A stretch of 64,000 nucleotides of DNA from NCBI GenBank assembly GCA_900016675.1, contig LN483072.1, forward strand, positions 558,001 through 622,000, in the 5' to 3' direction. A program made the position numbers and the translations under genes. The notes under the pieces are model-generated. The model worked only from the letters and a program-made list of their open reading frames with translations, was not told the DNA's origin and ran no database searches. This DNA comes from Arthrobacter saudimassiliensis (GTDB taxonomy: Bacteria > Actinomycetota > Actinomycetes > Actinomycetales > Micrococcaceae). Shown piece after piece: positions 1 through 64,000 of this stretch (positions are counted from its first letter, which is position 1; every line of letters begins with the position of its first letter).

Positions 1-69
1 CGCGGCGCCGTCGTCGCCGGCCGTGGAGGCGATCGTCGCGCCGGTTCCCAGTATCCGAATGTGCGCCAT
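1..69 (-). CDS. L-asparaginase, N-terminal fragment (runs off window)
   Basis: Only the first 23 codons are in the window. The peptide starts MAHIRILGTGATIASTAG, which matches the N-terminal strand and threonine loop of bacterial L-asparaginases; the Thr of the GxTIAS motif is the usual nucleophile. An AAAGGA ribosome binding site lies just upstream at about 80-85 and supports this start. The gene is divergent from vsr. The rest of the protein, including the second catalytic triad, is outside the window, so the assignment rests on a short motif. Confidence 0.7.
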   Translation of the reverse strand, partial: MAHIRILGTGATIASTAGDDGAA

Positions 70-163
70 CCGCCCTGTCCTTTCGCAGATCACCTTCTAC
101 CAAAGCAGGGCAGCCCGGCATGCACCAGAGCCGCGGGCTTCACGGCGCCGCGCGAAGCCACTC

Positions 164-169
164 TAGGCT
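164..169 (+). promoter_or_regulatory. -10 hexamer of vsr, leaderless geometry
   Basis: TAGGCT ends six bases before the vsr ATG at 176, so transcription is predicted to start at or next to the A of the start codon. There is no ribosome binding site. The same hexamer with identical spacing precedes the genes at 24732 and 47008. Confidence 0.5.
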
Positions 170-175
170 GGAACC

Positions 176-661
176 ATGGACACCGTCTCGCCGGAGCAGC
201 GCAGCCGCAACATGGCGCGGATCCGGGGCCGGGACACCAAGCCCGAGTTGCTGGTGCGCCGGCTGCTGCACGCCGCCGGCTACCGGTTCCGGCTGCACGG
301 CGCCGCGCGCGGGGGCAAGCTGCCCGGCCGGCCGGACCTGGTTTTCGCCGGCCGGCGGAAGGTCATCTTCGTCAACGGGTGCTTCTGGCACTCGCACACC
401 TGCCGGGCCGGACGGGCGGTGCCGGGCACCAACGCCACGTTCTGGGCCGAGAAGCGGGCCCGCACCGTGGCCCGGGATGAGGCCGCGGTCCAGGCGCTGG
501 CGGCCCTGGGCTGGGAATCCTTCACCGTGTGGGAGTGTGAGCTGAAGGAACGGTCCTTCCTCGAAGCGCAGCTGCAGGCGTTCCTCGGACCGGCCGGTCC
601 GGCCGGGCGGGCACTAGACTCGGAAACCAGGAACCACGACGGCGGCAGCGAAGGCAGGTAG
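176..661 (+). CDS. vsr: Very short patch repair (Vsr) endonuclease
   Basis: 161-residue DNA mismatch endonuclease of the Vsr family, which nicks next to T:G mismatches formed by deamination of 5-methylcytosine. The family blocks are visible: RSRNMARIRGRDTKPE at 9-24, GRPDLVF with the likely catalytic Asp54, and NGCFWHSHTC at 67-76 with Trp71 and His72; the FWAEK and VWEC blocks follow. The position equivalent to E. coli His64 is Asn67 here. Vsr genes normally sit beside a cytosine-C5 methyltransferase; none is present in the window. It ends two bases before the HAD phosphatase gene. The likely promoter places the transcript start at the ATG. Confidence 0.9.
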   Translation: MDTVSPEQRSRNMARIRGRDTKPELLVRRLLHAAGYRFRLHGAARGGKLPGRPDLVFAGRRKVIFVNGCFWHSHTCRAGRAVPGTNATFWAEKRARTVARDEAAVQALAALGWESFTVWECELKERSFLEAQLQAFLGPAGPAGRALDSETRNHDGGSEGR

Positions 662-663
662 GC

Positions 664-1356
664 ATGGCAACGGCGGGCTCAGGCAGGCGGGGCGTCCTCT
701 TCGACGTGGACGGAACGCTGGTCGATTCGAATTACCTCCATGCGGTGGCCTGGTGGCAGGCTTTCCGCCGGTACGACCATGACGTGCCCATGTCCGCAAT
801 CCACCGGGCGATCGGCATGGGCGGGGACAAGCTGGTGGCGCACCTGCTCGGCGAGGACCGCGACGCCGGCCAGGACGAGGAGCTCGACGCCACGCACGGC
901 GCGGTGTTCTCCACCTGGTGGCCGTCGCTGCGCAGCTTCGACGGCGCCCGCGAGCTGGTCCGCGAGTGCGCGGACCGTGAGCTGGTCGTCGTGCTCGCCT
1001 CGTCGGCATCCAAGCCGGAGCTGAAGGTGCTGCGCGAAGTGATCGACGCCGATGCCGCCATCACCGCCGCCACGAGTTCCGGTGATGCCGAGGAGTCCAA
1101 GCCCTCCCCCGACATCCTGCAGGCGGCCCTGGAGGCAGCGGATCTGGCCGCCGAGGACACCGTCTTCGTGGGCGACTCCGTCTGGGACGTGCATGCTTCC
1201 GCGGAGTTGGGCATCCCGACCATCGGCCTGACCTGCGGCGGCACCAGCGAGGCGGAGCTGCGTGAGGCCGGCGCGGAGGAGGTCTACGGCGATCCGCGCG
1301 AGCTGCTGGAGAGACTGGATGCGAGCCTGCTCGGCCGGTTGCTGGACCGGGGCTGA
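664..1356 (+). CDS. HAD family hydrolase (phosphoglycolate phosphatase-like)
   Basis: 230-residue haloacid dehalogenase superfamily phosphatase. Motif I is FDVDGTLVDS with the nucleophile Asp14 and acid/base Asp16; motif II is the ASSASK stretch near residue 112; motif III is the Lys in ESKPSPD; motif IV is FVGDSVWD. The helical cap between motifs I and II makes it a subfamily IA enzyme, like phosphoglycolate phosphatase or beta-phosphoglucomutase. The substrate cannot be told. It starts two bases after the vsr stop with an AAGGCAGG ribosome binding site, so the two are probably co-transcribed, although no functional link is evident. Confidence 0.9.
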   Translation: MATAGSGRRGVLFDVDGTLVDSNYLHAVAWWQAFRRYDHDVPMSAIHRAIGMGGDKLVAHLLGEDRDAGQDEELDATHGAVFSTWWPSLRSFDGARELVRECADRELVVVLASSASKPELKVLREVIDADAAITAATSSGDAEESKPSPDILQAALEAADLAAEDTVFVGDSVWDVHASAELGIPTIGLTCGGTSEAELREAGAEEVYGDPRELLERLDASLLGRLLDRG

Positions 1357-1419
1357 CGCCGCTCCGGGGGCCGCGGACATATGACGTCCGGGGCTTCCGC
1401 CGGCGGCACGCAGCGCTGC

Positions 1420-1446
1420 TAGGGTCGAAGCACCCTCCAGGAAGGA
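1420..1446 (+). promoter_or_regulatory. -10 hexamer and ribosome binding site of the acidic protein gene
   Basis: TAGGGT at 1420-1425 is a plausible -10 box, without a clear -35. AGGAAGGA at about 1439-1446 is a strong Shine-Dalgarno sequence and supports the GTG start at 1455. Confidence 0.4.
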
Positions 1447-1454
1447 CTTCTTTC

Positions 1455-1766
1455 GTGAGCAATGAATCCACCGGCCCGAAGAGCGACGCCGCCGATCCGC
1501 TGGGCCCGAGCATCCGGGTCCCCGAGGCCACCGGCGAACCGCGGCTTGTCGGAGAGCGCGACGATCCGGAGGCGGCCCGGCCGGGCGACGGGCCGGGTAC
1601 CGACCGCCACGCCGGCAACATCCGCGAGGAACAGGGCACCCATGCCGGCGGCACCGTTCCCGCAGCCTACATAGGCGACGACGCGCGCGACGGCGCGGCC
1701 GATCCCGGCGCCCCCGAGGAAGCGCTGCTGGATCCGGACGCGGCCGATGAGGAGCCCGGGCGCTGA
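1455..1766 (+). CDS. Small acidic, probably disordered hypothetical protein
   Basis: 103 residues, GTG start with a strong ribosome binding site. The protein is rich in Asp, Glu, Gly, Pro and Ala and has no hydrophobic core, Cys or recognisable motif, so it is predicted to be intrinsically disordered and cytoplasmic. A perfect-stem terminator follows. Short charged proteins of this kind are common conserved hypotheticals in Micrococcaceae, but I cannot name a function. The good ribosome binding site and its own terminator argue that it is a real gene and not chance GC-rich reading frame. Confidence 0.6.
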   Translation: MSNESTGPKSDAADPLGPSIRVPEATGEPRLVGERDDPEAARPGDGPGTDRHAGNIREEQGTHAGGTVPAAYIGDDARDGAADPGAPEEALLDPDAADEEPGR

Positions 1767-1773
1767 TCCTGCC

Positions 1774-1790
1774 CCGGGCCTCCGGCCCGG
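1774..1790. terminator. Bidirectional terminator hairpin
   Basis: CCGGGCC-TCC-GGCCCGG, a perfect 7-bp stem without a T-tract, lies between the convergent acidic-protein gene and tex. Confidence 0.45.
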
Positions 1791-1808
1791 CTGCCGGGCC
1801 TGCTGCCC

Positions 1809-4295
<2,487 letters not shown>

Positions 4296-4349
4296 CCGCC
4301 CAATTGTTCCCCATGGCCGGCCGGGCGGCGCAAATGCCTGGCCCCCATC

Positions 4350-4643
4350 TCAGTCCTCCGCCGTGAGCATTTGGCGGCGTACGGCCAGCAGCTGCACCTC
4401 CGGCCGGGCAGCCACCAGGCGTTCGGCGGCGTCGAGCACCTCCGATACGTGGGCGCGGTCGGCGCCCACCAGCCCGACGCCGATCGCCGCCCGCCGGTGC
4501 AGGTCCTGGCTGCCCACCTCGGCCGCCGAGAGGTCGAACTTCCGCTTCAGCTCCGCCAGGATCGGGCGTACCACGGAGCGCTTGGCCTTGAGCGAATGCA
4601 CGTCGCCGAGCAGCAGGTCGAATTCCAGGGCACCGATCCACAT
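4350..4643 (-). CDS. DUF503 domain-containing protein (YlxP-like)
   Basis: 97-residue protein that matches the DUF503 family: MWIGALEFDLLLGDVHSLK at the N-terminus and the conserved KRSVVRPILAELKRKF helix. A longer frame exists upstream, but this ATG has a GAGGA ribosome binding site seven bases away and gives the usual family length. In Firmicutes the homologue ylxP lies in the nusA-infB operon near rbfA, which suggests a link to RNA or ribosome biology. Here it is upstream of tex in the same direction, so an RNA-related role would be consistent but is inferred. Confidence 0.85.
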   Translation of the reverse strand: MWIGALEFDLLLGDVHSLKAKRSVVRPILAELKRKFDLSAAEVGSQDLHRRAAIGVGLVGADRAHVSEVLDAAERLVAARPEVQLLAVRRQMLTAED

Positions 4644-4718
4644 GGTCCCATCCTCGCCCGCTGGGGCCGCCGGGGGCCAGCCGGCCCACCGGCCGTGTCC
4701 GGCAATCATCAGCAGTGT

Positions 4719-4724
4719 TATGTT
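4719..4724 (+). promoter_or_regulatory. -10 hexamer with leaderless geometry
   Basis: TATGTT ends six bases before the ATG at 4731. No Shine-Dalgarno sequence is present. Confidence 0.45.
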
Positions 4725-4730
4725 CGATTA

Positions 4731-5222
4731 ATGGCCTCCGAGACCGAGACTGCCCCAACCGCCCGCCGCCGCAACCTCCTGTCCGGACTCCTGCTCGGCA
4801 TCGGGATTGCCGGCTTCGTTGATGAGGTCGTGTTCCACCAGCTGCTGCACTGGCACCACTTCTATGACCGGGCGACGCTGGCCGCCGACCTGGTCTCCGA
4901 CGGCCTGTTCCACGCCTTCAGCTGGTTCGCCACCGTGGCCGCGCTGTTCCTGTTCGCCGACCTGCGCCGGCGGCAGGAGCTGATCGGCGCCCGCTGGGCC
5001 GGGGCCGTGCTGCTGGGCGCCGGGGCGTTCCAGCTCTACGACGGCATCGTGCAGCACAAGCTCCTGAACCTGCACCAGATCCGCTACGACGTGGACCTGC
5101 TGCCCTACGACGCCGCGTGGAACGGCGCGGCCGTGCTGCTGATCCTGGCCGGCGCCGCGCTGCTCTACCGCACCCGCAGCGCCGTGCCGGCCCTCCGTGT
5201 GAGCCACCGGACCGATGCATAA
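4731..5222 (+). CDS. DUF2243 domain-containing membrane protein
   Basis: 163-residue integral membrane protein with four predicted transmembrane segments, at about 16-35, 58-78, 88-108 and 132-150. The conserved GFVDEVVFHQLLHWHH block in the first helix and the later QLYDGIVQHKLL and HQIRYDV blocks identify DUF2243. The many His residues at the membrane face hint at metal or haem contact, but the function is not known. The downstream CtaG-like gene overlaps it by 8 bp, so the two are translationally coupled; this pairing suggests a role in respiratory oxidase or copper assembly. It lacks a ribosome binding site and is probably leaderless. Confidence 0.85.
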   Translation: MASETETAPTARRRNLLSGLLLGIGIAGFVDEVVFHQLLHWHHFYDRATLAADLVSDGLFHAFSWFATVAALFLFADLRRRQELIGARWAGAVLLGAGAFQLYDGIVQHKLLNLHQIRYDVDLLPYDAAWNGAAVLLILAGAALLYRTRSAVPALRVSHRTDA

Positions 5223-5994
5223 CCACGGCGGCGGGACCGCGGAGTCCCTGTTCCTCATTCCGGCCGTCGTGGCGGTGGTCGCCTACGGCAGGGCCGCCTT
5301 CTCCGCCCGCTCGGGACGCTGGCCCTGGTACCGCACCGCGTTCTTCACAGCCGGCGTGCTGACCGCCCTGGCCACAGTGCTGCAGCCGATGGCCAACGCC
5401 ATCCACGACTCCTTCGCCGTCCTGAGCGTTGCGCACCTGATGGCCGGAATGGCCGCCCCGCTGCTGCTGGTGCTCTCCCGCCCCTTTACCCTGGCGCTGC
5501 GCACGCTGGCGGTGTTTCCCGCCCGCCGGCTCAGCCGGCTGCTGCGCAGCGTTCCGCTGCGGTTCCTCGCCCATCCGGTGACGGCTGCGGTGCTGAACGT
5601 CGGCGGCATGTGGCTGATGTTCCGTACCCCGCTGCTGCAGGCGATGCAGGACTCCATGCCGGTGCACTGGCTGGTCACCGCGCACCTGGTGGCCGCCGGC
5701 TATCTCTGGACCGCCGCACTGATCAGCCGGGATCCGCTGGCGCACCGGGCGTCCTTCCCGCTGCGCGCCGCGGTGCTGGTGCTTTCGGTGGCGGCACACA
5801 ACATCCTGGCCAAGGTCATCTACGCGGACCCGCCGGCCGGTGTCCCGGCGGAGCAGGCCGAGGCCGGCGCCCTGGTGATGTACTACGGCGGGGCGGTGCT
5901 GGAGCTGGCGGTCATCATCATCTTCTGCCGGCAGTGGTACCGGGCGGCCCGGCCCCGGGAACGCGCCGTCGCCGCCCGGCCGCGGGCAGCCTGA
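5215..5994 (+). CDS. Cytochrome c oxidase assembly protein, CtaG family
   Basis: 259-residue polytopic membrane protein of the caa3-type CtaG family, with about six to seven transmembrane helices. Diagnostic features are NAIHDSFAVLSVAHLMAGM at about 62-80, the HPVTAAVLNVGGMWLM helix, VHWLVTAHLVAAGYLW, and the conserved AAHNILAKVIY segment. CtaG proteins of this type support CuA/CuB maturation in caa3 oxidases in Bacillus. Its start codon lies inside the end of the DUF2243 gene. No oxidase subunit genes are in the window, so the exact partner is unknown. Confidence 0.85.
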   Translation: MHNHGGGTAESLFLIPAVVAVVAYGRAAFSARSGRWPWYRTAFFTAGVLTALATVLQPMANAIHDSFAVLSVAHLMAGMAAPLLLVLSRPFTLALRTLAVFPARRLSRLLRSVPLRFLAHPVTAAVLNVGGMWLMFRTPLLQAMQDSMPVHWLVTAHLVAAGYLWTAALISRDPLAHRASFPLRAAVLVLSVAAHNILAKVIYADPPAGVPAEQAEAGALVMYYGGAVLELAVIIIFCRQWYRAARPRERAVAARPRAA

Positions 5995-6082
5995 CGGCCC
6001 GCCTCCGCGCCCGTCGCCGCCCATGCTTCCTCTGCCGACGTGGCGCAGGCCACCGAATGCGGCACCGGTCGAGGGAACTCAG

Positions 6083-6088
6083 TAGGCT
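6083..6088 (+). promoter_or_regulatory. Candidate -10 hexamer of recQ
   Basis: TAGGCT lies 51 bp before the recQ ATG. It repeats the -10 sequence seen at 164, 24720 and 38645 and would give a short leader that contains the AGGAGG site at about 6127. Confidence 0.35.
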
Positions 6089-6139
6089 GATGAACCGCGG
6101 CGCCGCCGGCGCCGCACTTCCAGGCCAGGAGGAAAGATC

Positions 6140-7795
6140 ATGACCACGTCCCGCAGCGACCTGCAGCGCACCGCCGCCGAGGTCTTCGGCTGGGAAGACT
6201 TCCGGCCCGGACAGCTCGAAGCCATGGAAGCCGCCGCCGCCGGCCGGGACGTGCTCTGCGTCATGCCCACCGGTGCCGGCAAGTCCGCCGTCTACCAGGT
6301 TCCGGGCATGGCGATGCCGGGCACCGCCGTCGTGATTTCTCCGCTCATCGCCCTGCAGCGGGACCAGGCGGACGCCATCAACGAAGCGGCCGGCGCGGTG
6401 CGCGCCTACGTGCTGAACTCCACCGAGTCCCAGGGAGCCTGGGACGAGGCCTGGGCCGCTGCGGCGGAGGACGACGACGCGCGGCGGGCGAAGTTCCTGT
6501 TCCTGGCTCCGGAGCAGGTCACCCGGGAGGAAATCGCCGAGCGCCTGCGCGGACTCGACGTGTCCCTGCTGGTCATCGACGAGGCGCACTGCGTCTCCGC
6601 CTGGGGCCACGATTTCCGTCCGGACTACCTGCAGCTTGGCCCCCTGGTCGAGTCGCTCGGCCGGCCCGTCGTCGCGCTGACCGCAACCGCGGCTCCGCCT
6701 GTTCGGGCGGAGATCATCGAGCAGCTGTGCATGCGCGAGCCGCTGCAGGTGGCGCAGGGCTTTGACCGCCCCAACCTGCACCTGGGCGCCGGCCGCTACG
6801 TCGAGGATGAGGACAAGCGCCGGGCGATCCTCGAGCAGGTGTCGGCGCTGCCGGGTCCGGGCCTGCTCTACGTGGCAACGCGCCGGGAGAGCGAAGAGTA
6901 CGCCGAGCGGCTGCAGGAGGCGGGGGTGCGCGCCGACGCGTACCATTCCGGGCGCCGGAAGGATGACCGCGAACGCATCCACGAGCAGTTCCTGGGCGAT
7001 GAGCTGGACGTGGTGGTGGCCACCACCGCCTTCGGCATGGGCATCGACAAGCCCAATGTGCGTTTCGTGGTGCACGCGGACGTGCCCGATTCGGTGGACA
7101 GCTACTACCAGGAAATCGGCCGGGGCGGCCGCGACGGCCAGGCCTGCGAGGTCTTCCTGCACTACCGGCCCGAGGACCTGGGGCTGCGCCGCTTCTTCGC
7201 CGCCAAGGCTCCCGACGAGGACGGCCTGCTGCAGGTGCTGAACGCCTTGAAGGGCCGGCACAACCCGGTGCCCGCGGCGCAGCTGCGGGAGGAGCTGGAC
7301 GTCGGCGCGCGGCGGCTGTCCGGCCAGCTCTCCCTGCTGGAGCAGTCCGGCTCGGTGGAGGCCGGTGAAGACGGCTACTGCTATGTGTCCCGGCGCGGCG
7401 GAGTGGACGCAGCGGTGCAGGCCGCCGTCGAGTTCTCCGAGCAGCGGGAGAACATCGACTCCTCCCGGCTGGAAATGATGCGCCAGTACGCCGAGACCAC
7501 GGAGTGCCGGCGCCGGTTCCTGCTGAACTACTTCGGCGAGGACGCCGAGGACATGTGCGGCTACTGCGACAACTGCGAGCGCGCCGAGGAGCAGGGCGAA
7601 GAGCTGGGCCCGCAGGAATCCGAGGGCCCGCAGCCCTTCCCCGTGCAGTCCACGGTGACCCACCCGGAGTGGGGGCCCGGGATGGTCATGAGCTACGAGG
7701 AGGAGACCGTCACCGTGCTCTTCGAGTCCGAGGGCTACAAGACCCTGTCCCTGGAGCTGGTGCTGGAAAAGGAACTGCTCAAGCCTGGTCGGTGA
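6140..7795 (+). CDS. recQ: ATP-dependent DNA helicase RecQ
   Basis: 551-residue superfamily 2 3'-5' helicase. Walker A is MPTGAGKSAVY (Lys48), the DEAH box is at 147-150 followed by the RecQ aromatic-rich loop CVSAWGHDFRPDY, and motif VI is IGRGGRDG. The zinc-binding RecQ-Ct subdomain has the Cys set from RRRFLLNYFGE to CGYCDNC near 455-478. The usual winged helix and HRDC domain are missing; instead a short domain of about 60 residues (from THPEWGPGMV) resembles the C-terminal fold of UvrD-type helicases. This architecture is common in actinobacterial RecQ proteins. An AGGAGGAAAG ribosome binding site sets the start. It overlaps the convergent dehydrogenase gene by 17 bp. Confidence 0.92.
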   Translation: MTTSRSDLQRTAAEVFGWEDFRPGQLEAMEAAAAGRDVLCVMPTGAGKSAVYQVPGMAMPGTAVVISPLIALQRDQADAINEAAGAVRAYVLNSTESQGAWDEAWAAAAEDDDARRAKFLFLAPEQVTREEIAERLRGLDVSLLVIDEAHCVSAWGHDFRPDYLQLGPLVESLGRPVVALTATAAPPVRAEIIEQLCMREPLQVAQGFDRPNLHLGAGRYVEDEDKRRAILEQVSALPGPGLLYVATRRESEEYAERLQEAGVRADAYHSGRRKDDRERIHEQFLGDELDVVVATTAFGMGIDKPNVRFVVHADVPDSVDSYYQEIGRGGRDGQACEVFLHYRPEDLGLRRFFAAKAPDEDGLLQVLNALKGRHNPVPAAQLREELDVGARRLSGQLSLLEQSGSVEAGEDGYCYVSRRGGVDAAVQAAVEFSEQRENIDSSRLEMMRQYAETTECRRRFLLNYFGEDAEDMCGYCDNCERAEEQGEELGPQESEGPQPFPVQSTVTHPEWGPGMVMSYEEETVTVLFESEGYKTLSLELVLEKELLKPGR

Positions 7796-8687
7796 CCTCC
7801 AGCCGCCCGTCCACCAGCTGCACGATCATGGTGCAGTCCCGGCCGCCCTGCCCGGCGTCGAGCAGCTGCTGCAGCAGCTCCTGCACCTGGGCGCCGACCC
7901 GCAGGGGCGTGCCGGTGCCCTCCGCGGCCTGCAGCGCGAGCGTGATGTCCTTGTTCGCCAGCTCCGCCGTGAAGGTGGGCGCGAAGTCGTTGTTCGCGGC
8001 CGCGGTCGGGACGACGTCGGGCAGCGGGTACCAGGTGCGCAGGGCCCAGCTGTCCCCCGAGGACACGGAGGCGATGTCCCAGAAGACCTTCCGGTCCAGG
8101 CCCAGCCGGTCCGCCAGCACCGCGCCCTCGGCGGTGCCGGCCATGTTGATGAACAGCATCAGGTTGTTGCAGATCTTCGCCGCTTCTCCGGTGGTCGGGC
8201 CCCCGGTGGCAATGACGTTGCCTGCCATCGGTTCGATGTAGCCGGCGGCCTCCTGTACGGCGCCCGGCTCGCCGCCGACCATGAACGTGAGGGTGGCCGC
8301 CGCAGCCCCGCTGATGCCGCCGGAGACCGGGGCATCCACGAACCGGAACCCGGCCCCGGCGGCGGTGTCGTGCAGCAGCTGAGCCGTTTCGATGTCGATC
8401 GTGGAGGACTCCACGATCAGAGTGTCCGTGGAGGCCGCGGCGAAGATGCCGTCCTCCCCCAGGTACACCGCCCGCGAGTGTTCGCCCTTCGGCAGCATCG
8501 TGAAGACCACGTCCGCGCCGGCCACCGCCTCGGCGACGGATCCTGCCGGCTCGACGCCGGCCGCCGCCGCGGCCTCCACGGCGGCCGGAACGACGTCGTA
8601 TCCGCGCACCGTGTGCCCTGCCTTCACCAGGTTGGCGGCCATCGGCCCGCCCATGTTGCCCAATCCGATCCAGCCCACTGCGGCCAT
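7779..8687 (-). CDS. NAD(P)-dependent oxidoreductase, 3-hydroxyisobutyrate dehydrogenase family
   Basis: 302-residue beta-hydroxyacid dehydrogenase. The Rossmann motif GWIGLGNMGGPMAANL opens the protein, FTMLPKGE follows, the substrate signature is DAPVSGGISG, and the catalytic Lys sits in GEAAKICNN. This set fits 3-hydroxyisobutyrate dehydrogenase (valine catabolism) or 2-hydroxy-3-oxopropionate reductase. The frame extends further upstream, but this ATG has AAAGGAG six bases away. Its stop codon lies inside recQ. The next gene on the same strand encodes a metabolite symporter, so they may handle the same hydroxy acid; that is inference. Confidence 0.85.
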   Translation of the reverse strand: MAAVGWIGLGNMGGPMAANLVKAGHTVRGYDVVPAAVEAAAAAGVEPAGSVAEAVAGADVVFTMLPKGEHSRAVYLGEDGIFAAASTDTLIVESSTIDIETAQLLHDTAAGAGFRFVDAPVSGGISGAAAATLTFMVGGEPGAVQEAAGYIEPMAGNVIATGGPTTGEAAKICNNLMLFINMAGTAEGAVLADRLGLDRKVFWDIASVSSGDSWALRTWYPLPDVVPTAAANNDFAPTFTAELANKDITLALQAAEGTGTPLRVGAQVQELLQQLLDAGQGGRDCTMIVQLVDGRLEVTDQA

Positions 8688-8774
8688 GCCAAGCTCCTTT
8701 GCTTCGCGTTGTGAAGTGCTGACAGCCTTGCATTCCCGCCCCTCGGCGGGCAAGGCCTCCCGTGCCCGGTGCGG

Positions 8775-10214
8775 CTAGCGCCCGGACCCGGTGCGGCGCC
8801 GTCCCCGGCCGGTCGCGGCGGCCGCCTCGCTTTCCGCGTCCTTGGCCGCCTTGGCGCTCATCAGGTCCGCGGTGCCCTGCGCGTCGGCGGCGTCGACGTC
8901 GTGCAGGGACAGGCCCCGGGTTTCCCGCAGGGCCAGCACCGCCACCACGGTGATGATGCAGGCGATCAGCAGGTAGACGGCCACCGGCACGGAGGAGCCG
9001 TAACGGCTGAGCAGGCTCGTGGCGATGATCGGTGCCAGCGAGCCGGCGACGATGGAGGTGACCTGGTACCCCAGCGAGACGCCACTGTAGCGCATCCGGG
9101 TGGGGAACATCTCCGCCATGATGGCCGGCTGTCCGGCGTACATCAGCGCATGGAACATCAGGCCGATCGTCACCGCGGCCAGGATCATCAGGTCCCGGCC
9201 GGTGTCCATCATCGGGAAGGCGAAGAACCCCCAGGTGGCGCCCAGCACGGCACCGGCCAGGTAGACCGGGCGGCGGCCCAGGGAGTCGGAAAGCCGGCCC
9301 ACCAGCGGCACGGTGCAGAAGTGGATGAAGTGCGCCACCAGGAGCAGCAGCAGGATCCGTGAGGTGTCCGTCTTCACCACGGTGCTGAGGTAGGTGATGG
9401 AGAACGTGACCACCAGGTAGTAGAGGATGTTCTCTGCGAAGCGCAGGCCCATGGCGGTGAAGACGCCGCGCGGGTAGCGGCGGAAGACCTCCACCACGCC
9501 GTAGCCCTTGGCCTCCTGCTCGACCTCCGCCTGCGCCGCCTTGAAGATCGGCGCGTCGGAGACCTTGGTGCGGATGTAGTAGCCGATGATCACGATCACG
9601 GCCGAGAGCCAGAACGCCACCCGCCAGCCCCAGCTGAGGAACGCCTCGTCGCTGAGGGTGGAGGAGAGCAGGAACAGCACGCCGGTGGCCAGCAGGTTGC
9701 CCATCGGCACCGCGGACTGCGGCCAGCTGGCCCAGAAGCCGCGTGAGCGGGCCGGGCTGTGCTCGGCGACCAGCAGCACCGCGCCGCCCCATTCGCCGCC
9801 GACGGCGAAGCCCTGGATGAAGCGCAGCGTCACCAGCAGGGCCGGCGCCCAGTAGCCGATCGAGTCGAAGCCGGGCAGGCAGCCCATCAGGAAGGTCGAG
9901 GCGCCGACCAGGATGATGCTCAGCTGCAGCAGCTGCTTCCGACCGAGCTTGTCCCCGAAGTGCCCGAAGACGATGCCGCCGATGGGCCGGGCCAGGAAGC
10001 CGACGGCGTAGGTGACGAACGCGGCGATGATGCTGTCGAGGTCGGTCCCGGCGTTGGGGAAGAACAGCTTGCCGAACACCAGGGTGGCGGCCGAGGCGTA
10101 AAGGAAGAATTCGTACCATTCGACCACGGTGCCGGCCATGGAGGCCGCCACCACCTGTCGAAGGTTCCTGGGCGAGGGCTCGGCGTCGGGGGCCGGGCGG
10201 GATACGGAAGCCAT
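8775..10214 (-). CDS. MFS metabolite:H+ symporter (ProP/shikimate-type)
   Basis: 479-residue major facilitator with 12 predicted helices. The signatures of the metabolite:H+ symporter family are clear: GTVVEWYEFFLY in helix 1, FLARPIGGIVFGHFGDKLGRK in the 2-3 loop region, and FIQGFAVGGEWGGA in helix 4. Relatives carry proline/betaine, shikimate, alpha-ketoglutarate or benzoate-type acids, so the substrate is probably a small organic acid or zwitterion. A GTG six bases further upstream is in frame, but AAGGAG is placed correctly (five bases) only for the ATG at 10214. It lies 87 bp upstream of the dehydrogenase gene and is likely co-transcribed with it. Confidence 0.88.
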   Translation of the reverse strand: MASVSRPAPDAEPSPRNLRQVVAASMAGTVVEWYEFFLYASAATLVFGKLFFPNAGTDLDSIIAAFVTYAVGFLARPIGGIVFGHFGDKLGRKQLLQLSIILVGASTFLMGCLPGFDSIGYWAPALLVTLRFIQGFAVGGEWGGAVLLVAEHSPARSRGFWASWPQSAVPMGNLLATGVLFLLSSTLSDEAFLSWGWRVAFWLSAVIVIIGYYIRTKVSDAPIFKAAQAEVEQEAKGYGVVEVFRRYPRGVFTAMGLRFAENILYYLVVTFSITYLSTVVKTDTSRILLLLLVAHFIHFCTVPLVGRLSDSLGRRPVYLAGAVLGATWGFFAFPMMDTGRDLMILAAVTIGLMFHALMYAGQPAIMAEMFPTRMRYSGVSLGYQVTSIVAGSLAPIIATSLLSRYGSSVPVAVYLLIACIITVVAVLALRETRGLSLHDVDAADAQGTADLMSAKAAKDAESEAAAATGRGRRRTGSGR

Positions 10215-10410
10215 TCGCACTCCTTGGTGTCCTCATTGACACGGTTCCGGCCCGGGCCCGGTGCGCAGCGGCGACAGGCCGGCCGGCCCTGCCGGAGGCA
10301 GGGTGGTACGAGTATGGCCCCGCCGGGCCCGCCGCTCAATCCTTTCGGCGGGCGTGTCCGCCGCCCGCTGCCGGGCGGCGCTGCGGCCCCGCCCCCCGGC
10401 GCCCCTCGGA

Positions 10411-10439
10411 TTGTGCCCGGCGACACTCTCCCCTAACAA
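10411..10439 (+). promoter_or_regulatory. Promoter of the type III PKS operon
   Basis: TTGTGC at 10411-10416 and TAACAA at 10434-10439 are separated by 17 bp. The -10 box ends six bases before the ATG at 10446, so the operon mRNA is probably leaderless. Confidence 0.55.
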
Positions 10440-10445
10440 TGGACT

Positions 10446-11678
10446 ATGACGGTTACCCTGAGATCCCTCGAAACTGCTCTCCCGCCGACCATCCTCGTCC
10501 AGTCAGAGGCACGTGACGTGTTCGCCTCCCAGCCCGGGCTCACCCGCCTGGGCCAGCGGTTGGTCCGCACCTGTTTCGACTCCGCCGCCATCGATACCCG
10601 CCGGACCGCGGTCTCCGAGCTTTCGCTGGGACACCGCGCCGAGAACCCGGCGTTCTTCGACTCCGCCACCGGGCAGCTGATGAGCCCTAGCACCAAGACC
10701 CGCAATGACATCTTCGCGGTGGAAGCCACCAAGCTGTTCATCGAGGCCGCGCAGAAGGCCCTCTCCGCCTGCTCCGACATCTCCGCCGAGGACGTCACCC
10801 ACGTCGTCACCGTCTCCTGCACCGGTTTCTTCAACCCCGGCCCCGACTACAAGGTGGTCCGGGCACTGGGCCTGAACCCGTCGGTGCGCCGCTACCATCT
10901 TGGCTTCATGGGCTGCTACGCCGCGTTCCCGGCCCTGCGCGCCGCCAAGTCCTTCTGCCAGGAGGACCCGAATGCCGTCGTCCTCGTCGTCAGCGCGGAG
11001 CTGTGCTCGCTGCACGTGCGCACCTCCAACGACCCGGACACGATCATGGGCTCCTCCCTCTTCGCCGACGGCGCCGCCGCCGCGGTGGTCACCGGACGGG
11101 AGCTGCCCGCCGATACCCCGGCCATCCAGCTCGACCACTTCGAAACCGTGCTGACCCCGGTCGGTGAGGAGTCGATGGCCTGGAACATCGGCGACGAGGG
11201 TTTCGAAATGGTCCTGGGCACCTATGTGCCGCACATCATCGACGACCACATCGTCGGGGCGCTGGAGCCGCTGCTCGCCTCCGATCCGACGCTGGACGGC
11301 GTGCCGTACCACGAGATCGAGCACTGGGCGATCCACCCCGGCGGGCGGAGCATCCTCGACAAGGTCGAGTCCAAGCTGGGCCTGTCCGAGGAGCAGCTGC
11401 TGCCCGCCCGGGAAACGCTGCGCAACTACGGGAACATGAGCAGCGCCACCGTGCTGTTCGTGCTCAAGCACATCCTGGAGCAGCCCTTCGCCGGCGGCAA
11501 CGAGCGGATCTGCTCGATGGCCTTCGGCCCCGGCCTGACCGTGGAGACCGGCCTGTTCACCCGGGTGGGCGGGCCGGTGGGTGCGCCGGCCCGGGCCGCC
11601 GACGCCGCCGCCGTGCCGGTTCCGGCCGCAGCGGACGCGTCCGACGGCGCGCCCGCCGTCGTTCCGGCAGGAGCATGA
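10446..11678 (+). CDS. Type III polyketide synthase (alkylresorcinol/alkylpyrone synthase-like)
   Basis: 410-residue chalcone-synthase-fold enzyme. The catalytic triad is complete: Cys157 in LGFMGCYAAF, His297 in WAIHPGGRSIL and Asn330 in NYGNMSSAT. Bacterial members use a fatty-acyl starter and malonyl-CoA extenders to make alkylresorcinols or alkylpyrones. The C-terminus carries an Ala/Pro/Val-rich tail of about 35 residues. It heads a three-gene operon with a SAM methyltransferase and an FAD hydroxylase, the same order as srsA-srsB-srsC of Streptomyces griseus, which make methylated phenolic lipids and quinones. The product is therefore inferred to be a membrane phenolic lipid. Confidence 0.9.
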   Translation: MTVTLRSLETALPPTILVQSEARDVFASQPGLTRLGQRLVRTCFDSAAIDTRRTAVSELSLGHRAENPAFFDSATGQLMSPSTKTRNDIFAVEATKLFIEAAQKALSACSDISAEDVTHVVTVSCTGFFNPGPDYKVVRALGLNPSVRRYHLGFMGCYAAFPALRAAKSFCQEDPNAVVLVVSAELCSLHVRTSNDPDTIMGSSLFADGAAAAVVTGRELPADTPAIQLDHFETVLTPVGEESMAWNIGDEGFEMVLGTYVPHIIDDHIVGALEPLLASDPTLDGVPYHEIEHWAIHPGGRSILDKVESKLGLSEEQLLPARETLRNYGNMSSATVLFVLKHILEQPFAGGNERICSMAFGPGLTVETGLFTRVGGPVGAPARAADAAAVPVPAAADASDGAPAVVPAGA

Positions 11679-12430
11679 GCGCTGCCGGCACCGGAAGCCC
11701 GGCGGCGCGCCTGCGCCGGGCCCTGGTTCCGGACCTGGGCGTCCGGGCCGCCGACGCGGTGGAGCAGATGGACCGCCCGGACTGTGACCCGCGCCGGCTG
11801 GAGCGGACCTACGCGCAGTTCTGGCTGATCAACGCGGTGGTGTCCGGCTGGCGCCGCAACTACGTCCGCTACCTGCGGCCGCTGCTCTCCGGCCCGGGCC
11901 CGCACACGCTGCTCGACATCGGCTCCGGAGGCGCCGACCTGCCGCGTGCGCTGGCCCGGTGGGCGCGCCGCGACGGCATCGACCTGCGGATCACGGCCCT
12001 GGACCCGGACCCGCGCGCCCACGCCTTCGCGTCCGCACGGCCGCGGCCCGGGCTTGAGTTCCGTCAGGCGTACAGCTCCGACCTGGTGGCCGAGGGCCGG
12101 GAATACGACCTGGTGGTCAGCAACCACATGCTGCACCACCTGGACGAAACCTCGTTCAAGGGGCTGCTGGCCGATTCGGAGCAGCTGACCCGGCGGCTGT
12201 GCCTGCACAGCGACATCGAACGGAACCCGTGGGGCTACGCCCTGTTCTCGGTGGGCACGCTGCCCTTTTTCCCCGGATCGTTCATCCGCGAGGACGGCCT
12301 GACCTCGATCCGGCGCAGCTTCACCCGCACCGAGCTGGCCGCGGCCGCGCCGGACGGGTGGGTGACGGTGCAGCACCGGCCGTGGCAGAACCTGCTGATG
12401 TTCCGTCCCGACGGCGGGCGGCAGCAGTGA
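11675..12430 (+). CDS. Class I SAM-dependent methyltransferase of the phenolic-lipid operon
   Basis: 251-residue Rossmann-fold methyltransferase. Motif I is TLLDIGSGGADLP at 78-90, an acidic loop at the end of strand 2 is ALDPDPRA, and motif IV is YDLVVSNHMLHHL. It overlaps the polyketide synthase stop by 4 bp (ATGA) and is itself overlapped by the next gene (GTGA), so the three proteins are made from one mRNA. In the srs pathway the middle gene product methylates the alkylresorcinol; the same job is inferred here. The family alone does not show whether it acts on O or C. Confidence 0.88.
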   Translation: MSAAGTGSPAARLRRALVPDLGVRAADAVEQMDRPDCDPRRLERTYAQFWLINAVVSGWRRNYVRYLRPLLSGPGPHTLLDIGSGGADLPRALARWARRDGIDLRITALDPDPRAHAFASARPRPGLEFRQAYSSDLVAEGREYDLVVSNHMLHHLDETSFKGLLADSEQLTRRLCLHSDIERNPWGYALFSVGTLPFFPGSFIREDGLTSIRRSFTRTELAAAAPDGWVTVQHRPWQNLLMFRPDGGRQQ

Positions 12431-13587
12431 GGGGCTCCTCTCCTGCGGAGCCGGACCTGGACGTGGCCGTGGTCGGCGGCGGGCCGGTCGGGCTGTACAC
12501 CGCCATCCTGCTGCTGCGCCGGGGGCTGCGGGTGCGGGTGTTTGAGCAGCGCACCGGGCGCAGCGCGCACTCGCGGGCCATCGGCATCCATCCGCCCGGG
12601 CTGCGGGCGCTGGCCGCGGCCGGCGTCGCGGACCGGCTTTCCGGCGAGGGCATGCGGATCCGCCGCGGGCAGGCCCGCTTCGGCGGCTCCCTGGTGGCCG
12701 AGGTGCGCTTCGACTCCGCCGACCCGAAGTACCCCTTTGTCCTGACCCTGCCGCAGGTCCGGACCGAGCAGGTGCTGGAGGAGCGGCTCGCCGCGCTGGA
12801 CGCCTCGGCGCTGGTCCGTGGCGCGGCCGTCACCGGCGTCCGCCAGGGCCCCGGCTCGGTCACCCTGGACGTGGCCGGCCCGGCGTCGGACGCGTCGGTG
12901 ACCGCGCGGCTGCTGGTGGCGGCCGACGGCGCCCGGTCCGGCGTGCGCGGGCTGCTGGCAGTGCCGCGGACGGGCGAGCGGGTCCTGGATTCCTACCTCA
13001 TGGGCGACTTCGCCGACGACACCGGCGACGGCCCGCTGGGCGTGCTCTACCTGGAGCCCGACGGCATCGTGGAGTCGTTTCCGCTTCCGGGCGGCACCCG
13101 CCGCTGGGTCGCGCACACCGGCGCGCTGCGGCCCCTGGACGACGCCGCGGACCTGGTCCGGGAGATCCGCCGGCGCACCGGTGTGAAGATCGATCCGGAC
13201 TCCAACACCATGCTCAGCGCGTTCACCGTACGCACGGGGCGGGTCCGGCGCATGGTGCACGGGCGCGTCCTGTTCCTGGGGGACGCGGCCCATGAGGTGA
13301 GCCCGATCGGCGGCCAGGGGATGACCCTGGGCTGGATGGACGCCGCCGCGGCCGTGCCGTTGATCGTCCGATCCCTGCGCGGGGACGACGTGGGGGCCTC
13401 CCTGCTGCGGTTCCAGCGACGCCGGCGGCGCGACGCCGTGGTGGCGGACGCCCAGGCCCGGCTGAACATGGCCCTGGGCCGGCCGCTGCCGCCGGCGGTG
13501 ATGGCGGCCCGCAACCGGGCGATGGGGGCGCTGCTGCGTTCCGGGCCGGCCGCCGACGCCGTGGCCCGCCGCTTCACCATGCAGTAA
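12427..13587 (+). CDS. FAD-dependent hydroxylase of the phenolic-lipid operon
   Basis: 386-residue flavoprotein of the p-hydroxybenzoate hydroxylase fold. The FAD motif is VAVVGGGPVGLY near residues 13-24, the DG motif is LLVAADGARSGVR, and the GD motif is VLFLGDAAHEVSPIGGQG. The GTG start overlaps the methyltransferase stop (GTGA) and agrees with the point where similarity to flavoproteins begins; longer upstream frame is ruled out by the overlap. The likely reaction is aromatic ring hydroxylation of the alkylresorcinol, which would lead to a hydroquinone/quinone, as for SrsC. A strong bidirectional terminator follows. Confidence 0.87.
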   Translation: MRGSSPAEPDLDVAVVGGGPVGLYTAILLLRRGLRVRVFEQRTGRSAHSRAIGIHPPGLRALAAAGVADRLSGEGMRIRRGQARFGGSLVAEVRFDSADPKYPFVLTLPQVRTEQVLEERLAALDASALVRGAAVTGVRQGPGSVTLDVAGPASDASVTARLLVAADGARSGVRGLLAVPRTGERVLDSYLMGDFADDTGDGPLGVLYLEPDGIVESFPLPGGTRRWVAHTGALRPLDDAADLVREIRRRTGVKIDPDSNTMLSAFTVRTGRVRRMVHGRVLFLGDAAHEVSPIGGQGMTLGWMDAAAAVPLIVRSLRGDDVGASLLRFQRRRRRDAVVADAQARLNMALGRPLPPAVMAARNRAMGALLRSGPAADAVARRFTMQ

Positions 13588-13622
13588 CGCCCCGGACCGG
13601 CCGTGCGGCGGCCGGAAACGCG

Positions 13623-13656
13623 AACGGCGGCCGGTTCCCGTGAACCGGCCGCCGTT
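13623..13656. terminator. Bidirectional terminator, perfect 15-bp stem
   Basis: AACGGCGGCCGGTTC (13623-13637), a CCGT loop, and the exact reverse complement (13642-13656) lie between the convergent phenolic-lipid operon and the DHA2 exporter gene. Confidence 0.8.
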
Positions 13657-13679
13657 GCTGCCTGTTGGATGCGGTGGCC

Positions 13680-15440
13680 TTAGCGCCGCCCGGCCTCCGA
13701 CGGTTCGGAGGCGGCGCCGTCGTCGGCGGTCCCCGCCTCCCGCGCGGCGTGGCGGGCGTGGCCGCTCGGAGCCGTGCCGGCGTCGGGCTGCGCCGCACCG
13801 GCGGGCACCCCCGCGGGCTGGGCGGCCGGGTCGGCGGCCGTGCGGACCAGTTCGCTGCCGCCGGTCACTTCCGGATCCACCGGGGCGGAGGGCTTCAGGT
13901 CCAGGGTCAGGCGCAGCTTCTGCTCCCGGATGAACAGGACGGAGACCAGCGCGATCACGGCCACCAGCGCGGCGATCCGGAAGACGACGGCGATGCCGTC
14001 ACCGTACGCGGCGCGGAAGATCTCGGCGATCGGGCCGGGCAGGGACCCGATGTCCAGGGTGGCGGCCTCCGCGCCCTGGCCGGTGGGCAGGCCCAGTTCC
14101 TCGAACCGGGTGGTGACCCGGGAGGTGACCTGGCGGGAGAGCACGGCGCCGAGCACCGAGACGCCGACGGCGCCGCCGACGGTGCGGAAGAACGCCACCG
14201 AGGCGCTGGCCGCGCCGATGTCGGAGATGGAGACCGTGTTCTGCACGGCCAGCACCAGGTTCTGCATCAGCAGGCCCATGCCGAGGCCCAGGACGAACAG
14301 GAACACTCCGACCAGGACCATGTCCGTCTCGTGGTTGATCATGCCCGAGAGGCCGGTGCCCAGCACCACGAGCGCGGCGCCGATGATCAGGTAGATCTTC
14401 CACTTGCCGTACCGGGTGATCAGCTGGCCGGAGCCGACCGAACCGAGCAGGTTGCCGGCGATCAGCGGCAGCATGAGCAGGCCGGCCGCCGTCGGGCTGT
14501 AGCCGCGGGCCACCTGGAAGTACTGGCCCAGGTAGGTGGTGGAGGCGAACATGGCGATGCCCACGGCCACGGAGGCGATGATCACCAGGGCGGTGGTGCG
14601 CTGCCGGATGATGTTCAGCGGAATGATCGGAGCCTTGACCTTGGATTCGACCAGCACCAGCAGGGCCAGCAGCACGATGCTGCCGCCGACCATGGCCGCG
14701 GACTCCCAGGAAACCCAGCCGTAGTAGCCGTCCTGGTCCGCGAAGGAGACCCAGATCAGCAGCAGCGAGACGCCGCCGCTGAGCAGGATGCTGCCGAGCC
14801 AGTCGATGCTCGCCGGCTTCTTCTCGTGCTTGATCCGGAGCGTGAACTGGAGCAGGATCATCGCGATCACGGCCAGCGGAACGCAGCTGAAGAACGTCCA
14901 GCGCCAGCCCAGCGGGCTGTCGACGATGAAGCCGCCCAGCAGCGGCCCGCCGGCGGTGGCCACCGCCATGACGGCGCCCATGTAGCCGGAGTAGCGGCCG
15001 CGTTCCCGCGGCGGAATGATCGAGCCGATGATCGCCATGCCCAGGGCGGTCAGGCCGCCCATGCCCAGGCCCTGGATGACGCGGGCCACCAGCATGACGG
15101 TCATGTCATTGGCGAAGCCGGCCAGGACCGAACCGGCCACGAAGATGACGATGCCCAGCTGTTCGAGCACCTTCTTGTTGAACAGGTCGGCGAGCTTGCC
15201 CCAGATCGGCGTGCTGACCGCGTTGGCGAGCAGGGCGGCGGTGACGACCCAGGCATAGTCGGTCTGGGTGCCTTTGAGGTCGCCGATGATGGTCGGCAGC
15301 GCCGTGGCCACGATGGTGGAGCTCAGCATGGCGGTGAACAGGGCGGCCAGAAGCCCGGTCAGCACCTGCAGGATCTGGCGGTGCGTCATCTTCTCCGGGT
15401 CGTGGTGGGCCGGAGCGGCTGGAGTCTTGGGCGTGGTCAC
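13680..15440 (-). CDS. DHA2 family MFS drug exporter (14 TM, EmrB/QacA type)
   Basis: 586-residue major facilitator with 14 predicted transmembrane helices. Helix 1 carries MLSSTIVATALPTIIGDL with the LDxTxVNxALP-type motif of this family, and helix 5 carries the drug-antiporter motif C (MAVATAGGPLLGG). It ends in a Pro/Ala/Asp-rich cytoplasmic tail of about 70 residues. The GTG start overlaps the stop of the upstream marR gene by 4 bp (GTGA), so regulator and pump form one autoregulated operon. The substrate is unknown; the pump sits head-to-tail opposite the phenolic-lipid genes but is expressed separately. Confidence 0.88.
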   Translation of the reverse strand: MTTPKTPAAPAHHDPEKMTHRQILQVLTGLLAALFTAMLSSTIVATALPTIIGDLKGTQTDYAWVVTAALLANAVSTPIWGKLADLFNKKVLEQLGIVIFVAGSVLAGFANDMTVMLVARVIQGLGMGGLTALGMAIIGSIIPPRERGRYSGYMGAVMAVATAGGPLLGGFIVDSPLGWRWTFFSCVPLAVIAMILLQFTLRIKHEKKPASIDWLGSILLSGGVSLLLIWVSFADQDGYYGWVSWESAAMVGGSIVLLALLVLVESKVKAPIIPLNIIRQRTTALVIIASVAVGIAMFASTTYLGQYFQVARGYSPTAAGLLMLPLIAGNLLGSVGSGQLITRYGKWKIYLIIGAALVVLGTGLSGMINHETDMVLVGVFLFVLGLGMGLLMQNLVLAVQNTVSISDIGAASASVAFFRTVGGAVGVSVLGAVLSRQVTSRVTTRFEELGLPTGQGAEAATLDIGSLPGPIAEIFRAAYGDGIAVVFRIAALVAVIALVSVLFIREQKLRLTLDLKPSAPVDPEVTGGSELVRTAADPAAQPAGVPAGAAQPDAGTAPSGHARHAAREAGTADDGAASEPSEAGRR

Positions 15441-15943
15441 TGGGCGTTGGCCTCCGGGGCAGGTGATGTGGGGTTCGGGGATGTGGTGCCCGGGCGGGTC
15501 GACCGGGTGGATGCCTGCAGGGTCGCTGACAGGCGGGCCAGGCAGCCTGCGGTGTCGCTGGCCTGGTCTTCGGTCCATTCCTTGAGCATGTCCTGCAGGA
15601 GCAGGGCACGGCGGTGCAGGGCATCGGCCAGGGTGGCCCGGCCCTCCGCGGAGAGGCTGATCAGGTAGGCGCGGCCGTCCTGCGGATCGGGCCGGCGCTG
15701 GACCCAGCCCAGCTCCTCCAATTCGGCGATGTGGCGGCTGAGGCCCGCCGGGCCGATGCCCAGCTGGTGGGCGAGGTCAGTTGCCCGCAGTTCACCGCTT
15801 TCGCTGATGATGCGCATGACGCCCTGCAGCGCCGCGCCGGGGCCGGTGCTGATGACGCTCTGCTGGGTGACGCAGCGCAGCTGGCGCTGCAGCACCGAAA
15901 TCTGGTGGATGAGGTCTTCAGCGGTTTCCTGTCGTACTGACAC
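15437..15943 (-). CDS. MarR family transcriptional regulator
   Basis: 168-residue winged-helix regulator. The recognition helix region is LRATDLAHQLGIGPAGLSRH at about 52-72, followed by the wing RRPDPQDGRAYLISLS. The last 30 residues are Ser/Thr/Pro-rich and probably disordered. GTG start with a GAAAGGCGG ribosome binding site. It precedes and overlaps the DHA2 pump gene. Two matching 13-bp inverted repeats, one over the -35 box and one over the predicted transcript start, argue for autorepression relieved by a pump substrate. Confidence 0.88.
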   Translation of the reverse strand: MSVRQETAEDLIHQISVLQRQLRCVTQQSVISTGPGAALQGVMRIISESGELRATDLAHQLGIGPAGLSRHIAELEELGWVQRRPDPQDGRAYLISLSAEGRATLADALHRRALLLQDMLKEWTEDQASDTAGCLARLSATLQASTRSTRPGTTSPNPTSPAPEANAQ

Positions 15944-15979
15944 GTCCGCCTTTCAGGGGATGCGGGAAGGATAATTTGC

Positions 15980-15992
15980 TTGCGTCAGGCAA
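15980..15992. promoter_or_regulatory. MarR operator copy 1
   Basis: TTGCGTCAGGCAA, arms TTGC and GCAA. It covers the predicted transcription start of the marR-DHA2 operon. Confidence 0.6.
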
Positions 15993-16020
15993 CTATACGC
16001 AGATTGTTTGCTTCAGGCAA
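15992..16020 (-). promoter_or_regulatory. Promoter of the marR-DHA2 operon
   Basis: On the minus strand TTGCCT (16015-16020) and TATAGT (15992-15997) are spaced by exactly 17 bp. The -35 box is inside operator copy 2 and the -10 box lies between the two operators. Confidence 0.65.
16008..16020. promoter_or_regulatory. MarR operator copy 2
   Basis: TTGCTTCAGGCAA differs from copy 1 at one position. The centres are 28 bp apart. Confidence 0.6.
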
Positions 16021-16188
16021 CCAACTGTGGGCCACGGTACAGTTCCCTCCGGCCGCTTGCCGCTGAAGGGCCGCCGGGTGCATGGCACGGCAGCCGCTCC
16101 CCCGGCGCCGCGGGCATGCCGGCTGTATGCCCGCCGGGCCGCCCGCCCGTGGCACACTGGCTGCACCCCTCGACGGAAAGGCCCGCCC

Positions 16189-17292
16189 ATGCAGATCACC
16201 GGAGCCGTGCTGGAACAGATCGGAGCCGCCCGGCCGTACGCGCAGTCGCGGCCGCTGAAGGTTGTCGGCCTTCAGCTGGATCCGCCCGGTGAACACGAGG
16301 TGCTGGTCCGCATGGAGGCCGCCGGACTGTGCCATTCGGACCTGTCCGTGGTGGACGGCAACCGCCGCCGCCCGGTTCCCATGCTGCTGGGCCACGAAGC
16401 CGCCGGCCGCGTCGAAGCGGTGGGCAGCGGCGTTGCCGACCTGGTGCCCGGACAGCGTGTGGTGATGACCTTCCTGCCCCGCTGCGGGCAGTGCGCGGGC
16501 TGCGCCACGGACGGACTGGTGCCCTGCAGCGCCGGCAGCGCCAGCAACGAGCGCGGCGAACTGCTGGGCGGCGGACGGCGGCTGCACCGGGACGGCGGTC
16601 CGGTCCATCACCACCTGGGCGTCTCCGGGTTCGCCGACCACGCCGTGGTGCACCGCAATTCGGTGGTGCCGGTGGACGACGACGTGCCGGCGCCGGTGGC
16701 CGCCGTCCTCGGGTGCGCGGTCCTCACCGGCGGCGGCGTGGGCCTGAACGCCGCCCGCCCCGCCCCGGGCGAATCGCTCATGGTGGTGGGCCTGGGCGGC
16801 GTGGGCATGGCGGCGGTCATGGTCGCGGCGTCCCTGCCGGAGGTGCGGGTCATCGGCGTGGACATGTCCGAAACCAAGCTGGAGCACGCCCGGAACCTGG
16901 GCGCGCATGAGGTCTACACCCCGCAGCAGGTGGCCGACCTGGGCGTCACGGCCAGCCATGCCGTGGAGGCCGCCGGCAATGCCCGTGCCTTCGAAACCGC
17001 GTTTGCCGCCACCGCTCCCGGCGGACGCACGGTCACGGCCGGGCTGCCCTCGCCGGAGGCACGGGTCAGCATTTCTCCGCTGCTGATCACCGCACAGGCG
17101 CGGACCATCATCGGCAGCTACCTCGGTTCGGCGGTGCCGGCCCGCGACATTCCGGAGTATGTGCGGCGCTGGCGGGAAGGGCGGCTGCCGGTGGAGAAGC
17201 TGATCTCCGCGCAGCTGCGGCTGGAGGACGTCAACCTCGGCATGGACCGGCTGGCCGACGCCGCCGAGCTGCGCCAGGTGGTGCTGTTCTAG
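16189..17292 (+). CDS. Zinc-dependent alcohol dehydrogenase (MDR superfamily)
   Basis: 367-residue medium-chain dehydrogenase. Catalytic zinc ligands are Cys48 in AAGLCHSD and His69-Glu70 in LLGHEAAG; four structural-zinc Cys lie at 99, 102, 105 and 113 (CGQCAGC...C). The NAD(P) loop is VVGLGGVGMAAV. The class III-like pattern fits a primary or secondary alcohol dehydrogenase. The ATG at 16189 has GGAAAGG upstream; the longer reading frame has no support. It shares its last four bases with the convergent hydrolase gene. Next to a Baeyer-Villiger monooxygenase and esterase-like hydrolase, an alcohol-to-ketone step is a reasonable inference. Confidence 0.88.
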   Translation: MQITGAVLEQIGAARPYAQSRPLKVVGLQLDPPGEHEVLVRMEAAGLCHSDLSVVDGNRRRPVPMLLGHEAAGRVEAVGSGVADLVPGQRVVMTFLPRCGQCAGCATDGLVPCSAGSASNERGELLGGGRRLHRDGGPVHHHLGVSGFADHAVVHRNSVVPVDDDVPAPVAAVLGCAVLTGGGVGLNAARPAPGESLMVVGLGGVGMAAVMVAASLPEVRVIGVDMSETKLEHARNLGAHEVYTPQQVADLGVTASHAVEAAGNARAFETAFAATAPGGRTVTAGLPSPEARVSISPLLITAQARTIIGSYLGSAVPARDIPEYVRRWREGRLPVEKLISAQLRLEDVNLGMDRLADAAELRQVVLF

Positions 17293-18218
17293 CCCGCCCC
17301 GGTCCCGCCGCTGCCCGGTTCCGCCGCCGGCCCCCGGCCTGCACCGTCCTGCCCGGACTGCCGGATGAACCGGCGGGCCAGGTCGGCGAACTCGGCCGCC
17401 CGTTCAATCTGCGGCATGTGCCCGGTATCGGCGAAGACGTGGCTCTGCGCATTGGGCAGGGCGGCGAGCGCGGCGTCCAGCTGGCTGTTCGGCAGGATGC
17501 GGTCCGCGTCGCCCCACACCACCAGGGTGGGCAGGCCCAGCCCGGCGACGGCCTCCAGCAGCTCGGTGCGCCAGCGCCGGTAGACGCCGGCGTAGGGCAG
17601 GCCCAGGCCGAGGGTCACGGTGGCGAACGTGGCGAGATGATCCGGCTGGCGTCCCACCTGCGCCGCGTGCCGCAGCCGGGCCTCGGTGGCGTGCGCGGGG
17701 TCGAAGAACAGGCGCCGGTTGGCCTGCGCTCCCGCTTCCCGCGCGCGCTGCCGGAAGCGCGGCCCGACACGCGGCAGCCGGGTGGCCAGGCCCAGCACGA
17801 CGGGGGCCAGGGACAGCTTGGCCACCCGCCCGAATCCGGCGCTGTTGACCAGCACCAGGCTGGCCACCCGTCGGGGGTACCGGGCGGCGAACTGCATGGC
17901 CACCGCGCCGCCCAGGGAGTTGCCCATGACGTGGACGGGCCGGTCCTCCCCCACGGCGTCCAGCACCGTCGCCGCAGCGGCGGCATACCAGGCCAGGCTG
18001 GGACGGACCGTGCCCTTCGGGCTCAGCCCGAACCCGGGGTGGTCGCTGCTGATGACCCGGTGGTCGGCTGCCAGCAGGTCGTGGGCGTCCTGCCAGTCTT
18101 CGAGGCTGCGTCCCACCCCGTGCAGCAGCAGGACCGGCGGGCCGGACGCAGGCCCGGAGACCCGCACCCGCAGCGGCGTGCCCTCCACCTGGATCCACCG
18201 GGCGTCCGCCACGCTCAT
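17289..18218 (-). CDS. Alpha/beta hydrolase (probable esterase partner of the BVMO)
   Basis: 309-residue alpha/beta hydrolase. Oxyanion loop LLHGVGRS at 31-38, nucleophile elbow GNSLGG with Ser101, acid Asp in VWGDADRIL and His in DTGHMPQIE complete the triad. The cap region and length fit the meta-cleavage product hydrolase/epoxide hydrolase/esterase group. ATG overlaps the stop of the upstream monooxygenase gene (ATGA), so the two are coupled. Baeyer-Villiger enzymes make esters or lactones and are often paired with such a hydrolase, which makes ester cleavage the most likely role. The C-terminal 25 residues are Gly-rich and disordered. Confidence 0.87.
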   Translation of the reverse strand: MSVADARWIQVEGTPLRVRVSGPASGPPVLLLHGVGRSLEDWQDAHDLLAADHRVISSDHPGFGLSPKGTVRPSLAWYAAAAATVLDAVGEDRPVHVMGNSLGGAVAMQFAARYPRRVASLVLVNSAGFGRVAKLSLAPVVLGLATRLPRVGPRFRQRAREAGAQANRRLFFDPAHATEARLRHAAQVGRQPDHLATFATVTLGLGLPYAGVYRRWRTELLEAVAGLGLPTLVVWGDADRILPNSQLDAALAALPNAQSHVFADTGHMPQIERAAEFADLARRFIRQSGQDGAGRGPAAEPGSGGTGAG

Positions 18219-19714
18219 GCCGCGCTCCTTCCCGCGGGCCCGACGGCCTGCAGGTCCCGGTCCAGGTTCGGCCAGCGGGCGGCCGGCGCGTCCAGGAGAT
18301 AGTTCTGCCGCACCCGCCAGGGTCCACGGTGGCCCTGGCGGGGGAAGGCGTCCACGGAGCGCTGGACATATCCCGCGGCGAGGTCCAGCAGGGGCCTGGG
18401 CCGCAGCCCCGGTTCCGGTGCCGGCACCGCCGCGTCAAAGCCGCGGCGGCGCATCCAGTTCAGGACCCGGCAGACCAGCCGGTGGCTCAGGTCCGCGCGC
18501 AGGGTCCATGAGGCGTTGGTGTAGCCGATGCACACGGCGAAGTTCGGCAGGCCGCTGACCATGGCGCCCTGCCAGACGAACTGCCGGGACAGGTCCACCG
18601 TTTCCCCGTCCACGGAGGGGCGGATGCCGCCGAAGGCCTGCAGCTGCAGCCCCGTGGCCGTCACCACGATGTCGGCGCCCAGCACCTCTCCCGAGGCCAG
18701 CCGCACGCCGTCGGCCTCGAAGCCGGCGATGGTGTCCGTGACCATCCGGACGCGTCCGGTCCGGACGGCACGGAACAGGTCGCCGTCGGGAACTGCGCAG
18801 AAGCGCTGGTCCCACGGGTCATAGCGCGGGCTGAAGTGGTCGCGGACCAGTTCCGCGCTGGCCAGGGCACGCCGGTTCCGGGCGGTGAGCACCCGGCGCG
18901 CGAGCTGCGGCAGGCGCTGGCAGAACTGGTAAAAGGCGGTGCTGAAGACGATGTTCCGGGCACGGATGGCCCGGTGGGCCGCCCGGGCCGGCAGCAGCCG
19001 CTGCAGGGCCCGGGCCCGCGCATCCACCCCGGGCACCGAGCCGATCCAGGTCGGGCTGCGCTGCAGCATGGTGACCGACGCCGTCCGGGCCATTTCCGGC
19101 GCCAGGGTCACCGCAGTGGCTCCGGAGCCGATGACCACCACGCGCCGGCCGGCGTAGTCCAGGTCTTCCGGCCAGAACTGGGGGTGCACCAGCGTGCCGG
19201 CGAATCGCTCCACCCCGGGAAGGCCGGGATCATAGGGCTTCCGGTAGTCGTAGTAGCCGGTGCAGCTGTACAGGAAGCGGCAGGTGAGCGTGCGCAGCGC
19301 CGTGCGGCCGCCGTCGTCCGTCTCCTCCACCGTCAGGTGCCAGCAGGCGTCTTGGGTGGAAAAGTCCGCAGCGGTGACGCGGCTGCGGCAGCGGATCCGG
19401 CGGTCGACGCCGAACTGCGCCGCGGTGTCCCGGATGTAGTCGAGGATCGCTGCCCCGTCTGCCAGGGACCGGCCCTGCCGCCAGGGCTTGAACGCATAGC
19501 CGAGGGTATACATGTCCGAGTCGGACCGGACGCCGGGATAGCGGAACAGGTCCCACGTCCCGCCCGTCGCCGGGCGCTGTTCGAGGATGACCCAGGACAG
19601 GCCCGGGCACCGGGCCTGCAGCCGGCAGGCGGCGCCGATTCCCGAAAGGCCCGCGCCGATGATCACGACATCGACGTCGGGGCCGGCCCCGGTTCCTGTG
19701 GGTGCGCTGCTCAT
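18215..19714 (-). CDS. Flavin-containing Baeyer-Villiger monooxygenase
   Basis: 499-residue type I flavoprotein monooxygenase. The FAD Rossmann motif is VVIIGAGLSGIGAA at 17-30, the Baeyer-Villiger fingerprint FxGxxxHxxxWP is complete at 171-182 (FAGTLVHPQFWP), and the NADPH motif is VVVIGSGATA at 192-201. It is close in size and pattern to EthA-type enzymes of actinobacteria. The reaction is O2- and NADPH-dependent oxygen insertion next to a ketone. The start at 19714 removes 30 poorly conserved residues; the GGAG upstream is only three bases away and a CAGACT -10-like box lies seven bases upstream, so leaderless expression is possible. It is coupled to the hydrolase gene. Confidence 0.88.
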   Translation of the reverse strand: MSSAPTGTGAGPDVDVVIIGAGLSGIGAACRLQARCPGLSWVILEQRPATGGTWDLFRYPGVRSDSDMYTLGYAFKPWRQGRSLADGAAILDYIRDTAAQFGVDRRIRCRSRVTAADFSTQDACWHLTVEETDDGGRTALRTLTCRFLYSCTGYYDYRKPYDPGLPGVERFAGTLVHPQFWPEDLDYAGRRVVVIGSGATAVTLAPEMARTASVTMLQRSPTWIGSVPGVDARARALQRLLPARAAHRAIRARNIVFSTAFYQFCQRLPQLARRVLTARNRRALASAELVRDHFSPRYDPWDQRFCAVPDGDLFRAVRTGRVRMVTDTIAGFEADGVRLASGEVLGADIVVTATGLQLQAFGGIRPSVDGETVDLSRQFVWQGAMVSGLPNFAVCIGYTNASWTLRADLSHRLVCRVLNWMRRRGFDAAVPAPEPGLRPRPLLDLAAGYVQRSVDAFPRQGHRGPWRVRQNYLLDAPAARWPNLDRDLQAVGPAGRSAA

Positions 19715-19843
19715 GCGCTCCAGTCTGGACCACCCGGTGCCCCTGGCCGTGCTGCCCGGCCGGTGCGCGCGTCGCCCGGCGCCGGCCGCGCCCGCCGGGC
19801 GCATATAGGGGAAGCGTTGGAGGTCGCGGGCTCGGTGAGGGGT

Positions 19844-20113
19844 TCAGGCCGCGGGGCCGACGGCGATCCGGTCCCACTTGTCGGCTTCGTCCCAGCGGAC
19901 GTAGAGGTGGCCGGGCGGCTCCGTGCCGCCGTGCTTGTACATGTGGAACTCCACCCCCTCCCCGGGTGCCAGGTCCATTCCCGCGGGCAGGTTCTTCGTT
20001 TGGACTCCCACCTGGGAACCGTCCACGACCACGTTGTGCAGTTCGCGGTCGCTGGTGTTGCGCAGCACGTACATGTCTTCGGCCGGGTGTTCCACCCGCA
20101 GGACGGTACTCAT
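19844..20113 (-). CDS. Conserved-looking hypothetical protein, 89 aa
   Basis: 89 residues starting MSTVLRVEHPAEDMYVLRN. A GGAGG ribosome binding site five bases before the ATG fixes this start. The sequence alternates beta-strand-like stretches (VVVDGSQVGVQTKNL, VEFHMYKHG, HLYVRWDEADKW) and has no Cys or membrane segment, which suggests a small soluble beta-sandwich or barrel. I do not recognise the family. It lies alone between the monooxygenase and the antiporter genes with no clear partner. Confidence 0.65.
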   Translation of the reverse strand: MSTVLRVEHPAEDMYVLRNTSDRELHNVVVDGSQVGVQTKNLPAGMDLAPGEGVEFHMYKHGGTEPPGHLYVRWDEADKWDRIAVGPAA

Positions 20114-20260
20114 GGCAGCCTCCGGTCTTCCCGGCCGGCGGGCCGCCGGCCGTTGCACGGTACGGCTCCACGGTACGTCCGGCGCGGGCGGCAGTTGAAG
20201 GACCCGCCGACACTTGCGGCCCCGCACGCCCCAGGACGGCATGGCGTCGAGGGTGCGGCG

Positions 20261-21841
20261 CTAGTGGCCGCCGCGGTCCAGGGTGACGGTGCGCAGGTCC
20301 AGGCGGCGCAGCACCCGGTCCACCGCCTCCGGATCGACGCCGGGCTGGCGGCGGGCGGCCAGCACCTCGCGCCGGGCGGCGGCCAGGGCCTCCCGCTGCA
20401 CCTGGTCCATCACCTCGAGGGTGGCCTTCAGCGCCAGCATCTTCTCCGGGTCGGATTCGAAGTCGCGTTCCAGGATGGTGTGCAGCGAGGACATCCGGCG
20501 GGCCAGCGCGGCGCGGCGCTCCGGCGGGAGTTGCTGCGCCGCCGTCGAGCGCTTCATGGTTTCCAGGGCCACTTTCTCGGCCCGCCGTGCCAGGTCGCGT
20601 TCCTTGGCCGCCGCCGCGCGGTGGTCATCGGGCAGGTTCAGCGCCCGCATCAGCCGCCCCAGGGTGAGTCCGGGCAGCACCAGGGTCACCAGCAGCACCG
20701 AGCAGGCCGCGGCGATGATGAAGTTGCGTCCTCCCAGCGGTTCCCCGGCGTCGGTGACCGAGGGCAGCGCCAGGGCCAGCGCCAGCGTGGCCAGCCCGCG
20801 CATGCCGCACCAGCTGAGGACCAGCACTTCCTTGAGGGAGCCGGGCGCCTGGTTGCGCTTTTCCACCCCGCCGAACCTGTAGATCCCGTACATCCAGAGG
20901 AAGCGCACCAGCACCACGGCGGCGCAGATCGCGATGATGCCGGGAATGAAGCCGAGGATGTCGCGACCCTCGTCCTCGATGACGTAGCGCATCTCGATGC
21001 CCACCAGGCCGAAGGCGGCACCGGTGGTCAGCAGTTCCACCACTTCCCAGAACGCGGTGCGCGTCAGCCGTTCCTCCGAGTCCTGCGGCCGTGCCCGCCG
21101 GCCCAGTTCCAGCGCGGTGACGACGACGGCGACCACGCCGGAAAAGTGCAGCTCCTCGGCCAGCAGGTACACCGCGTACGGCGCCACCAGGGTCACCGCG
21201 GACCGGGCAACGAGGTTCGGCACGAACCGGTTCAGCGCCCCGACCAGCCAGCCCATCGCCAGGCCCAGCAGGACGGCCCCGGCCGCCCCGACCAGGAACC
21301 GCGGCACCACGTCCCAGCCGACGTCGCCGCCGCTGAGGGAGGCGGTGACCGCGGCCTGGAAGATCACGATGGCGATCGCGTCGTTGAACAGGCCCTCGGT
21401 CTGCAGCACGCTGATCAACCGGCGCGGCATCTTCACCTTGCCGGCCACGGCCTCCACCGCGACCGGGTCGGGCGGGGCGACGATGGCGCCCAGCGCGATC
21501 GCGGCCGGCAGCGCAATGGCCGGGACCATCAGCAGCGTGACGCCGGCGACGACGGCGACCGTCACCGCCACCAGCGCGACGGCCAGCAGCACCAGGGAGC
21601 GCCAGCGCAGCCGGAACACCGACCAGGAGCTGCGCTGCGCGGCCGCGTACAGCAGCGGCGGCAGGAACAGCGGCAGGATGAGTTCCGGATCGATGTGGAT
21701 CTCCGGAATGATCGGCAGGAACGCCACCAGCGCGGAAAACACCAGCATGAGCACCGGATAGGGCAGCCGGATCCGTTCGCCGATTCCCACCACCAGGACG
21801 GTCCCGAACAGCAGGAAGACGAGCAGGATCAGGAACTCCAC
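20261..21841 (-). CDS. Na+/H+ antiporter, CPA1 family
   Basis: 526-residue cation:proton antiporter with 12 or 13 predicted transmembrane helices and a basic C-terminal cytoplasmic domain of about 130 residues. The ion-binding region shows GAIVAPPDPVAVEAV and GLFNDAIAIVIFQ, whose ND pair is typical of electroneutral CPA1/NhaP-type exchangers. The GTG start has GGAGGAGG placed eight bases upstream; the ATG inside that ribosome binding site is in another frame. Likely role is sodium export and pH homeostasis at the plasma membrane. No regulator is nearby. Confidence 0.87.
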   Translation of the reverse strand: MEFLILLVFLLFGTVLVVGIGERIRLPYPVLMLVFSALVAFLPIIPEIHIDPELILPLFLPPLLYAAAQRSSWSVFRLRWRSLVLLAVALVAVTVAVVAGVTLLMVPAIALPAAIALGAIVAPPDPVAVEAVAGKVKMPRRLISVLQTEGLFNDAIAIVIFQAAVTASLSGGDVGWDVVPRFLVGAAGAVLLGLAMGWLVGALNRFVPNLVARSAVTLVAPYAVYLLAEELHFSGVVAVVVTALELGRRARPQDSEERLTRTAFWEVVELLTTGAAFGLVGIEMRYVIEDEGRDILGFIPGIIAICAAVVLVRFLWMYGIYRFGGVEKRNQAPGSLKEVLVLSWCGMRGLATLALALALPSVTDAGEPLGGRNFIIAAACSVLLVTLVLPGLTLGRLMRALNLPDDHRAAAAKERDLARRAEKVALETMKRSTAAQQLPPERRAALARRMSSLHTILERDFESDPEKMLALKATLEVMDQVQREALAAARREVLAARRQPGVDPEAVDRVLRRLDLRTVTLDRGGH

Positions 21842-21945
21842 GGCGGTGCCTCCTCCGCATGGCGGGAAACGCACCGCCGGCCGGCGGCGTCGTTCCCCAG
21901 ATGTGACTGGTTGCCTGGGGAAACTTTATCGGAGGAAGCTGGACG

Positions 21946-23604
21946 TTACGTGAGGTGGGTGGGGGCGAAGAGCCGCAGCAGCGTCTCGACGACGACGACG
22001 TTGGGCCCCTCCGCCGCGAACGATTCCTCCAGCGCGGCGCGCACGCCCTCGGGCCCGGTGCGGCGGGCCGGCACCCCGAACGACTCCGCAAGCCGGACGA
22101 AGTCGGGGCGCGCCAGCTCGGTGGCCGTGGCCTTGCCGAAGGCATCGGTCATGTACTCGCGCAGGATGCCGTACCCGCCGTCGTCCACGATCAGCCAGGT
22201 GACCGGCAGGTCGTGCTGGCGCGCGGTGGCCAGCTCGGCGATGGAGTACATGGCCGAGCCGTCACCGGAGACCGCGAGCACCCGCTCGCCGAGGCCGACG
22301 GCGGCGCCGAGGGCGCCCGGGAAGCCGTAGCCGAGCCCGCCGGCGCCCTGGGCGGAGTGGAAGGCGCCCGTGCGGGCATCCCAGCAGCTCCAGGCCCAGT
22401 AGGCGGCGATGGTCATGTCCCAGAAGGTCTGCATGCTATCCGGCACGGCGGCGCGGATGTCGTCCATGAACCGCCGCTCCAGGCCCAGGTCCTGGCTGTC
22501 CAGCCGCGTCCGGACCTTGGCCAGCGTGTCGGCCACGACCTGCTCGGCGGTGCGGCCGTGCCAGTCCGGTTCCCTGCCGGCCGGCGCCGCCTCCAGCGCC
22601 TCGTCCAGGGCGGTCAGCGCCTGGCCGGCATCGGCCCGGATGCCGAGCCCGGGGCGGTTGGACTCCAGCACCCGGGGTTCGGCGTCGATCTGGATGATGC
22701 GCCCGCGCGGCTCCATGGTGAAGTAGTTGCTCGTCACCTCGCCGAGGGAGGAGCCGACGACGATCAGCACGTCGGCGTCTTCGAGCACCTCGGTGACGTG
22801 GCGGTCCTCGACCCAGGACTGCAGCGAGAGCGGATGTTCCCACGGGAACGCGCCCTTGCCGCCGGGCGAGCACACCACCGGCGCATGCAGCTTCTCGGCA
22901 ATCGAGCGCAGCTGCGCCTCGGCGCCGCCGCGGCGGGTGGCGCCGCCGGCGATGATGGCCGGCCGCCGGGCCTCGCCCAGCCAGCGCACCGCCTCGCGGA
23001 CCAGTTCGATGCGCGGCGGGTTGTCGAACGGTTCGGCGAGGGCGTCCTCGACGGCGGGCACCATCACCGGGTTCAGCAGCACGTTCTGCGGGATCTCGAT
23101 CCACACCGGGCCGGCGGGCGAGGAGATCGCCTCGGTCCAGGCGTCCTGGATGGCCGAGGGGATGCCGGAGGCGTGCTGGATCAGCCGCTGGCTCTTCGTG
23201 ACGTTCGCGGCCGAGGCCTTCTGGTCATCGAGCTGGTGCAGCATGCCCCGGCGTCGGGCGCCCAGGCCCTCGATCGGGATCTGGCTGGCCACCACCACCA
23301 TCGGCACGCCGGTGGCGTAGGCCTCCTGCAGGCCGGCCAGGGCGGTCAGGGCACCGGGGCCGGTGGACAGGAACAGCACGCCCACCTTGCCGGTGGCGCG
23401 GGAGAACCCGTCGGCGGCGAACGCGGAGTTGTTCTCCACCCGGGAGGAGACGAACTCCAGGGGGGAACGGGAAAGGGCATCGAACAGTCCCAGGGCGTGC
23501 TGCCCGGGAATGCCGAACACCGTGGTGGCGCCCAGCGCGGAGAGGGTCTCGACGACGAGGTCGCCGCCGTTGCGGACGGGTGCGCCGGGCGCCGGGGTGC
23601 TCAC
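21946..23604 (-). CDS. Thiamine diphosphate-dependent decarboxylase (acetolactate synthase/AruI-like)
   Basis: 552-residue ThDP enzyme with the three usual domains. The catalytic Glu57 is in [20 protein letters not shown], and the cofactor motif starts GDG at 447. Where most family members have an Asn-Asn metal-binding pair, this protein has Asp-Asp at 474-475 (VDDGGYG). It overlaps the ureohydrolase stop by 4 bp (GTGA). In Pseudomonas the arginine transaminase pathway uses a ThDP decarboxylase (AruI) on 2-ketoarginine and a ureohydrolase (GbuA) on 4-guanidinobutyrate; coupling of the two families here suggests similar chemistry. A generic acetolactate-synthase-like role cannot be excluded. 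Confidence 0.82.
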
Positions 23605-24569
23605 TCGGACAGGCCCATCAGGGTGATCAGGTCGTAAGCCACGTGGGAGGCGGCGACGCCGGTCAGCTCCGCGTGGTCGTAGGCCGGGGAGACCTCCACC
23701 AGGTCGGCGCCCACCAGGTTCATGCCACGCAGCCCGCGCAGGATCTCCAGCAGCTCGCGGCTGGTCATGCCGCCGGCCTCGGGGGTGCCGGTGCCGGGCG
23801 CGTGCGCCGGATCGAGCACGTCGATGTCCACGGAGATGTAGAGCGGGCGGTTGCCGATGCGGTCGCGCAGCTTGGCAACGACCTCGTCCACGCCTTGGCG
23901 GAAGACATCGGAGGAGGTGACGATGCCGAAGCCGAAGCGGCGGTCCTCCTCCAGGTCCTTCTTGCCGTACAGCGGGCCGCGGGTGCCGACGTGGGAGATG
24001 GCCTCGGTGTCGAGGATGCCCTCCTCAACGGCGCGGCGGAAGGGGGTGCCGTGGGTGTACTCGGCGCCGAAGTAGGTGTCCCAGGTGTCCAGGTGGGCGT
24101 CGAAGTGCAGCATGGCCACGGGCTGCCCGGCCCGCTCGGCGGCGGCGCGCAGCAGCGGCAGGGCGATGGTGTGGTCGCCGCCCAGGGTCAGCAGCTTGGA
24201 GCCGTTCTCGGTCAGGTCCAGGGCGTTCTGCTGGATGGTCTCGATCGCCTCGTTGATGTTGAACGGGTTCACCGCCATGTCGCCGGCGTCGGCCACCTGC
24301 AGGTTCGCGAACGGCGAGGTGTCCATCGCGGGGTTGTAGGGGCGCAGCAGGCGCGAGGACTCACGGATGTGGTTGGCGCCGAAGCGGGCGCCGGGGCGGT
24401 AGGAGACACCGGTGTCGAACGGCACGCCGACGATGGACACGTCGGCGCGCTCCACCTGGTCCAGGCGGGGCAGGCGGGCGTAGGTGGCCGCTCCCGCGTA
24501 GCGCGGCACCTGCGCTGCGTCGATGGGTCCGATGTTGCCGTTTTCGCTGATCCGCGGCGGGTTCTGCAT
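23601..24569 (-). CDS. Agmatinase-family ureohydrolase (guanidinobutyrase-like)
   Basis: 322-residue manganese ureohydrolase that releases urea from a guanidino compound. All metal-binding blocks are intact: GGDHT at 130-134, DAHLD at 157-161 and SVDIDVLDP at 246-254. The specificity loop reads [16 protein letters not shown], closer to guanidinobutyrase/guanidinopropionase types than to the HGSMF-type loop of agmatinase; this is a pattern judgement. The ATG at 24569 has a GGAGAG site eight bases upstream, so the 35 extra upstream codons are not used. It is translationally coupled to the ThDP enzyme and divergent from an FAD hydroxylase. Confidence 0.87.
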
Positions 24570-24677
24570 TGCTTTTTCTCTCCGCAATCCGGGCGGCGGC
24601 CGGTGGCCTCTCCGCCCTGTGGTGCCTGCTCCCCCGCTCGGGCAGGGGAACTCAGGTTTTCTAATGGGAATCAAATG

Positions 24678-24694
24678 TTTAGTCGAAGGCTAAA
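24678..24694. promoter_or_regulatory. Candidate operator in the divergent ureohydrolase/hydroxylase promoter
   Basis: TTTAG-N7-CTAAA, a short perfect inverted repeat in the 162-bp gap between the two divergent genes. Arms are only 5 bp, so it is tentative. Confidence 0.3.
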
Positions 24695-24719
24695 GTGGAA
24701 GTGTGGTCTGCGTCAAGAC

Positions 24720-24725
24720 TAGGCT
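24720..24725 (+). promoter_or_regulatory. -10 hexamer with leaderless geometry
   Basis: TAGGCT ends six bases before the ATG at 24732. No ribosome binding site is present. Confidence 0.45.
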
Positions 24726-24731
24726 GGGGCC

Positions 24732-26414
24732 ATGGCCCACCAGGTTTCCACTGCCGCAGGTTCCTACGACGTCGACGTGCTCATTGTGGGCGCAGGTCCC
24801 ACCGGACTGGCCCTGGCCGCCCAGCTGGCAGCCTACGGCACCAGCTTCCGGATCCTCGACCGCCGGCTGCGCCCCGTCGAGGAGTCCCGCGCCCTGGCCA
24901 TCCAGCCGCGCACCCTGGAGGCACTGCGCCCCTTCGGCCTGAGCGCCGAGCTGGCTGCGGCCGGAACCCCCGCCCGCCGGCTCCAGCTGCACCTGCCCGA
25001 GGAGAACCTCGACGTCGACCTGTTCGACACCGGACTGGAGGACACGCAGTACGGCCACCTGCTGTTCCTGCCGCAGTCCGAAACCGAACAGGCCCTCATC
25101 CGCCACCTCGGCAGCCGCGGCGTGCGGGTGGAGCGCGGCGTCGAACTGATGGACCTGCAGCGGCTGGACCCCGAGGACCCCTTCGCCGGCATGGAGGCGC
25201 GGATCCAGCGCATGGACCGTGGCATCGAGCGGATCCGGGCCCGCTACGTGGTGGGTGCCGACGGCCTCAACAGCACCGTCCGGGCCAAGGCCGGCATGGA
25301 TTTCCGCGGCGGCCGCTACCCGGACACCTTCGTCGTGGCCGACCTGGAGGTCGACGGCGTACAGCCGGACACCGTGCACGCCTACCCGGCCGAAGACGGT
25401 TTCCTGTTCCTCTTCCCGCTCGGCCGCCCGGCCGGCTGGCGGATGATCAGCATCCGCGAACCCGGTGACGACTCCGCACTGGACACCGCGTCCCTGCAGC
25501 GGATCGTGGACCGGTTCAGCGACGGCGAGGTGACCGTCCGCGACCCGCAGTGGATCAGCACCTTCCGGCTCTCGCACCAGATCGCCGAGTACTTCCAGAA
25601 CGGCTCGGTCTTCCTGGCCGGCGACGCCGCCCACGTGCACTCTCCGGTCGCGGCCCAGGGCATGAACACCGGCATCCAGGACGCCCTGAACCTGGGCTGG
25701 AAGCTCGCCCTCGGCGCCCGCGGCCTGGCCAGCGACGACCTCATCGACAGCTACGACGCCGAACGCCGGCCGGTGGCCAAGGACATCCTGGGCTTCACCG
25801 ACCGCATCTTCCGCCTCGCCACCAGCCGCAACGCACTGATGAAGCTGCCGCGCACCAAGCTGCTGCCGCTGCTGGCTCCGAAGGCCACCGGCATCACCCC
25901 GCTGCGCTCGGCCGTGTACCGCCGCGTCTCGCAGCTGGGCATCGGCTACCGCGGCAGCGACATGACCGACAGCAACGGCTTCCCGTTCCCCGGCGCACCG
26001 CGCCCGGGTGACCGGCTGCCCGACGCCGAGGTGCTCCAGGACGGTGCCCGCCGCCGACTGCACGACGTGACGGCCGCACCCGGCTTCCATATCCTGCTCA
26101 CCGGCCAGGGCTGGGAGGACGACGCCGCGGCCCGGCTGGCCGCCGACCTGCCCCGGCTCACCGGCCTGCTCTCCGTCCACCGGCTGGTTCCGGGCAGCCC
26201 CATCGCGGCGGCGGCGCCCGGCGTCGTCCAGGACACCGGCGGCGATGCGCTGCGCCGGCTCGGGGTCCGCCCGCGGCGGCCGGCGCTGCTGGTCATCCGC
26301 CCCGACGGGCACATCGGCTACCGTTCGACCGGCACCGAGCTGGACGGCGCCGTCGCGTACCTGCGCCGGCTCACCGCCGCTGCGGACTCCGCGGCAGCTG
26401 CCGCTGCGGGCTGA
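24732..26414 (+). CDS. FAD-dependent aromatic monooxygenase (phenol hydroxylase/TetX-like group)
   Basis: 560-residue class A flavoprotein hydroxylase. FAD motif VLIVGAGPTGLALAAQL at 16-32, DG motif YVVGADGLNSTVR and GD motif VFLAGDAAHVHSPVAAQGMN are all present, and the C-terminal 150 residues form the thioredoxin-like domain of the phenol-2-monooxygenase/pentachlorophenol hydroxylase group. The substrate is unknown. It is divergent from the ureohydrolase operon and convergent with the XRE-cupin regulator, so it may belong to the same catabolic locus, but the chemical link between ring hydroxylation and guanidino compounds is unclear. Confidence 0.85.
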   Translation: MAHQVSTAAGSYDVDVLIVGAGPTGLALAAQLAAYGTSFRILDRRLRPVEESRALAIQPRTLEALRPFGLSAELAAAGTPARRLQLHLPEENLDVDLFDTGLEDTQYGHLLFLPQSETEQALIRHLGSRGVRVERGVELMDLQRLDPEDPFAGMEARIQRMDRGIERIRARYVVGADGLNSTVRAKAGMDFRGGRYPDTFVVADLEVDGVQPDTVHAYPAEDGFLFLFPLGRPAGWRMISIREPGDDSALDTASLQRIVDRFSDGEVTVRDPQWISTFRLSHQIAEYFQNGSVFLAGDAAHVHSPVAAQGMNTGIQDALNLGWKLALGARGLASDDLIDSYDAERRPVAKDILGFTDRIFRLATSRNALMKLPRTKLLPLLAPKATGITPLRSAVYRRVSQLGIGYRGSDMTDSNGFPFPGAPRPGDRLPDAEVLQDGARRRLHDVTAAPGFHILLTGQGWEDDAAARLAADLPRLTGLLSVHRLVPGSPIAAAAPGVVQDTGGDALRRLGVRPRRPALLVIRPDGHIGYRSTGTELDGAVAYLRRLTAAADSAAAAAAG

Positions 26415-26441
26415 CGCACCGCCCGGTCCGCCCCGCGGTCC

Positions 26442-27017
26442 TCAGCGGACACCCGGGCTGACCAAAGTCCAGATGACCACGGTTTCCTCGTCGGTGGGGT
26501 TGGACCATGAGTGCGGCTCCCGGCCCGGGAAGGTGACGGTGTCCCCCTCCCCCAGGTCCATGGTGGTGCCGCCGAAGATGAGCACCAGGCGCCCGGCAAC
26601 CACATGGAGGACCTCGACGTCGCAGTCCACGCTGTAGAGGTCGGTTTCGCCGGCGCCGCCGGGCGTGATCACCGAACGGACCACCTGCACCCGCCGCTCC
26701 GTGCGGGCACTGACCAGCCGTTCATTGATCCCGTGCCCGCCCAGGCTGATCCGCGGCGCCTCGTCCCACCGGATAAGCTGGGTATCCGGTGCGTTAAACA
26801 GATCTCCGATGGAAATCGACAACACCTGGCACAGCGTCAGGAGCGAGGCGACCGACGGCGAGGTCAGGTCCCGTTCCACCCGGCTGAGGAATCCCTTGGT
26901 CAGCCCCGTGGCGTCGGCGACCTGCTCGATGGTCAGATGCCTGGCCTGCCGCGCTGCCCGGATCCGCGGTCCGATCGCAACCGTTTCGTCCTTCGGTTCA
27001 ACGGGCAGTGCCTTCAT
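26442..27017 (-). CDS. XRE family regulator with C-terminal cupin sensor domain
   Basis: 191 residues. The helix-turn-helix (IRAARQARHLTIEQVADATG, LTKGFLSRVERDLTSPSVAS) covers about 17-75 and a cupin domain with GRLVLIFGGTTMDLGEGDTV and PGREPHSW covers about 105-185. This MerR-like arrangement of XRE plus cupin is used by regulators of polyamine, amino-acid and sulfonate catabolism (PuuR type). The ATG at 27017 is chosen because AAAGGA lies upstream; a GTG ten codons earlier is less likely. It is divergent from the SSS symporter, whose promoter contains an inverted repeat. Confidence 0.87.
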   Translation of the reverse strand: MKALPVEPKDETVAIGPRIRAARQARHLTIEQVADATGLTKGFLSRVERDLTSPSVASLLTLCQVLSISIGDLFNAPDTQLIRWDEAPRISLGGHGINERLVSARTERRVQVVRSVITPGGAGETDLYSVDCDVEVLHVVAGRLVLIFGGTTMDLGEGDTVTFPGREPHSWSNPTDEETVVIWTLVSPGVR

Positions 27018-27158
27018 GGTGCGACGGATCCTTTCGAGGAGCCGCACCGGAGACGGTGCGGCAGCGAGACTGACCTAGAGCATATCCAGCCCGCTGTGGC
27101 GAACCGGCTTCGGGCCCCGCACCCCTGTGTTGCAGTACGGACACATTGGGCGGAAACG

Positions 27159-27188
27159 TTGACCGGATTCCATCCGGAGAACTAGCGT
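27159..27188 (+). promoter_or_regulatory. Promoter of the SSS symporter with embedded inverted repeat
   Basis: TTGACC (27159-27164) and TAGCGT (27183-27188) are 18 bp apart. The spacer holds CCGGAT-TCC-ATCCGG (27163-27177), a perfect 6-bp inverted repeat in the position expected of a repressor operator. Confidence 0.5.
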
Positions 27189-27246
27189 ATCGGTAAACAT
27201 CTGTTTTCCAAGGGGCAATTTGTGTCCCCTTACCGGCAGGAACTCT

Positions 27247-28788
27247 ATGGAATATCTGAACGCCGCCATCGTGGTGGCCTATCTCGTGGGCATGCTCGCC
27301 TTCGGCTGGTGGGGCAAGGCCCGCACCCGGAACGAAAGCGACTACCTGGTGGCCGGCCGCCGCCTGGGTCCCTTCTTCTACACCGGCACCATGGCCGCCG
27401 TCGTGCTCGGCGGCGCGTCCACCGTCGGCGGCGTGGGCCTGGGCTACCAGTACGGCATTTCCGGCATGTGGCTGGTCGTCGCCATCGGCGCCGGCGTGCT
27501 GCTGCTGAGCCTGCTGTTCGCCTCCACGCTGCAGAAGCTGAAGATCTACACGGTCTCGCAGATGCTCGGCCTGCGCTACGGACGCCAGTCCACGCAGGTC
27601 TCCTCCATCGTCATGCTGGCCTACACCCTGATGCTGTGCGCCACCTCCACCGGCGCCTACGCCACCATCTTCGTCGTGCTCTTCGGCTGGGAGCGCTGGC
27701 TGGCGATCGCCGTGGGCGGCGCCGTCGTGCTGATCTACTCCACGATCGGCGGCATGTGGTCCATCACCCTGGCGGACATGGCCCAGTTCATCATCAAGAC
27801 CATCGGCGTGTTCGCGCTGATGCTGCCCTTCACCTTCGCCGACGCCGGCGGGCTGGCCGGGATCCGCGAGCGGGTCGACGCCGAGTTCTTCAGCATCACC
27901 GGCATCGGCGCGCAGAGCATCATCACCTACTTCGTGGTCTACACGCTGGGCCTGCTGATCGGCCAGGACATCTGGCAGCGCGTCTTCACCGCCCGCACCC
28001 CGCTGATCGCCCGCTGGGGCGGCACCGCCGCCGGCATCTACTGCATCCTGTACGGCGTGGCCGGCGCCCTGATCGGCATGGCCGCCTCGGTCGTCCTGCC
28101 CGGCGTCGAGTCCAAGGACGACGTCTACGCCGACGTTGCGATGAACCTGCTGCCGGTGGGTATCGGCGGCCTGGTGCTCGCCGCCGCCGTCGCCGCGATG
28201 ATGTCCACCGCCTCCGGCTCGCTGATCGCCGCGGCCACCGTGGCGCGCGCCGACGTCGTGCCGTTCGTCCGCAGCTGGTTCGGCCGCAGCGCGGAAACCT
28301 CCGCCGGCAACCCCGAGCACGACGTCGCCCGGAACCGGGCCTGGGTGCTCGGACTGGGCCTGTTTGCCATCCTGCTGGCCATCCTGGTCCAGGACGTGGT
28401 CGCGGCGCTGACCATCGCCTACGACATCCTGGTCGGCGGCCTGCTGGTTGCCATCCTGGGCGGCCTGTTCTGGAAGCGCGGCACCGGCCAGGGCGCCTCC
28501 GCCTCCATGGCGGTGGGCACCGTGGTCACCCTCGCCACCATGATCTACCTCGAGGTCACCGCGGAGCAGCAGTACGACGGCATCTACGCCAACGAGCCGA
28601 TCTACTTCGGCCTCGTCGCCTCCGCCGTCGTCTACGTGGTGCTTTCCCTGCTCAGCCCGCGCACCGACGAGACCGTCATGCGCGGCTGGGAGGAGCGGCT
28701 GGCCGGCCGCGGCGTGGAGGACACCGACGCCGCCGGCGGAGCCCCGGGCGAAGCCCCGGACGCCCGCCCGGCGACCACACGGGGCTAG
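27247..28788 (+). CDS. Sodium:solute symporter (SSS family)
   Basis: 513-residue sodium-coupled transporter with about 13 transmembrane helices. Typical SSS features are KARTRNESDYLVAGRRLGPF near 25-45, the broken-helix region GGASTVGGVGLGYQYGISGMW, and GFYxLG-like packing in later helices; a charged tail ends the protein. The ATG at 27247 has a CAGGA site seven bases upstream; the alternative upstream GTG is dropped. Divergence from the XRE-cupin regulator and proximity to the ureohydrolase and ThDP decarboxylase suggest that it imports the compound these enzymes degrade. SSS substrates range from proline and pantothenate to polyamines. Confidence 0.87.
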   Translation: MEYLNAAIVVAYLVGMLAFGWWGKARTRNESDYLVAGRRLGPFFYTGTMAAVVLGGASTVGGVGLGYQYGISGMWLVVAIGAGVLLLSLLFASTLQKLKIYTVSQMLGLRYGRQSTQVSSIVMLAYTLMLCATSTGAYATIFVVLFGWERWLAIAVGGAVVLIYSTIGGMWSITLADMAQFIIKTIGVFALMLPFTFADAGGLAGIRERVDAEFFSITGIGAQSIITYFVVYTLGLLIGQDIWQRVFTARTPLIARWGGTAAGIYCILYGVAGALIGMAASVVLPGVESKDDVYADVAMNLLPVGIGGLVLAAAVAAMMSTASGSLIAAATVARADVVPFVRSWFGRSAETSAGNPEHDVARNRAWVLGLGLFAILLAILVQDVVAALTIAYDILVGGLLVAILGGLFWKRGTGQGASASMAVGTVVTLATMIYLEVTAEQQYDGIYANEPIYFGLVASAVVYVVLSLLSPRTDETVMRGWEERLAGRGVEDTDAAGGAPGEAPDARPATTRG

Positions 28789-28854
28789 GCCCCCAAGGCG
28801 CCGCTCCCGGCGCCGGCTCCCGGACGGCTCACCCCCGCCCGCCCGGCACCGGCG

Positions 28855-30051
28855 TCAGGAGCGGTTTCCGCCGGCCGGATCCACGGATCCGGCCGGCTTT
28901 TTCGTGCCTGCCGCGTCCTGGGCGGCGTCTTCGGGTTCCTCGGGCAGCTCGGCCACTTCGGCCGGATCCCCCTGGTCCTCGCCGATCCAGACCTTGATCA
29001 CGGCCCAGGCGACGGCGGCCAGCGGCACGGCCAGGATCGCACCGATGATGCCGGCCAGGATGGTGCCGGCCGTCAGGGCCAGCAGGATGACCAGCGCGTG
29101 GATGCTCAGGGAGCGGCCCATCACGACCGGCTGCAGCAGGTTTCCCTCGAGCTGGTTCACGCCGATGATCACCGCGACCACGATCAGCGCCACCACCGGC
29201 CCGTTGGCCACCAGGGCGATCAGCGCGGCGAGCACGCCGGCCGCCGTCGCGCCGACCAGCGGAATGAAGGCGCCCACGAACACGATCACGGCCAGCGGCA
29301 GGGCCAGCGGCACGCCCAGGAAGAACAGGGCGGCGCCGATGCACACGGCGTCCACCAGTGCCACGATCGCGGTGCCGCGGACGTAGCTGCCGAGGACCTC
29401 CATGGTCCGCGCACCGGCCAGCCGGGCCTTTTCCTTGCGGTCCTCGGGGAACCAGCGCAGGATGAACCGCCAGATCATGTCGCCGTCCTTCAGGAAGAAG
29501 AACAGCACCACGGCCATCAGCAGGAAGCCGGTGATGAAGTTGGTCGCGGCGGAAATGCCCGCCAGGGCTCCGGCGCCGGCGGTGCTGGAGGTGGCGAAGT
29601 CGACGGCGGCGTCGCGGGCGTCCTCCAGCATGTCGGTGTTGATTTCCAGCGGCCCGGACTGGACCAGCGCGTAGAGCTCGTCGAATCCGGCGACCGCCTG
29701 TTCGACCAGCGAGCTCCACTCGTTGCGGATGGCGAAGACGATGCCGGTGACCAGTCCGCCGAAGATCACCAGCAGCAGGACGAACGAGGTGATCGTGGCG
29801 AGCGCCCCAGGCCAGCCGTGCCGGCGCAGCCAGTTCACGAACGGCGCGATGGCGGCGGCCAGGATCAGCGCCAGCAGCACCGGAATGACCACCAGGGTCA
29901 CCCTCGTCAGCGCGTAGACCGTCACGGTGACCAGCAGCAGCACCAGCAGGAGCTGGGCGGAGCGGAGGCCGGCCCGGCCCAGCCCGTCGTTCCAGGTGCG
30001 GCCGCCCGGTTTCGGGGCGCCGGAGGCGGGCTCGTGGAGCTGGGTGGCCAT
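28855..30051 (-). CDS. AI-2E family transporter
   Basis: 398-residue membrane protein of the AI-2E transporter (PerM/TqsA) family, with about eight transmembrane helices. The family blocks IGVNQLEGNLLQPVVMG, VGAFIPLVGATAAGVLAAL and GAILAVPLAAVAWAVI are visible. Members export small molecules or act as Na+/H+ antiporters; an autoinducer-2 role is not implied by the name. The AGGAG site upstream of the ATG is nine bases away. It starts 15 bp after the acyl-CoA synthetase gene and is probably co-transcribed. The 3' end of its coding sequence contains the intrinsic terminator of the opposite gene. Confidence 0.87.
   Translation of the reverse strand: MATQLHEPASGAPKPGGRTWNDGLGRAGLRSAQLLLVLLLVTVTVYALTRVTLVVIPVLLALILAAAIAPFVNWLRRHGWPGALATITSFVLLLVIFGGLVTGIVFAIRNEWSSLVEQAVAGFDELYALVQSGPLEINTDMLEDARDAAVDFATSSTAGAGALAGISAATNFITGFLLMAVVLFFFLKDGDMIWRFILRWFPEDRKEKARLAGARTMEVLGSYVRGTAIVALVDAVCIGAALFFLGVPLALPLAVIVFVGAFIPLVGATAAGVLAALIALVANGPVVALIVVAVIIGVNQLEGNLLQPVVMGRSLSIHALVILLALTAGTILAGIIGAILAVPLAAVAWAVIKVWIGEDQGDPAEVAELPEEPEDAAQDAAGTKKPAGSVDPAGGNRS
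28870..28902 (+). terminator. Intrinsic terminator of the SSS gene inside the AI-2E coding sequence
   Basis: GCCGGCCGGATCC, a two-base AC turn and its exact reverse complement are followed by TTTTT at 28898-28902. The element acts on the plus strand but lies within the last codons of the minus-strand gene. Confidence 0.8.
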
Positions 30052-30066
30052 GGGAGGGTTCTCCTG

Positions 30067-31803
30067 TCAGTCCTGGTCCTGCGGCGGGTCCTGCAGCCGG
30101 TCCTTGACGTGCCGGCGCAGCACCTTGCCGATCAGCGACCGCGGAAGGTCCTGTATCTGAACGATCCTACGGGGTACCTTGTAGGCCGCCAGTTCGCGGC
30201 GGACGAAGGTCCGCAGCTCTTCGGCGTCGATGACCTCGCCGGAGGGAACCACCGCGGCCACCACCTCTTCTCCGCCGCCCACCCGGGTCATCCCGACGAC
30301 GGCGGCCTCGGCCACCGAAGGATGCCGCTTGAGCGCCTCCTCCACCTCGGACGGGGAGACGTTGAAGCCGCCGGTGATGATCAGCTCCTTGATCCGGTCC
30401 CGGACCGTCACGAAGCCGTCCTCATCGACGCTCACGATGTCTCCGGTACGGAACCAGCCGCCGTCGAGCAGCGCCGCCCTGGTGTCCTCCGGACGGTTCC
30501 AGTACCCCTGGAAGACCTGCGGCCCGCGGATCAGCAGCTCCCCCTCCTGCCCCGGCTCCCGGTCCCGGTCCGGGTTCTCGGGATCCACGACGCGGATGTC
30601 GGTCAGCGGGAAGGGCACGCCGACCGTTCCGGGGCGGCGGGTGGGGCCCATCGGGTTGCCGAGCGCGATCGGCGAGGTTTCGGTGAGCCCGTAGCCTTCG
30701 ATCAGCAGGCCTCCGGTGGCTTCCTCCCAGCGGCGGACCGTCTCCACGGGCAGGTTCATGGCGCCGGAGATCGCGAAGCGCACGCCGCTCAGCGATATGC
30801 CCCGCTTCTGTGCCCCCTCGACCAGCCGGTCGTAGATGGGCGGCACGGCGGGCAGGAACGTGGGCGGGGTCGTCGCGGCGGCGTCCAGGACCAGGTCGAC
30901 GTCGAAGCGCGGGAACAGCACCAGCCGGGCCCCGACCGCCATGGCCGTGGTCAGGGACAGCGTCAGCCCGTACGCGTGGAACATGGGCAGCACGCCGTAG
31001 AACGTCTCGCCGCCGTCGCGCAGCCCGGGCACCCATGCCCGGCCCTGCGCGGCGTTCGCCGCCAGGTTCGCGTGCGTGAGCATGGCCCCCTTGGGGTGGC
31101 CGGTGGTCCCGCTGGTGTACTGGATGACCGCGAGGTCCCCGGGCACGGGCCGGCGGTGCCGCTGCGGCAGCGGGCGGCCCTTGAGCAGCTGCCGCCAGGA
31201 GGTCACCGGGCGGGGCTCCTGCCGGACCTTGTCCTTGACGGTCAGCGCCGCGCGCGCCTTGCGGGCGGCCGGGACGGGCAGCTTCAGCTTCAGCCGGGTG
31301 CCCCGCGGCATGGCCTCCACCAGGTTCACGGAGACGATGCTGCGCAGGGCCAGGTCCTCGGGCAGGCCCTGCAGGCGGTCCACCACCTTGTCCCAGGCGA
31401 TGGCGACGACGGCGTCGTGGTCTTCGAACTGGTGGCGCAGTTCCCGGTCGGTGTAGAGGGGGTTGTGTTCCACCACCACGGCCCCCAGCCGCAGCACGGC
31501 GTAGAACGCCACCACATGCTGCGGGCAGTTCGGCATCACCAGGGCGACCCGGTCTCCGGCCTTGACGCCCAGCCGGCGCAGCCCGGCCGCGGCGGCGCGG
31601 ATCTGGTCGCCGAGTTCTCCGTAGGTGGTGCTGCGGTCAAAGAAGACCAGGGCCGGATGCCTGCCGTATCGGCGCACGGACTGCTCCAGCAGGTCCACGA
31701 GCGAAACGTCGGGCAGCTGCGGCGCGGCGGGAACGCCGTCGGCGTAGTGCCGGGTCCAGGGGCGGATTGGCTCCGGGTGCGGGGTGCTGTTCTTCCTGCT
31801 CAC
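30067..31803 (-). CDS. Long-chain fatty-acid--CoA ligase (AMP-binding, FadD type)
   Basis: 578-residue adenylate-forming enzyme. The AMP-binding loop YTSGTTGHPKGAMLTH is at 229-244, followed by GYGLTETSPIALGNP, the FRTGDIVSVDEDG hinge region and KELIITGGFNVSP motif; the C-terminal catalytic Lys lies in LPRSLIGKVLR. It activates a fatty acid to acyl-CoA via an acyl adenylate. The start is GTG, and a TAAAGT -10 box ends six bases upstream, so the mRNA appears leaderless. The AI-2E gene follows 15 bp downstream. It could supply acyl-CoA starters to the type III polyketide synthase, but that is speculation because the loci are separate. Confidence 0.9.
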   Translation of the reverse strand: MSRKNSTPHPEPIRPWTRHYADGVPAAPQLPDVSLVDLLEQSVRRYGRHPALVFFDRSTTYGELGDQIRAAAAGLRRLGVKAGDRVALVMPNCPQHVVAFYAVLRLGAVVVEHNPLYTDRELRHQFEDHDAVVAIAWDKVVDRLQGLPEDLALRSIVSVNLVEAMPRGTRLKLKLPVPAARKARAALTVKDKVRQEPRPVTSWRQLLKGRPLPQRHRRPVPGDLAVIQYTSGTTGHPKGAMLTHANLAANAAQGRAWVPGLRDGGETFYGVLPMFHAYGLTLSLTTAMAVGARLVLFPRFDVDLVLDAAATTPPTFLPAVPPIYDRLVEGAQKRGISLSGVRFAISGAMNLPVETVRRWEEATGGLLIEGYGLTETSPIALGNPMGPTRRPGTVGVPFPLTDIRVVDPENPDRDREPGQEGELLIRGPQVFQGYWNRPEDTRAALLDGGWFRTGDIVSVDEDGFVTVRDRIKELIITGGFNVSPSEVEEALKRHPSVAEAAVVGMTRVGGGEEVVAAVVPSGEVIDAEELRTFVRRELAAYKVPRRIVQIQDLPRSLIGKVLRRHVKDRLQDPPQDQD

Positions 31804-31809
31804 GGTTCG

Positions 31810-31815
31810 ACTTTA
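31810..31815 (-). promoter_or_regulatory. -10 hexamer of the acyl-CoA ligase gene, leaderless geometry
   Basis: TAAAGT on the minus strand ends six bases before the GTG start at 31803. Confidence 0.5.
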
Positions 31816-31889
31816 GCGGGCGCTCCTGTGGGTTTGCGCAGGGGCACCGCCGACGGCCCGGCCTTCCCCCGCGGGCGGGCGGTCTCGGC

Positions 31890-31895
31890 TACACT
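31890..31895 (+). promoter_or_regulatory. -10 hexamer of the riboswitch transcript
   Basis: TACACT lies about six bases before the first paired base of the Mn riboswitch, so transcription would start at the aptamer. Confidence 0.5.
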
Positions 31896-31900
31896 GGAGC

Positions 31901-32018
31901 GCTGAAGGGGAGTAGCTCCGAGACCGCCGGCCCTGCCGCGGTGTCGCGGCCTGTCGACATACTGGCCTGATCGGCCCGGCAGTCCACCCGCACGGCGGGC
32001 GAGCGAGACCTTCGGCCA
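31901..32018 (+). ncRNA. Manganese riboswitch (yybP-ykoY class)
   Basis: The two conserved loops of this class are present: GGGGAGTAGC in the first half (31907-31916) and GCGAGACCTT near the end. The closing stem P1 pairs GCTGAAGG (31901-31908) with CCTTCGGC (32009-32016), one G-U pair. Inner stems of GC-rich variable sequence lie between. In known members Mn2+ docks the two loops and turns on Mn export genes. It precedes a ferritin-like/VIT1 transporter gene by about 60 bp, so it should switch on metal export or storage when manganese is high. Confidence 0.88.
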
Positions 32019-32031
32019 GCAGTCGTACGCC

Positions 32032-32062
32032 GGCCGGAGCCCCCGTGTTGCCTGCTCCGGCC
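32032..32062 (+). promoter_or_regulatory. Expression-platform hairpin of the Mn riboswitch
   Basis: GGCCGGAGC (32032-32040) pairs perfectly with GCTCCGGCC (32054-32062), just before the ribosome binding site ACAGGAG at about 32066. It could act as a terminator or as a structure that gates translation; no T-tract is present, so the mode is open. Confidence 0.5.
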
Positions 32063-32076
32063 CTGACAGGAGCACA

Positions 32077-33204
32077 GTGAATCCCACCGCCGACACCCCG
32101 ACGCCCGGCGAAGAGCCCTCCCCCGAGCCCTCTGCCCAGGACATCCGCCGCTGGCGGCAGTACCTGGCCGACGAGCGGGCCGAAGCCGCAACCTACCGCT
32201 ACCTCGCCGACCGGCGGCAGGGCGAGGAGCGGGACATCCTGCTGCGGCTGGCCGATGCGGAAGGCCGGCATGAGGAGCATTGGCTGAAGCTGCTCGGAGG
32301 CCACGCCGACCAGCGGCTGCGCCCGTCCTGGCGCAACCGGCTGCTCGGGTTCCTGGCCCGCCGGTTCGGGTCCGTCTTCGTCCTGGCCCTCGCCCAGCGG
32401 GCGGAGGGCCGCTCCCCGTACAGCCGGGATCCCTCCGCCACCCCCGCCATGGCCGCTGACGAACAGATCCATGAAGAAGTCATCCGCGGCCTGGCCACCC
32501 GCGGGCGCACCCGGCTCTCCGGCAACTTCCGGGCCGCGGTGTTCGGCGCCAATGACGGCCTGGTCTCCAACCTGGCGCTGATCATGGGCATCGGCGCCAC
32601 CGGAGTCTCCAGCACCTTCATCCTGATCAGCGGGCTCTCCGGGCTGCTCTCCGGGGCGCTGTCGATGGGGGCCGGGGAGTATGTCTCGGTCCGCTCCCAG
32701 CGGGAGCTGCTGGACGCCTCGAAGCCCACGCAGATCACCCTCTCCGCGGCCAAGTCCCTGGACATCGACGCCAACGAGCTGGTGCTCATCTACCGCGCCC
32801 GGGGCATGAGCAAGGAAGCCGCGGAGCACCGCGCCGCCGAACGCATGGGCCTGTTCAGCTGCGACTGCGATCCGAGCCTGTCGCTGAACCCCGAGGCCGG
32901 GGACGCCGCCGACGAGTACGAAGAGGTCGGCACCGGGCTGGGCGCGGCGGTGTCCAGCTTCTGCTTCTTCGCCTCCGGAGCGATCGTGCCGGTGCTGCCG
33001 TACCTGTTCGGGCTGACCGGCATGACCGCCGTCGTCGTCTCCCTGGTCCTGGTCGGGCTGGCGCTGCTGTTCACCGGCGGCGTCGTCGGCCTGCTCTCCG
33101 GCACCTCCCCGCTGCTGCGGGGGCTGCGCCAGCTGGCCATCGGCTTCGGCGCCGCCGGCGTGACCTACGTGCTGGGCCTGGTCTTCGGCGTCGCCGTCGG
33201 CTAG
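32077..33204 (+). CDS. Ferritin-like/VIT1 family Mn2+/Fe2+ transporter (MbfA-like)
   Basis: 375-residue fusion. Residues about 22-145 form a rubrerythrin/ferritin-like domain with likely metal ligands in ADERAEAATY (Glu36), LADAEGRHEEHW (Glu62, His65) and ADEQIHEE (Glu129, His132). Residues about 148-375 are a VIT1/CCC1 transporter with the FGANDGLVSNLALIMGIGA signature, five transmembrane helices and a cytosolic metal-binding insert; a CDCD motif lies near 268. Membrane-bound ferritin (MbfA) proteins of this kind export iron in alphaproteobacteria. Here control by a Mn riboswitch points to manganese export or a dual role. GTG start, ACAGGAG ribosome binding site. Confidence 0.88.
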   Translation: MNPTADTPTPGEEPSPEPSAQDIRRWRQYLADERAEAATYRYLADRRQGEERDILLRLADAEGRHEEHWLKLLGGHADQRLRPSWRNRLLGFLARRFGSVFVLALAQRAEGRSPYSRDPSATPAMAADEQIHEEVIRGLATRGRTRLSGNFRAAVFGANDGLVSNLALIMGIGATGVSSTFILISGLSGLLSGALSMGAGEYVSVRSQRELLDASKPTQITLSAAKSLDIDANELVLIYRARGMSKEAAEHRAAERMGLFSCDCDPSLSLNPEAGDAADEYEEVGTGLGAAVSSFCFFASGAIVPVLPYLFGLTGMTAVVVSLVLVGLALLFTGGVVGLLSGTSPLLRGLRQLAIGFGAAGVTYVLGLVFGVAVG

Positions 33205-33205
33205 C

Positions 33206-33228
33206 GGCGGGCCCGACGGCGGCCCGCC
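33206..33228. terminator. Bidirectional terminator hairpin
   Basis: GGCGGGCC-N7-GGCCCGCC lies between the convergent VIT1-type gene and the ABC ATPase gene. It has no T-tract. Confidence 0.5.
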
Positions 33229-33233
33229 GGGCC

Positions 33234-34121
33234 TCAGCCGGCTGCCGCCGCCTGGCGGATGTCCGCTGCCTCCTGGCCGTGGCCGCCAAGCTGCTCAAGC
33301 TCGTGGGCCAGCTCCTCCAGCTCCGCTCCGCCGGCCATCTGCGTGGTCAGGTCGTCCAGGCTGATGCCGTCCTTGGTGTGGTAGCCGATCGACCGGCCGC
33401 GCTTGAGCAGCAGGAACCGGTCCCCCACCGGATAGGCGTGGTGCGGGTTGTGGGTAATGAACACCACGCCCAGCCCGCGGTCCCGGGCCTGGAGGATGTA
33501 GCGCAGCACCACGCCTGACTGCTTGACGCCCAGCGCCGCGGTGGGCTCGTCGAGGATCAGCACCTTCGCCCCGAAGTACACCGCCCTGGCGATGGCGACG
33601 GACTGCCGCTCGCCGCCGGACAGCTGGCCGATCGGCTGCTCCGGATCCCGCAGGTCGATGCCCATGCCGGCCAGTTCGGTGCGGGTGATCTCCTTCATCC
33701 GCCGCACGTCGAGCCGCTTGAAGGGCCCGGCGCCCACGGTGAGCTCGGAGCCGAGGAAGAAGTTCCGCCAGACCGGCATCAGCGGCACCACGGCCAGGTC
33801 CTGGTACACGGTGGCGATCCCGGCGTCGAGCGCCTTGCGCGGCGAGGTGAAGACCGTCTCCTCGCCGCCCACCAGCAGCGTGCCTTCGTCGTGGCGGTGC
33901 AGGCCGGACATGATCTTGATCAGCGTGGACTTGCCGGCGCCGTTGTCGCCCAGCACGCAGGTGACCCGCCCGGCCTCCACGTCCAGGTCCACCCCGCCGA
34001 GGGCATGGATGTTGCCGTAGCGCTTGCCGACGCCGCGCAGGCTCAGCAGCCCGGTGTCGCCGCCGGCAGCGGCCGAGGGGTGGCCGTCCGGCAGGGCTGC
34101 GCTTTCAGGGGTGGCGCTCAT
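33234..34121 (-). CDS. Sugar ABC transporter ATP-binding protein (single NBD)
   Basis: 295-residue ATPase with Walker [13 protein letters not shown], signature [14 protein letters not shown], Walker [13 protein letters not shown] and the His switch FITHNPHHA. It contains one nucleotide-binding domain, as in the fructose system FrcA, rather than the fused pair of RbsA/XylG. It overlaps the permease stop by 4 bp (ATGA) and is the last gene of a substrate-binding protein - permease - ATPase operon. A ribose/fructose/inositol-class carbohydrate is the likely substrate. Its C-terminal 30 residues are a Glu/Gln/Ala-rich tail. Confidence 0.9.
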
Positions 34122-35176
34122 TTGCTTTCCTCCGCACGCCGTTTCACGACAAGGTTGACGATCGTGGCCAGCAGCAGCATCAGGCCGAGGAAGAACTTGA
34201 ACCAGTCCGGGTTCCACTCGGCGTACACGATGCCCTTGTTGGCCATTCCGAAGATGAACGCGCCGATCGCCCCGCCGATCGCCGAGCCGTAGCCGCCGGT
34301 CAGCAGGCAGCCGCCGATCACCGCGGCGATGATGTACAGGAACTCGTTGCCGATGCCCTCGCCGGACTGCACCGTCTCGAACGCGAAGAGGTTGTGCATG
34401 CCCAGCAGCCAGCCGCAGAAGCCGACCGCCATGAACAGCGCGATCTTGGTCCTGGCGACCGGGACGCCGACGGCGCGGGCCGCGTTCCCGTCGCCGCCGG
34501 CGGCAAAGATCCAGTTCCCGGCCCGGGTGCGGAGCAGGATCCAGGAGGCCACCGCCACCAGCGCGATCCACATGAACACCGTGATCTTCACTTCCACGCC
34601 GGCGATGGTCACCGCCGAGGCGAAGACGGCCTTCGCCGAGGCGAAACCGTCCATGTCGGAGATCCTCGGCGACGAGACGCTGCCGCCGACCGCGCGGGTC
34701 AGGCCCAGGTTCAGGCCGGTGAGCATCAGGAACGTCGCCAGCGTGACCACGAAGGAGGGCAGCTTGGTGCGGATCAGCAGCCAGCCGTTCAGGAAGCCGA
34801 TGCCCAGCGAAACGGCCAGGGCCAGGCCGACCCCCACCCACAGGTTCAGCGAGAAGTACCAGCTGAACAGGGATGCGGTCAGGGCGGAGCTGATCACGGC
34901 GACGCCGGCCGAGAGATCGAATTCGCCGCCGATGATCAGCAGCGACACGGCCACGGCCATGATGCCGATGGTCGAGGAACCGTACAGCACGGTGGCGAAG
35001 GACCCCGGCTGCAGGAAGGTCGGGGCGACGACGGCGAAGAACGCGAACATGGCGACGGCGCCCACCAGGGCGCCGAATTCGGGGCGGCCGAGGAGGCGGA
35101 CCGGAAGGCTCTTCCGGCGGGCCGGCCCCGCGCCGCCGGGCGCCGCGGGCGGACGGGTCATTGTTGCATGCGACAT
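34118..35176 (-). CDS. Sugar ABC transporter permease (BPD_transp_2 family)
   Basis: 352-residue integral membrane permease with about ten transmembrane helices, of the RbsC/FrcC/XylH family. The conserved [12 protein letters not shown] segment near residue 83 and [20 protein letters not shown] segment in the second half are diagnostic. It works with the ATPase encoded immediately downstream (4-bp overlap) and the lipoprotein encoded 22 bp upstream. The substrate class is a five- or six-carbon sugar or polyol; the sequence does not say which. Confidence 0.9.
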
Positions 35177-35198
35177 GGGTTCTCCTTTTGCCCGCGGG

Positions 35199-36197
35199 TC
35201 AGCGGATGCCGTCGCGGGCGTGGTCCAGGACCTCGCCGGCGTTGGAACCGTCGATGATGGCCGGCCCGGTCAGCACGGGCTGCCCGCCGCCGACCTGGAA
35301 GCCGCCGCGGGTGTACTGCCAGATCGCCTCGACGGCTCCGTAGCCCTGCAGCCAGGGCTGCTGGTCCACGGTGAACAGCACCGACCCGTCGGCGATGCCC
35401 TGGGCCAGTTCCGGGTTCAGGTCGAACGAGGCGACCTTCGCCGTGTGTCCGGTCTCCCGCACCGCGGAGGCGATGGTCAGGGTGAACGGTGCGCCCAGGC
35501 CGATCACGGCGTCGATGTCGCCGGAGGTCTGCAGCTTGGCGGTGACCGTGGAGGCGACCTGGGTCATGTCGGTGCCCTGGACGTACAGGTTCTCGGTGCC
35601 CGGAATCACCTGCTTCACGCCGGCGCAGCGGGCCTCGTGGCCCACGTTGCCCTGTTCATGGATCACGCAGATGGGCCGGTCGAGGCCCTCCTCCACGAGC
35701 CGCTGTCCCACGGCCTCACCGGCCAGCCGGTCGTTGGCTCCGAAGTGGGTGAAGGCCCCGAGCTCCGCCGAGACATCTTCGCCCGCGTTGATGCTCACCA
35801 CCGGGATGCCGGCGTCGGCGGCCTTCCGGACGGCGGACGACAGCGCCTCCGGCTTGGCCAGGGTCACCACGATGCCGTCGACCCGCTGGTCGATGGCCTG
35901 TTCCACCAGCTGGGCCTGGCGGCCGCCGTCGGGGTCGGAGCTATACAGCAGGTCGACGTTGTCCTTGGCTGCGGCTTCCTCGGCGCCCTTGCGCACGATG
36001 TCCCAGAAGGTGTCTCCCGGGCCCGCGTGGGTGATCAGCGCGACAGTGATTTCAGGGGTGTTGGCGACCTGGCCGCCGCCGGCGGCCTCGGCTTCAGCGG
36101 CGGCCCGGCCGCCGCTGCCGGAGCAGCCGGCCACGGCCAGCAGCGGCAGCAGCATGGCGGCGGCAGCTGCCTTCCGCCAGGCGTTCTTCTTCAGCAT
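35199..36197 (-). CDS. Sugar ABC transporter substrate-binding lipoprotein
   Basis: 332-residue type I periplasmic-binding-fold protein. It has a lipoprotein signal peptide, MLKKNAWRKA followed by a hydrophobic run and the lipobox LAVAGC with Cys25, so it is tethered to the outer face of the membrane. The mature part reads ITVALITHAGPGDTFWDIVRKG and DGIVVTLAKPEAL, as in ribose/galactose/inositol-binding proteins. Two in-frame ATGs lie six bases apart; AAAGGAG touches the first and is six bases from the second, so the second (36197) is the start. First gene of the importer operon. Confidence 0.9.
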   Translation of the reverse strand: MLKKNAWRKAAAAAMLLPLLAVAGCSGSGGRAAAEAEAAGGGQVANTPEITVALITHAGPGDTFWDIVRKGAEEAAAKDNVDLLYSSDPDGGRQAQLVEQAIDQRVDGIVVTLAKPEALSSAVRKAADAGIPVVSINAGEDVSAELGAFTHFGANDRLAGEAVGQRLVEEGLDRPICVIHEQGNVGHEARCAGVKQVIPGTENLYVQGTDMTQVASTVTAKLQTSGDIDAVIGLGAPFTLTIASAVRETGHTAKVASFDLNPELAQGIADGSVLFTVDQQPWLQGYGAVEAIWQYTRGGFQVGGGQPVLTGPAIIDGSNAGEVLDHARDGIR

Positions 36198-36634
36198 CTT
36201 CATCTCCTTTGGGCACGGCCCGGCGCCTGGTCGGCGGCCGCCGTGCGGGCTTCCCGAAATCCGGGCAGCATCGATGGCACCCGGCCGGGCTTTCCACCAT
36301 ATCGGTTCCGGCACCGGGCGCGGGCGCGCGGAGCGACCCGGACAGGTGCCGCCGAGGAGGCAGATCCGCGGGAATGAGGCCAGATCGGCCCCGCTGTGAC
36401 CGGTCTCGCAGCCGCCTCCGGGATTTGACTTGTCCATGAGCGCGTTGAAGTCTTGAAGCGATTCCATGTCAACCGGAGAAAGGGCCGCCTGCACGAAGGA
36501 TCACTGCCAGTCCCCAGCCCTCCCACTGCCGCCCGGCAGGGCTGGTCCCACCGGTGCCGGGCCCGAGGGATCCTCCGTCTGCTCGAACAGCACGCTGCAG
36601 GCAGCCCTTGTCCACGTGAACGGAGGCACCCACC
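36198..36634. other. 437-bp intergenic region between divergent transporter genes
   Basis: No supportable gene. It carries the ribosome binding site of the sugar-binding protein gene (36204-36210), a LacI-type operator-like palindrome (36453-36466) next to a TTGACA box on the minus strand (36467-36472), a TTGACT box on the plus strand (36425-36430) and, at the right end, the GGAGG site of the BCCT gene. The last 160 bp are GC-rich and could fold, but I could not match a known riboswitch. Confidence 0.6.
36453..36466. promoter_or_regulatory. LacI-type operator-like palindrome
   Basis: TTGAAGCGATTCCA has the central CG and GAA/TTC arms typical of LacI/GalR operators, although the arms match at only four of six positions. 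It starts one base from a minus-strand TTGACA box (36467-36472), which would serve the sugar ABC importer operon. Confidence 0.4.
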
Positions 36635-38587
36635 TTGGGGACCATCAACGACCCCTCCCTCGCCAGTCCGACGCCGGGCAGCGACCCCGCCGCAGCGGAG
36701 TCGGCGCCGCACGATCCCGCTGCGGACACTCCCGTCGGGCATGAGCGGGACCAGGAAATCCTGGGCCAGCTGCTCGAGAGCGAGGCCGAAGTGGCGGCGC
36801 AGCAGGACGAACCGATCCCGGCCAGGCTCGACCGGACCATCTTCGCGGTGGCCGGCGTCCTGACCCTGGCCTTCATCCTGTGGGGCTTCCTGGACAGCTC
36901 CGGGCTCGGCACGGCCTCCACCGCCGCCCTGAACTGGGTCATGGAAAACACCGGCTGGCTGTTCGTGCTCCTGGCCTCCTTCTTCGTGCTCTACGTCCTG
37001 TGGCTGGCCCTGGGCCGTTTCGGCCGCATCCCGCTGGGCCGGGACGGTGAGGCGCCGGAATTCCGGACCTGGTCCTGGATTTCCATGATGTTCGCCGCCG
37101 GCATGGGTATCGGCCTGATGTTCTACGGCGTGGCCGAGCCTCTCTACTACTACCTGTCCCCGCCGCCGGGCACCGTCGAAGGCCAGTCCGCCGAGGCGAT
37201 CGAGACGGCGCTGGCGACCTCCATGTTCCACTGGGGCCTGCACCCCTGGGCCATGTACGGGGTCATCGGCATCGCGATGGCCTACGGCAGCTTCCGGCTG
37301 GGCCGCAGCCAGCTCATCTCCTCGCTCTTCACCTCGCTGTTCGGCAAGCGGACGGTCGAGGGGCCGGTGGGCAAGGTGCTGAACATCTTCGGCATCTTCG
37401 CCACCCTCTTCGGCACCGCCGCCTCCCTGGGCCTGGGCGCGCTGCAGATCGGCAGCGGCATCCAGTCGACCGGCTGGTTCGGCGACGTCGGAACCCCCAT
37501 CCTGGTGGCGATCATCGCCGCCCTGACCGCCTGCTTCGTGGCCTCCGCCCTGTCCGGGATCTCCCGCGGCATCCAGTGGCTGTCCAACATCAACATGGTC
37601 CTGGCCGTCGTCCTCGCCCTGGTGGTCTTCGTCGCCGGCCCCACGCTGTTCATCCTCAACGTCATGCCCTCCGCGCTGGGCAGCTACGCCGCCGAGATGG
37701 CGGACATGGCGGCACGGACCGAGGCGACCGGCGGTGACGCCCTGCGCGAGTGGCTTTCCTCCTGGACCATCTTCTACTGGGCCTGGTGGCTGTCCTGGAC
37801 CCCGTTCGTGGGCCTGTTCATCGCCCGGATCAGCCGCGGCCGCACCATCCGCCAGTTCGTCACCGGCGTGCTGCTGGTTCCCACGGCCGTCAGCCTCGTC
37901 TGGTTCTCCATCTTCGGCGGCGGCGCCATCGGCCTGCAGCGCTCGGCGGAGGCCTCGGGCGCCGAGGGCCTGGCCACCATGGCCGACGGCGAGCTCAGCA
38001 TCTCGTTCGACGGCGCGCTGTTCACTCTGCTGGATGCGCTGCCGCTGCCGAACATCCTCGCCGCGGCGGTATCGGTCCTCGCGATGGTCCTCGTTGCCAT
38101 CTTCTTCGTGACCGGCGCGGACTCCGCGTCGCTGGTGATGGCCACCCTCAGCTCCAACGGCAGCGAGAAGCCCTCCCGCGGCGTCGTGGTCTTCTGGGGC
38201 CTGCTGACCGGCGCGGTGGCGGCGGTGATGCTGCTCGCCGGCGGTGACCAGCCGTCGGAGGCCCTGGACGGGCTGCAGAACATCACGATTGTCGCGGCCC
38301 TGCCCTTCGCCATCGTGATGCTGCTGCTGTGCGTGGCGCTGTACAAGGACCTGTCCCGGGACCCGCGGGCGCTGCGGCGCGAACTCGCGCTGTCCGTGGT
38401 CGAGCGGACCATCCGCAGCGGCGTCGAGGAGCACAAGGGTGAACCGTTCAACCTGGTCACCTCGCCGCCCGATACCGCCCCTGCATCCAATGAGGCCGAC
38501 GACGCCGCTCCTGACGCCGGTCCCGCTGCCGGAACGCCGGAGGATACCCGCCCTGGGGCGCGGGGGCCAGAACCCCGGGACAAATAG
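36635..38587 (+). CDS. BCCT family betaine/choline/carnitine transporter
   Basis: 650-residue osmolyte symporter with 12 predicted helices. The BCCT signature WTIFYWAWWLSWTPFVGLF lies near residue 372, and the helix-3 stretch MMFAAGMGIGLMFYGVAEPL contains the GMGIG motif of the sodium-coupled members such as BetP. Long charged tails at both ends (about 65 and 65 residues) resemble the osmosensing termini of BetP. The start codon is TTG, eight bases after GGAGG; no ATG or GTG in frame fits. Likely role: sodium-driven uptake of glycine betaine or a similar solute under osmotic stress. Confidence 0.9.
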   Translation: MGTINDPSLASPTPGSDPAAAESAPHDPAADTPVGHERDQEILGQLLESEAEVAAQQDEPIPARLDRTIFAVAGVLTLAFILWGFLDSSGLGTASTAALNWVMENTGWLFVLLASFFVLYVLWLALGRFGRIPLGRDGEAPEFRTWSWISMMFAAGMGIGLMFYGVAEPLYYYLSPPPGTVEGQSAEAIETALATSMFHWGLHPWAMYGVIGIAMAYGSFRLGRSQLISSLFTSLFGKRTVEGPVGKVLNIFGIFATLFGTAASLGLGALQIGSGIQSTGWFGDVGTPILVAIIAALTACFVASALSGISRGIQWLSNINMVLAVVLALVVFVAGPTLFILNVMPSALGSYAAEMADMAARTEATGGDALREWLSSWTIFYWAWWLSWTPFVGLFIARISRGRTIRQFVTGVLLVPTAVSLVWFSIFGGGAIGLQRSAEASGAEGLATMADGELSISFDGALFTLLDALPLPNILAAAVSVLAMVLVAIFFVTGADSASLVMATLSSNGSEKPSRGVVVFWGLLTGAVAAVMLLAGGDQPSEALDGLQNITIVAALPFAIVMLLLCVALYKDLSRDPRALRRELALSVVERTIRSGVEEHKGEPFNLVTSPPDTAPASNEADDAAPDAGPAAGTPEDTRPGARGPEPRDK

Positions 38588-38620
38588 CCGGCCGTTTGCG
38601 CTGAAAGCCCGGCCCGGGGC

Positions 38621-38650
38621 TTGTTGAGGGCTGTTCCGAGCTCATAGGCT
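38621..38650 (+). promoter_or_regulatory. Promoter of the CocE-type hydrolase gene
   Basis: TTGTTG (38621-38626) and TAGGCT (38645-38650) are 18 bp apart, 58 bp before the start codon. The palindromic operator follows directly downstream. Confidence 0.45.
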
Positions 38651-38659
38651 CCCTGCGAA

Positions 38660-38675
38660 GTTACCGAACGGTAAC
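38660..38675. promoter_or_regulatory. Perfect palindromic operator, TetR type
   Basis: GTTACCG-AA-CGGTAAC has 7-bp perfect arms and lies between the -10 box and the start codon of the secreted hydrolase gene, a roadblock position for a TetR-like repressor. No TetR gene is nearby. Confidence 0.6.
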
Positions 38676-38707
38676 CAAGCATCCGGTCTATGACAACGAG
38701 GTCAGCC

Positions 38708-40282
38708 ATGAACAAAGCCCTGGGCTCCGCGCTTGCCGCGGCGCTGCTGCTGGGATCCTCCCTGGCAGCGGCGCCGGGCGCCGCCGCGGTCACCGAAGCG
38801 ACTCCCCCCGCCGCCGAGGCGGCACCCCCGCCGGCGGCCCGTACCGACGTCGTGCTGACGTCCTTTGACGGCACTCCCATCCACACCAACTTCTTCCCTG
38901 CGACGGGCCTGGCGGCGGGAGAGAAGGCACCGACGATCATGGTCGGCCCCGGATTCGGCTCGCCGGGCGGACGGAACCCGGACTCGGCCACCAGCACCCT
39001 GGTCGGTTCGATCGGCCTCGGCCCGCTCCGCGAAGCCGGCTACAACGTGCTGACGTGGGATCCGCGCGGTTTCGGCTACAGCGGCGGCGAAGCGTATGTG
39101 AACCACCCCGAGTTCGAGGGCCGGGACGCGCAGATGCTCGTCGACTTCATCGCCGGGCAACCCGAAGCCGCCCTGGACGCCCCGGGAGATCCCGTGCTCG
39201 GCATGGCGGGAGCCTCCTACGGCGGCGGCATCCAGTTCGTGCTCGCCGCCCGGGACAGCCGGGTGGATGCCATCGCCCCCACCATCGCCTGGAACGACCT
39301 GACCACCAGCCTGTACCAGGACGGCGCCTTCAAGAAGGGCTGGGGTTCGCTGCTCTGCCTGCAGGGCACCGTGTCGGGCCAGCTCGGTTCCCTGGTCGGC
39401 AACCACGGCGCCCTGGCCGCTCCCGTGCGCCAGGCCTGCCGGGAAGGTACGAACTACCCGTACAAGCTGAGCCAGACCTCCGTGGACTACTTCGCCGGGC
39501 TCACCTCCGACGCCATGTTCACCTCGATCAGCGCCCCGACCCTGATCATCCAGGGCACCGTGGACACGCTGTTCCCCCAGGACGAGGCCACCCGCAACTA
39601 TGACCTGATCCGCGGCGCGGGAACCGAAGTGAAGATGCTGCAGTTCTGCGGCGGGCACGGCGTGTGCTCGGCCACCGCCGGCCCGGAGCGCATCACCCAG
39701 GCCACGCTGGACTGGTTCGGCAAACACCTCGACGGCCGCGCCGTCGACACCGGGCCCGGGTTCGAGTTCATCGACCAGCTCGGAGTGACCCGCGCCGCCG
39801 ACGCCTACCCGCAGCCCGCCGGCGCGCTGTCCGGCACCGGAAAGGGCTCGCTGCTGCTCAGTCCGGCCGCCGTCAGCGGCGGCATCGTCGCCGCCGCCTG
39901 GGCGCCGTCCGCGGTGAACGTGCCGATCGGCGCGCCCGCGGTCACCACCTCGGTGTTCGGCGCGCCGCAGCTGACCCTGACCTACCGCGGAACCGGACGG
40001 ACCGCCGAAACGCACGTCTACGCCCAGATCATCGACCGGTCCCGGGCGTCCCTGGTGGCCGGCAACCAGGTCACTCCGGTGCCGCTGATCCTGGACGGGG
40101 TGGAGCGCACGGTCACCATCCCGCTGGAGGAAATCTCGCACACGGTTTCCCCGGGAACCCGCCTCGCGCTGCAGCTGACCCCGGCGTCGACGGTCTACGC
40201 CCCGCCCACCGTCACGGCGCACACCAGCTTCACCGCCGCCATCACGCTGCCCACCGTCGCGGACTACCCTGTAGTTCCATAA
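38708..40282 (+). CDS. Secreted CocE/NonD family alpha/beta hydrolase (S15-like)
   Basis: 524-residue secreted hydrolase. The first 27 residues are a Sec signal peptide (MNKALGSALA..., cleavage expected after AAPGAAA). The catalytic triad is Ser170 in GASYGGG, Asp286 in QGTVDTLFP and His317 in CGGHGVC, and a C-terminal beta-rich domain from about 340 fits the X-Pro dipeptidyl-peptidase/CocE arrangement. It may be an acylpeptidase, esterase or lipase. The ATG at 38708 has GAGGT five bases upstream; the ATG six codons earlier has no ribosome binding site. A perfect palindrome upstream suggests repression by a TetR-type protein. Confidence 0.85.
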   Translation: MNKALGSALAAALLLGSSLAAAPGAAAVTEATPPAAEAAPPPAARTDVVLTSFDGTPIHTNFFPATGLAAGEKAPTIMVGPGFGSPGGRNPDSATSTLVGSIGLGPLREAGYNVLTWDPRGFGYSGGEAYVNHPEFEGRDAQMLVDFIAGQPEAALDAPGDPVLGMAGASYGGGIQFVLAARDSRVDAIAPTIAWNDLTTSLYQDGAFKKGWGSLLCLQGTVSGQLGSLVGNHGALAAPVRQACREGTNYPYKLSQTSVDYFAGLTSDAMFTSISAPTLIIQGTVDTLFPQDEATRNYDLIRGAGTEVKMLQFCGGHGVCSATAGPERITQATLDWFGKHLDGRAVDTGPGFEFIDQLGVTRAADAYPQPAGALSGTGKGSLLLSPAAVSGGIVAAAWAPSAVNVPIGAPAVTTSVFGAPQLTLTYRGTGRTAETHVYAQIIDRSRASLVAGNQVTPVPLILDGVERTVTIPLEEISHTVSPGTRLALQLTPASTVYAPPTVTAHTSFTAAITLPTVADYPVVP

Positions 40283-40385
40283 CCCGACCGCACACAACCA
40301 CGACGGCGGCGGGCCGGGCACCTGAGCCCCGCCCGCCGCCGTCGGGCCGGCGTCGCAGTGAACGCCCGGCCCGGAAAGGCACCGG

Positions 40386-41216
40386 ATGGTACAGCCCGCC
40401 CCCACGCTTCAGCTGCGCAGCTCCGCGGAGATCCCGCAGATCGGCCTGGGCACCTGGCCGATGGACGACGCCGAGGCCGCCGCCGCCGTTGAGGCGGCCA
40501 TCGGCATCGGCTACCGGCACTTCGACACCGCCGAGAATTACGGCAACGAGCGCGGCGTCGGCGAAGGCATCCGGCGCAGCGGAATCGCCCGGTCCGAAGT
40601 GTTCGTCACCACCAAGTTCAACCGGAAATGGCACAGCCGCGACGGCGTGCGGGAGGCCCTGCGGCACAGCGTGGAGCGCCTGGGCACCGAATACGTGGAC
40701 CTGCTGCTCATCCACTGGCCCAACCCCGACCAGGATCGCTTCGTCGAGGCCTTCGTCGGGATGCGCGAGCTGCTGGATGAGGGGCTGATCCGGGCCGCCG
40801 GCGTCTCCAACTTCAAGCCCGCCCATCTGCAGCGGCTGCTGGCCGAAGACCTGGTGCCCGACGTCAACCAGGTGCACCTGGACCCCTACCGCCCCCGTCA
40901 CGACGTCCGCGAAGCCGATGCGGGCAGCGGCATCGTCACCGAGTCCTGGAGTCCGATCGGCCGCGGCGGGGACCTGCTCGCCGAGCCCGTGCTCACGGCC
41001 CTGGCGGACAAATACGGCAAGACTCCCGCCCAGGTGGTGCTGCGCTGGCACGTGGCGAACGGTTTCGTCACCATCCCGAAGTCGGGCAACCCGGAGCGGA
41101 TGCGCCGAAACCTGGACGTCTTCGACTTCGAGCTGGACGCCGACGAGGTCGCGGCCGTCGACGCGCTGGCCGATCCGGCCGCCCCGCTCACGGACTCGGA
41201 CGAGTTCGGACACTAG
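40386..41216 (+). CDS. Aldo/keto reductase
   Basis: 276-residue TIM-barrel NADPH oxidoreductase. The tetrad is Asp47 and Tyr52 in FDTAENYGNE, Lys77 in TTKFN and His110 in LLLIHWP; the cofactor segment is IPKSGNPERMRRN. It fits the bacterial 2,5-diketo-gluconate reductase-like group, which reduces diverse ketones and aldehydes. A GGAAAGG ribosome binding site precedes the ATG. It stands alone and ends at a strong bidirectional terminator shared with sucD. Confidence 0.9.
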   Translation: MVQPAPTLQLRSSAEIPQIGLGTWPMDDAEAAAAVEAAIGIGYRHFDTAENYGNERGVGEGIRRSGIARSEVFVTTKFNRKWHSRDGVREALRHSVERLGTEYVDLLLIHWPNPDQDRFVEAFVGMRELLDEGLIRAAGVSNFKPAHLQRLLAEDLVPDVNQVHLDPYRPRHDVREADAGSGIVTESWSPIGRGGDLLAEPVLTALADKYGKTPAQVVLRWHVANGFVTIPKSGNPERMRRNLDVFDFELDADEVAAVDALADPAAPLTDSDEFGH

Positions 41217-41265
41217 CCCCCCTGCCGCTGCCCCGCGCGGTGCAGCCGCAGCGGGGCGGACGCGA

Positions 41266-41300
41266 AAGGACCCCCGCACGGATGCCGTGCGGGGGTCCTT
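41266..41300. terminator. Bidirectional terminator, perfect 16-bp stem
   Basis: AAGGACCCCCGCACGG (41266-41281), loop ATG, exact reverse complement (41285-41300). It lies between the convergent aldo/keto reductase gene and sucD and ends in short A/T runs on both strands. Confidence 0.85.
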
Positions 41301-41318
41301 CCAGCTGATGCGGCTGCC

Positions 41319-42221
41319 TTAGAGGGCGGCGTACACCTCGCGCAGCAGGGTGGCGGTCTCGGACGGCGTCTTGCCGACCTTGACGCCTGCGGCCTCGAGG
41401 GCTTCCTTCTTGGCCTGGGCGGTGCCCGCGGAGCCGGAGACGATGGCGCCGGCGTGGCCCATGGTCTTGCCTTCCGGGGCGGTGAAGCCGGCCACGTAGC
41501 CGACGACCGGCTTGGTGACGTTGGCCTTGATGAACTCGGCGGCACGTTCCTCGGCGTCACCGCCGATTTCGCCGATCATCACGATGGCCTTGGTCTCGGG
41601 GTCGGCTTCGAACGCAGCCAGGGCGTCGATGTGCGTGGTGCCGATGACCGGGTCGCCGCCGATGCCGATGGCGGTGGAGAAGCCGAGGTCACGCAGCTCG
41701 TACATCATCTGGTAGGTCAGGGTGCCGGACTTGGAGACCAGGCCGATCGGGCCCTTGCCGGTGATGTTGGCCGGGGTGATGCCGACCAGCGCCTCGCCCG
41801 GGGTGATGATGCCGGGGCAGTTCGGGCCGATGATGCGGGTGATCTGCTTGCCGTCGGCGTCGACCTTGGACTGGGCGTGGGCCCAGAACTCGGCGGTGTC
41901 CTGCACCGGGATGCCTTCGGTGATGACGACGACCAAGCCGATTTCGGCGTCGATCGCCTCCATCACGGCGTCCTTGGTGAAGGCCGGCGGCACGAAGACG
42001 ATGGAGACGTCGGCGCCGGTCTTCTCGATGGCCTCGGCGACGGTGCCGAAGACGGGCAGCTCCACGTCACCGTGGGTGACGGTGGTGCCGGCCTTGCGGG
42101 CGTTCACGCCGCCCACGATGTTGGTGCCGGCCTTGAGCATCAGGGCGGTGTGCTTGGTGCCTTCGCCGCCGGTGATGCCCTGAACGATGACCTTGGAGTC
42201 CTTGTTCAAGTAGATAGACAT
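41319..42221 (-). CDS. sucD: Succinate--CoA ligase, alpha subunit
   Basis: 300-residue subunit of the TCA-cycle enzyme that converts succinyl-CoA, phosphate and NDP to succinate, CoA and NTP. The CoA-binding Rossmann part starts [14 protein letters not shown] at 12-25, and the phosphorylated His256 lies in [13 protein letters not shown]. It is 36 bp downstream of sucC in the same operon. Length and motifs are standard. Confidence 0.96.
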
Positions 42222-42257
42222 GGTTCTATTCTCTTTTCTGCTTCAGGCAGGCTCGGG

Positions 42258-43427
42258 TCAGCGGGCGGCGTTGGCCAGCTCGGCTGCCTTGTCGGCGCCT
42301 TCGTCCATGGAGGTGGCGAGGGTGACCAGCGGGTGGTTGGCCTCGTTGAGGATGCGGCGGCCCTCTTCGACGTTGTTGCCGTCCAGGCGGACGACCAGCG
42401 GCTTGTTGGCCTCGTCGCCCAGGATCTCCAGGGCCTTGACGATGCCGTTCGCGACGGCGTCGCAGGCGGTGATGCCGCCGAAGACGTTCACGAAGACGCT
42501 CTTGACCTGCTCATCGTTGAGGATGACGTCCAGGCCGGCGGCCATGACGGTGGCGGAGGCGCCGCCGCCGATGTCCAGGAAGTTGGCCGGCTTCACGTTG
42601 CCGTGCTTCTCGCCGGCGTAGGCGACCACGTCGAGGGTGGACATGACCAGGCCCGCGCCGTTGCCGATGATGCCGACCTCGCCGTCGAGCTTGACGTAGT
42701 TCAGGTCGTTCGCCTTGGCCTTGGCCTCGAGCGGATCGGCGGCGTCCTTGTCCTCCAGGGCCTCGTGGCCCGGCTGGCGGAAGGCGGCGTTCTCGTCGAG
42801 GGAGACCTTGCCGTCAAGGGCGACGATGTCGCCGGCACCGGTCTTGACCAGCGGGTTAACCTCGACCAGGGTGGCGTCTTCCTTGGTGAAGACATCCCAC
42901 AGCTTGATGATGGTCTCGGCGACCTTGCCGCGCAGCTCCTCGGGGAAGCCGGCGGCGGCGACGATCTCGTCGGCCTTGGCCGCGTCGATGCCGACGGCCG
43001 GATCCACGGCAACCTTGGCGAGGGCGTCGGGACGCTCCACGGCCAGCTGCTCGATCTCCATGCCGCCTTCGACCGAGCACATGGCCAGGTAGTTGCGGTT
43101 GGCGCGGTCCAGCAGGACGGAGAAGTAGTACTCCTCGGCGATGTCTGCGCCCTGCGCGATCATCACCTTCTTGACCGTGTGGCCCTTGATGTCCATGCCG
43201 AGGATGTTGGACGCGTGTTCGAACGCCTCGTCCGCGGTCTTGGCGACCTTCACGCCGCCGGCCTTGCCGCGGCCGCCCACCTTGACTTGGGCCTTGACGA
43301 CAACGACGCCGCCGATCTTCTCCGCTGCGGCTTTCGCTTCTTCAGGAGTGTGCGCCACGATGCCGGCCAGCACGGGTACTCCGTGCGCCTCAAACAGATC
43401 GCGCGCCTGATATTCAAACAGGTCCAC
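42258..43427 (-). CDS. sucC: Succinate--CoA ligase, beta subunit
   Basis: 389-residue ATP-grasp subunit that holds the nucleotide and succinate sites. It starts [19 protein letters not shown], contains [16 protein letters not shown], the VEVNPLVKT block and the C-terminal [19 protein letters not shown] power helix/hinge region. It forms an operon with sucD. Upstream it has a 198-bp gap from pcrA. Confidence 0.96.
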
Positions 43428-43442
43428 GGGCTAGTGTCCTTC

Positions 43443-43466
43443 TACGTCGAAGTAGGTTTACGTCGA
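43443..43466. repeat. Direct repeat in the sucC leader
   Basis: TACGTCGA occurs twice, 16 bp apart, just upstream of the sucC start codon, next to the dyad CGATC-TCGC-GATCG. It may be a regulator site in the leader; function unknown. Confidence 0.35.
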
Positions 43467-43625
43467 TCTCGCGATCGAGAAGCAGGTGCGTGACCGCGGG
43501 CCTGCCCCTTGGGAACTTTACCGCCCGCGCTCCGGCACGGTCCCCAGAGTACCCGTTTAGTGATCAAGGGCACAGTTCTATGGTTTGTAGAAAATGCGGG
43601 GTTTGCGATATGGGCGCGGCCCTGC

Positions 43626-46151
43626 TCAGGATTCCTTGGTCAGCGGAGCGTAGCGCAGCAGCAGCCGCTTCTCGCCGGCGTCGAACTTCACCTTTGCCAC
43701 CGTCTTGTCGCCGCTGCCCTCCACGGAGAGGACCACACCGCGCCCGAAGCTGTTGTGGTTGACCTTGTCCCCCACCACCACGGAGATGACCTCCTTCTGC
43801 GGCTGCACCCGGCCGATGGCCTTGGCCTTGGCCACCGGCGGCACCGGATCACCGGTCGCGGCGCTGGATCCGGCACCCCACCAGGACCCGCCGTAGCGGC
43901 TGCCCGTTGAGGAGATGGACCCGCCCCCGCCCCAGGCCGGGCGGTCCATGCCTTCACGCTTCCACTCGATCAGGTCGGCCGGGATTTCTCCGACGAACTG
44001 GCTGGCGGGGTTGTACTGGCTCTGGCCCCACATGCTGCGCACCTCGGAGCGGGTCAGGTAGAGCCGCTGCCGCGCGCGGGTGAGCCCGACGTACGCGAGC
44101 CGCCGTTCCTCCGCCAGCTCGGCGGGGTCGGTGGCGGAGCGCTGGTGCGGGAAGATGCCCTGTTCCATGCCGGTGAGGAAGACGACGGGGAATTCCAGGC
44201 CCTTGGCGGTGTGCAGGGTCATGAGGGTGACCACGCCCTGCCGCCTGGATTCCTCCACGGCGGCGGCGACCTCCTCGGCGGAGTCGGCGGGGGCGTCGGG
44301 CACCTGGTCGGCGTCGGCGACCAGCGAGACCTGTTCCAGGAACTGCTCCAGGGTGCCTTCGGGGTTTTCCCGTTCGTATTCGCGCACGACGGCGACCAGC
44401 TCGGCCAGGTTCTCCACCCGGGACTCGTCCTGCGGATCACCGCTGGAACGCAGCTGCGCCAGGTAGCCGGTCTGTTCCAGCACGGCCTCCAGCGCGGCGG
44501 ACGCGCCCGAGCCCGACGCCACCTCGGCGAGGTCGTCGATCAGCTTGACGAAACCGTTGACGCTGTTGAGCGAGCGGGTGGCCAGGCCGGGGGCCTCGTC
44601 GGCGCGGCGCAGGGCGGCCATGAAGGAGATGCGTTCGCGTTCGGCCAGCGCGGCGACGGCGTACTCGGCCCGGTCGCCGATGCCGCGCTTGGGTTCGTTG
44701 AGGATCCGGCGCAGGTTCACGACGTCGTCCTGGTTGACCAGCACGCGCAGGTAGGCCAGCGCGTCCTTGATTTCCTTGCGCTCGTAGAACCGGGTCCCGC
44801 CGACCACCTTGTACGGCAGCCCGACCCGGACCAGGACGTCCTCCAGGGAGCGGGACTGGGCGTTGGTGCGGTAGAAGATCGCGACGTCGCCCGGGCGCAG
44901 GTTGTCCTCGTCCTGCAGCCGGTCGATCTCCTCGGCGATGAAGCGGGCCTCTTCGTGCTCGTTCTCGCCGACGTAGCCGATGATCCGGTGCCCGGCGCCC
45001 TCGGCGGTCCAGAGTTTTTTCTCCGGCCGGTTCGGATTGCGGGAGATCACGGCGTTCGCGGCGTTGAGGATGGTCTGCGTGGAGCGGTAGTTCTGCTCGA
45101 GCAGGATCGTCCGGGCCTGCGGGTAGTCCTTCTCGAAGTCGTTGATGTTGCGCACGTCGGCGCCGCGGAAGGCGTAGATGGACTGGTCGGAGTCGCCGAC
45201 GACGGTCAGTTCGGCCGGCGGGATCGCCTCGCCGTCGTGCCCTGCCGCCTCGTCGGCGGGGGTCCCGGCGCCCACCAGTTCGCGGACGAGGGCGTACTGG
45301 GCGTGGTTGGTGTCCTGGTATTCGTCCACCAGCACGTGCCGGAAGCGCCGGCGGTAGTACTCGGCCACGCCGGGGAAGGCCCGGAACATGAACACGGTCT
45401 GGGCGATCAGGTCGTCGAAGTCATAGGCGTTGGCCTGCCGCATGCGCTCGGTGTAGCCGCGGTAGACCTCGGCCACGGCCGTTTCGAACGGGTCGGACAG
45501 GTTGGCCGTGGCGGCGAAGGACTCGTCGTCGATCAGTTCGTTCTTGAGCGTGGAGATCCTGTTCGCGATGGCCTTGGGCGTGAACCTCTTCGGATCCAGG
45601 TCCAGCCCGCGGGCCACCAGGGTGATCAGCCGCAGCGTATCCGCCGAGTCGTAGATGGAGAAATTGGAGTTCATGCCCACGGCCTTGGCCTCGCGGCGCA
45701 GGATCCGCACGCAGGAGGAGTGGAAGGTGGAGATCCACATGCTCTGCGCGGCCGGGCCGATCAGGGCCTCGATCCGTTCGCGCATTTCGGCGGCGGCCTT
45801 GTTGGTGAAGGTGATGGCCAGGACCTGCCCGGGCCGGGCCCGCCCGGTGGCGAGCAGGTGCGCGATCCGGTGCGTCAGGACGCGGGTCTTGCCCGAGCCG
45901 GCGCCGGCGACGATCAGCAGCGGCGAGCCGGCGTGCTTCACCGCCTCCTCCTGCTGGGGGTTCAGTCCCTCGAGCAGCTCCGCGGCACGGGCTTCGTCGA
46001 CGCGGTGCCCTGCGGAACCTGCACGGGCGGCGGAGGGCCCGCCGTCAGCGGGGTTCCCTCCCGCCGGGCCGCCCTTGCCCCGCCGGGCATCCTTGGTCTC
46101 GGGATCGTCTTTGGCGGGCGCGGCGAAGTAGGGATCGAAGAGAAAGTCCAT
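43626..46151 (-). CDS. pcrA: ATP-dependent DNA helicase PcrA/UvrD
   Basis: 841-residue superfamily 1A helicase. Motif I is VAGAGSGKTRVL near 79-90, motif II DEYQDTNHAQY, motif III VVGDSDQSIYAFRGAD, motif V VTLMTLHTAKGLEFPVVF and motif VI VGLTRARQRLYL. The C-terminal segment KVNHNSFGRGVVLSVEG is the RNA-polymerase-interacting Tudor-like domain of PcrA/UvrD1. An extra N-terminal stretch of about 60 Gly/Ala/Arg-rich residues precedes the helicase core. It acts in nucleotide excision repair and in clearing RNA polymerase and recombination intermediates. There is no ribosome binding site; a TAGACT box lies 16 bp before the ATG, so the leader is four bases or fewer. Confidence 0.94.
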   Translation of the reverse strand: MDFLFDPYFAAPAKDDPETKDARRGKGGPAGGNPADGGPSAARAGSAGHRVDEARAAELLEGLNPQQEEAVKHAGSPLLIVAGAGSGKTRVLTHRIAHLLATGRARPGQVLAITFTNKAAAEMRERIEALIGPAAQSMWISTFHSSCVRILRREAKAVGMNSNFSIYDSADTLRLITLVARGLDLDPKRFTPKAIANRISTLKNELIDDESFAATANLSDPFETAVAEVYRGYTERMRQANAYDFDDLIAQTVFMFRAFPGVAEYYRRRFRHVLVDEYQDTNHAQYALVRELVGAGTPADEAAGHDGEAIPPAELTVVGDSDQSIYAFRGADVRNINDFEKDYPQARTILLEQNYRSTQTILNAANAVISRNPNRPEKKLWTAEGAGHRIIGYVGENEHEEARFIAEEIDRLQDEDNLRPGDVAIFYRTNAQSRSLEDVLVRVGLPYKVVGGTRFYERKEIKDALAYLRVLVNQDDVVNLRRILNEPKRGIGDRAEYAVAALAERERISFMAALRRADEAPGLATRSLNSVNGFVKLIDDLAEVASGSGASAALEAVLEQTGYLAQLRSSGDPQDESRVENLAELVAVVREYERENPEGTLEQFLEQVSLVADADQVPDAPADSAEEVAAAVEESRRQGVVTLMTLHTAKGLEFPVVFLTGMEQGIFPHQRSATDPAELAEERRLAYVGLTRARQRLYLTRSEVRSMWGQSQYNPASQFVGEIPADLIEWKREGMDRPAWGGGGSISSTGSRYGGSWWGAGSSAATGDPVPPVAKAKAIGRVQPQKEVISVVVGDKVNHNSFGRGVVLSVEGSGDKTVAKVKFDAGEKRLLLRYAPLTKES

Positions 46152-46213
46152 GGTGGGCTTAAGTCTAGGCGCTGCCCCTGACGCTTTGCTGGGCGGATGC
46201 GGCCCGGTGCGGT

Positions 46214-47008
46214 TCAGCCCACCAGGGCGCTGCGGATCTCACGGACCGCGGCCCGGCCGCCGGCGATGTGCCAGCGGAAGCCGTTGACCTCGACGACGTC
46301 GGTGGCTCCCCCGGCGGCGAGCACGATCGCCTTTCCCGGCAGCCAGTCCCATTCGGGGCAGCTGTGCTGGAACCAGGCGCCGAGCCGGCCGGAGGCCACC
46401 GACCCCAGGTCGCAGGAGCCCGAGCCCAGCATCCGGATGGTCGCGGTCCGGGAGGCGGCGCGGGCCCACGGCTCCGCCACCTCGGGCCGCGGCAGCCACG
46501 TGGGGTGGAGGTAGCTGCCGGCCGATATCCGGTCCAGGGGAGCGTCGTCCATCACCAGGGCGCCGCCGTTGAGGGTGGCCGGCCGGCCGACGCCGCCGAG
46601 GTAGAGCCGGTCCTCCTGCGGCTGGTAGACGGCGCCGAGCAGGGCCCCGGGGTCGCCGTCGAGCGGGGCGGTGTCGTCGCTGCGCAGGGCGAGCGCGGAG
46701 CACCAGTAGGTGGAGCCGGACGAGAAGTTGTAGGTGCCGTCCACCGGGTCGATCACCCAGGACCGGCCGGAGCTGCCGCGCACGCTGGCGCCCTCCTCGC
46801 CCACGATGCCGTCCTCGGGGCGCAGCGCGCGCAGCCGTTCGACTATGAGTTTTTCCGCGGCGTGGTCCGCGGCGGTGACGACGTCGGACACGGAGGTTTT
46901 CTGCTGCACGTCCAGTCCGCCGCCGCGCATGCGCAGGGCAAGCTGCCCGGCTTCACGGACCAGGTCGGCGGCAAGGTCGAAGTCTTCGCGGCTCGGGGTC
47001 AGGCTCAT
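46214..47008 (-). CDS. Inositol monophosphatase family protein
   Basis: 264-residue Mg2+-dependent phosphatase. Metal ligands are in GEEGA, WVIDPVDGTYNF and the C-terminal EWDWLPGKAI block, with the Lys-Thr-Ser loop QKTSVSDVVTAADHAAE near 36-52. In actinobacteria family members hydrolyse inositol-1-phosphate, histidinol phosphate (HisN) or act on other small phosphates; the sequence does not decide. A TAGGCT -10 box ends six bases before the ATG, so it is probably leaderless. It is divergent from the small membrane protein gene, also likely leaderless. Confidence 0.88.
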   Translation of the reverse strand: MSLTPSREDFDLAADLVREAGQLALRMRGGGLDVQQKTSVSDVVTAADHAAEKLIVERLRALRPEDGIVGEEGASVRGSSGRSWVIDPVDGTYNFSSGSTYWCSALALRSDDTAPLDGDPGALLGAVYQPQEDRLYLGGVGRPATLNGGALVMDDAPLDRISAGSYLHPTWLPRPEVAEPWARAASRTATIRMLGSGSCDLGSVASGRLGAWFQHSCPEWDWLPGKAIVLAAGGATDVVEVNGFRWHIAGGRAAVREIRSALVG

Positions 47009-47014
47009 GCGCCC

Positions 47015-47051
47015 AGCCTAGCGAACCGTCCTTCCGGCGTTCAGCCATACT
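47015..47051. promoter_or_regulatory. Divergent pair of leaderless-type -10 hexamers
   Basis: TAGGCT on the minus strand (47015-47020) ends six bases before the phosphatase ATG, and CATACT on the plus strand (47046-47051) ends six bases before the ATG at 47058. The whole divergent promoter fits in 49 bp. Confidence 0.5.
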
Positions 47052-47057
47052 GGAACC

Positions 47058-47699
47058 ATGTCCAAGACTCCGGCCCAGCGGGCAGCCAAGCACGGAGACC
47101 GGGCCGTTCCCGGCAAGGCCGTCCCGCCCGCCAATCCCACCGTCCAGCGCAGTCCGCAGCAGGCCCGGTCGAACGCGAACCTGATCATCATCGCGGGGGT
47201 GGTGACCGTCCTGTTCCTGTTCTGGTACTACCACCTGCTGACGCTGAACCAGATGACCCAGCTCTCCGGCGGGCTGGCCATGCCCGACTCGCTGATCGGC
47301 GGCTACGACCTGGCCTACCTTGAGTCCCTGCGCAGTGCCATGGACGCCGATGCCCTGGGCCAGCTGAGCTACCTGCATAAGACGGCCGGACTGCTCTTCC
47401 CGCTGATCTTCGGCTTCACCTGGCTGCTGCTGATCGGCCAGAACACCCAGCGCCGAACGCTCCGCTGGGTGCTCTGGTCCGCTCCGCTGCTCTTCGTGAT
47501 CGTCGATCTCTGGGAGAACGTCGCCATCGATGCGGCGCTGGGCGCCGCCGAGCTAACCGCGGGCGATGCCGCCCTGGCCGGCGGTCTCACGCTCGCCCGC
47601 TGGATCCTGCTCGGGCTCAGCCTGCTCGCTGCTGTGGCGGCCGTGTTTTCCCGCCGGGTTGGACGGCCACCAGAACTTCTCGCCCAGCAGGAAGGTTAG
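47058..47699 (+). CDS. Hypothetical membrane protein, 213 aa
   Basis: 213 residues with four predicted transmembrane segments, at about 43-62, 110-128, 138-155 and 172-192, after a basic, Pro/Gln-rich cytoplasmic N-terminus of 40 residues. No enzymatic motif is visible and I do not recognise the family. The last 147 bp overlap, antisense, the 3' end of the MMPL exporter gene, so its final helix is encoded opposite the hydrophilic tail of MMPL. It has a leaderless-type promoter. Confidence 0.75.
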   Translation: MSKTPAQRAAKHGDRAVPGKAVPPANPTVQRSPQQARSNANLIIIAGVVTVLFLFWYYHLLTLNQMTQLSGGLAMPDSLIGGYDLAYLESLRSAMDADALGQLSYLHKTAGLLFPLIFGFTWLLLIGQNTQRRTLRWVLWSAPLLFVIVDLWENVAIDAALGAAELTAGDAALAGGLTLARWILLGLSLLAAVAAVFSRRVGRPPELLAQQEG

Positions 47700-49682
47700 C
47701 GCCGGGACGATCACCGTGCGCACCACCAGCGTGTCCAGCAGGACGCCGATGGCGACCAGGATGCCGACCTGGGTGAGGGTGACCAGCGGCAGCACGCCCA
47801 GGACCACGAACACCGCCGCCAGCAGGATGCCGGCGCTGGTGATCACGCCGCCGGTGGAGCGCAGCGCCGCGAGCATGCCCTTCGGCGTGCCCATGGTGCG
47901 GGCGTTCTCCTTGGCCCGGGTGACCAGGAAGATGTTGTAGTCCACGCCCAGCGCCGACAGGAACAGGAAGGCGTACAGCAGCGTCAGCGTGTCCATGGCC
48001 GGGAAGTCCAGCACGTACTTGAACAGCAGCCAGCTCAGGCCGGCGGCCGAGAAGTTGGTCAGCAGCACGGTCACCACCAGCAGCACCGGCGCCACCAGCG
48101 CCCGCAGCAGGGCGACCAGGACCAGGAAGATCAGGATCACGACCGCGCTCACGACCAGGGTCATGTCGTGCTGGTTGGCCGCCAGCTGATCCACGCGTTC
48201 GGCGGCCTCGCCGCCCACCAGGCCGCCGTATTCGCCGTCGGCCAGGACCTCGCGCATTTCCTTGATCTGGGCGTTGGCCTCGTCGGTGCCGGCTTCGTAG
48301 CCGGTGATGACGCTCAGCTGGGTCCGGCCGTCGTGCTCCGAGCCGGGGCTGACGGAGTCGACCCCGTCCACGGACTGCAGGTCGCCGACGGCGGTGTCCA
48401 CCGAGCCGGAGTCCACGAGGACCGTCAGCGGGGTGGTGGAACCGGCGGGGAAGCCTTCCGCCAGGGTTTCCGCCGCGGTGACGGCCTGGGGCTTTTCGGT
48501 GAACTGTTCGTTCTCGCTGAGTCCGATCTGGACGTTGAACAGGGCCGCTCCCATGGCAATCAGGACGACGAGCGCCGAACCGGCGATGATCTTCGGCCGC
48601 TTGAAAGTGGCCTCGCCGAGCCGGCCCCAGAACTTGCCTTCCCGCGACGGGTCGCCGACCTTGGGCACGAACGGCCAGAACAGGCGCCGTCCGAACAGGA
48701 CCATGGCGGCCGGCAGCAGGAACAGCGCGCCGGCCATGGCCAGCACCACGCCCGTGGCGGCGGAGAAGCCGAGGCCCCGGTAGCTGAGGGTGTCGGTGAA
48801 GAGCAGGGTCAGCAGCGCCAGCACCACGGTGCCGCCGGAGGCGATGATGGCCTCCCGGGTCCGCGTGAGCGCGATGCCCATCGCCTCATAGACCGAGTCG
48901 TTGCGGCGCAGCTCCTCGCGGTAGCGGGCAATCAGCAGCAGCGCGTAGTTCGTGGCGGCGCCGAAGACCAGCACGCTGGTGATGCCGACGGCGGAGGGGT
49001 CCACCCCGATGCCGGTCAGGGGCTCCAGCACCTCCACCACGTGCAGCGCGAGCTGCTCGATGGTTGCCACGATGGCCAGGGGCACCAGCCACAGCCACGG
49101 GGAGCGGTAGGTCACGATCAGCAGCACCGCCACGATGATGGCGGTGAACAGCAGCAGCGTGAAGTTGGCTCCCGCGAAGACGCCGGCAAGATCGGCGGAG
49201 AACGCGGCCCCGCCGGTCAGTTCCGCGGTCAGCTCCTCGCCCGAGGCCTCGGAAATGACCTCGCGCAGCTCGGCGACTTCCTCCTCGACCGCGTCGCCGT
49301 TGTCGGTGGTCGCCTGCAGGGTTACCGGAACCAGCGCCACGAGGTTGTTCTCGGACACGATCGGGGGTACCTGCGCGGGAGGGGCTTCGACGCCGAACTC
49401 GGCGGCCGCCGTCGTGATGTCCCCGACGGTGGCCAGGTCCTCCTGCGCCAGCTCGCCGCCGTCGGCCCGTGAGACCACGATCAGCGCGGTGGCGTCCTGC
49501 GCATCGGGAAAGTCCTCGAGGAGCTGCTCCACCTCAGCGGACTGGTACTTGTCGCTGAGGCCGCCGACCGCGACCTCCCCGGTGTCCTGGGCCGGGATCG
49601 CGAAGGCTCCGCCGATGACGACGGCTCCCGTGATCAGCGTCGCCGCCGCGGTCTTCGCGGACCGGACTATTCCTGCAAACAT
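47553..49682 (-). CDS. MMPL/RND family exporter
   Basis: 709-residue transporter with 12 predicted transmembrane helices and two large external loops. Family marks are SALGVDYNIFLVTRAKENA in the second half and the repeated membrane module in the first (GVDPSAVGITSVLVFGAATNYALLL). Such proteins export lipids or drugs in actinobacteria. An AGGAG site six bases before the ATG fixes the start. The C-terminal 40 residues are charged and hydrophilic and overlap the convergent membrane protein gene. It is divergent from a MarR regulator, with a 9-bp-arm inverted repeat between them, so it is probably repressed and inducible. Confidence 0.9.
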   Translation of the reverse strand: MFAGIVRSAKTAAATLITGAVVIGGAFAIPAQDTGEVAVGGLSDKYQSAEVEQLLEDFPDAQDATALIVVSRADGGELAQEDLATVGDITTAAAEFGVEAPPAQVPPIVSENNLVALVPVTLQATTDNGDAVEEEVAELREVISEASGEELTAELTGGAAFSADLAGVFAGANFTLLLFTAIIVAVLLIVTYRSPWLWLVPLAIVATIEQLALHVVEVLEPLTGIGVDPSAVGITSVLVFGAATNYALLLIARYREELRRNDSVYEAMGIALTRTREAIIASGGTVVLALLTLLFTDTLSYRGLGFSAATGVVLAMAGALFLLPAAMVLFGRRLFWPFVPKVGDPSREGKFWGRLGEATFKRPKIIAGSALVVLIAMGAALFNVQIGLSENEQFTEKPQAVTAAETLAEGFPAGSTTPLTVLVDSGSVDTAVGDLQSVDGVDSVSPGSEHDGRTQLSVITGYEAGTDEANAQIKEMREVLADGEYGGLVGGEAAERVDQLAANQHDMTLVVSAVVILIFLVLVALLRALVAPVLLVVTVLLTNFSAAGLSWLLFKYVLDFPAMDTLTLLYAFLFLSALGVDYNIFLVTRAKENARTMGTPKGMLAALRSTGGVITSAGILLAAVFVVLGVLPLVTLTQVGILVAIGVLLDTLVVRTVIVPALTFLLGEKFWWPSNPAGKHGRHSSEQAEPEQDPAGERETAGQGGIARG

Positions 49683-49718
49683 GGGCTTCTCCTGATATGG
49701 GAAGATATCTCTGGTAGA

Positions 49719-49743
49719 AAGTATCTCAAAAGTAGAGATACTT
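49719..49743. promoter_or_regulatory. MarR operator between the MMPL and marR genes
   Basis: AAGTATCTC-N7-GAGATACTT has perfect 9-bp arms. It sits in the divergent promoter, and a further related palindrome AGATATCT lies at 49703-49710. This is the size and form of a MarR-dimer site. Confidence 0.75.
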
Positions 49744-49783
49744 CAATGCCGAGTGGATGCATAGCTATGTATATTTGAGGGCG

Positions 49784-50374
49784 ATGGAAGACGGACGGAG
49801 TGCGGTGGAGGACCAGCAGCGGCTGAGGTGGAACATCATCACCGCCATCAGGGGCCTGAGCCTGGACGGGCAGCGGGTGGCGGACGTCTTTGCGCACCGC
49901 AACGGGCTCAACGCGACCGATATGCGCGCGCTCGTGATGATCATGGAGGCCGAGACGACCGGCGAGCCGCTCACCGCGGGCCGGCTCAGCGCCGCCCTGG
50001 GCACGTCGTCCGGCGCCACCACTGCAGTGATCGACCGGCTGGAGCGGATCGGGCACATCCACCGGCTCAAGGGACACACTGACCGGCGCAAGGTCACGCT
50101 GCACTTCGAGCCGGTGGCCCGGGATCTCGCCGGAGCCTTCTTCGGCCCCCTCGGTTCGCTCGCGGACGGCGTCATGGACCGCTACACGGAGCAGGAGCTG
50201 GGCGTGATCCTGGATTTCCTGGTGCGGATGCGTGCCAGCTACGACCGGCATCTGCAGTCGCTGCGCGACGGCGCCGACGACGCCGCGCAGCCGCCGTCAG
50301 GCGGCGAACGGCCGGCCGGTCCGCCGAGCGGCGCGCGGGGCTCCGATGGCACGGGCCGGAACGAAAACGGGTAA
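49784..50374 (+). CDS. MarR family transcriptional regulator of the MMPL exporter
   Basis: 196-residue winged-helix protein. The recognition region GRLSAALGTSSGATTAVIDRL is at about 70-90 and the wing HTDRRKVTLHF follows; the C-terminal 35 residues are Pro/Gly-rich and disordered. The ATG at 49784 (MEDGRSAVEDQQR) is preferred over one nine codons earlier; a TATATT box lies close upstream, so the leader is very short. It is divergent from the MMPL exporter gene and the operator between them suggests control of both. Confidence 0.87.
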   Translation: MEDGRSAVEDQQRLRWNIITAIRGLSLDGQRVADVFAHRNGLNATDMRALVMIMEAETTGEPLTAGRLSAALGTSSGATTAVIDRLERIGHIHRLKGHTDRRKVTLHFEPVARDLAGAFFGPLGSLADGVMDRYTEQELGVILDFLVRMRASYDRHLQSLRDGADDAAQPPSGGERPAGPPSGARGSDGTGRNENG

Positions 50375-50403
50375 GCTGATTACCGCGCCGGCTCCACCGG
50401 CCC

Positions 50404-50477
50404 GCCTCCGTAGCTCAGTAGGATAGAGCGGCCCTCTCCTAAAGGGCAGGTCGTCGGTTCGATTCCGGCCGGGGGCA
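50404..50477 (+). tRNA. tRNA-Arg (anticodon CCT)
   Basis: Cloverleaf complete: acceptor GCCTCCG/CGGGGGC (one G-U), D arm GCTC...GAGC, anticodon stem GCCCT/AGGGC with loop CTCCTAA giving anticodon CCT, T stem GTCGG/CCGGC with TTCGATT loop, discriminator A. CCA is not encoded. It reads AGG, a rare Arg codon in this GC-rich genome. A TAAGCT -10-like box lies at 50372. The 3' end is three bases from the stop of the convergent ABC exporter gene. Confidence 0.95.
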
Positions 50478-50480
50478 CTT

Positions 50481-52412
50481 TTACTGTCCGGGCTGCGGGA
50501 CCGCAGCCGGTTCCCGCGCCCCGCCGGCATCGCTGCCGCCGTTTACCGCGTCGCCCTCGCTGAACTGGGTCCGGTACAGCTCGGCGTACCGCCCGCCGCG
50601 GGCGAGCAGATCCGCGTGCGTGCCCTGCTCGGCAATGCGCCCGCCCTCGATGACCAGGATGCGGTCCGCCGAGCGGATGGTCGACAGCCGGTGCGCGATG
50701 ACGACGGCCGTACGCCCTGCCAGCGCTTCCGTGAGCGCGGCCTGGACGGCCGCCTCCGACGTGGAATCCAGGGACGCCGTCGCCTCGTCGAGCAGCACGA
50801 TGCGCGGGCGGGCCAGCAGCAGCCGGGCAATCGTCATCCGCTGCCGTTCCCCGCCGGACAGGCGGTAGCCCCGCTCCCCCACCATCGTGTCGAGCCCGTC
50901 CGGCAGCGAACGGACCAGGTCTTCGAGCCGGGCGCGGCGCAGCGCGTCCCACAGCTCCCCGTCCGTTGCCTCCGGCCGGGCCAGGCGCAGGTTGGCGGCG
51001 ATGCTCTCGTGGAACAGGTGCCCGTCCTGGGTGACCATGCCCAGCGCGCGGCGGATGTCGGCGAAGGACAGGTCCCGCACGTCCGTGCCGCCGTAGCGGA
51101 CCGCCCCGGCGTCGACGTCGTAGAGCCGCGCCAGCAGCCCGGCGATGGTGGACTTGCCCGCACCGGAGGAGCCGACCAGGGCCACGGTCTGGCCCGGCTC
51201 CACCCGGAAGGAGATGCCGTGCAGCACCTGCTCGCCGCCGCGCGAGTCGAGCACGGCAACGTCCTCCAGCGAGGCCAGCGAGACCTTGTCGGCGGTCGGG
51301 TAGGCGAACCGCACGTCGTCGAACTCCACGCTCAGCGGCCCCTCGGGCAGCGGCGCCGGCTCCGGCTTCTCCTGGATCAGCGGCTTGAGGTCCAGGATTT
51401 CGAAGACCCGCTCGAAGCTGACCACGGCGCTCATCACTTCCACGCGGGCATTGGCCAGGGCGGTGAGCGGGGCGTAGAGGCGGGTCAGCAGCAGCGCCAG
51501 GGTCACGACGTCGCCCGTGTTCAGCCGCCCGGTAAGGGCGAACCAGCCGCCCAGCCCGTACACCAGGGCCAGGGCCAGGGCGGAGACCAGGGTCAGCGCG
51601 GTGACGAACACGGTCTGCATCATGGCGGTCTTCACGCCGATGTCGCGCACCCGGGCGGCGCGGACCGTGAACTCGGCGGATTCCTGCTCCGGGCGGCCGA
51701 ACAGCTTCACCAGGGTGGCGCCGGGGGCCGAGAACCGCTCGGTCATCTGCGTGCCCATCGATGCGTTGTGGTTCGCCGCCTCCCGGCGCAGCGCGGCCAG
51801 CCGGCCGCCCATGCGCCGGGCCGGCAGCAGGAACACCGGGAGCAGGGCCATGGCCAGCAGCGTGACCTGCCAGGAGGTGCCGAGCATGACGATCAGCGTC
51901 AGCACCAGGGACACCAGGTTCCCGACGACGCCGGAGAGGGTGCCGCTGAAGGCCTGCTGCGCGCCGATCACGTCGTTGTTGAGCCGGCTGACCAGGGCGC
52001 CGGTCCGCGTGCGGGTGAAGAAGGCCACCGGCATCCGCTGCACGTGGTCGTAGACCCGGGTCCGCAGGTCCAGGATCACGCCTTCGCCGATCCGCGCGGA
52101 GAACCAGCGGGTGGCCAGCGTGACCCCGGCGTCGGCCACCGCCACAACGGCGATCAGCAGCGCCAGCCGGACCACCGTCCCGGCCGGGCTTTCGGCGACA
52201 ATGGCATTGACGACGTCGCCGGCCAGTACCGGCGTCGCGACGGCCAGGACCGCGCCGAGCACGGAGAGCAGGACGAATCCCGCCAGCCGCCGCCGGTAGG
52301 GCCCGGCGAAATCGATGATCCGGCGCAGAGTGGCGCGGGAAATCCTGCGGTCCCCGTCGCCGGCCCGGGAGATGCGGTAAAGCGAGTTCCAGGCCGCGCC
52401 TTCCATGCTCAT
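50481..52412 (-). CDS. ABC exporter half-transporter (TMD-NBD fusion)
   Basis: 643-residue half-transporter. Six transmembrane helices span about 35-320, and the ATPase domain has Walker A VGSSGAGKSTIAGLL, signature YRLSGGERQRMTIARLL, Walker B RIVLLDEATASLD and the H-loop VIAHRLSTI. It would act as a homodimer in the MsbA/BmrA manner or pair with another half. AGGAGG lies seven bases before the first ATG (52412). It is divergent from the histidine kinase gene, which leaves open a sensor-and-pump relation. The substrate is unknown. Confidence 0.9.
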   Translation of the reverse strand: MSMEGAAWNSLYRISRAGDGDRRISRATLRRIIDFAGPYRRRLAGFVLLSVLGAVLAVATPVLAGDVVNAIVAESPAGTVVRLALLIAVVAVADAGVTLATRWFSARIGEGVILDLRTRVYDHVQRMPVAFFTRTRTGALVSRLNNDVIGAQQAFSGTLSGVVGNLVSLVLTLIVMLGTSWQVTLLAMALLPVFLLPARRMGGRLAALRREAANHNASMGTQMTERFSAPGATLVKLFGRPEQESAEFTVRAARVRDIGVKTAMMQTVFVTALTLVSALALALVYGLGGWFALTGRLNTGDVVTLALLLTRLYAPLTALANARVEVMSAVVSFERVFEILDLKPLIQEKPEPAPLPEGPLSVEFDDVRFAYPTADKVSLASLEDVAVLDSRGGEQVLHGISFRVEPGQTVALVGSSGAGKSTIAGLLARLYDVDAGAVRYGGTDVRDLSFADIRRALGMVTQDGHLFHESIAANLRLARPEATDGELWDALRRARLEDLVRSLPDGLDTMVGERGYRLSGGERQRMTIARLLLARPRIVLLDEATASLDSTSEAAVQAALTEALAGRTAVVIAHRLSTIRSADRILVIEGGRIAEQGTHADLLARGGRYAELYRTQFSEGDAVNGGSDAGGAREPAAVPQPGQ

Positions 52413-52499
52413 GGGTATGCCTCCTCGGGCGTTAAGTACTCCGTTTCAGCTTATGCCCGGCACGCGCGTGCTCCGCGCGGCGGCGGGGGAAGCCGCTGG

Positions 52500-52505
52500 T
52501 ACACT
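52500..52505 (+). promoter_or_regulatory. Candidate -10 hexamer of the histidine kinase gene
   Basis: TACACT, 49 bp before the ATG at 52554; no convincing -35 box. Confidence 0.35.
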
Positions 52506-52553
52506 TCCTATCGCCGGCCATCGTGTGTGGCGCATCACTGGAGAAAGGCCGCC

Positions 52554-54233
52554 ATGTCCACGGCTCTCAGGATCGATGGCAGGAACCCCGGCGGGGAAGC
52601 CGCGGGACTGCCGGCGCTGGTTGCCGTCGTGGATCCCCTTCTGCGCTCCGAGGTCGATGCCGCCCTGGCCGCCGGCGGGCTGCGGCCCGTGCCGTTCCCC
52701 GGTTGCGGCGAGGCGGAGTGCGGCCGGGAGCCGGCCGCCTTGGCCGTCGTCTGTGAACAGACCGTCGCGTCGCTCGCACCGGCGCAGGCTGCCCGGCTGC
52801 GCGCAGCCGGGAGCGATTCGCCGCTGCCGCTGCTGCTGGTGACCACCGGGGCCCTGCCGCCGGTGGATGACATGGTCCGGCGCGGCATCACCGATTTCGT
52901 CCTGGCCGACCGGGTCGGCGAAGACCTCGGCTACCGGGCGGCGCTGATCCAGGCCGAGACCCTGTTCGCCCGCCGCCGCCGTGCCTCCGCCGGGACGCTG
53001 CGTGAACGCGCCCGGCGCATCTCCGCGGCGGTGCGCGCCACCAACGATCCCGACGCCATGGCGGAGGTCGTGGTGCAGGGGCTGGTGCACGCATTCGAGG
53101 CGGATCACGCGGTGCTGCTGACGTTCCCGGACGAACGGGTTCCCCAGCTGAGCCTGGCCTTCAGCCGTGAGCACGCCGCCGGCACCGCCCCCCTGCTCAG
53201 CGGCACGGCCGTCGAGGATTTCGCCCGGCGGCTCTGGGCCGACGGACGGGTGGCAAGCGTGGAGGATCACCTGCGCCCCGCCGAAGAGCCCGAACCGCTG
53301 CAGGAGGCGGCGCTGGCGGCAGGGGTACGGGCCTCGGTCTTCCTGCCGTTGGGCCACGGCGAAGCGTCGTTCGGAATGCTCTGGCTGGCGGCCTCCGCCG
53401 GGCCCCGCACCTTCACCAGCACCGAACTGTCCCTGATGCACCATGTGTGCGGGAACCTGGCGCACGGCCTGGTCCAGGGACACCTCATCACCGCACAGCG
53501 CAAAGTGATGGCGCGGCTGCGCGAACTGGACCAGGCCAAGACCACCTTTGTCGCCACCGTGAACCACGAGCTGCGCACCCCGCTGACCTCGATCACCGGC
53601 TACCTTGACCTCATCCTGGATGGCTCGGGCACCGAGCTGCCCGCCGACGTGCAGCAGATGCTGGCCATTGTGGGCCGGAACGCCAACCGGCTGAACCAGC
53701 TGATCTCCGACCTGCTGACGCTCTCACGCAGCGATGCCCGCGAGTCCGCCCTGGCCGTCGAGGAGATCGACCTGGCCAGGCTGTTGTCGGAAGTGGGCGA
53801 TTCGCTTGCTCCGACCGCCGACGCCGGCGGCGTCACGGTGCACGTCGACTGCGCCGTGCACCCCCTGCTGGTGGACGGCGACTGCGACCAGCTCGAACAG
53901 GTGTTCACCAACCTGCTGTCCAATGCGGTGAAGTTCACCCCCGCCGGGGGTTCCGTCCGGGTCAGCGCGGGGACGGCGCCCTCCGAGCTCTCCGGGCCGA
54001 TGGTCCGGGTCAGCGTCACCGACACCGGCATCGGAATCCCGGCGGATGACCTGCCGAAGCTCTTCCAGCGGTTTTTCCGGGCGTCCAACGCCACCTCCGC
54101 AGCCATTCCCGGCACCGGTCTGGGCCTGGCGATCGTGCAGGACATCGTGCATCAGCACGGCGGCGAACTGCAGGTGAGCTCCGAGGTCGGCCGCGGAACG
54201 ACGTTCACGGTCCAGCTGCCGGCCCGGGCCTGA
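52554..54233 (+). CDS. GAF-domain sensor histidine kinase with receiver-like N-terminus
   Basis: 559 residues. The first 145 residues look like a degenerate receiver domain (VAVVDPLLRSEVDAALAAGG, then LLLVTTG and ITDFVLADRV). A GAF domain covers about 165-310. The kinase core has the phospho-His in TTFVATVNHELRTPLTSIT, N box NLLSNAVKF, G1 DTGIGIP, F box and G2 GTGLGLAIV. No transmembrane segment, so it is cytoplasmic. GAGAAAGG five bases before the ATG sets the start. No response regulator is adjacent; ABC exporter and fdhD flank it. The signal is unknown. Confidence 0.88.
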   Translation: MSTALRIDGRNPGGEAAGLPALVAVVDPLLRSEVDAALAAGGLRPVPFPGCGEAECGREPAALAVVCEQTVASLAPAQAARLRAAGSDSPLPLLLVTTGALPPVDDMVRRGITDFVLADRVGEDLGYRAALIQAETLFARRRRASAGTLRERARRISAAVRATNDPDAMAEVVVQGLVHAFEADHAVLLTFPDERVPQLSLAFSREHAAGTAPLLSGTAVEDFARRLWADGRVASVEDHLRPAEEPEPLQEAALAAGVRASVFLPLGHGEASFGMLWLAASAGPRTFTSTELSLMHHVCGNLAHGLVQGHLITAQRKVMARLRELDQAKTTFVATVNHELRTPLTSITGYLDLILDGSGTELPADVQQMLAIVGRNANRLNQLISDLLTLSRSDARESALAVEEIDLARLLSEVGDSLAPTADAGGVTVHVDCAVHPLLVDGDCDQLEQVFTNLLSNAVKFTPAGGSVRVSAGTAPSELSGPMVRVSVTDTGIGIPADDLPKLFQRFFRASNATSAAIPGTGLGLAIVQDIVHQHGGELQVSSEVGRGTTFTVQLPARA

Positions 54234-54252
54234 GCCCGCGCCGTCGGGCTCA
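54231..54252. terminator. Bidirectional terminator built from both stop codons
   Basis: TGAGCCCG-CGCCGT-CGGGCTCA, 8-bp arms. The left arm starts with the TGA of the kinase gene and the right arm ends with the complement of the fdhD TGA. Confidence 0.55.
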
Positions 54253-55077
54253 GGCGAGCACTCGCTGCTCTCCGGTGTAGCAGTTCAGCGAGGTGCCGCG
54301 GCTGAAGCCGATCAGCGTCATTCCTGCTTCATGCGCCAGTTCGGCCGACAGCGAGGAAGGCGCGCTCACCGCCGCGAGCACCGGAATGCCGGCCATCTGC
54401 GCCTTCTGGACCAGTTCGAAGGACGCCCTGCCGGACACCTGCAGCACCATGCCGCGCAGCGGCAGCATGCCGGCGCGCAGCGCCCAGCCCACCACCTTGT
54501 CGACCGCGTTGTGCCGCCCGACGTCCTCCCGCAGGCACAGCAGCTCCCCCTCACGGTTGAACAGGCCCGCGGCGTGCACCCCGCCGGTGCGGTCGAAGAG
54601 CTTCTGCTCGCGGCGCAGCCGGTCGGGCAGCGAGGCCAGCACGGGCAGCGGGAACGCCTCGTCGTCCTCGGCCAGGTTGAACCGGGCCTGCTTGCGGACG
54701 GCGTCGATCGAGGCCGTGCCGCAGATCCCGCAGGAACTGGAGGTGTAGACGTGGCGTTCCAGGGAGGTGTCCGGGGGCGCGACGTCGGGGCGCAGCTGCA
54801 CGTCCACGACGTTGAAGGTCTGCCGGCCCTCATCATCGGTGCCGGCGCAGTAGCGCAGGCTGACGATCTCGCCCGGAGCGGCGACCACGCCCTCGGAGAC
54901 CAGGAACCCGGCCACCAGGTCGAAGTCGTCCCCGGGCGTGCGCATGGTCACGCTGAATGACCGGCCGCCGACGCGGACCTCCAGCGGCTCCTCTCCGGCC
55001 AGCACGTCCTCGCGCCTGCCGGTGCCGCCGTCGAGGCGGAAGCGGGTCACCTTCCGGCGCTGGGTAAGTCGGGGCAT
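54250..55077 (-). CDS. fdhD: Formate dehydrogenase accessory sulfurtransferase FdhD
   Basis: 275-residue FdhD. It transfers sulfur to the molybdenum cofactor of formate dehydrogenase. The active-site pair is in SSSCGICGTASIDA near 115-128, with the C-terminal substrate region LREDVGRHNAVDKVVG, SGRASFELVQKA and FSRGTSLNCYTG. AGGAGGAACC before the ATG at 55077 sets the start. It is last in the operon HNH - mobA - DUF6457 - moeA - fdhD. No formate dehydrogenase is in the window, so its client is elsewhere. Confidence 0.94.
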   Translation of the reverse strand: MPRLTQRRKVTRFRLDGGTGRREDVLAGEEPLEVRVGGRSFSVTMRTPGDDFDLVAGFLVSEGVVAAPGEIVSLRYCAGTDDEGRQTFNVVDVQLRPDVAPPDTSLERHVYTSSSCGICGTASIDAVRKQARFNLAEDDEAFPLPVLASLPDRLRREQKLFDRTGGVHAAGLFNREGELLCLREDVGRHNAVDKVVGWALRAGMLPLRGMVLQVSGRASFELVQKAQMAGIPVLAAVSAPSSLSAELAHEAGMTLIGFSRGTSLNCYTGEQRVLA

Positions 55078-55109
55078 GGTTCCTCCTGACTGGGTGGTGG
55101 ATCGCCGGC

Positions 55110-56408
55110 TCAGCGGCCGCTGCCGGGCGTCGGCGCCTCGCGCACCTTCCACGGCAGCGGAAGCGCCAGCAGCGGCTCGTCCGGCTGGCATCCCTCCGCC
55201 GGGATGACCATGACCGCATCGGCCTCGGCCAGGCCCCGCAGCATGCCGGAACGGAAATACGGCGAGGTGTGGGCCCTGCCCTCACGGATGGTGCAGGGCA
55301 CCAGCCTGGTCCGGCCGGGCAGCGGCTCGACGGCCGACGCCGCGAGCACATGGTGCGGGCGGGCCGGCCGCGCGCCGCTGAGCCCTTCGAGCAGGGGCTG
55401 CAGCACGGTGAACACGGCCATCATCGCGGCCAGCGGATTGCCCGGCAGCGCCACCAGCAGGCGGCCGTCCTCGAGCCTGGCCAGCATGGTGGGGTGGCCG
55501 GGACGCATGGCGATCCCGTCAATCAGCAGTTCGGCGTTCACCTCCTCCAGCGCAAGGCGAAGGTGGTCGGCATCGGAGCGTCCGGTGCCGCCGGTGGTGA
55601 CCAGGACATCGCCGAAGCTCATCGCGATGCCGCTCTCGTCCGTCGCTTCGGTGGTCAGCGCCGCGACCACGTCCTCGAAGCGGTCAGGGAGCCGGCGCAC
55701 GACGTCGACGTGCCCGCCCAGCATGCCGATCAGCTGGGGCAGCTGGGGGCCGAAGGTGTCGCGGACCTGGCCGGTGTCGGGCAGTCCTGCCTCGATGACC
55801 TCGTCTCCGGTGAGCAGCAGCGAGACGCGCGGGGCGCGCAGCACCGGGAGCGTGTCGTGTCCGCAGACCGCCGCCAGCGCAATGTGGGCCGGGTTGAGGG
55901 TGGTGCCGCCCGGAATCACGACCTCGCCGGCCGAGGCCTCCTCCCCGGCCGGGCGGATGTGCTCGCCGCGCCGCGGCTCGTCGGGGCGGGCGGCCGGAGA
56001 CAGGCCCAGGATCCCGGCGTCGTCCAGGAGCCCGCTCTCGCTGCGCAGCACGCTGTCCGCGCCCTCCGGCACGGCGCCGCCGGTGAGGATGGCGACCGCT
56101 TCGCCCGGCTGCAGCGGGCGGCGGCCGGATTCCCGGTGGATCTGCCAGCGCTCGGGCTCGGGCTCAGGTTCCTTGAGCCGCCAAGGGGCGCTTCCGGCGA
56201 CGGCCCAGCCGTCCATGGCGGCGGAGGCGTAATGCGGCACGGGCTGGAGCGCCCGGGCGTCCTCCGCGAGCATCCGGCCCAGCGCCTCGGCCAGCGGCAC
56301 CGTCTCCACGGGCAGCCCGGGAGCGGCGGCGTAGGCTGTGCGGCGGGCCCCGTGCCAGTCCGCGTGCACGGAGGGGCGGGGAGTTGCAGGTGCCAGGGGA
56401 TCAGTCAT
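55110..56408 (-). CDS. moeA: Molybdopterin molybdotransferase MoeA
   Basis: 432-residue MoeA that inserts molybdate into adenylylated molybdopterin. Landmarks are HYASAAMDGWAVAG near 56-70, VAILTGGAVPEGADSVLRSE, the MPT-binding VSLLLTGDEVIE, FGDVLVTTGGTGRSDADHL and ALPGNPLAAMMAVFT. The ATG at 56408 has AGGAGG six bases upstream and overlaps the DUF6457 gene by 8 bp; a GTG nine codons earlier is less likely. It lies between DUF6457 and fdhD in one operon. Confidence 0.94.
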   Translation of the reverse strand: MTDPLAPATPRPSVHADWHGARRTAYAAAPGLPVETVPLAEALGRMLAEDARALQPVPHYASAAMDGWAVAGSAPWRLKEPEPEPERWQIHRESGRRPLQPGEAVAILTGGAVPEGADSVLRSESGLLDDAGILGLSPAARPDEPRRGEHIRPAGEEASAGEVVIPGGTTLNPAHIALAAVCGHDTLPVLRAPRVSLLLTGDEVIEAGLPDTGQVRDTFGPQLPQLIGMLGGHVDVVRRLPDRFEDVVAALTTEATDESGIAMSFGDVLVTTGGTGRSDADHLRLALEEVNAELLIDGIAMRPGHPTMLARLEDGRLLVALPGNPLAAMMAVFTVLQPLLEGLSGARPARPHHVLAASAVEPLPGRTRLVPCTIREGRAHTSPYFRSGMLRGLAEADAVMVIPAEGCQPDEPLLALPLPWKVREAPTPGSGR

Positions 56409-56688
56409 TGCGGTCCTCCTCACCGGCAAGGGCACGGCATTCGGAACCTGCCGCCCGCATGGCGGCGCGCATGGCGACGGCGTCGGGGGCCTGCGCGCTG
56501 CCCACCGCCACTCCTGCCGCGTAGCCGGCGATGAAGGTGGTCAGCGGGGCGGCGGGCCGGACCACCGAGTGCGCGGCGTCGGCGGCCAGCTTCAGCACCG
56601 CGCCCACGTCCACCGGCGTGCCCTCCAGCTCGAGTGCTCTCAGCAGCCTGGCGCTCCAGGCCTCAAGCTGCTCCTCCTGGCTTGCCAT
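56401..56688 (-). CDS. DUF6457 domain-containing protein in the MoCo operon
   Basis: 95 residues, mostly helical, MASQEEQLEAWSARLLRALE at the N-terminus and DAAHSVVRPAAPLTTFIAGYAAG in the middle. It matches the small DUF6457 family, which is found in actinobacteria next to molybdenum cofactor genes. It has a GAGGAG ribosome binding site and overlaps mobA by 26 bp upstream and moeA by 8 bp downstream. A role in cofactor handling for formate dehydrogenase is inferred from position only. Confidence 0.8.
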   Translation of the reverse strand: MASQEEQLEAWSARLLRALELEGTPVDVGAVLKLAADAAHSVVRPAAPLTTFIAGYAAGVAVGSAQAPDAVAMRAAMRAAGSECRALAGEEDRND

Positions 56689-57409
56689 ATGTGCTCCTCT
56701 GCTGCGGTTCCGGTGCCCCGGCGTTCGACGGTCCGGGGCCGGCGACGGCGCCGGCCCGCCGGGCGTCCTCCCATGTATCAACATCGGAGGTGCTGCCTGC
56801 CGGAACGGGTACTTCCCTCCTCTGCACCCTAGCAAGGAGTTTGAACACGGAGAGGTTCTCCAATCCTCCGGCTTCGCGCTGTTCCCGGACGGCGGCCCGC
56901 AGCGCGGCGGCGTCGTGCAGGCCCGCCAGCGGCTGGGCGCGGCCCTCCGCGCAGGCCAGCAACGACGTTCCGGGAGGCGTGCCGGGACTGCCCGCGGCCT
57001 TCAGCAGGGCGTCGACGGCGGCGGCGATCCCGGGCATGTCGCAGGCCAATACCAGCAGCCACGGCGCGCCGGCACCGGCCCGGTCGAGGGCGTCGAGTCC
57101 GGCGCCGATGGCGGCGGCGGGTCCGCTGTACGGCGGGTCCTCCCGCACCGACAGGCACTGTCCGGGGGCAAGGCCGGAGGCGCGCAGGTATTCCTCCGGG
57201 CCCACCACGGCCAGCTGCCCCGCCCCGGCTGCCGCCTCCACGGTCCGCGCCAGCAGGGTTGTGCCCCCGGCCCGCAGCAGCGCCTTGGGTTCGCCGCCGA
57301 GGCGGGAGGACCGGCCGCCGCTCAGGATGAGCGCATCATGGGCAGGCACCCCGAACGTCGGCGGCGCCGGCTGCGGGGTTCCGTCGGCCGGCAGATCGGT
57401 ACCGCTCAT
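56663..57409 (-). CDS. mobA: Molybdenum cofactor guanylyltransferase MobA
   Basis: 248-residue nucleotidyltransferase that joins GMP to molybdopterin. The N-terminal LILSGGRSSRLGGEPKALLR is the GTP-binding LxxGxSxRxGxxK motif; DMPGI near 130 holds the metal-binding Asp. The C-terminal 50 residues extend beyond the core and are poorly conserved. No clear ribosome binding site; the ATG overlaps the HNH stop (ATGA), so translation is coupled. The GMP form of the cofactor is the one used by bis-MGD formate dehydrogenases, in agreement with fdhD in the operon. Confidence 0.9.
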   Translation of the reverse strand: MSGTDLPADGTPQPAPPTFGVPAHDALILSGGRSSRLGGEPKALLRAGGTTLLARTVEAAAGAGQLAVVGPEEYLRASGLAPGQCLSVREDPPYSGPAAAIGAGLDALDRAGAGAPWLLVLACDMPGIAAAVDALLKAAGSPGTPPGTSLLACAEGRAQPLAGLHDAAALRAAVREQREAGGLENLSVFKLLARVQRREVPVPAGSTSDVDTWEDARRAGAVAGPGPSNAGAPEPQQRSTYGKPGGAA

Positions 57410-57906
57410 GCTGCGGTGTCGCTGCCCAGGAAGGCGTGCCACTGCGGCGCCGGACGTTCCAGCTCCCGGATCTGCCAGCGGGCGCCGCGCGGCGGCTGCG
57501 GGCGGAACCGCAGTTCCCAGCCGAGCTGCTTGAGCGTCTTGTCCCCCTTGGCGTTGTTGCAGCGCAGGCAGCACGCCACGAGGTTCTCCCAACTGTCTCC
57601 GCCGCCCCTGGACTTGGGCACGACGTGGTCCACGGTCGCGGCCGCCTTGCCGCAGTAGGCGCACCGGTGGTCGTCACGGCGCAGCACGCCGCGCCGCGTG
57701 GCGACCGTACCTTCCCGGTACGGCACCCTCACATACCGGTTCAGCAGGATCACCGAGGGGCGGGCGAACACCTCGTTGGGGCCCACCACCGGTTCCCCGC
57801 TTTCGGCCACCACACTGGCCTTGCCGGCGAGCACCAGCACCAGGGCGCGCCGGAAGGTCACCACGGCCAACGGCTCGTACCCTGCATTCAGAACGAGAGT
57901 GCGCAT
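57406..57906 (-). CDS. HNH endonuclease family protein
   Basis: 166-residue protein starting MRTLVLNAGYEPLAVVTFRR. The HNH core is at about 80-125: two CxxC zinc pairs (CAYCGKA and CLRCNNAKG), and the catalytic HVVPKSRGGG. This free-standing type is conserved in actinobacteria and its biological role is not established; it is not a homing intron protein here. The ATG at 57906 has AGAGGA upstream. It overlaps mobA by 4 bp, so it is the first gene of the molybdenum cofactor operon, although no chemical link is obvious. Confidence 0.85.
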   Translation of the reverse strand: MRTLVLNAGYEPLAVVTFRRALVLVLAGKASVVAESGEPVVGPNEVFARPSVILLNRYVRVPYREGTVATRRGVLRRDDHRCAYCGKAAATVDHVVPKSRGGGDSWENLVACCLRCNNAKGDKTLKQLGWELRFRPQPPRGARWQIRELERPAPQWHAFLGSDTAA

Positions 57907-58130
57907 GCACAGTCCTCTTCGCCTGCATTCCTCGCAGCGGTTCTCCAGCGGCCGCCACGCAGAACGGTACAACGGATCGACAATGCAAGGGTAAGCCCAG
58001 CCTCCGGTCTTGACCATTTATCCGTTCCGCGCCGGCCCGCCGCCGCTGCGCCCGGTCCGCCTGCGGGAGCGTGCAGCCGCCGGCGCCGGAGCGCCGATCT
58101 GAGCCCGGGAGGCCAGACCCGTACAACACA

Positions 58131-58156
58131 AAAGGGACCCGCGGACGGGTCCCTTT
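58131..58156. terminator. Terminator of the NlpC/P60 operon
   Basis: AAAGGGACCCG-CGGA-CGGGTCCCTTT, 11-bp perfect stem that can extend past one mismatch into ACAC/GTGT. On the minus strand it follows the NlpC gene stop by 25 bp and on the plus strand it also ends in CCCTTT. Confidence 0.75.
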
Positions 58157-58180
58157 CGTGTCTGGTTCTGTGTGGCGGGT

Positions 58181-58966
58181 CTAGCCGCCGACGCGGATGT
58201 ACACGCCGCCGGAGCCGAGCTCGGCATCGGCAATCACCGTGGTGTTGCCGTTGAAGCCGCCGTGCACGGCCTTGCCTCCGCCGATGTAGACCGCGATGTG
58301 GGCCAGGCCCATGCCGCCGTCGGCGTAGTAGATCAGGTCGCCGGGGACAGCCTCCGCCGCGCTCACGGTCCGGCCGAGGGAGAGGTAACCGGCCGGCCAG
58401 CCGTGGTAGTTGATGCCTGCGGCGGCCAGCGCGTTGGTGGCCAGCGCGGTGCAGTCCTGCATCACGCCGAGCTGTGCAAGGGCTGCACTGGCGATGATGG
58501 CGGCGGTGCCGCCGGCGGGAGCCGGTGCCGGTGCCGGAGCAGGCGACGGTGCGACCTGCTGGGACTGCAGGGAGACGTTGGCCGCCGCCGGAGCGGAGGC
58601 AGCCGGGGCAGCCGCAGCCGGGGCTGCAGCCTGCTCCTCGGCGGCGACGGGCTCGACCGCCGGAGCGGCTTCGACCACACCGGCGACCGCGGGGCGCTCG
58701 AACGAGACGGGCACGTCGTCGGCCACCAGCAGGGGTGCGTTGGCGATGTCCAGCTTGCTGGTGTGGACCTCGCGCTGCGCCTCGACCGGAGCCCCGGAGG
58801 CGGTGGCTGCGGCGCCGGAGGCCAGGACCAGGCCTGACGCAGCGGCGATGACTGCGGCCTGGCGGCCGACGGTACCGGCGTTGGAGGACACTGCATCCGC
58901 CAGGGCGGAGAAGGTGTTGCGCTCGACTGCGGCCCGGTGGCGGGCGCGCTCAGGTGTCGTAGTCAT
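58181..58966 (-). CDS. NlpC/P60 family secreted cell-wall hydrolase 1
   Basis: 261 residues. A basic N-terminus (MTTTPERARHRAA) and a hydrophobic stretch at about 35-58 (RQAAVIAAASGLVLASGAA) form a signal anchor/peptide. A Pro/Ala-rich stalk covers about 85-150. The NlpC/P60 domain is in the last 110 residues, with the catalytic Cys in MQDCTALATNALAAAG and His in GLAHIAVYIGGGKAVH. It probably cleaves peptide stems of peptidoglycan. It is a paralogue of the gene 36 bp upstream and shares its c-di-AMP riboswitch. AAGGAAG precedes the ATG. Confidence 0.85.
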   Translation of the reverse strand: MTTTPERARHRAAVERNTFSALADAVSSNAGTVGRQAAVIAAASGLVLASGAAATASGAPVEAQREVHTSKLDIANAPLLVADDVPVSFERPAVAGVVEAAPAVEPVAAEEQAAAPAAAAPAASAPAAANVSLQSQQVAPSPAPAPAPAPAGGTAAIIASAALAQLGVMQDCTALATNALAAAGINYHGWPAGYLSLGRTVSAAEAVPGDLIYYADGGMGLAHIAVYIGGGKAVHGGFNGNTTVIADAELGSGGVYIRVGG

Positions 58967-59002
58967 GCTGATTCTTCCTTGGGTGGTTACGACAACTGGT
59001 GT

Positions 59003-59758
59003 CTAGCTGACGCGGACGAAGCTGGCGCCCGGCAGGTCGGAAAGGTTGTGCAGGGCCGTGTTGAAGCCGTTGAAGCCGCCGCTGATGACCTGGCCGTTGC
59101 CGACGTAGATGGCAACGTGGCCCGGGGTGATCACGAGGTCGCCGGGCATCGGCGAACCGACCACGGAGCCGTACGCGTAGAACTGGGCCGGGGCGAGGTC
59201 GCCCACGGACTTGCCGGCGGCGCGCAGGGCCTTCTCCACCATGGCGGTGCAGTCCTGTGCGACGCCGATCTGGGAGTAGGCGGAGCCGACCAGGATGTCG
59301 GCGACGGCGCTGGCGGCCGGGGCGGCCTGGACGGCAACCTCGACGGCCGGGGCCGGTGCGGCCTGGGCGGGAGCTGCCGGGGCCGGTGCAGCGGCCTGCT
59401 GGACGGCGGTGCGCTCGGCGGCGACGGCGGCAGCCTGCTCGGCGGCGGCCTGCTCTGCCGCTGCCTGCTCGGCGGCGGCGCGCTCGACGGCGCCGGATTC
59501 GGAAACAACCTGCTCAAGGCCGGCCAGCTGGAACGGAGCGTCGGCCGGAACGGACAGGGCGCCGCCGCCGGTGACGATGTTCAGGGGCAGGGCCTCAAGT
59601 GCCTGGCGCTCGGTGCTCGGGGCGGCCTGGGCCGGGATGCCGGCGGCCAGCACGAGGCCGGACGCGGCGGCTACGACGGCAGCCTGGCGGCCAACGGTTG
59701 CAAACGGGCTCGTGGAAGTGCTGGCCGCCCGACGGCGGCCATGGGTGCGTGATGACAA
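59003..59758 (-). CDS. NlpC/P60 family secreted cell-wall hydrolase 2
   Basis: 251 residues, paralogue of the following gene. Signal region at about 18-46 (GRQAAVVAAASGLVLAAGIP, ending AQAA); low-complexity linker at about 90-145 with repeats of AAAEQ and Pro/Ala; catalytic domain with Cys in VAQDCTAMVEKALRAAGK and His in ITPGHVAIYVGNGQV. The start is TTG, seven bases after GGGAGAGG; there is no better ATG or GTG in frame. It is the first gene after a c-di-AMP riboswitch, so cell-wall hydrolysis is tied to c-di-AMP and osmotic or turgor state. Confidence 0.84.
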   Translation of the reverse strand: MSSRTHGRRRAASTSTSPFATVGRQAAVVAAASGLVLAAGIPAQAAPSTERQALEALPLNIVTGGGALSVPADAPFQLAGLEQVVSESGAVERAAAEQAAAEQAAAEQAAAVAAERTAVQQAAAPAPAAPAQAAPAPAVEVAVQAAPAASAVADILVGSAYSQIGVAQDCTAMVEKALRAAGKSVGDLAPAQFYAYGSVVGSPMPGDLVITPGHVAIYVGNGQVISGGFNGFNTALHNLSDLPGASFVRVS

Positions 59759-59769
59759 AGCTGTGCCTC

Positions 59770-59905
59770 TCCCTACGCCTACGAGGTGAGCTGTCGGGTT
59801 CGGATGGGAGTCACCCGGCTGGGCGGCGCGAAGCCGCTCAACTTAACCCCAAGGGCACCAAACGGTGCCCGAAAATTGGTTCCCCCGCCCCTGCCATGCG
59901 ATTGT
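59770..59905 (-). ncRNA. c-di-AMP riboswitch (ydaO/yuaA) of the NlpC/P60 operon
   Basis: On the minus strand the conserved blocks are GGGGCGGGGGAACCAATTTT (around 59874-59893), CGGGTGACTCCCATCCGAAC, and CCGAACCCGACAGCTCACC with CTCGTAGGC (59777-59803). These match the actinobacterial ydaO consensus. The element ends about 12 bp before the TTG start of the NlpC gene, so ribosome access or termination could be the output. Boundaries are approximate. Confidence 0.88.
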
Positions 59906-59985
59906 GCGAACGGACCTCGAACAGTGGCAGAGCTAGGCGATCTGCTCGAGGGTGCCTGGCCGTTGGGGTGCCGGGCACGGTGACG

Positions 59986-60014
59986 ACCCTACAGGAAGCT
60001 TTCAGGAATGTCAC
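59986..60014 (-). promoter_or_regulatory. Promoter of the riboswitch-NlpC/P60 operon
   Basis: GTGACA (60009-60014) and TAGGGT (59986-59991) on the minus strand are 17 bp apart. The transcript would start about 210 bp before the TTG codon, enough for the whole aptamer. Confidence 0.6.
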
Positions 60015-60043
60015 GTTCCGGTCACAGAACGGTATGTCTGCGG

Positions 60044-60805
60044 TTACAACCAGCCCAGGGGGTCGACGACGTCGCCGTTAACCATTACCTCGAAATGCAG
60101 GTGGCAGCCCGTGGAGGCACCGGTGGATCCGCTGGCTCCGAGGAGCGCGCCGCGGTCCATCGTGTCCCCTACGGCCACGTGGATCGCGGAGAGGTGGTTG
60201 TAGGTGGTCTCGACGCCGTTGCCGTGGTCGATGACGACGCGCTGGCCGCCCCCGTACGGGTGCCAGCCGGCGAAGGTGACGGTTCCGGCCGCAGCGGCCG
60301 TGACATCGGTGCCGCAGGCCGCGGCAAAGTCCTGGCCCCGGTGGAGCTCTCCGCTCATGCCGGTAATCGGGGACACCCTGTAGCCGAACCCGGACGTGGA
60401 CACCATTTCGGCGTTGAGCGGCTTGGCCAGCGTCCCCTTGGCGGCGGCGGGCGTGACGGAGGACGCCGCGGCGGCGACCGTGACCTCCTGCAGGCGGGCC
60501 TCGGGGTCGTACCGGCTGCTGAGGCCGGCGCGCTCGAAGTCGACCTGGGCGGCGGGATCAGCCGTGACGGTTTCCTGGACGGCGGCCGCCTGCACCTGCG
60601 GTTCCGGCTCGGCCGCTGCCGTGGTAGGAATGGCGACGCTCAGGATGAGGCCGGAGGTCGCTGCGGTAATGGCGACCTTCTGGGCCGTGTCCCCCACGGA
60701 GTGGTGCTTGGTTTCGGCCCGCCGGCGTCCGCTCTGGGAGCGCGGGCGCGCAGGTGTTGCCGGGGCAGACGCACGGCGCCTGCCCGAAGCAGCATGCTTC
60801 GACAA
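60044..60805 (-). CDS. M23 family metallopeptidase (peptidoglycan endopeptidase)
   Basis: 253 residues. A long basic N-terminus is followed by a hydrophobic stretch at about 44-64 (VAITAATSGLILSVAI), then a linker and the LytM/M23 domain from about 135. Zinc ligands are His and Asp in GELHRGQDFAAA, and the His-x-His of GCHLHFEVMV; the fold motif FGYRVSPITG is present. It hydrolyses peptidoglycan cross-links outside the cell. The start is TTG after GAGGGA, directly behind a second c-di-AMP riboswitch. It lies upstream of the NlpC operon but has its own promoter. Confidence 0.88.
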   Translation of the reverse strand: MSKHAASGRRRASAPATPARPRSQSGRRRAETKHHSVGDTAQKVAITAATSGLILSVAIPTTAAAEPEPQVQAAAVQETVTADPAAQVDFERAGLSSRYDPEARLQEVTVAAAASSVTPAAAKGTLAKPLNAEMVSTSGFGYRVSPITGMSGELHRGQDFAAACGTDVTAAAAGTVTFAGWHPYGGGQRVVIDHGNGVETTYNHLSAIHVAVGDTMDRGALLGASGSTGASTGCHLHFEVMVNGDVVDPLGWL

Positions 60806-60814
60806 GTGGTTCCC

Positions 60815-60980
60815 TCTCTCAAGCCTGCGAAGTTAGCTGTCGGATTCGAGTGGAGAAACACTCGGCCTCCGGCCGGCAGCACGGCTGTTGCCATGCTGCT
60901 TGCTGTGGAGGCTTCACCCCGAGGCAGCGGCTGCTGCCAAAGAATTGGGTCCTCCGCCCCCGCCTGCGAACGGTATGGTG
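60815..60980 (-). ncRNA. c-di-AMP riboswitch (ydaO/yuaA) of the M23 peptidase gene
   Basis: On the minus strand the conserved blocks are GGGGGCGGAGGACCCAATTC (60941-60960), TCGGGGTGAAGCCTCC, and CGAATCCGACAGCTAAC followed by TTCGCAGGC (60823-60848). A variable GC-rich stem lies between. It ends about 10-15 bp before the TTG start. Boundaries are approximate. Confidence 0.9.
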
Positions 60981-61045
60981 CTCCGGCCCAACGGCAGGGT
61001 TAGGCATTTGGGCCGGATGACGATGGTGGTTCAGCGTCGTCAAAC

Positions 61046-61051
61046 ACTATA
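61046..61051 (-). promoter_or_regulatory. -10 hexamer of the M23 riboswitch transcript
   Basis: TATAGT on the minus strand would start a leader of about 230 bases that holds the aptamer. No convincing -35 box is visible. Confidence 0.45.
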
Positions 61052-61097
61052 GGGGAACAGCGCCGAAATTTACCATTCCGTTATCGGCGCTGCGGAA

Positions 61098-61793
61098 TCA
61101 GCGCTGTGCGACGAAGACGTGGGAGGCGACTTCGGGCGGCAGTTCCAGCGCACCCTCGATTCCGGGGACGCGGACGGAGATGTAGCCGCCGACCGTTTCC
61201 GCGGTCAGCTCCGCGCCGGGATGCAGGCCGGCCTCGTCCAGCTGGCCCAGCAGCTCGGGGTCGACCTGGATGGGCTCGGCGAGCCGCACGAGCTGGTATT
61301 TCTGCCCCTCCCCCGAGCCGGCGACGGCGGTGGCCAGGGAGACGGTGCCGGCAGCCGCACCGGGCGCGGGTACGCCGCCAAGCTCCTCGAGGCCGGGGAT
61401 GGGGTTGCCGTAGGGCGAGGCCGTCGGATGGCCCAGCAGGTCGTAGAGCCGCCGCTCGACACGCTCGCTCATCACGTGCTCCCACCGGCAGGCTTCGTCA
61501 TGGACGTAGGCCCAGTCCAGCCCGATCACGTCCGAGAGCAGGCGTTCCGCCAGGCGGTGCTTGCGCATCACGCCCACGGCGCGGGCCCTGCCCAGCTCGG
61601 TGAGTTCGAGCTGCCGGGTGCCCGAGACCACCACCAGCCCGTCCCGCTCCATGCGGGCAATGGTCTGTGACACGGTGGGTCCGGAGTGGCGCAGCCGTTC
61701 GGCGATCCGGGCACGCAGGGCGACGATGTTCTCCTCTTCCAGCTCCAGGATGGTCCGCAGGTACATCTCTGTCGTGTCGATGAGATCCGTCAT
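61098..61793 (-). CDS. ideR: Iron-dependent transcriptional repressor IdeR/DtxR
   Basis: 231-residue DtxR-family regulator. It matches IdeR almost position by position: MTDLIDTTEMYLRTILELEE at the start, metal site 1 His79, Glu83, His98 and site 2 Met10, Cys102, Glu105, His106 in ACRWEHVMSE, and GNPIPGLEELG. An SH3-like domain forms the C-terminus. With Fe2+ it represses siderophore and iron uptake genes and activates storage. AAGGAG is nine bases before the ATG at 61793; the much longer open frame upstream is not used. It is divergent from serC. Confidence 0.94.
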   Translation of the reverse strand: MTDLIDTTEMYLRTILELEEENIVALRARIAERLRHSGPTVSQTIARMERDGLVVVSGTRQLELTELGRARAVGVMRKHRLAERLLSDVIGLDWAYVHDEACRWEHVMSERVERRLYDLLGHPTASPYGNPIPGLEELGGVPAPGAAAGTVSLATAVAGSGEGQKYQLVRLAEPIQVDPELLGQLDEAGLHPGAELTAETVGGYISVRVPGIEGALELPPEVASHVFVAQR

Positions 61794-63206
<1,413 letters not shown>

Positions 63207-63223
63207 GGCCGCCGGCCCGCCCC

Positions 63224-63253
63224 GGGCCCGGATGCCGTCAGGCGTCCGGGCCC
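63224..63253. terminator. Bidirectional terminator hairpin
   Basis: GGGCCCGGA ... TCCGGGCCC with an inner TGCC/GGCG extension and GTCA loop, about 13 bp of stem, between convergent serC and the MFS gene. Its right half overlaps the last MFS codons. Confidence 0.65.
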
Positions 63254-64000
63254 TGCTGCTTTTCCGGGGCGCGGACCAGGCGCAGCCGGCGCCGGGACGA
63301 GCGGTCGTAGGACAGCCGCAGCCGTTCGGCCCGCCAGGCCCAGACCGCCCCGATCAGTGCCGCCGCCAGCCCGGACAGAGCAGCCACCCCGAGGCCCCAG
63401 CGGGGCCCGAAGCTGTCGGAGACCAGCCCCACGATCGGTGCGCCGATCGGCGTGCCGCCCATGAAGATGGCGAAGTACAGGGCCATGACCCGCCCGCGCA
63501 TGACCGGCGCGGTGGTGGTCTGGACGTAGGCGTTGGCGCTGGTCATGAGCGTCAGGGCGAACAGCCCCACCGGCACCAGGGCCAGCGCGAACAGCTCCAG
63601 GGTGGGGGCCAGCCCGGCCAGCGCGCAGGCCGCCCCGAACAGGCCGGCCGCACCGAAGACGAAGCGCAGCCGCGGCCGGTCCCGCCGGGCGGAGAGCAGC
63701 GCTCCGGTGACCGAGCCGACGGCCATGATGGAGTTCAGCAGCCCGAAGATCCCGGCGTCCTGCCCGAACTCGGTGCGGGCCATGGCTGCTATATATACGG
63801 CGAAGTTCAACCCGAACGTTCCCACGATGAAGATCGCCAGCATCACCATGATCAGGTCCGGGCGGTAGCGGACGTAGCGCAGGCCTGCACGGATCCTGCC
63901 CTTGCCGGGCGGAGCCTTGGGCAGCACCCGCAGCTCCGAGGAGCGCATGTTCACCAGCGCGAGGACCATGGCGCCGAAGGTCAGGGCATTGATCATGAAC
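63238..64000 (-). CDS. MFS exporter, C-terminal part (runs off window)
   Basis: At least 254 residues, the 3' part of a major facilitator of the MFS_3/EntS-like group. Six or seven helices are seen, including YRPDLIMVMLAIFIVGTFGLN and the GRVMALYFAIFMGGTPIGAP segment with the late-half motif. The family includes siderophore and drug exporters. Codon 1 lies beyond position 64000, since the ATG at 63996 is preceded in frame by a Phe codon. The C-terminus is basic and cytoplasmic. Confidence 0.85.
   Translation of the reverse strand, partial: FMINALTFGAMVLALVNMRSSELRVLPKAPPGKGRIRAGLRYVRYRPDLIMVMLAIFIVGTFGLNFAVYIAAMARTEFGQDAGIFGLLNSIMAVGSVTGALLSARRDRPRLRFVFGAAGLFGAACALAGLAPTLELFALALVPVGLFALTLMTSANAYVQTTTAPVMRGRVMALYFAIFMGGTPIGAPIVGLVSDSFGPRWGLGVAALSGLAAALIGAVWAWRAERLRLSYDRSSRRRLRLVRAPEKQQGPDA

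Follow-up and report, generated by a model that had tools for sequence, protein, structure and literature searches.

The leader of a gene coding a ferritin-like/VIT1 fusion protein (ferritin-VIT) of Arthrobacter saudimassiliensis carries a divergent yybP-ykoY element that probably acts as a Mn2+-sensing, Mn-ON and mainly translational riboswitch, and the protein under its control would export Mn2+ and perhaps also Fe2+. Computation on the window, i.e. the whole stretch of 64,000 nucleotides that was analysed, and on related genomes establishes the aptamer and the class to which it belongs, shows that it recurs with ferritin-VIT genes in the family (Micrococcaceae), and finds that family nearly without MntP and GDT1.

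The window aptamer spans positions 31,902–32,015 of the + strand, on which all other features also lie, and is composed of P1.1, L1, P1.2, P2, P3.1/L3/P3.2 and P4 in the order CUGAAGG-GGAGUA-GCUC ... UGUCG-ACAUACU-GGCC ... GAGC-GAGA-CCUUCGG. P1.1 pairs CUGAAGG with CCUUCGG (31,902–31,908 with 32,009–32,015) and P1.2 pairs GCUC with GAGC. L1 is formed by a 5' side GGAGUA (31,909–31,914) and a 3' side GAGA (32,005–32,008), and L3 is ACAUACU (31,957–31,963). The sequence-only reading had described a full yybP-ykoY aptamer with both loops and a P1 stem closed at both ends about 60 bp before the gene; loops and coordinates are as it described them, and the distance from aptamer to the GTG start codon at 32,077 is 61 nt. 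Conservation was scored in two alignments, A1 (26 elements) and A4 (40 elements). GGAGUA and the AGA of the L1 3' side are invariant in both (26/26 and 40/40) and the first G of that side is found in 26/26 and 38/40, with the reservation that the A1 rows were selected by a pattern containing L1, whose invariance in A1 is partly built in. The CA of L3, including the Mn-contacting adenine, is kept in all 66 aligned aptamers (26 of A1 and 40 of A4). This adenine, A31959 in the window, corresponds to the residue that contacts Mn2+ through N7, A48 in Xanthomonas oryzae and A41 in Lactococcus lactis. The whole window L3 is identical to that of X. oryzae, reported as ACA48UACU with a Mn-specific N7 contact made by A48 (PMC6754395). 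A -10-like hexamer TACACT (31,890–31,895), the probable promoter, lies 6 nt 5' of the aptamer, and TACACT, TAGAAT or TATGAT are seen by eye at the equivalent position in relatives. No sigma-70 consensus -35/-10 pair was found ahead of the window aptamer, so that the transcript start, placed near the beginning of the aptamer by the sequence-only reading, is only likely. Judged by its sequence, the window element is close to certainly a complete yybP-ykoY-type riboswitch, and Mn2+ is very likely the ligand of this exact RNA.

The curated Rfam model overlooks this actinobacterial subtype of the Mn2+ riboswitch. RF00080 gives only a partial match to the window, restricted to P3/L3, of 15.9 bits against a gathering cut-off of 45, and its search of the whole genome to which the window belongs returned no match. 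The cut-off was reached in one out of 296 genomes of the phylum and an E-value of 0.001 in ten. When applied to ten element-bearing loci (the window's own and others ahead of MntP, GDT1 or TerC), it matched two at an E-value of 0.1, with 24.1 and 21 bits. Actinobacterial yybP-ykoY leaders are already on record, for instance ahead of terC in Corynebacterium glutamicum (PMC3890552).

Because the Rfam model is too weak for the window's lineage, covariance models were built anew. Of the 30 family loci that match best, among them the window's own, all but L020, L023, L025 and L030 have this element upstream, 26 in total. For A1 the structure was drawn manually onto these loci: 94.2% of the cells are paired and the covariation score is 0.185, compared with 0.066 when shuffled and at most 0.037 when slid. 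A compensatory change in P1.2, from C-G to U-A, is found in L013. Model R1, built from the 26 A1 loci and therefore including the window sequence, identified at least 75 elements in at least 73 of 197 family genomes, and had matches in at least 20 of 296 phylum genomes and at least 22 of 248 order genomes; these counts are lower bounds, with some 10–15 first-look candidates scored per genome. Among the candidates scored, the other 124 of the 197 family genomes had no match, and the genome of the window had a single one, the window element itself. Model R2 was meant to reduce circularity: it was made from 40 elements, none of them ahead of a ferritin-VIT gene and the window sequence excluded, although its training loci had themselves been gathered with R1. 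It scores the window element at 76 bits (E-value 5.9e-18), the sole match in the 64 kb at E-values up to 1, and recovers the same 26 loci among the best 30 of the family together with the distant L225, whereas its top score among 94 family loci judged to be element-free is 16.6 bits (E-value 0.23). The A4 alignment of the 40 elements, which is fitted to the model, has a covariation score of 0.477 compared with 0.145 when shuffled and at most 0.069 when slid. The sequence-only reading had proposed a search with a yybP-ykoY covariance model and held that the lack of a significant match would speak against it. The sub-threshold RF00080 score did so, and the R2 match overturns that outcome. Plain folding of the leader gave a stability no greater than that of shuffles (z -0.20). 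One further candidate, L105 (26 bits), was discarded as a likely false match with no known family downstream. The window aptamer appears, by its sequence, to be a divergent, high-GC actinobacterial subtype of yybP-ykoY.

The arrangement found in the window, for which the sequence-only reading had suggested a survey, recurs in the family: 67 of the 75 R1 matches precede ferritin-VIT (65 genes, one cut by a contig end and one broken copy), six are ahead of a Na/Ca-exchanger-like gene and two ahead of TerC. By coordinates, 62 of the 75 elements lie 43–256 nt ahead of the start of the ferritin-VIT protein match, and three further ones (L074, L080, L108) were placed ahead of ferritin-VIT by sequence. 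L247 has no protein match and the contig ends there. The genes behind the aptamer were assigned, by blastp against a set of representatives that alone were also submitted to Pfam, at 50 loci that form a non-random sample: 35 came from the phylum and order searches and 15 were chosen from family R1 matches, mostly those not adjoining a listed ferritin-VIT match. The gene following the element codes GDT1 (16 loci), a Na/Ca-exchanger-like protein (14), TerC (8), MntP (2) or a P-type ATPase (1), 41 loci altogether. The remaining nine comprise six ferritin-VIT genes, two loci at which a ferritin-VIT gene is represented by its start alone and one with nothing recognised; L105, L075 (ferritin-VIT start at a contig end) and L073 (broken ferritin-VIT copy) are without blastp assignment. 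At L079 and L081 the next gene codes a DtxR-type metalloregulator, as judged by reading and, for L079, by Pfam. That kin of the window aptamer precede GDT1/UPF0016, TerC, MntP, Na/Ca-exchanger-like and P-type ATPase transporters is the reason to consider Mn2+ its likely ligand.

A ferritin-VIT protein match is present in all 197 family genomes at 1e-10, in 195 of them below 1e-130; the weakest are those of G087 (2.8e-70) and G082 (3.2e-20). Outside the family the element was found at one of the 28 best ferritin-VIT loci and not at the other 27. The positive one, L225, belongs to a distant group, and its element is clipped by the contig end approximately 70 nt 5' of the ATG. Note that the loci of the protein search overlap in strains and that locus counts are therefore not counts of independent species. 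On a tree of 102 ferritin-VIT proteins, 12 changes account for the riboswitch label, compared with a mean of 33.9 when labels are shuffled; the tree was made by a quick method from 104 of 182 loci, two of which were dropped, and has long outgroup branches. The riboswitch occupies most of one main family branch, appears repeatedly in a second and is found once, at the basal L262, in a third. This distribution over the family branches suggests that the link between riboswitch and ferritin-VIT is old and was followed by losses, with the proviso that the counts give no direction.

The gene under study (32,077–33,204, GTG start) codes a protein of 375 amino acids that the sequence-only reading took for a ferritin-like domain fused to a VIT1 transporter. 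The VIT1 part of this assignment is certain: PF01988 covers residues 151–367 (5.4e-54), and it is the only family matched at 1e-3, no membership of MntP, GDT1, TerC or P-type ATPase Pfam families being found. The ferritin-like half, the first 150 residues, has no Pfam match at 1e-3 and is assigned on the ground of six invariant dimetal-type ligands and of a helical AlphaFold2 model (pLDDT 85.9) with a weak Foldseek match to mini-bacterioferritin (probability 0.94, E-value 1.5). The nearest solved fold is VIT1 (6iu4 and 6iu3), with a Foldseek E-value of 2.8e-6 for 6iu4. The residues E33, E62, H65, E110, E129 and H132, which are the putative metal ligands, are invariant in an alignment of the window protein with 49 chosen relatives of identity down to 36%, as are D160 and M197, and the six are conserved with or without a riboswitch. 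When aligned with the solved VIT1 chain, D160 falls on an Asp and M197 on a Met, which we take to be Asp43 and Met80. E36 and E133 are common within the family and rare outside it, regardless of the riboswitch. The best named protein matches, 80–83% identical, are from A. yangruifuii, A. koreensis, A. gandavensis and A. citreus. Residues that could mark use of Mn as opposed to Fe were sought in 25 columns and then in all columns of a within-family comparison of 17 riboswitch-controlled with 10 other ferritin-VIT proteins; none of these columns separates the groups.

The metal moved by the protein is approached through the exporters that the family has. MntP is above cut-off in 3 of the 197 family genomes (5 at an E-value of 0.001) and GDT1 in none (1 at an E-value of 0.001); neither was found in the genome of the window. 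In a family nearly devoid of both, a Mn exporter would occupy a vacant place, and this vacancy, together with the riboswitch control, makes Mn2+ a likely physiological substrate of the ferritin-VIT protein. The family-wide survey of exporters covered MntP and GDT1, and other Mn exporters, such as TerC, CDF, P-type ATPase or Na/Ca-exchanger proteins, may be present in the family. Control of the ferritin-VIT branch by Mn is well founded because the aptamer belongs to a Mn2+ structural class, its kin stand ahead of Mn exporters, known or presumed, and the same gene order is repeated across the family. The earlier proposal that this branch works on manganese or on both metals consequently holds for control; for the transport of Mn2+ and Fe2+ it is what we infer. 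Transport of both metals has precedents in the VIT/CCC1 group: as summarised in a review, Ccc1 of yeast transports both Fe and Mn, and yeast was able to store Mn through AtVIT1; the same review reports an unchanged Mn pattern in seeds of the Atvit1 mutant (PMC3978347). The exporter list of a 2022 manganese review does not include the VIT family (PMC9334652). No link between a Mn2+ riboswitch and a VIT gene was found in the portions of the literature consulted, and the 2015 papers on riboswitch targets (Dambach, Price) possibly mention one.

The leader between aptamer and gene contains three elements through which metal binding could be relayed to translation: E1 (CCUUCGGCCAG, 32,009–32,019), which is the 3' strand of P1.1 with an extension able to pair with E2; E2 (CCGGCCGGAGC, 32,030–32,040), the partner of either E1 or E3; and E3 (GCUCCGGCC, 32,054–32,062), which pairs with E2, leaving the Shine-Dalgarno sequence free, or with the Shine-Dalgarno sequence, blocking it. 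The latter, AGGAGC (32,068–32,073), was identified by reading, and its GGAG is found in 22 of 22 leaders. These leaders were picked by an E2 pattern, with identical ones removed, the outlier L262 excluded and the window's own (L001) added. Their consensus is CCUUCGGYCAG for E1, CUGRCCGGA for E2 (CCGGCCGGA in the window) and UCCGGYC for E3. In these leaders E1:E2 (helix I), E2:E3 (helix II) and E3:Shine-Dalgarno (helix III) are each possible and mutually exclusive, with 9 or 10 of 10 pairs for helix I in all 22, 6–8 of 8 for helix II and 4–5 of 5 for helix III. One R:Y position covaries across the three helices: half of the leaders (11) combine A with U and U, and the other 11 combine G with C or U. 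An ON switch is proposed because E1 holds the P1.1 strand, because Mn2+ stabilises P1.1 of the L. lactis aptamer according to PMC11087558, and because the E. coli mntP leader is reported to conceal its ribosome binding site without Mn (PMC11647493). At high cytoplasmic Mn2+, L1 and L3 would dock around the ion and lock P1.1, whose 3' strand (E1) would become unavailable to E2. Free E2 would then pair with E3, the Shine-Dalgarno sequence would open and the ferritin-VIT protein would be translated. The switch of Arthrobacter would accordingly be Mn-ON and mainly translational, this direction being deduced, and the protein produced would export Mn2+, perhaps Fe2+ too, in the place held by MntP or GDT1 in other bacteria. 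In L108, by reading, the P1.1 strand is shared with a hairpin followed by a U-run, a terminator version of the same logic that fits Mn-ON. Two-state folding of 33 leaders (L015 among them has a doubtful start codon) gave a mean Shine-Dalgarno openness of 0.37 for the bound and 0.28 for the free state, a difference of 0.096 compared with 0.045 (sd 0.148) in 200 shuffled controls derived from 20 of the 33 leaders. The difference was 0.3 or more in 4 of the 33 leaders and in 6% of the controls. This modelled effect is small, lies within the noise of the controls and is not used as proof.

The weak folding signal would also fit an aptamer that worked mostly via Rho or attenuation of transcription, or that switched the gene OFF, rather than one that releases the Shine-Dalgarno sequence; for E. 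coli mntP, a layer of control by Rho has been reported (PMC11647493). Such a mode is rather unlikely for the window, where no terminator-like site was found between the aptamer and the start codon and where the set of three competing helices extending to the Shine-Dalgarno sequence is the one conserved in the 22 leaders. A deeper departure from Mn control would be an aptamer that kept its fold while its ligand moved to another divalent ion such as Fe2+ or Co2+, placing the gene outside Mn control. The failure of the Rfam model on this lineage could be seen as a sign of such a shift in an aptamer whose ligand is predicted from sequence, but GGAGUA with AGA in L1 and CA in L3 are retained in 66/66 aligned aptamers (26 of them, the A1 rows, picked by the L1-containing pattern) and close kin of the aptamer precede MntP and GDT1, all of which makes a shift of ligand very improbable.

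If the riboswitch does sense Mn2+, the protein could still be a MbfA-like iron exporter whose induction at high Mn2+ would restore the Mn/Fe balance by bringing Fe2+ down, or would protect the cell from iron released by mismetallation. MbfA of Bradyrhizobium and of Agrobacterium is described as an iron exporter with ferroxidase activity in its ferritin-like domain, and iron export and induction by iron are reported for MbfA homologues (PMC7762939, PMC7540006); the dimetal ligands are invariant here regardless of the riboswitch. Two points speak against this: elsewhere the same aptamer stands ahead of families that serve as Mn exporters, and the scarcity of MntP and GDT1 leaves a place for a Mn exporter; we regard an iron-only role as improbable, at about the level given to attenuation. 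The preferred reading remains a Mn-ON riboswitch with a Mn2+-exporting ferritin-VIT protein. A bolder form of it, in which the ferritin-VIT proteins of Micrococcaceae and their kin are a further class of Mn2+ exporters under direct Mn2+ riboswitch control and their dimetal site loads, gates or oxidises Mn2+ before export, is put forward tentatively and we would sooner doubt than adopt it; any use of Mn by the ferritin-like domain, including the sequestration of Mn2+ that the sequence-only reading suggested, is a guess.

Family members without the riboswitch often have another conserved feature upstream of the same gene. Among 154 sampled family loci, 94 without the element and 60 with it, the pattern TTnRGGnnnnCC(G/T)AA or a close form is found upstream in 74 of the 94 and in 1 of the 60, compared with a mean of 0.1 or less in shuffles; note that the pattern was derived from the same sequences in which it was counted. 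Most boxes are 113–121 nt 5' of the start, and the box-bearing rows of the tree are essentially a single clade (29 of 30 rows; 5 changes). Pseudarthrobacter is a box-bearing group. The box presumably is akin to a DtxR-family site. With up to one mismatch allowed, a search around the window promoter found no such box, and no regulon emerged from genome searches for further box sites. The RNA-controlled clades and the large box clade offer a natural experiment in which an RNA sensor is swapped for a possible protein sensor ahead of the same gene. The box that replaces the switch in one clade, the failure of Rfam on this lineage, the sharing of the aptamer with other exporters and the scarcity of MntP and GDT1 were not part of the sequence-only reading. 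On the preferred reading manganese, and not only iron, would be assigned to the widespread ferritin-VIT family, and a route is suggested for the removal of excess Mn2+ in a family nearly without MntP and GDT1. The Rfam gap further implies that Mn regulons in Actinomycetota are likely under-annotated.

The window system combines parts known from separate systems. It shares with the aptamers of L. lactis and X. oryzae and with RF00080 the four-way junction, the P1.1 switch helix, the GGAGUA/GAGA of L1 and the Mn-contacting adenine of L3, and with the yybP-ykoY class at large the position ahead of metal exporters. It differs from them as a high-GC subtype that scores below the Rfam cut-off and has ferritin-VIT as its target. 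Its proposed mode of action resembles that of the E. coli mntP leader, reported to keep the ribosome binding site closed without Mn. The protein is similar to the alpha-proteobacterial MbfA, as the latter is described: a ferritin-like domain with Glu/His dimetal ligands forms the N-terminus and is joined to a transporter of the VIT1/CCC1 type. MbfA, however, is reported to export iron under the iron regulator Irr, and in a 2020 review on iron the MbfA exporters that have been characterised are those of alpha-proteobacteria, whereas the window gene stands behind a Mn2+-type riboswitch in an actinobacterium. Genes for MntP, GDT1, TerC and P-type ATPase carry the same aptamer subtype in Actinomycetota, but MntP, GDT1/UPF0016, TerC, CDF and P-type ATPase are protein families different from ferritin-VIT. 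The transporter fold is that of plant VIT1 (6iu3, 6iu4) and yeast CCC1, which fill vacuoles; the solved VIT1 chain (234 residues) differs from the window protein by being without a ferritin-like domain.

Among Micrococcaceae loci whose ferritin-like/VIT1 fusion (ferritin-VIT) gene lacks the Mn2+-type (yybP-ykoY) riboswitch, 74 (L023 and 73 more) carry a conserved upstream box, TTnRGGnnnnCC(G/T)AA or a near variant. The box sits 5' of the likely promoter, in most of these loci 113-121 nt upstream of the ferritin-VIT start, and is often followed by a second GAGGnnnnCC. It looks like a DtxR-family site. In the protein, E36 (27 of 27 family members compared versus 4 of 23 relatives outside the family) and E133 (26/27 versus 0/23; both in the numbering of the window protein) are sequence neighbours of its dimetal-type ligands. 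At locus L073 (genome 133, contig 4) an aptamer of intact appearance precedes a broken ferritin-VIT copy; the same genome keeps a second copy, L250, without the riboswitch element.

Mn2+-type riboswitches of Actinomycetota (loci L072-L083, L087-L104, L106-L107, L110-L115 and L117-L123), most of which go undetected when Rfam's cut-off is applied, have downstream genes coding GDT1, TerC, MntP, Na/Ca-exchanger-like and P-type ATPase proteins. The Na/Ca-exchanger-like (PF01699) proteins fall into two groups, one found at L072, L076-L079, L081, L106, L107 and L110 and the other at L098, L100, L101, L103 and L104, both of which are candidate Mn exporters. A DtxR-type regulator gene adjoins the first-group gene in L079 and L081.

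Elsewhere in the window, two c-di-AMP (ydaO/yuaA) riboswitches on the minus strand (59762-59918 and 60807-61016) score above the Rfam cut-off. The genes behind them resemble, by eye, secreted cell-wall hydrolases, and the association of this riboswitch with a cell-wall hydrolase-like gene is an ordinary arrangement in actinobacteria.
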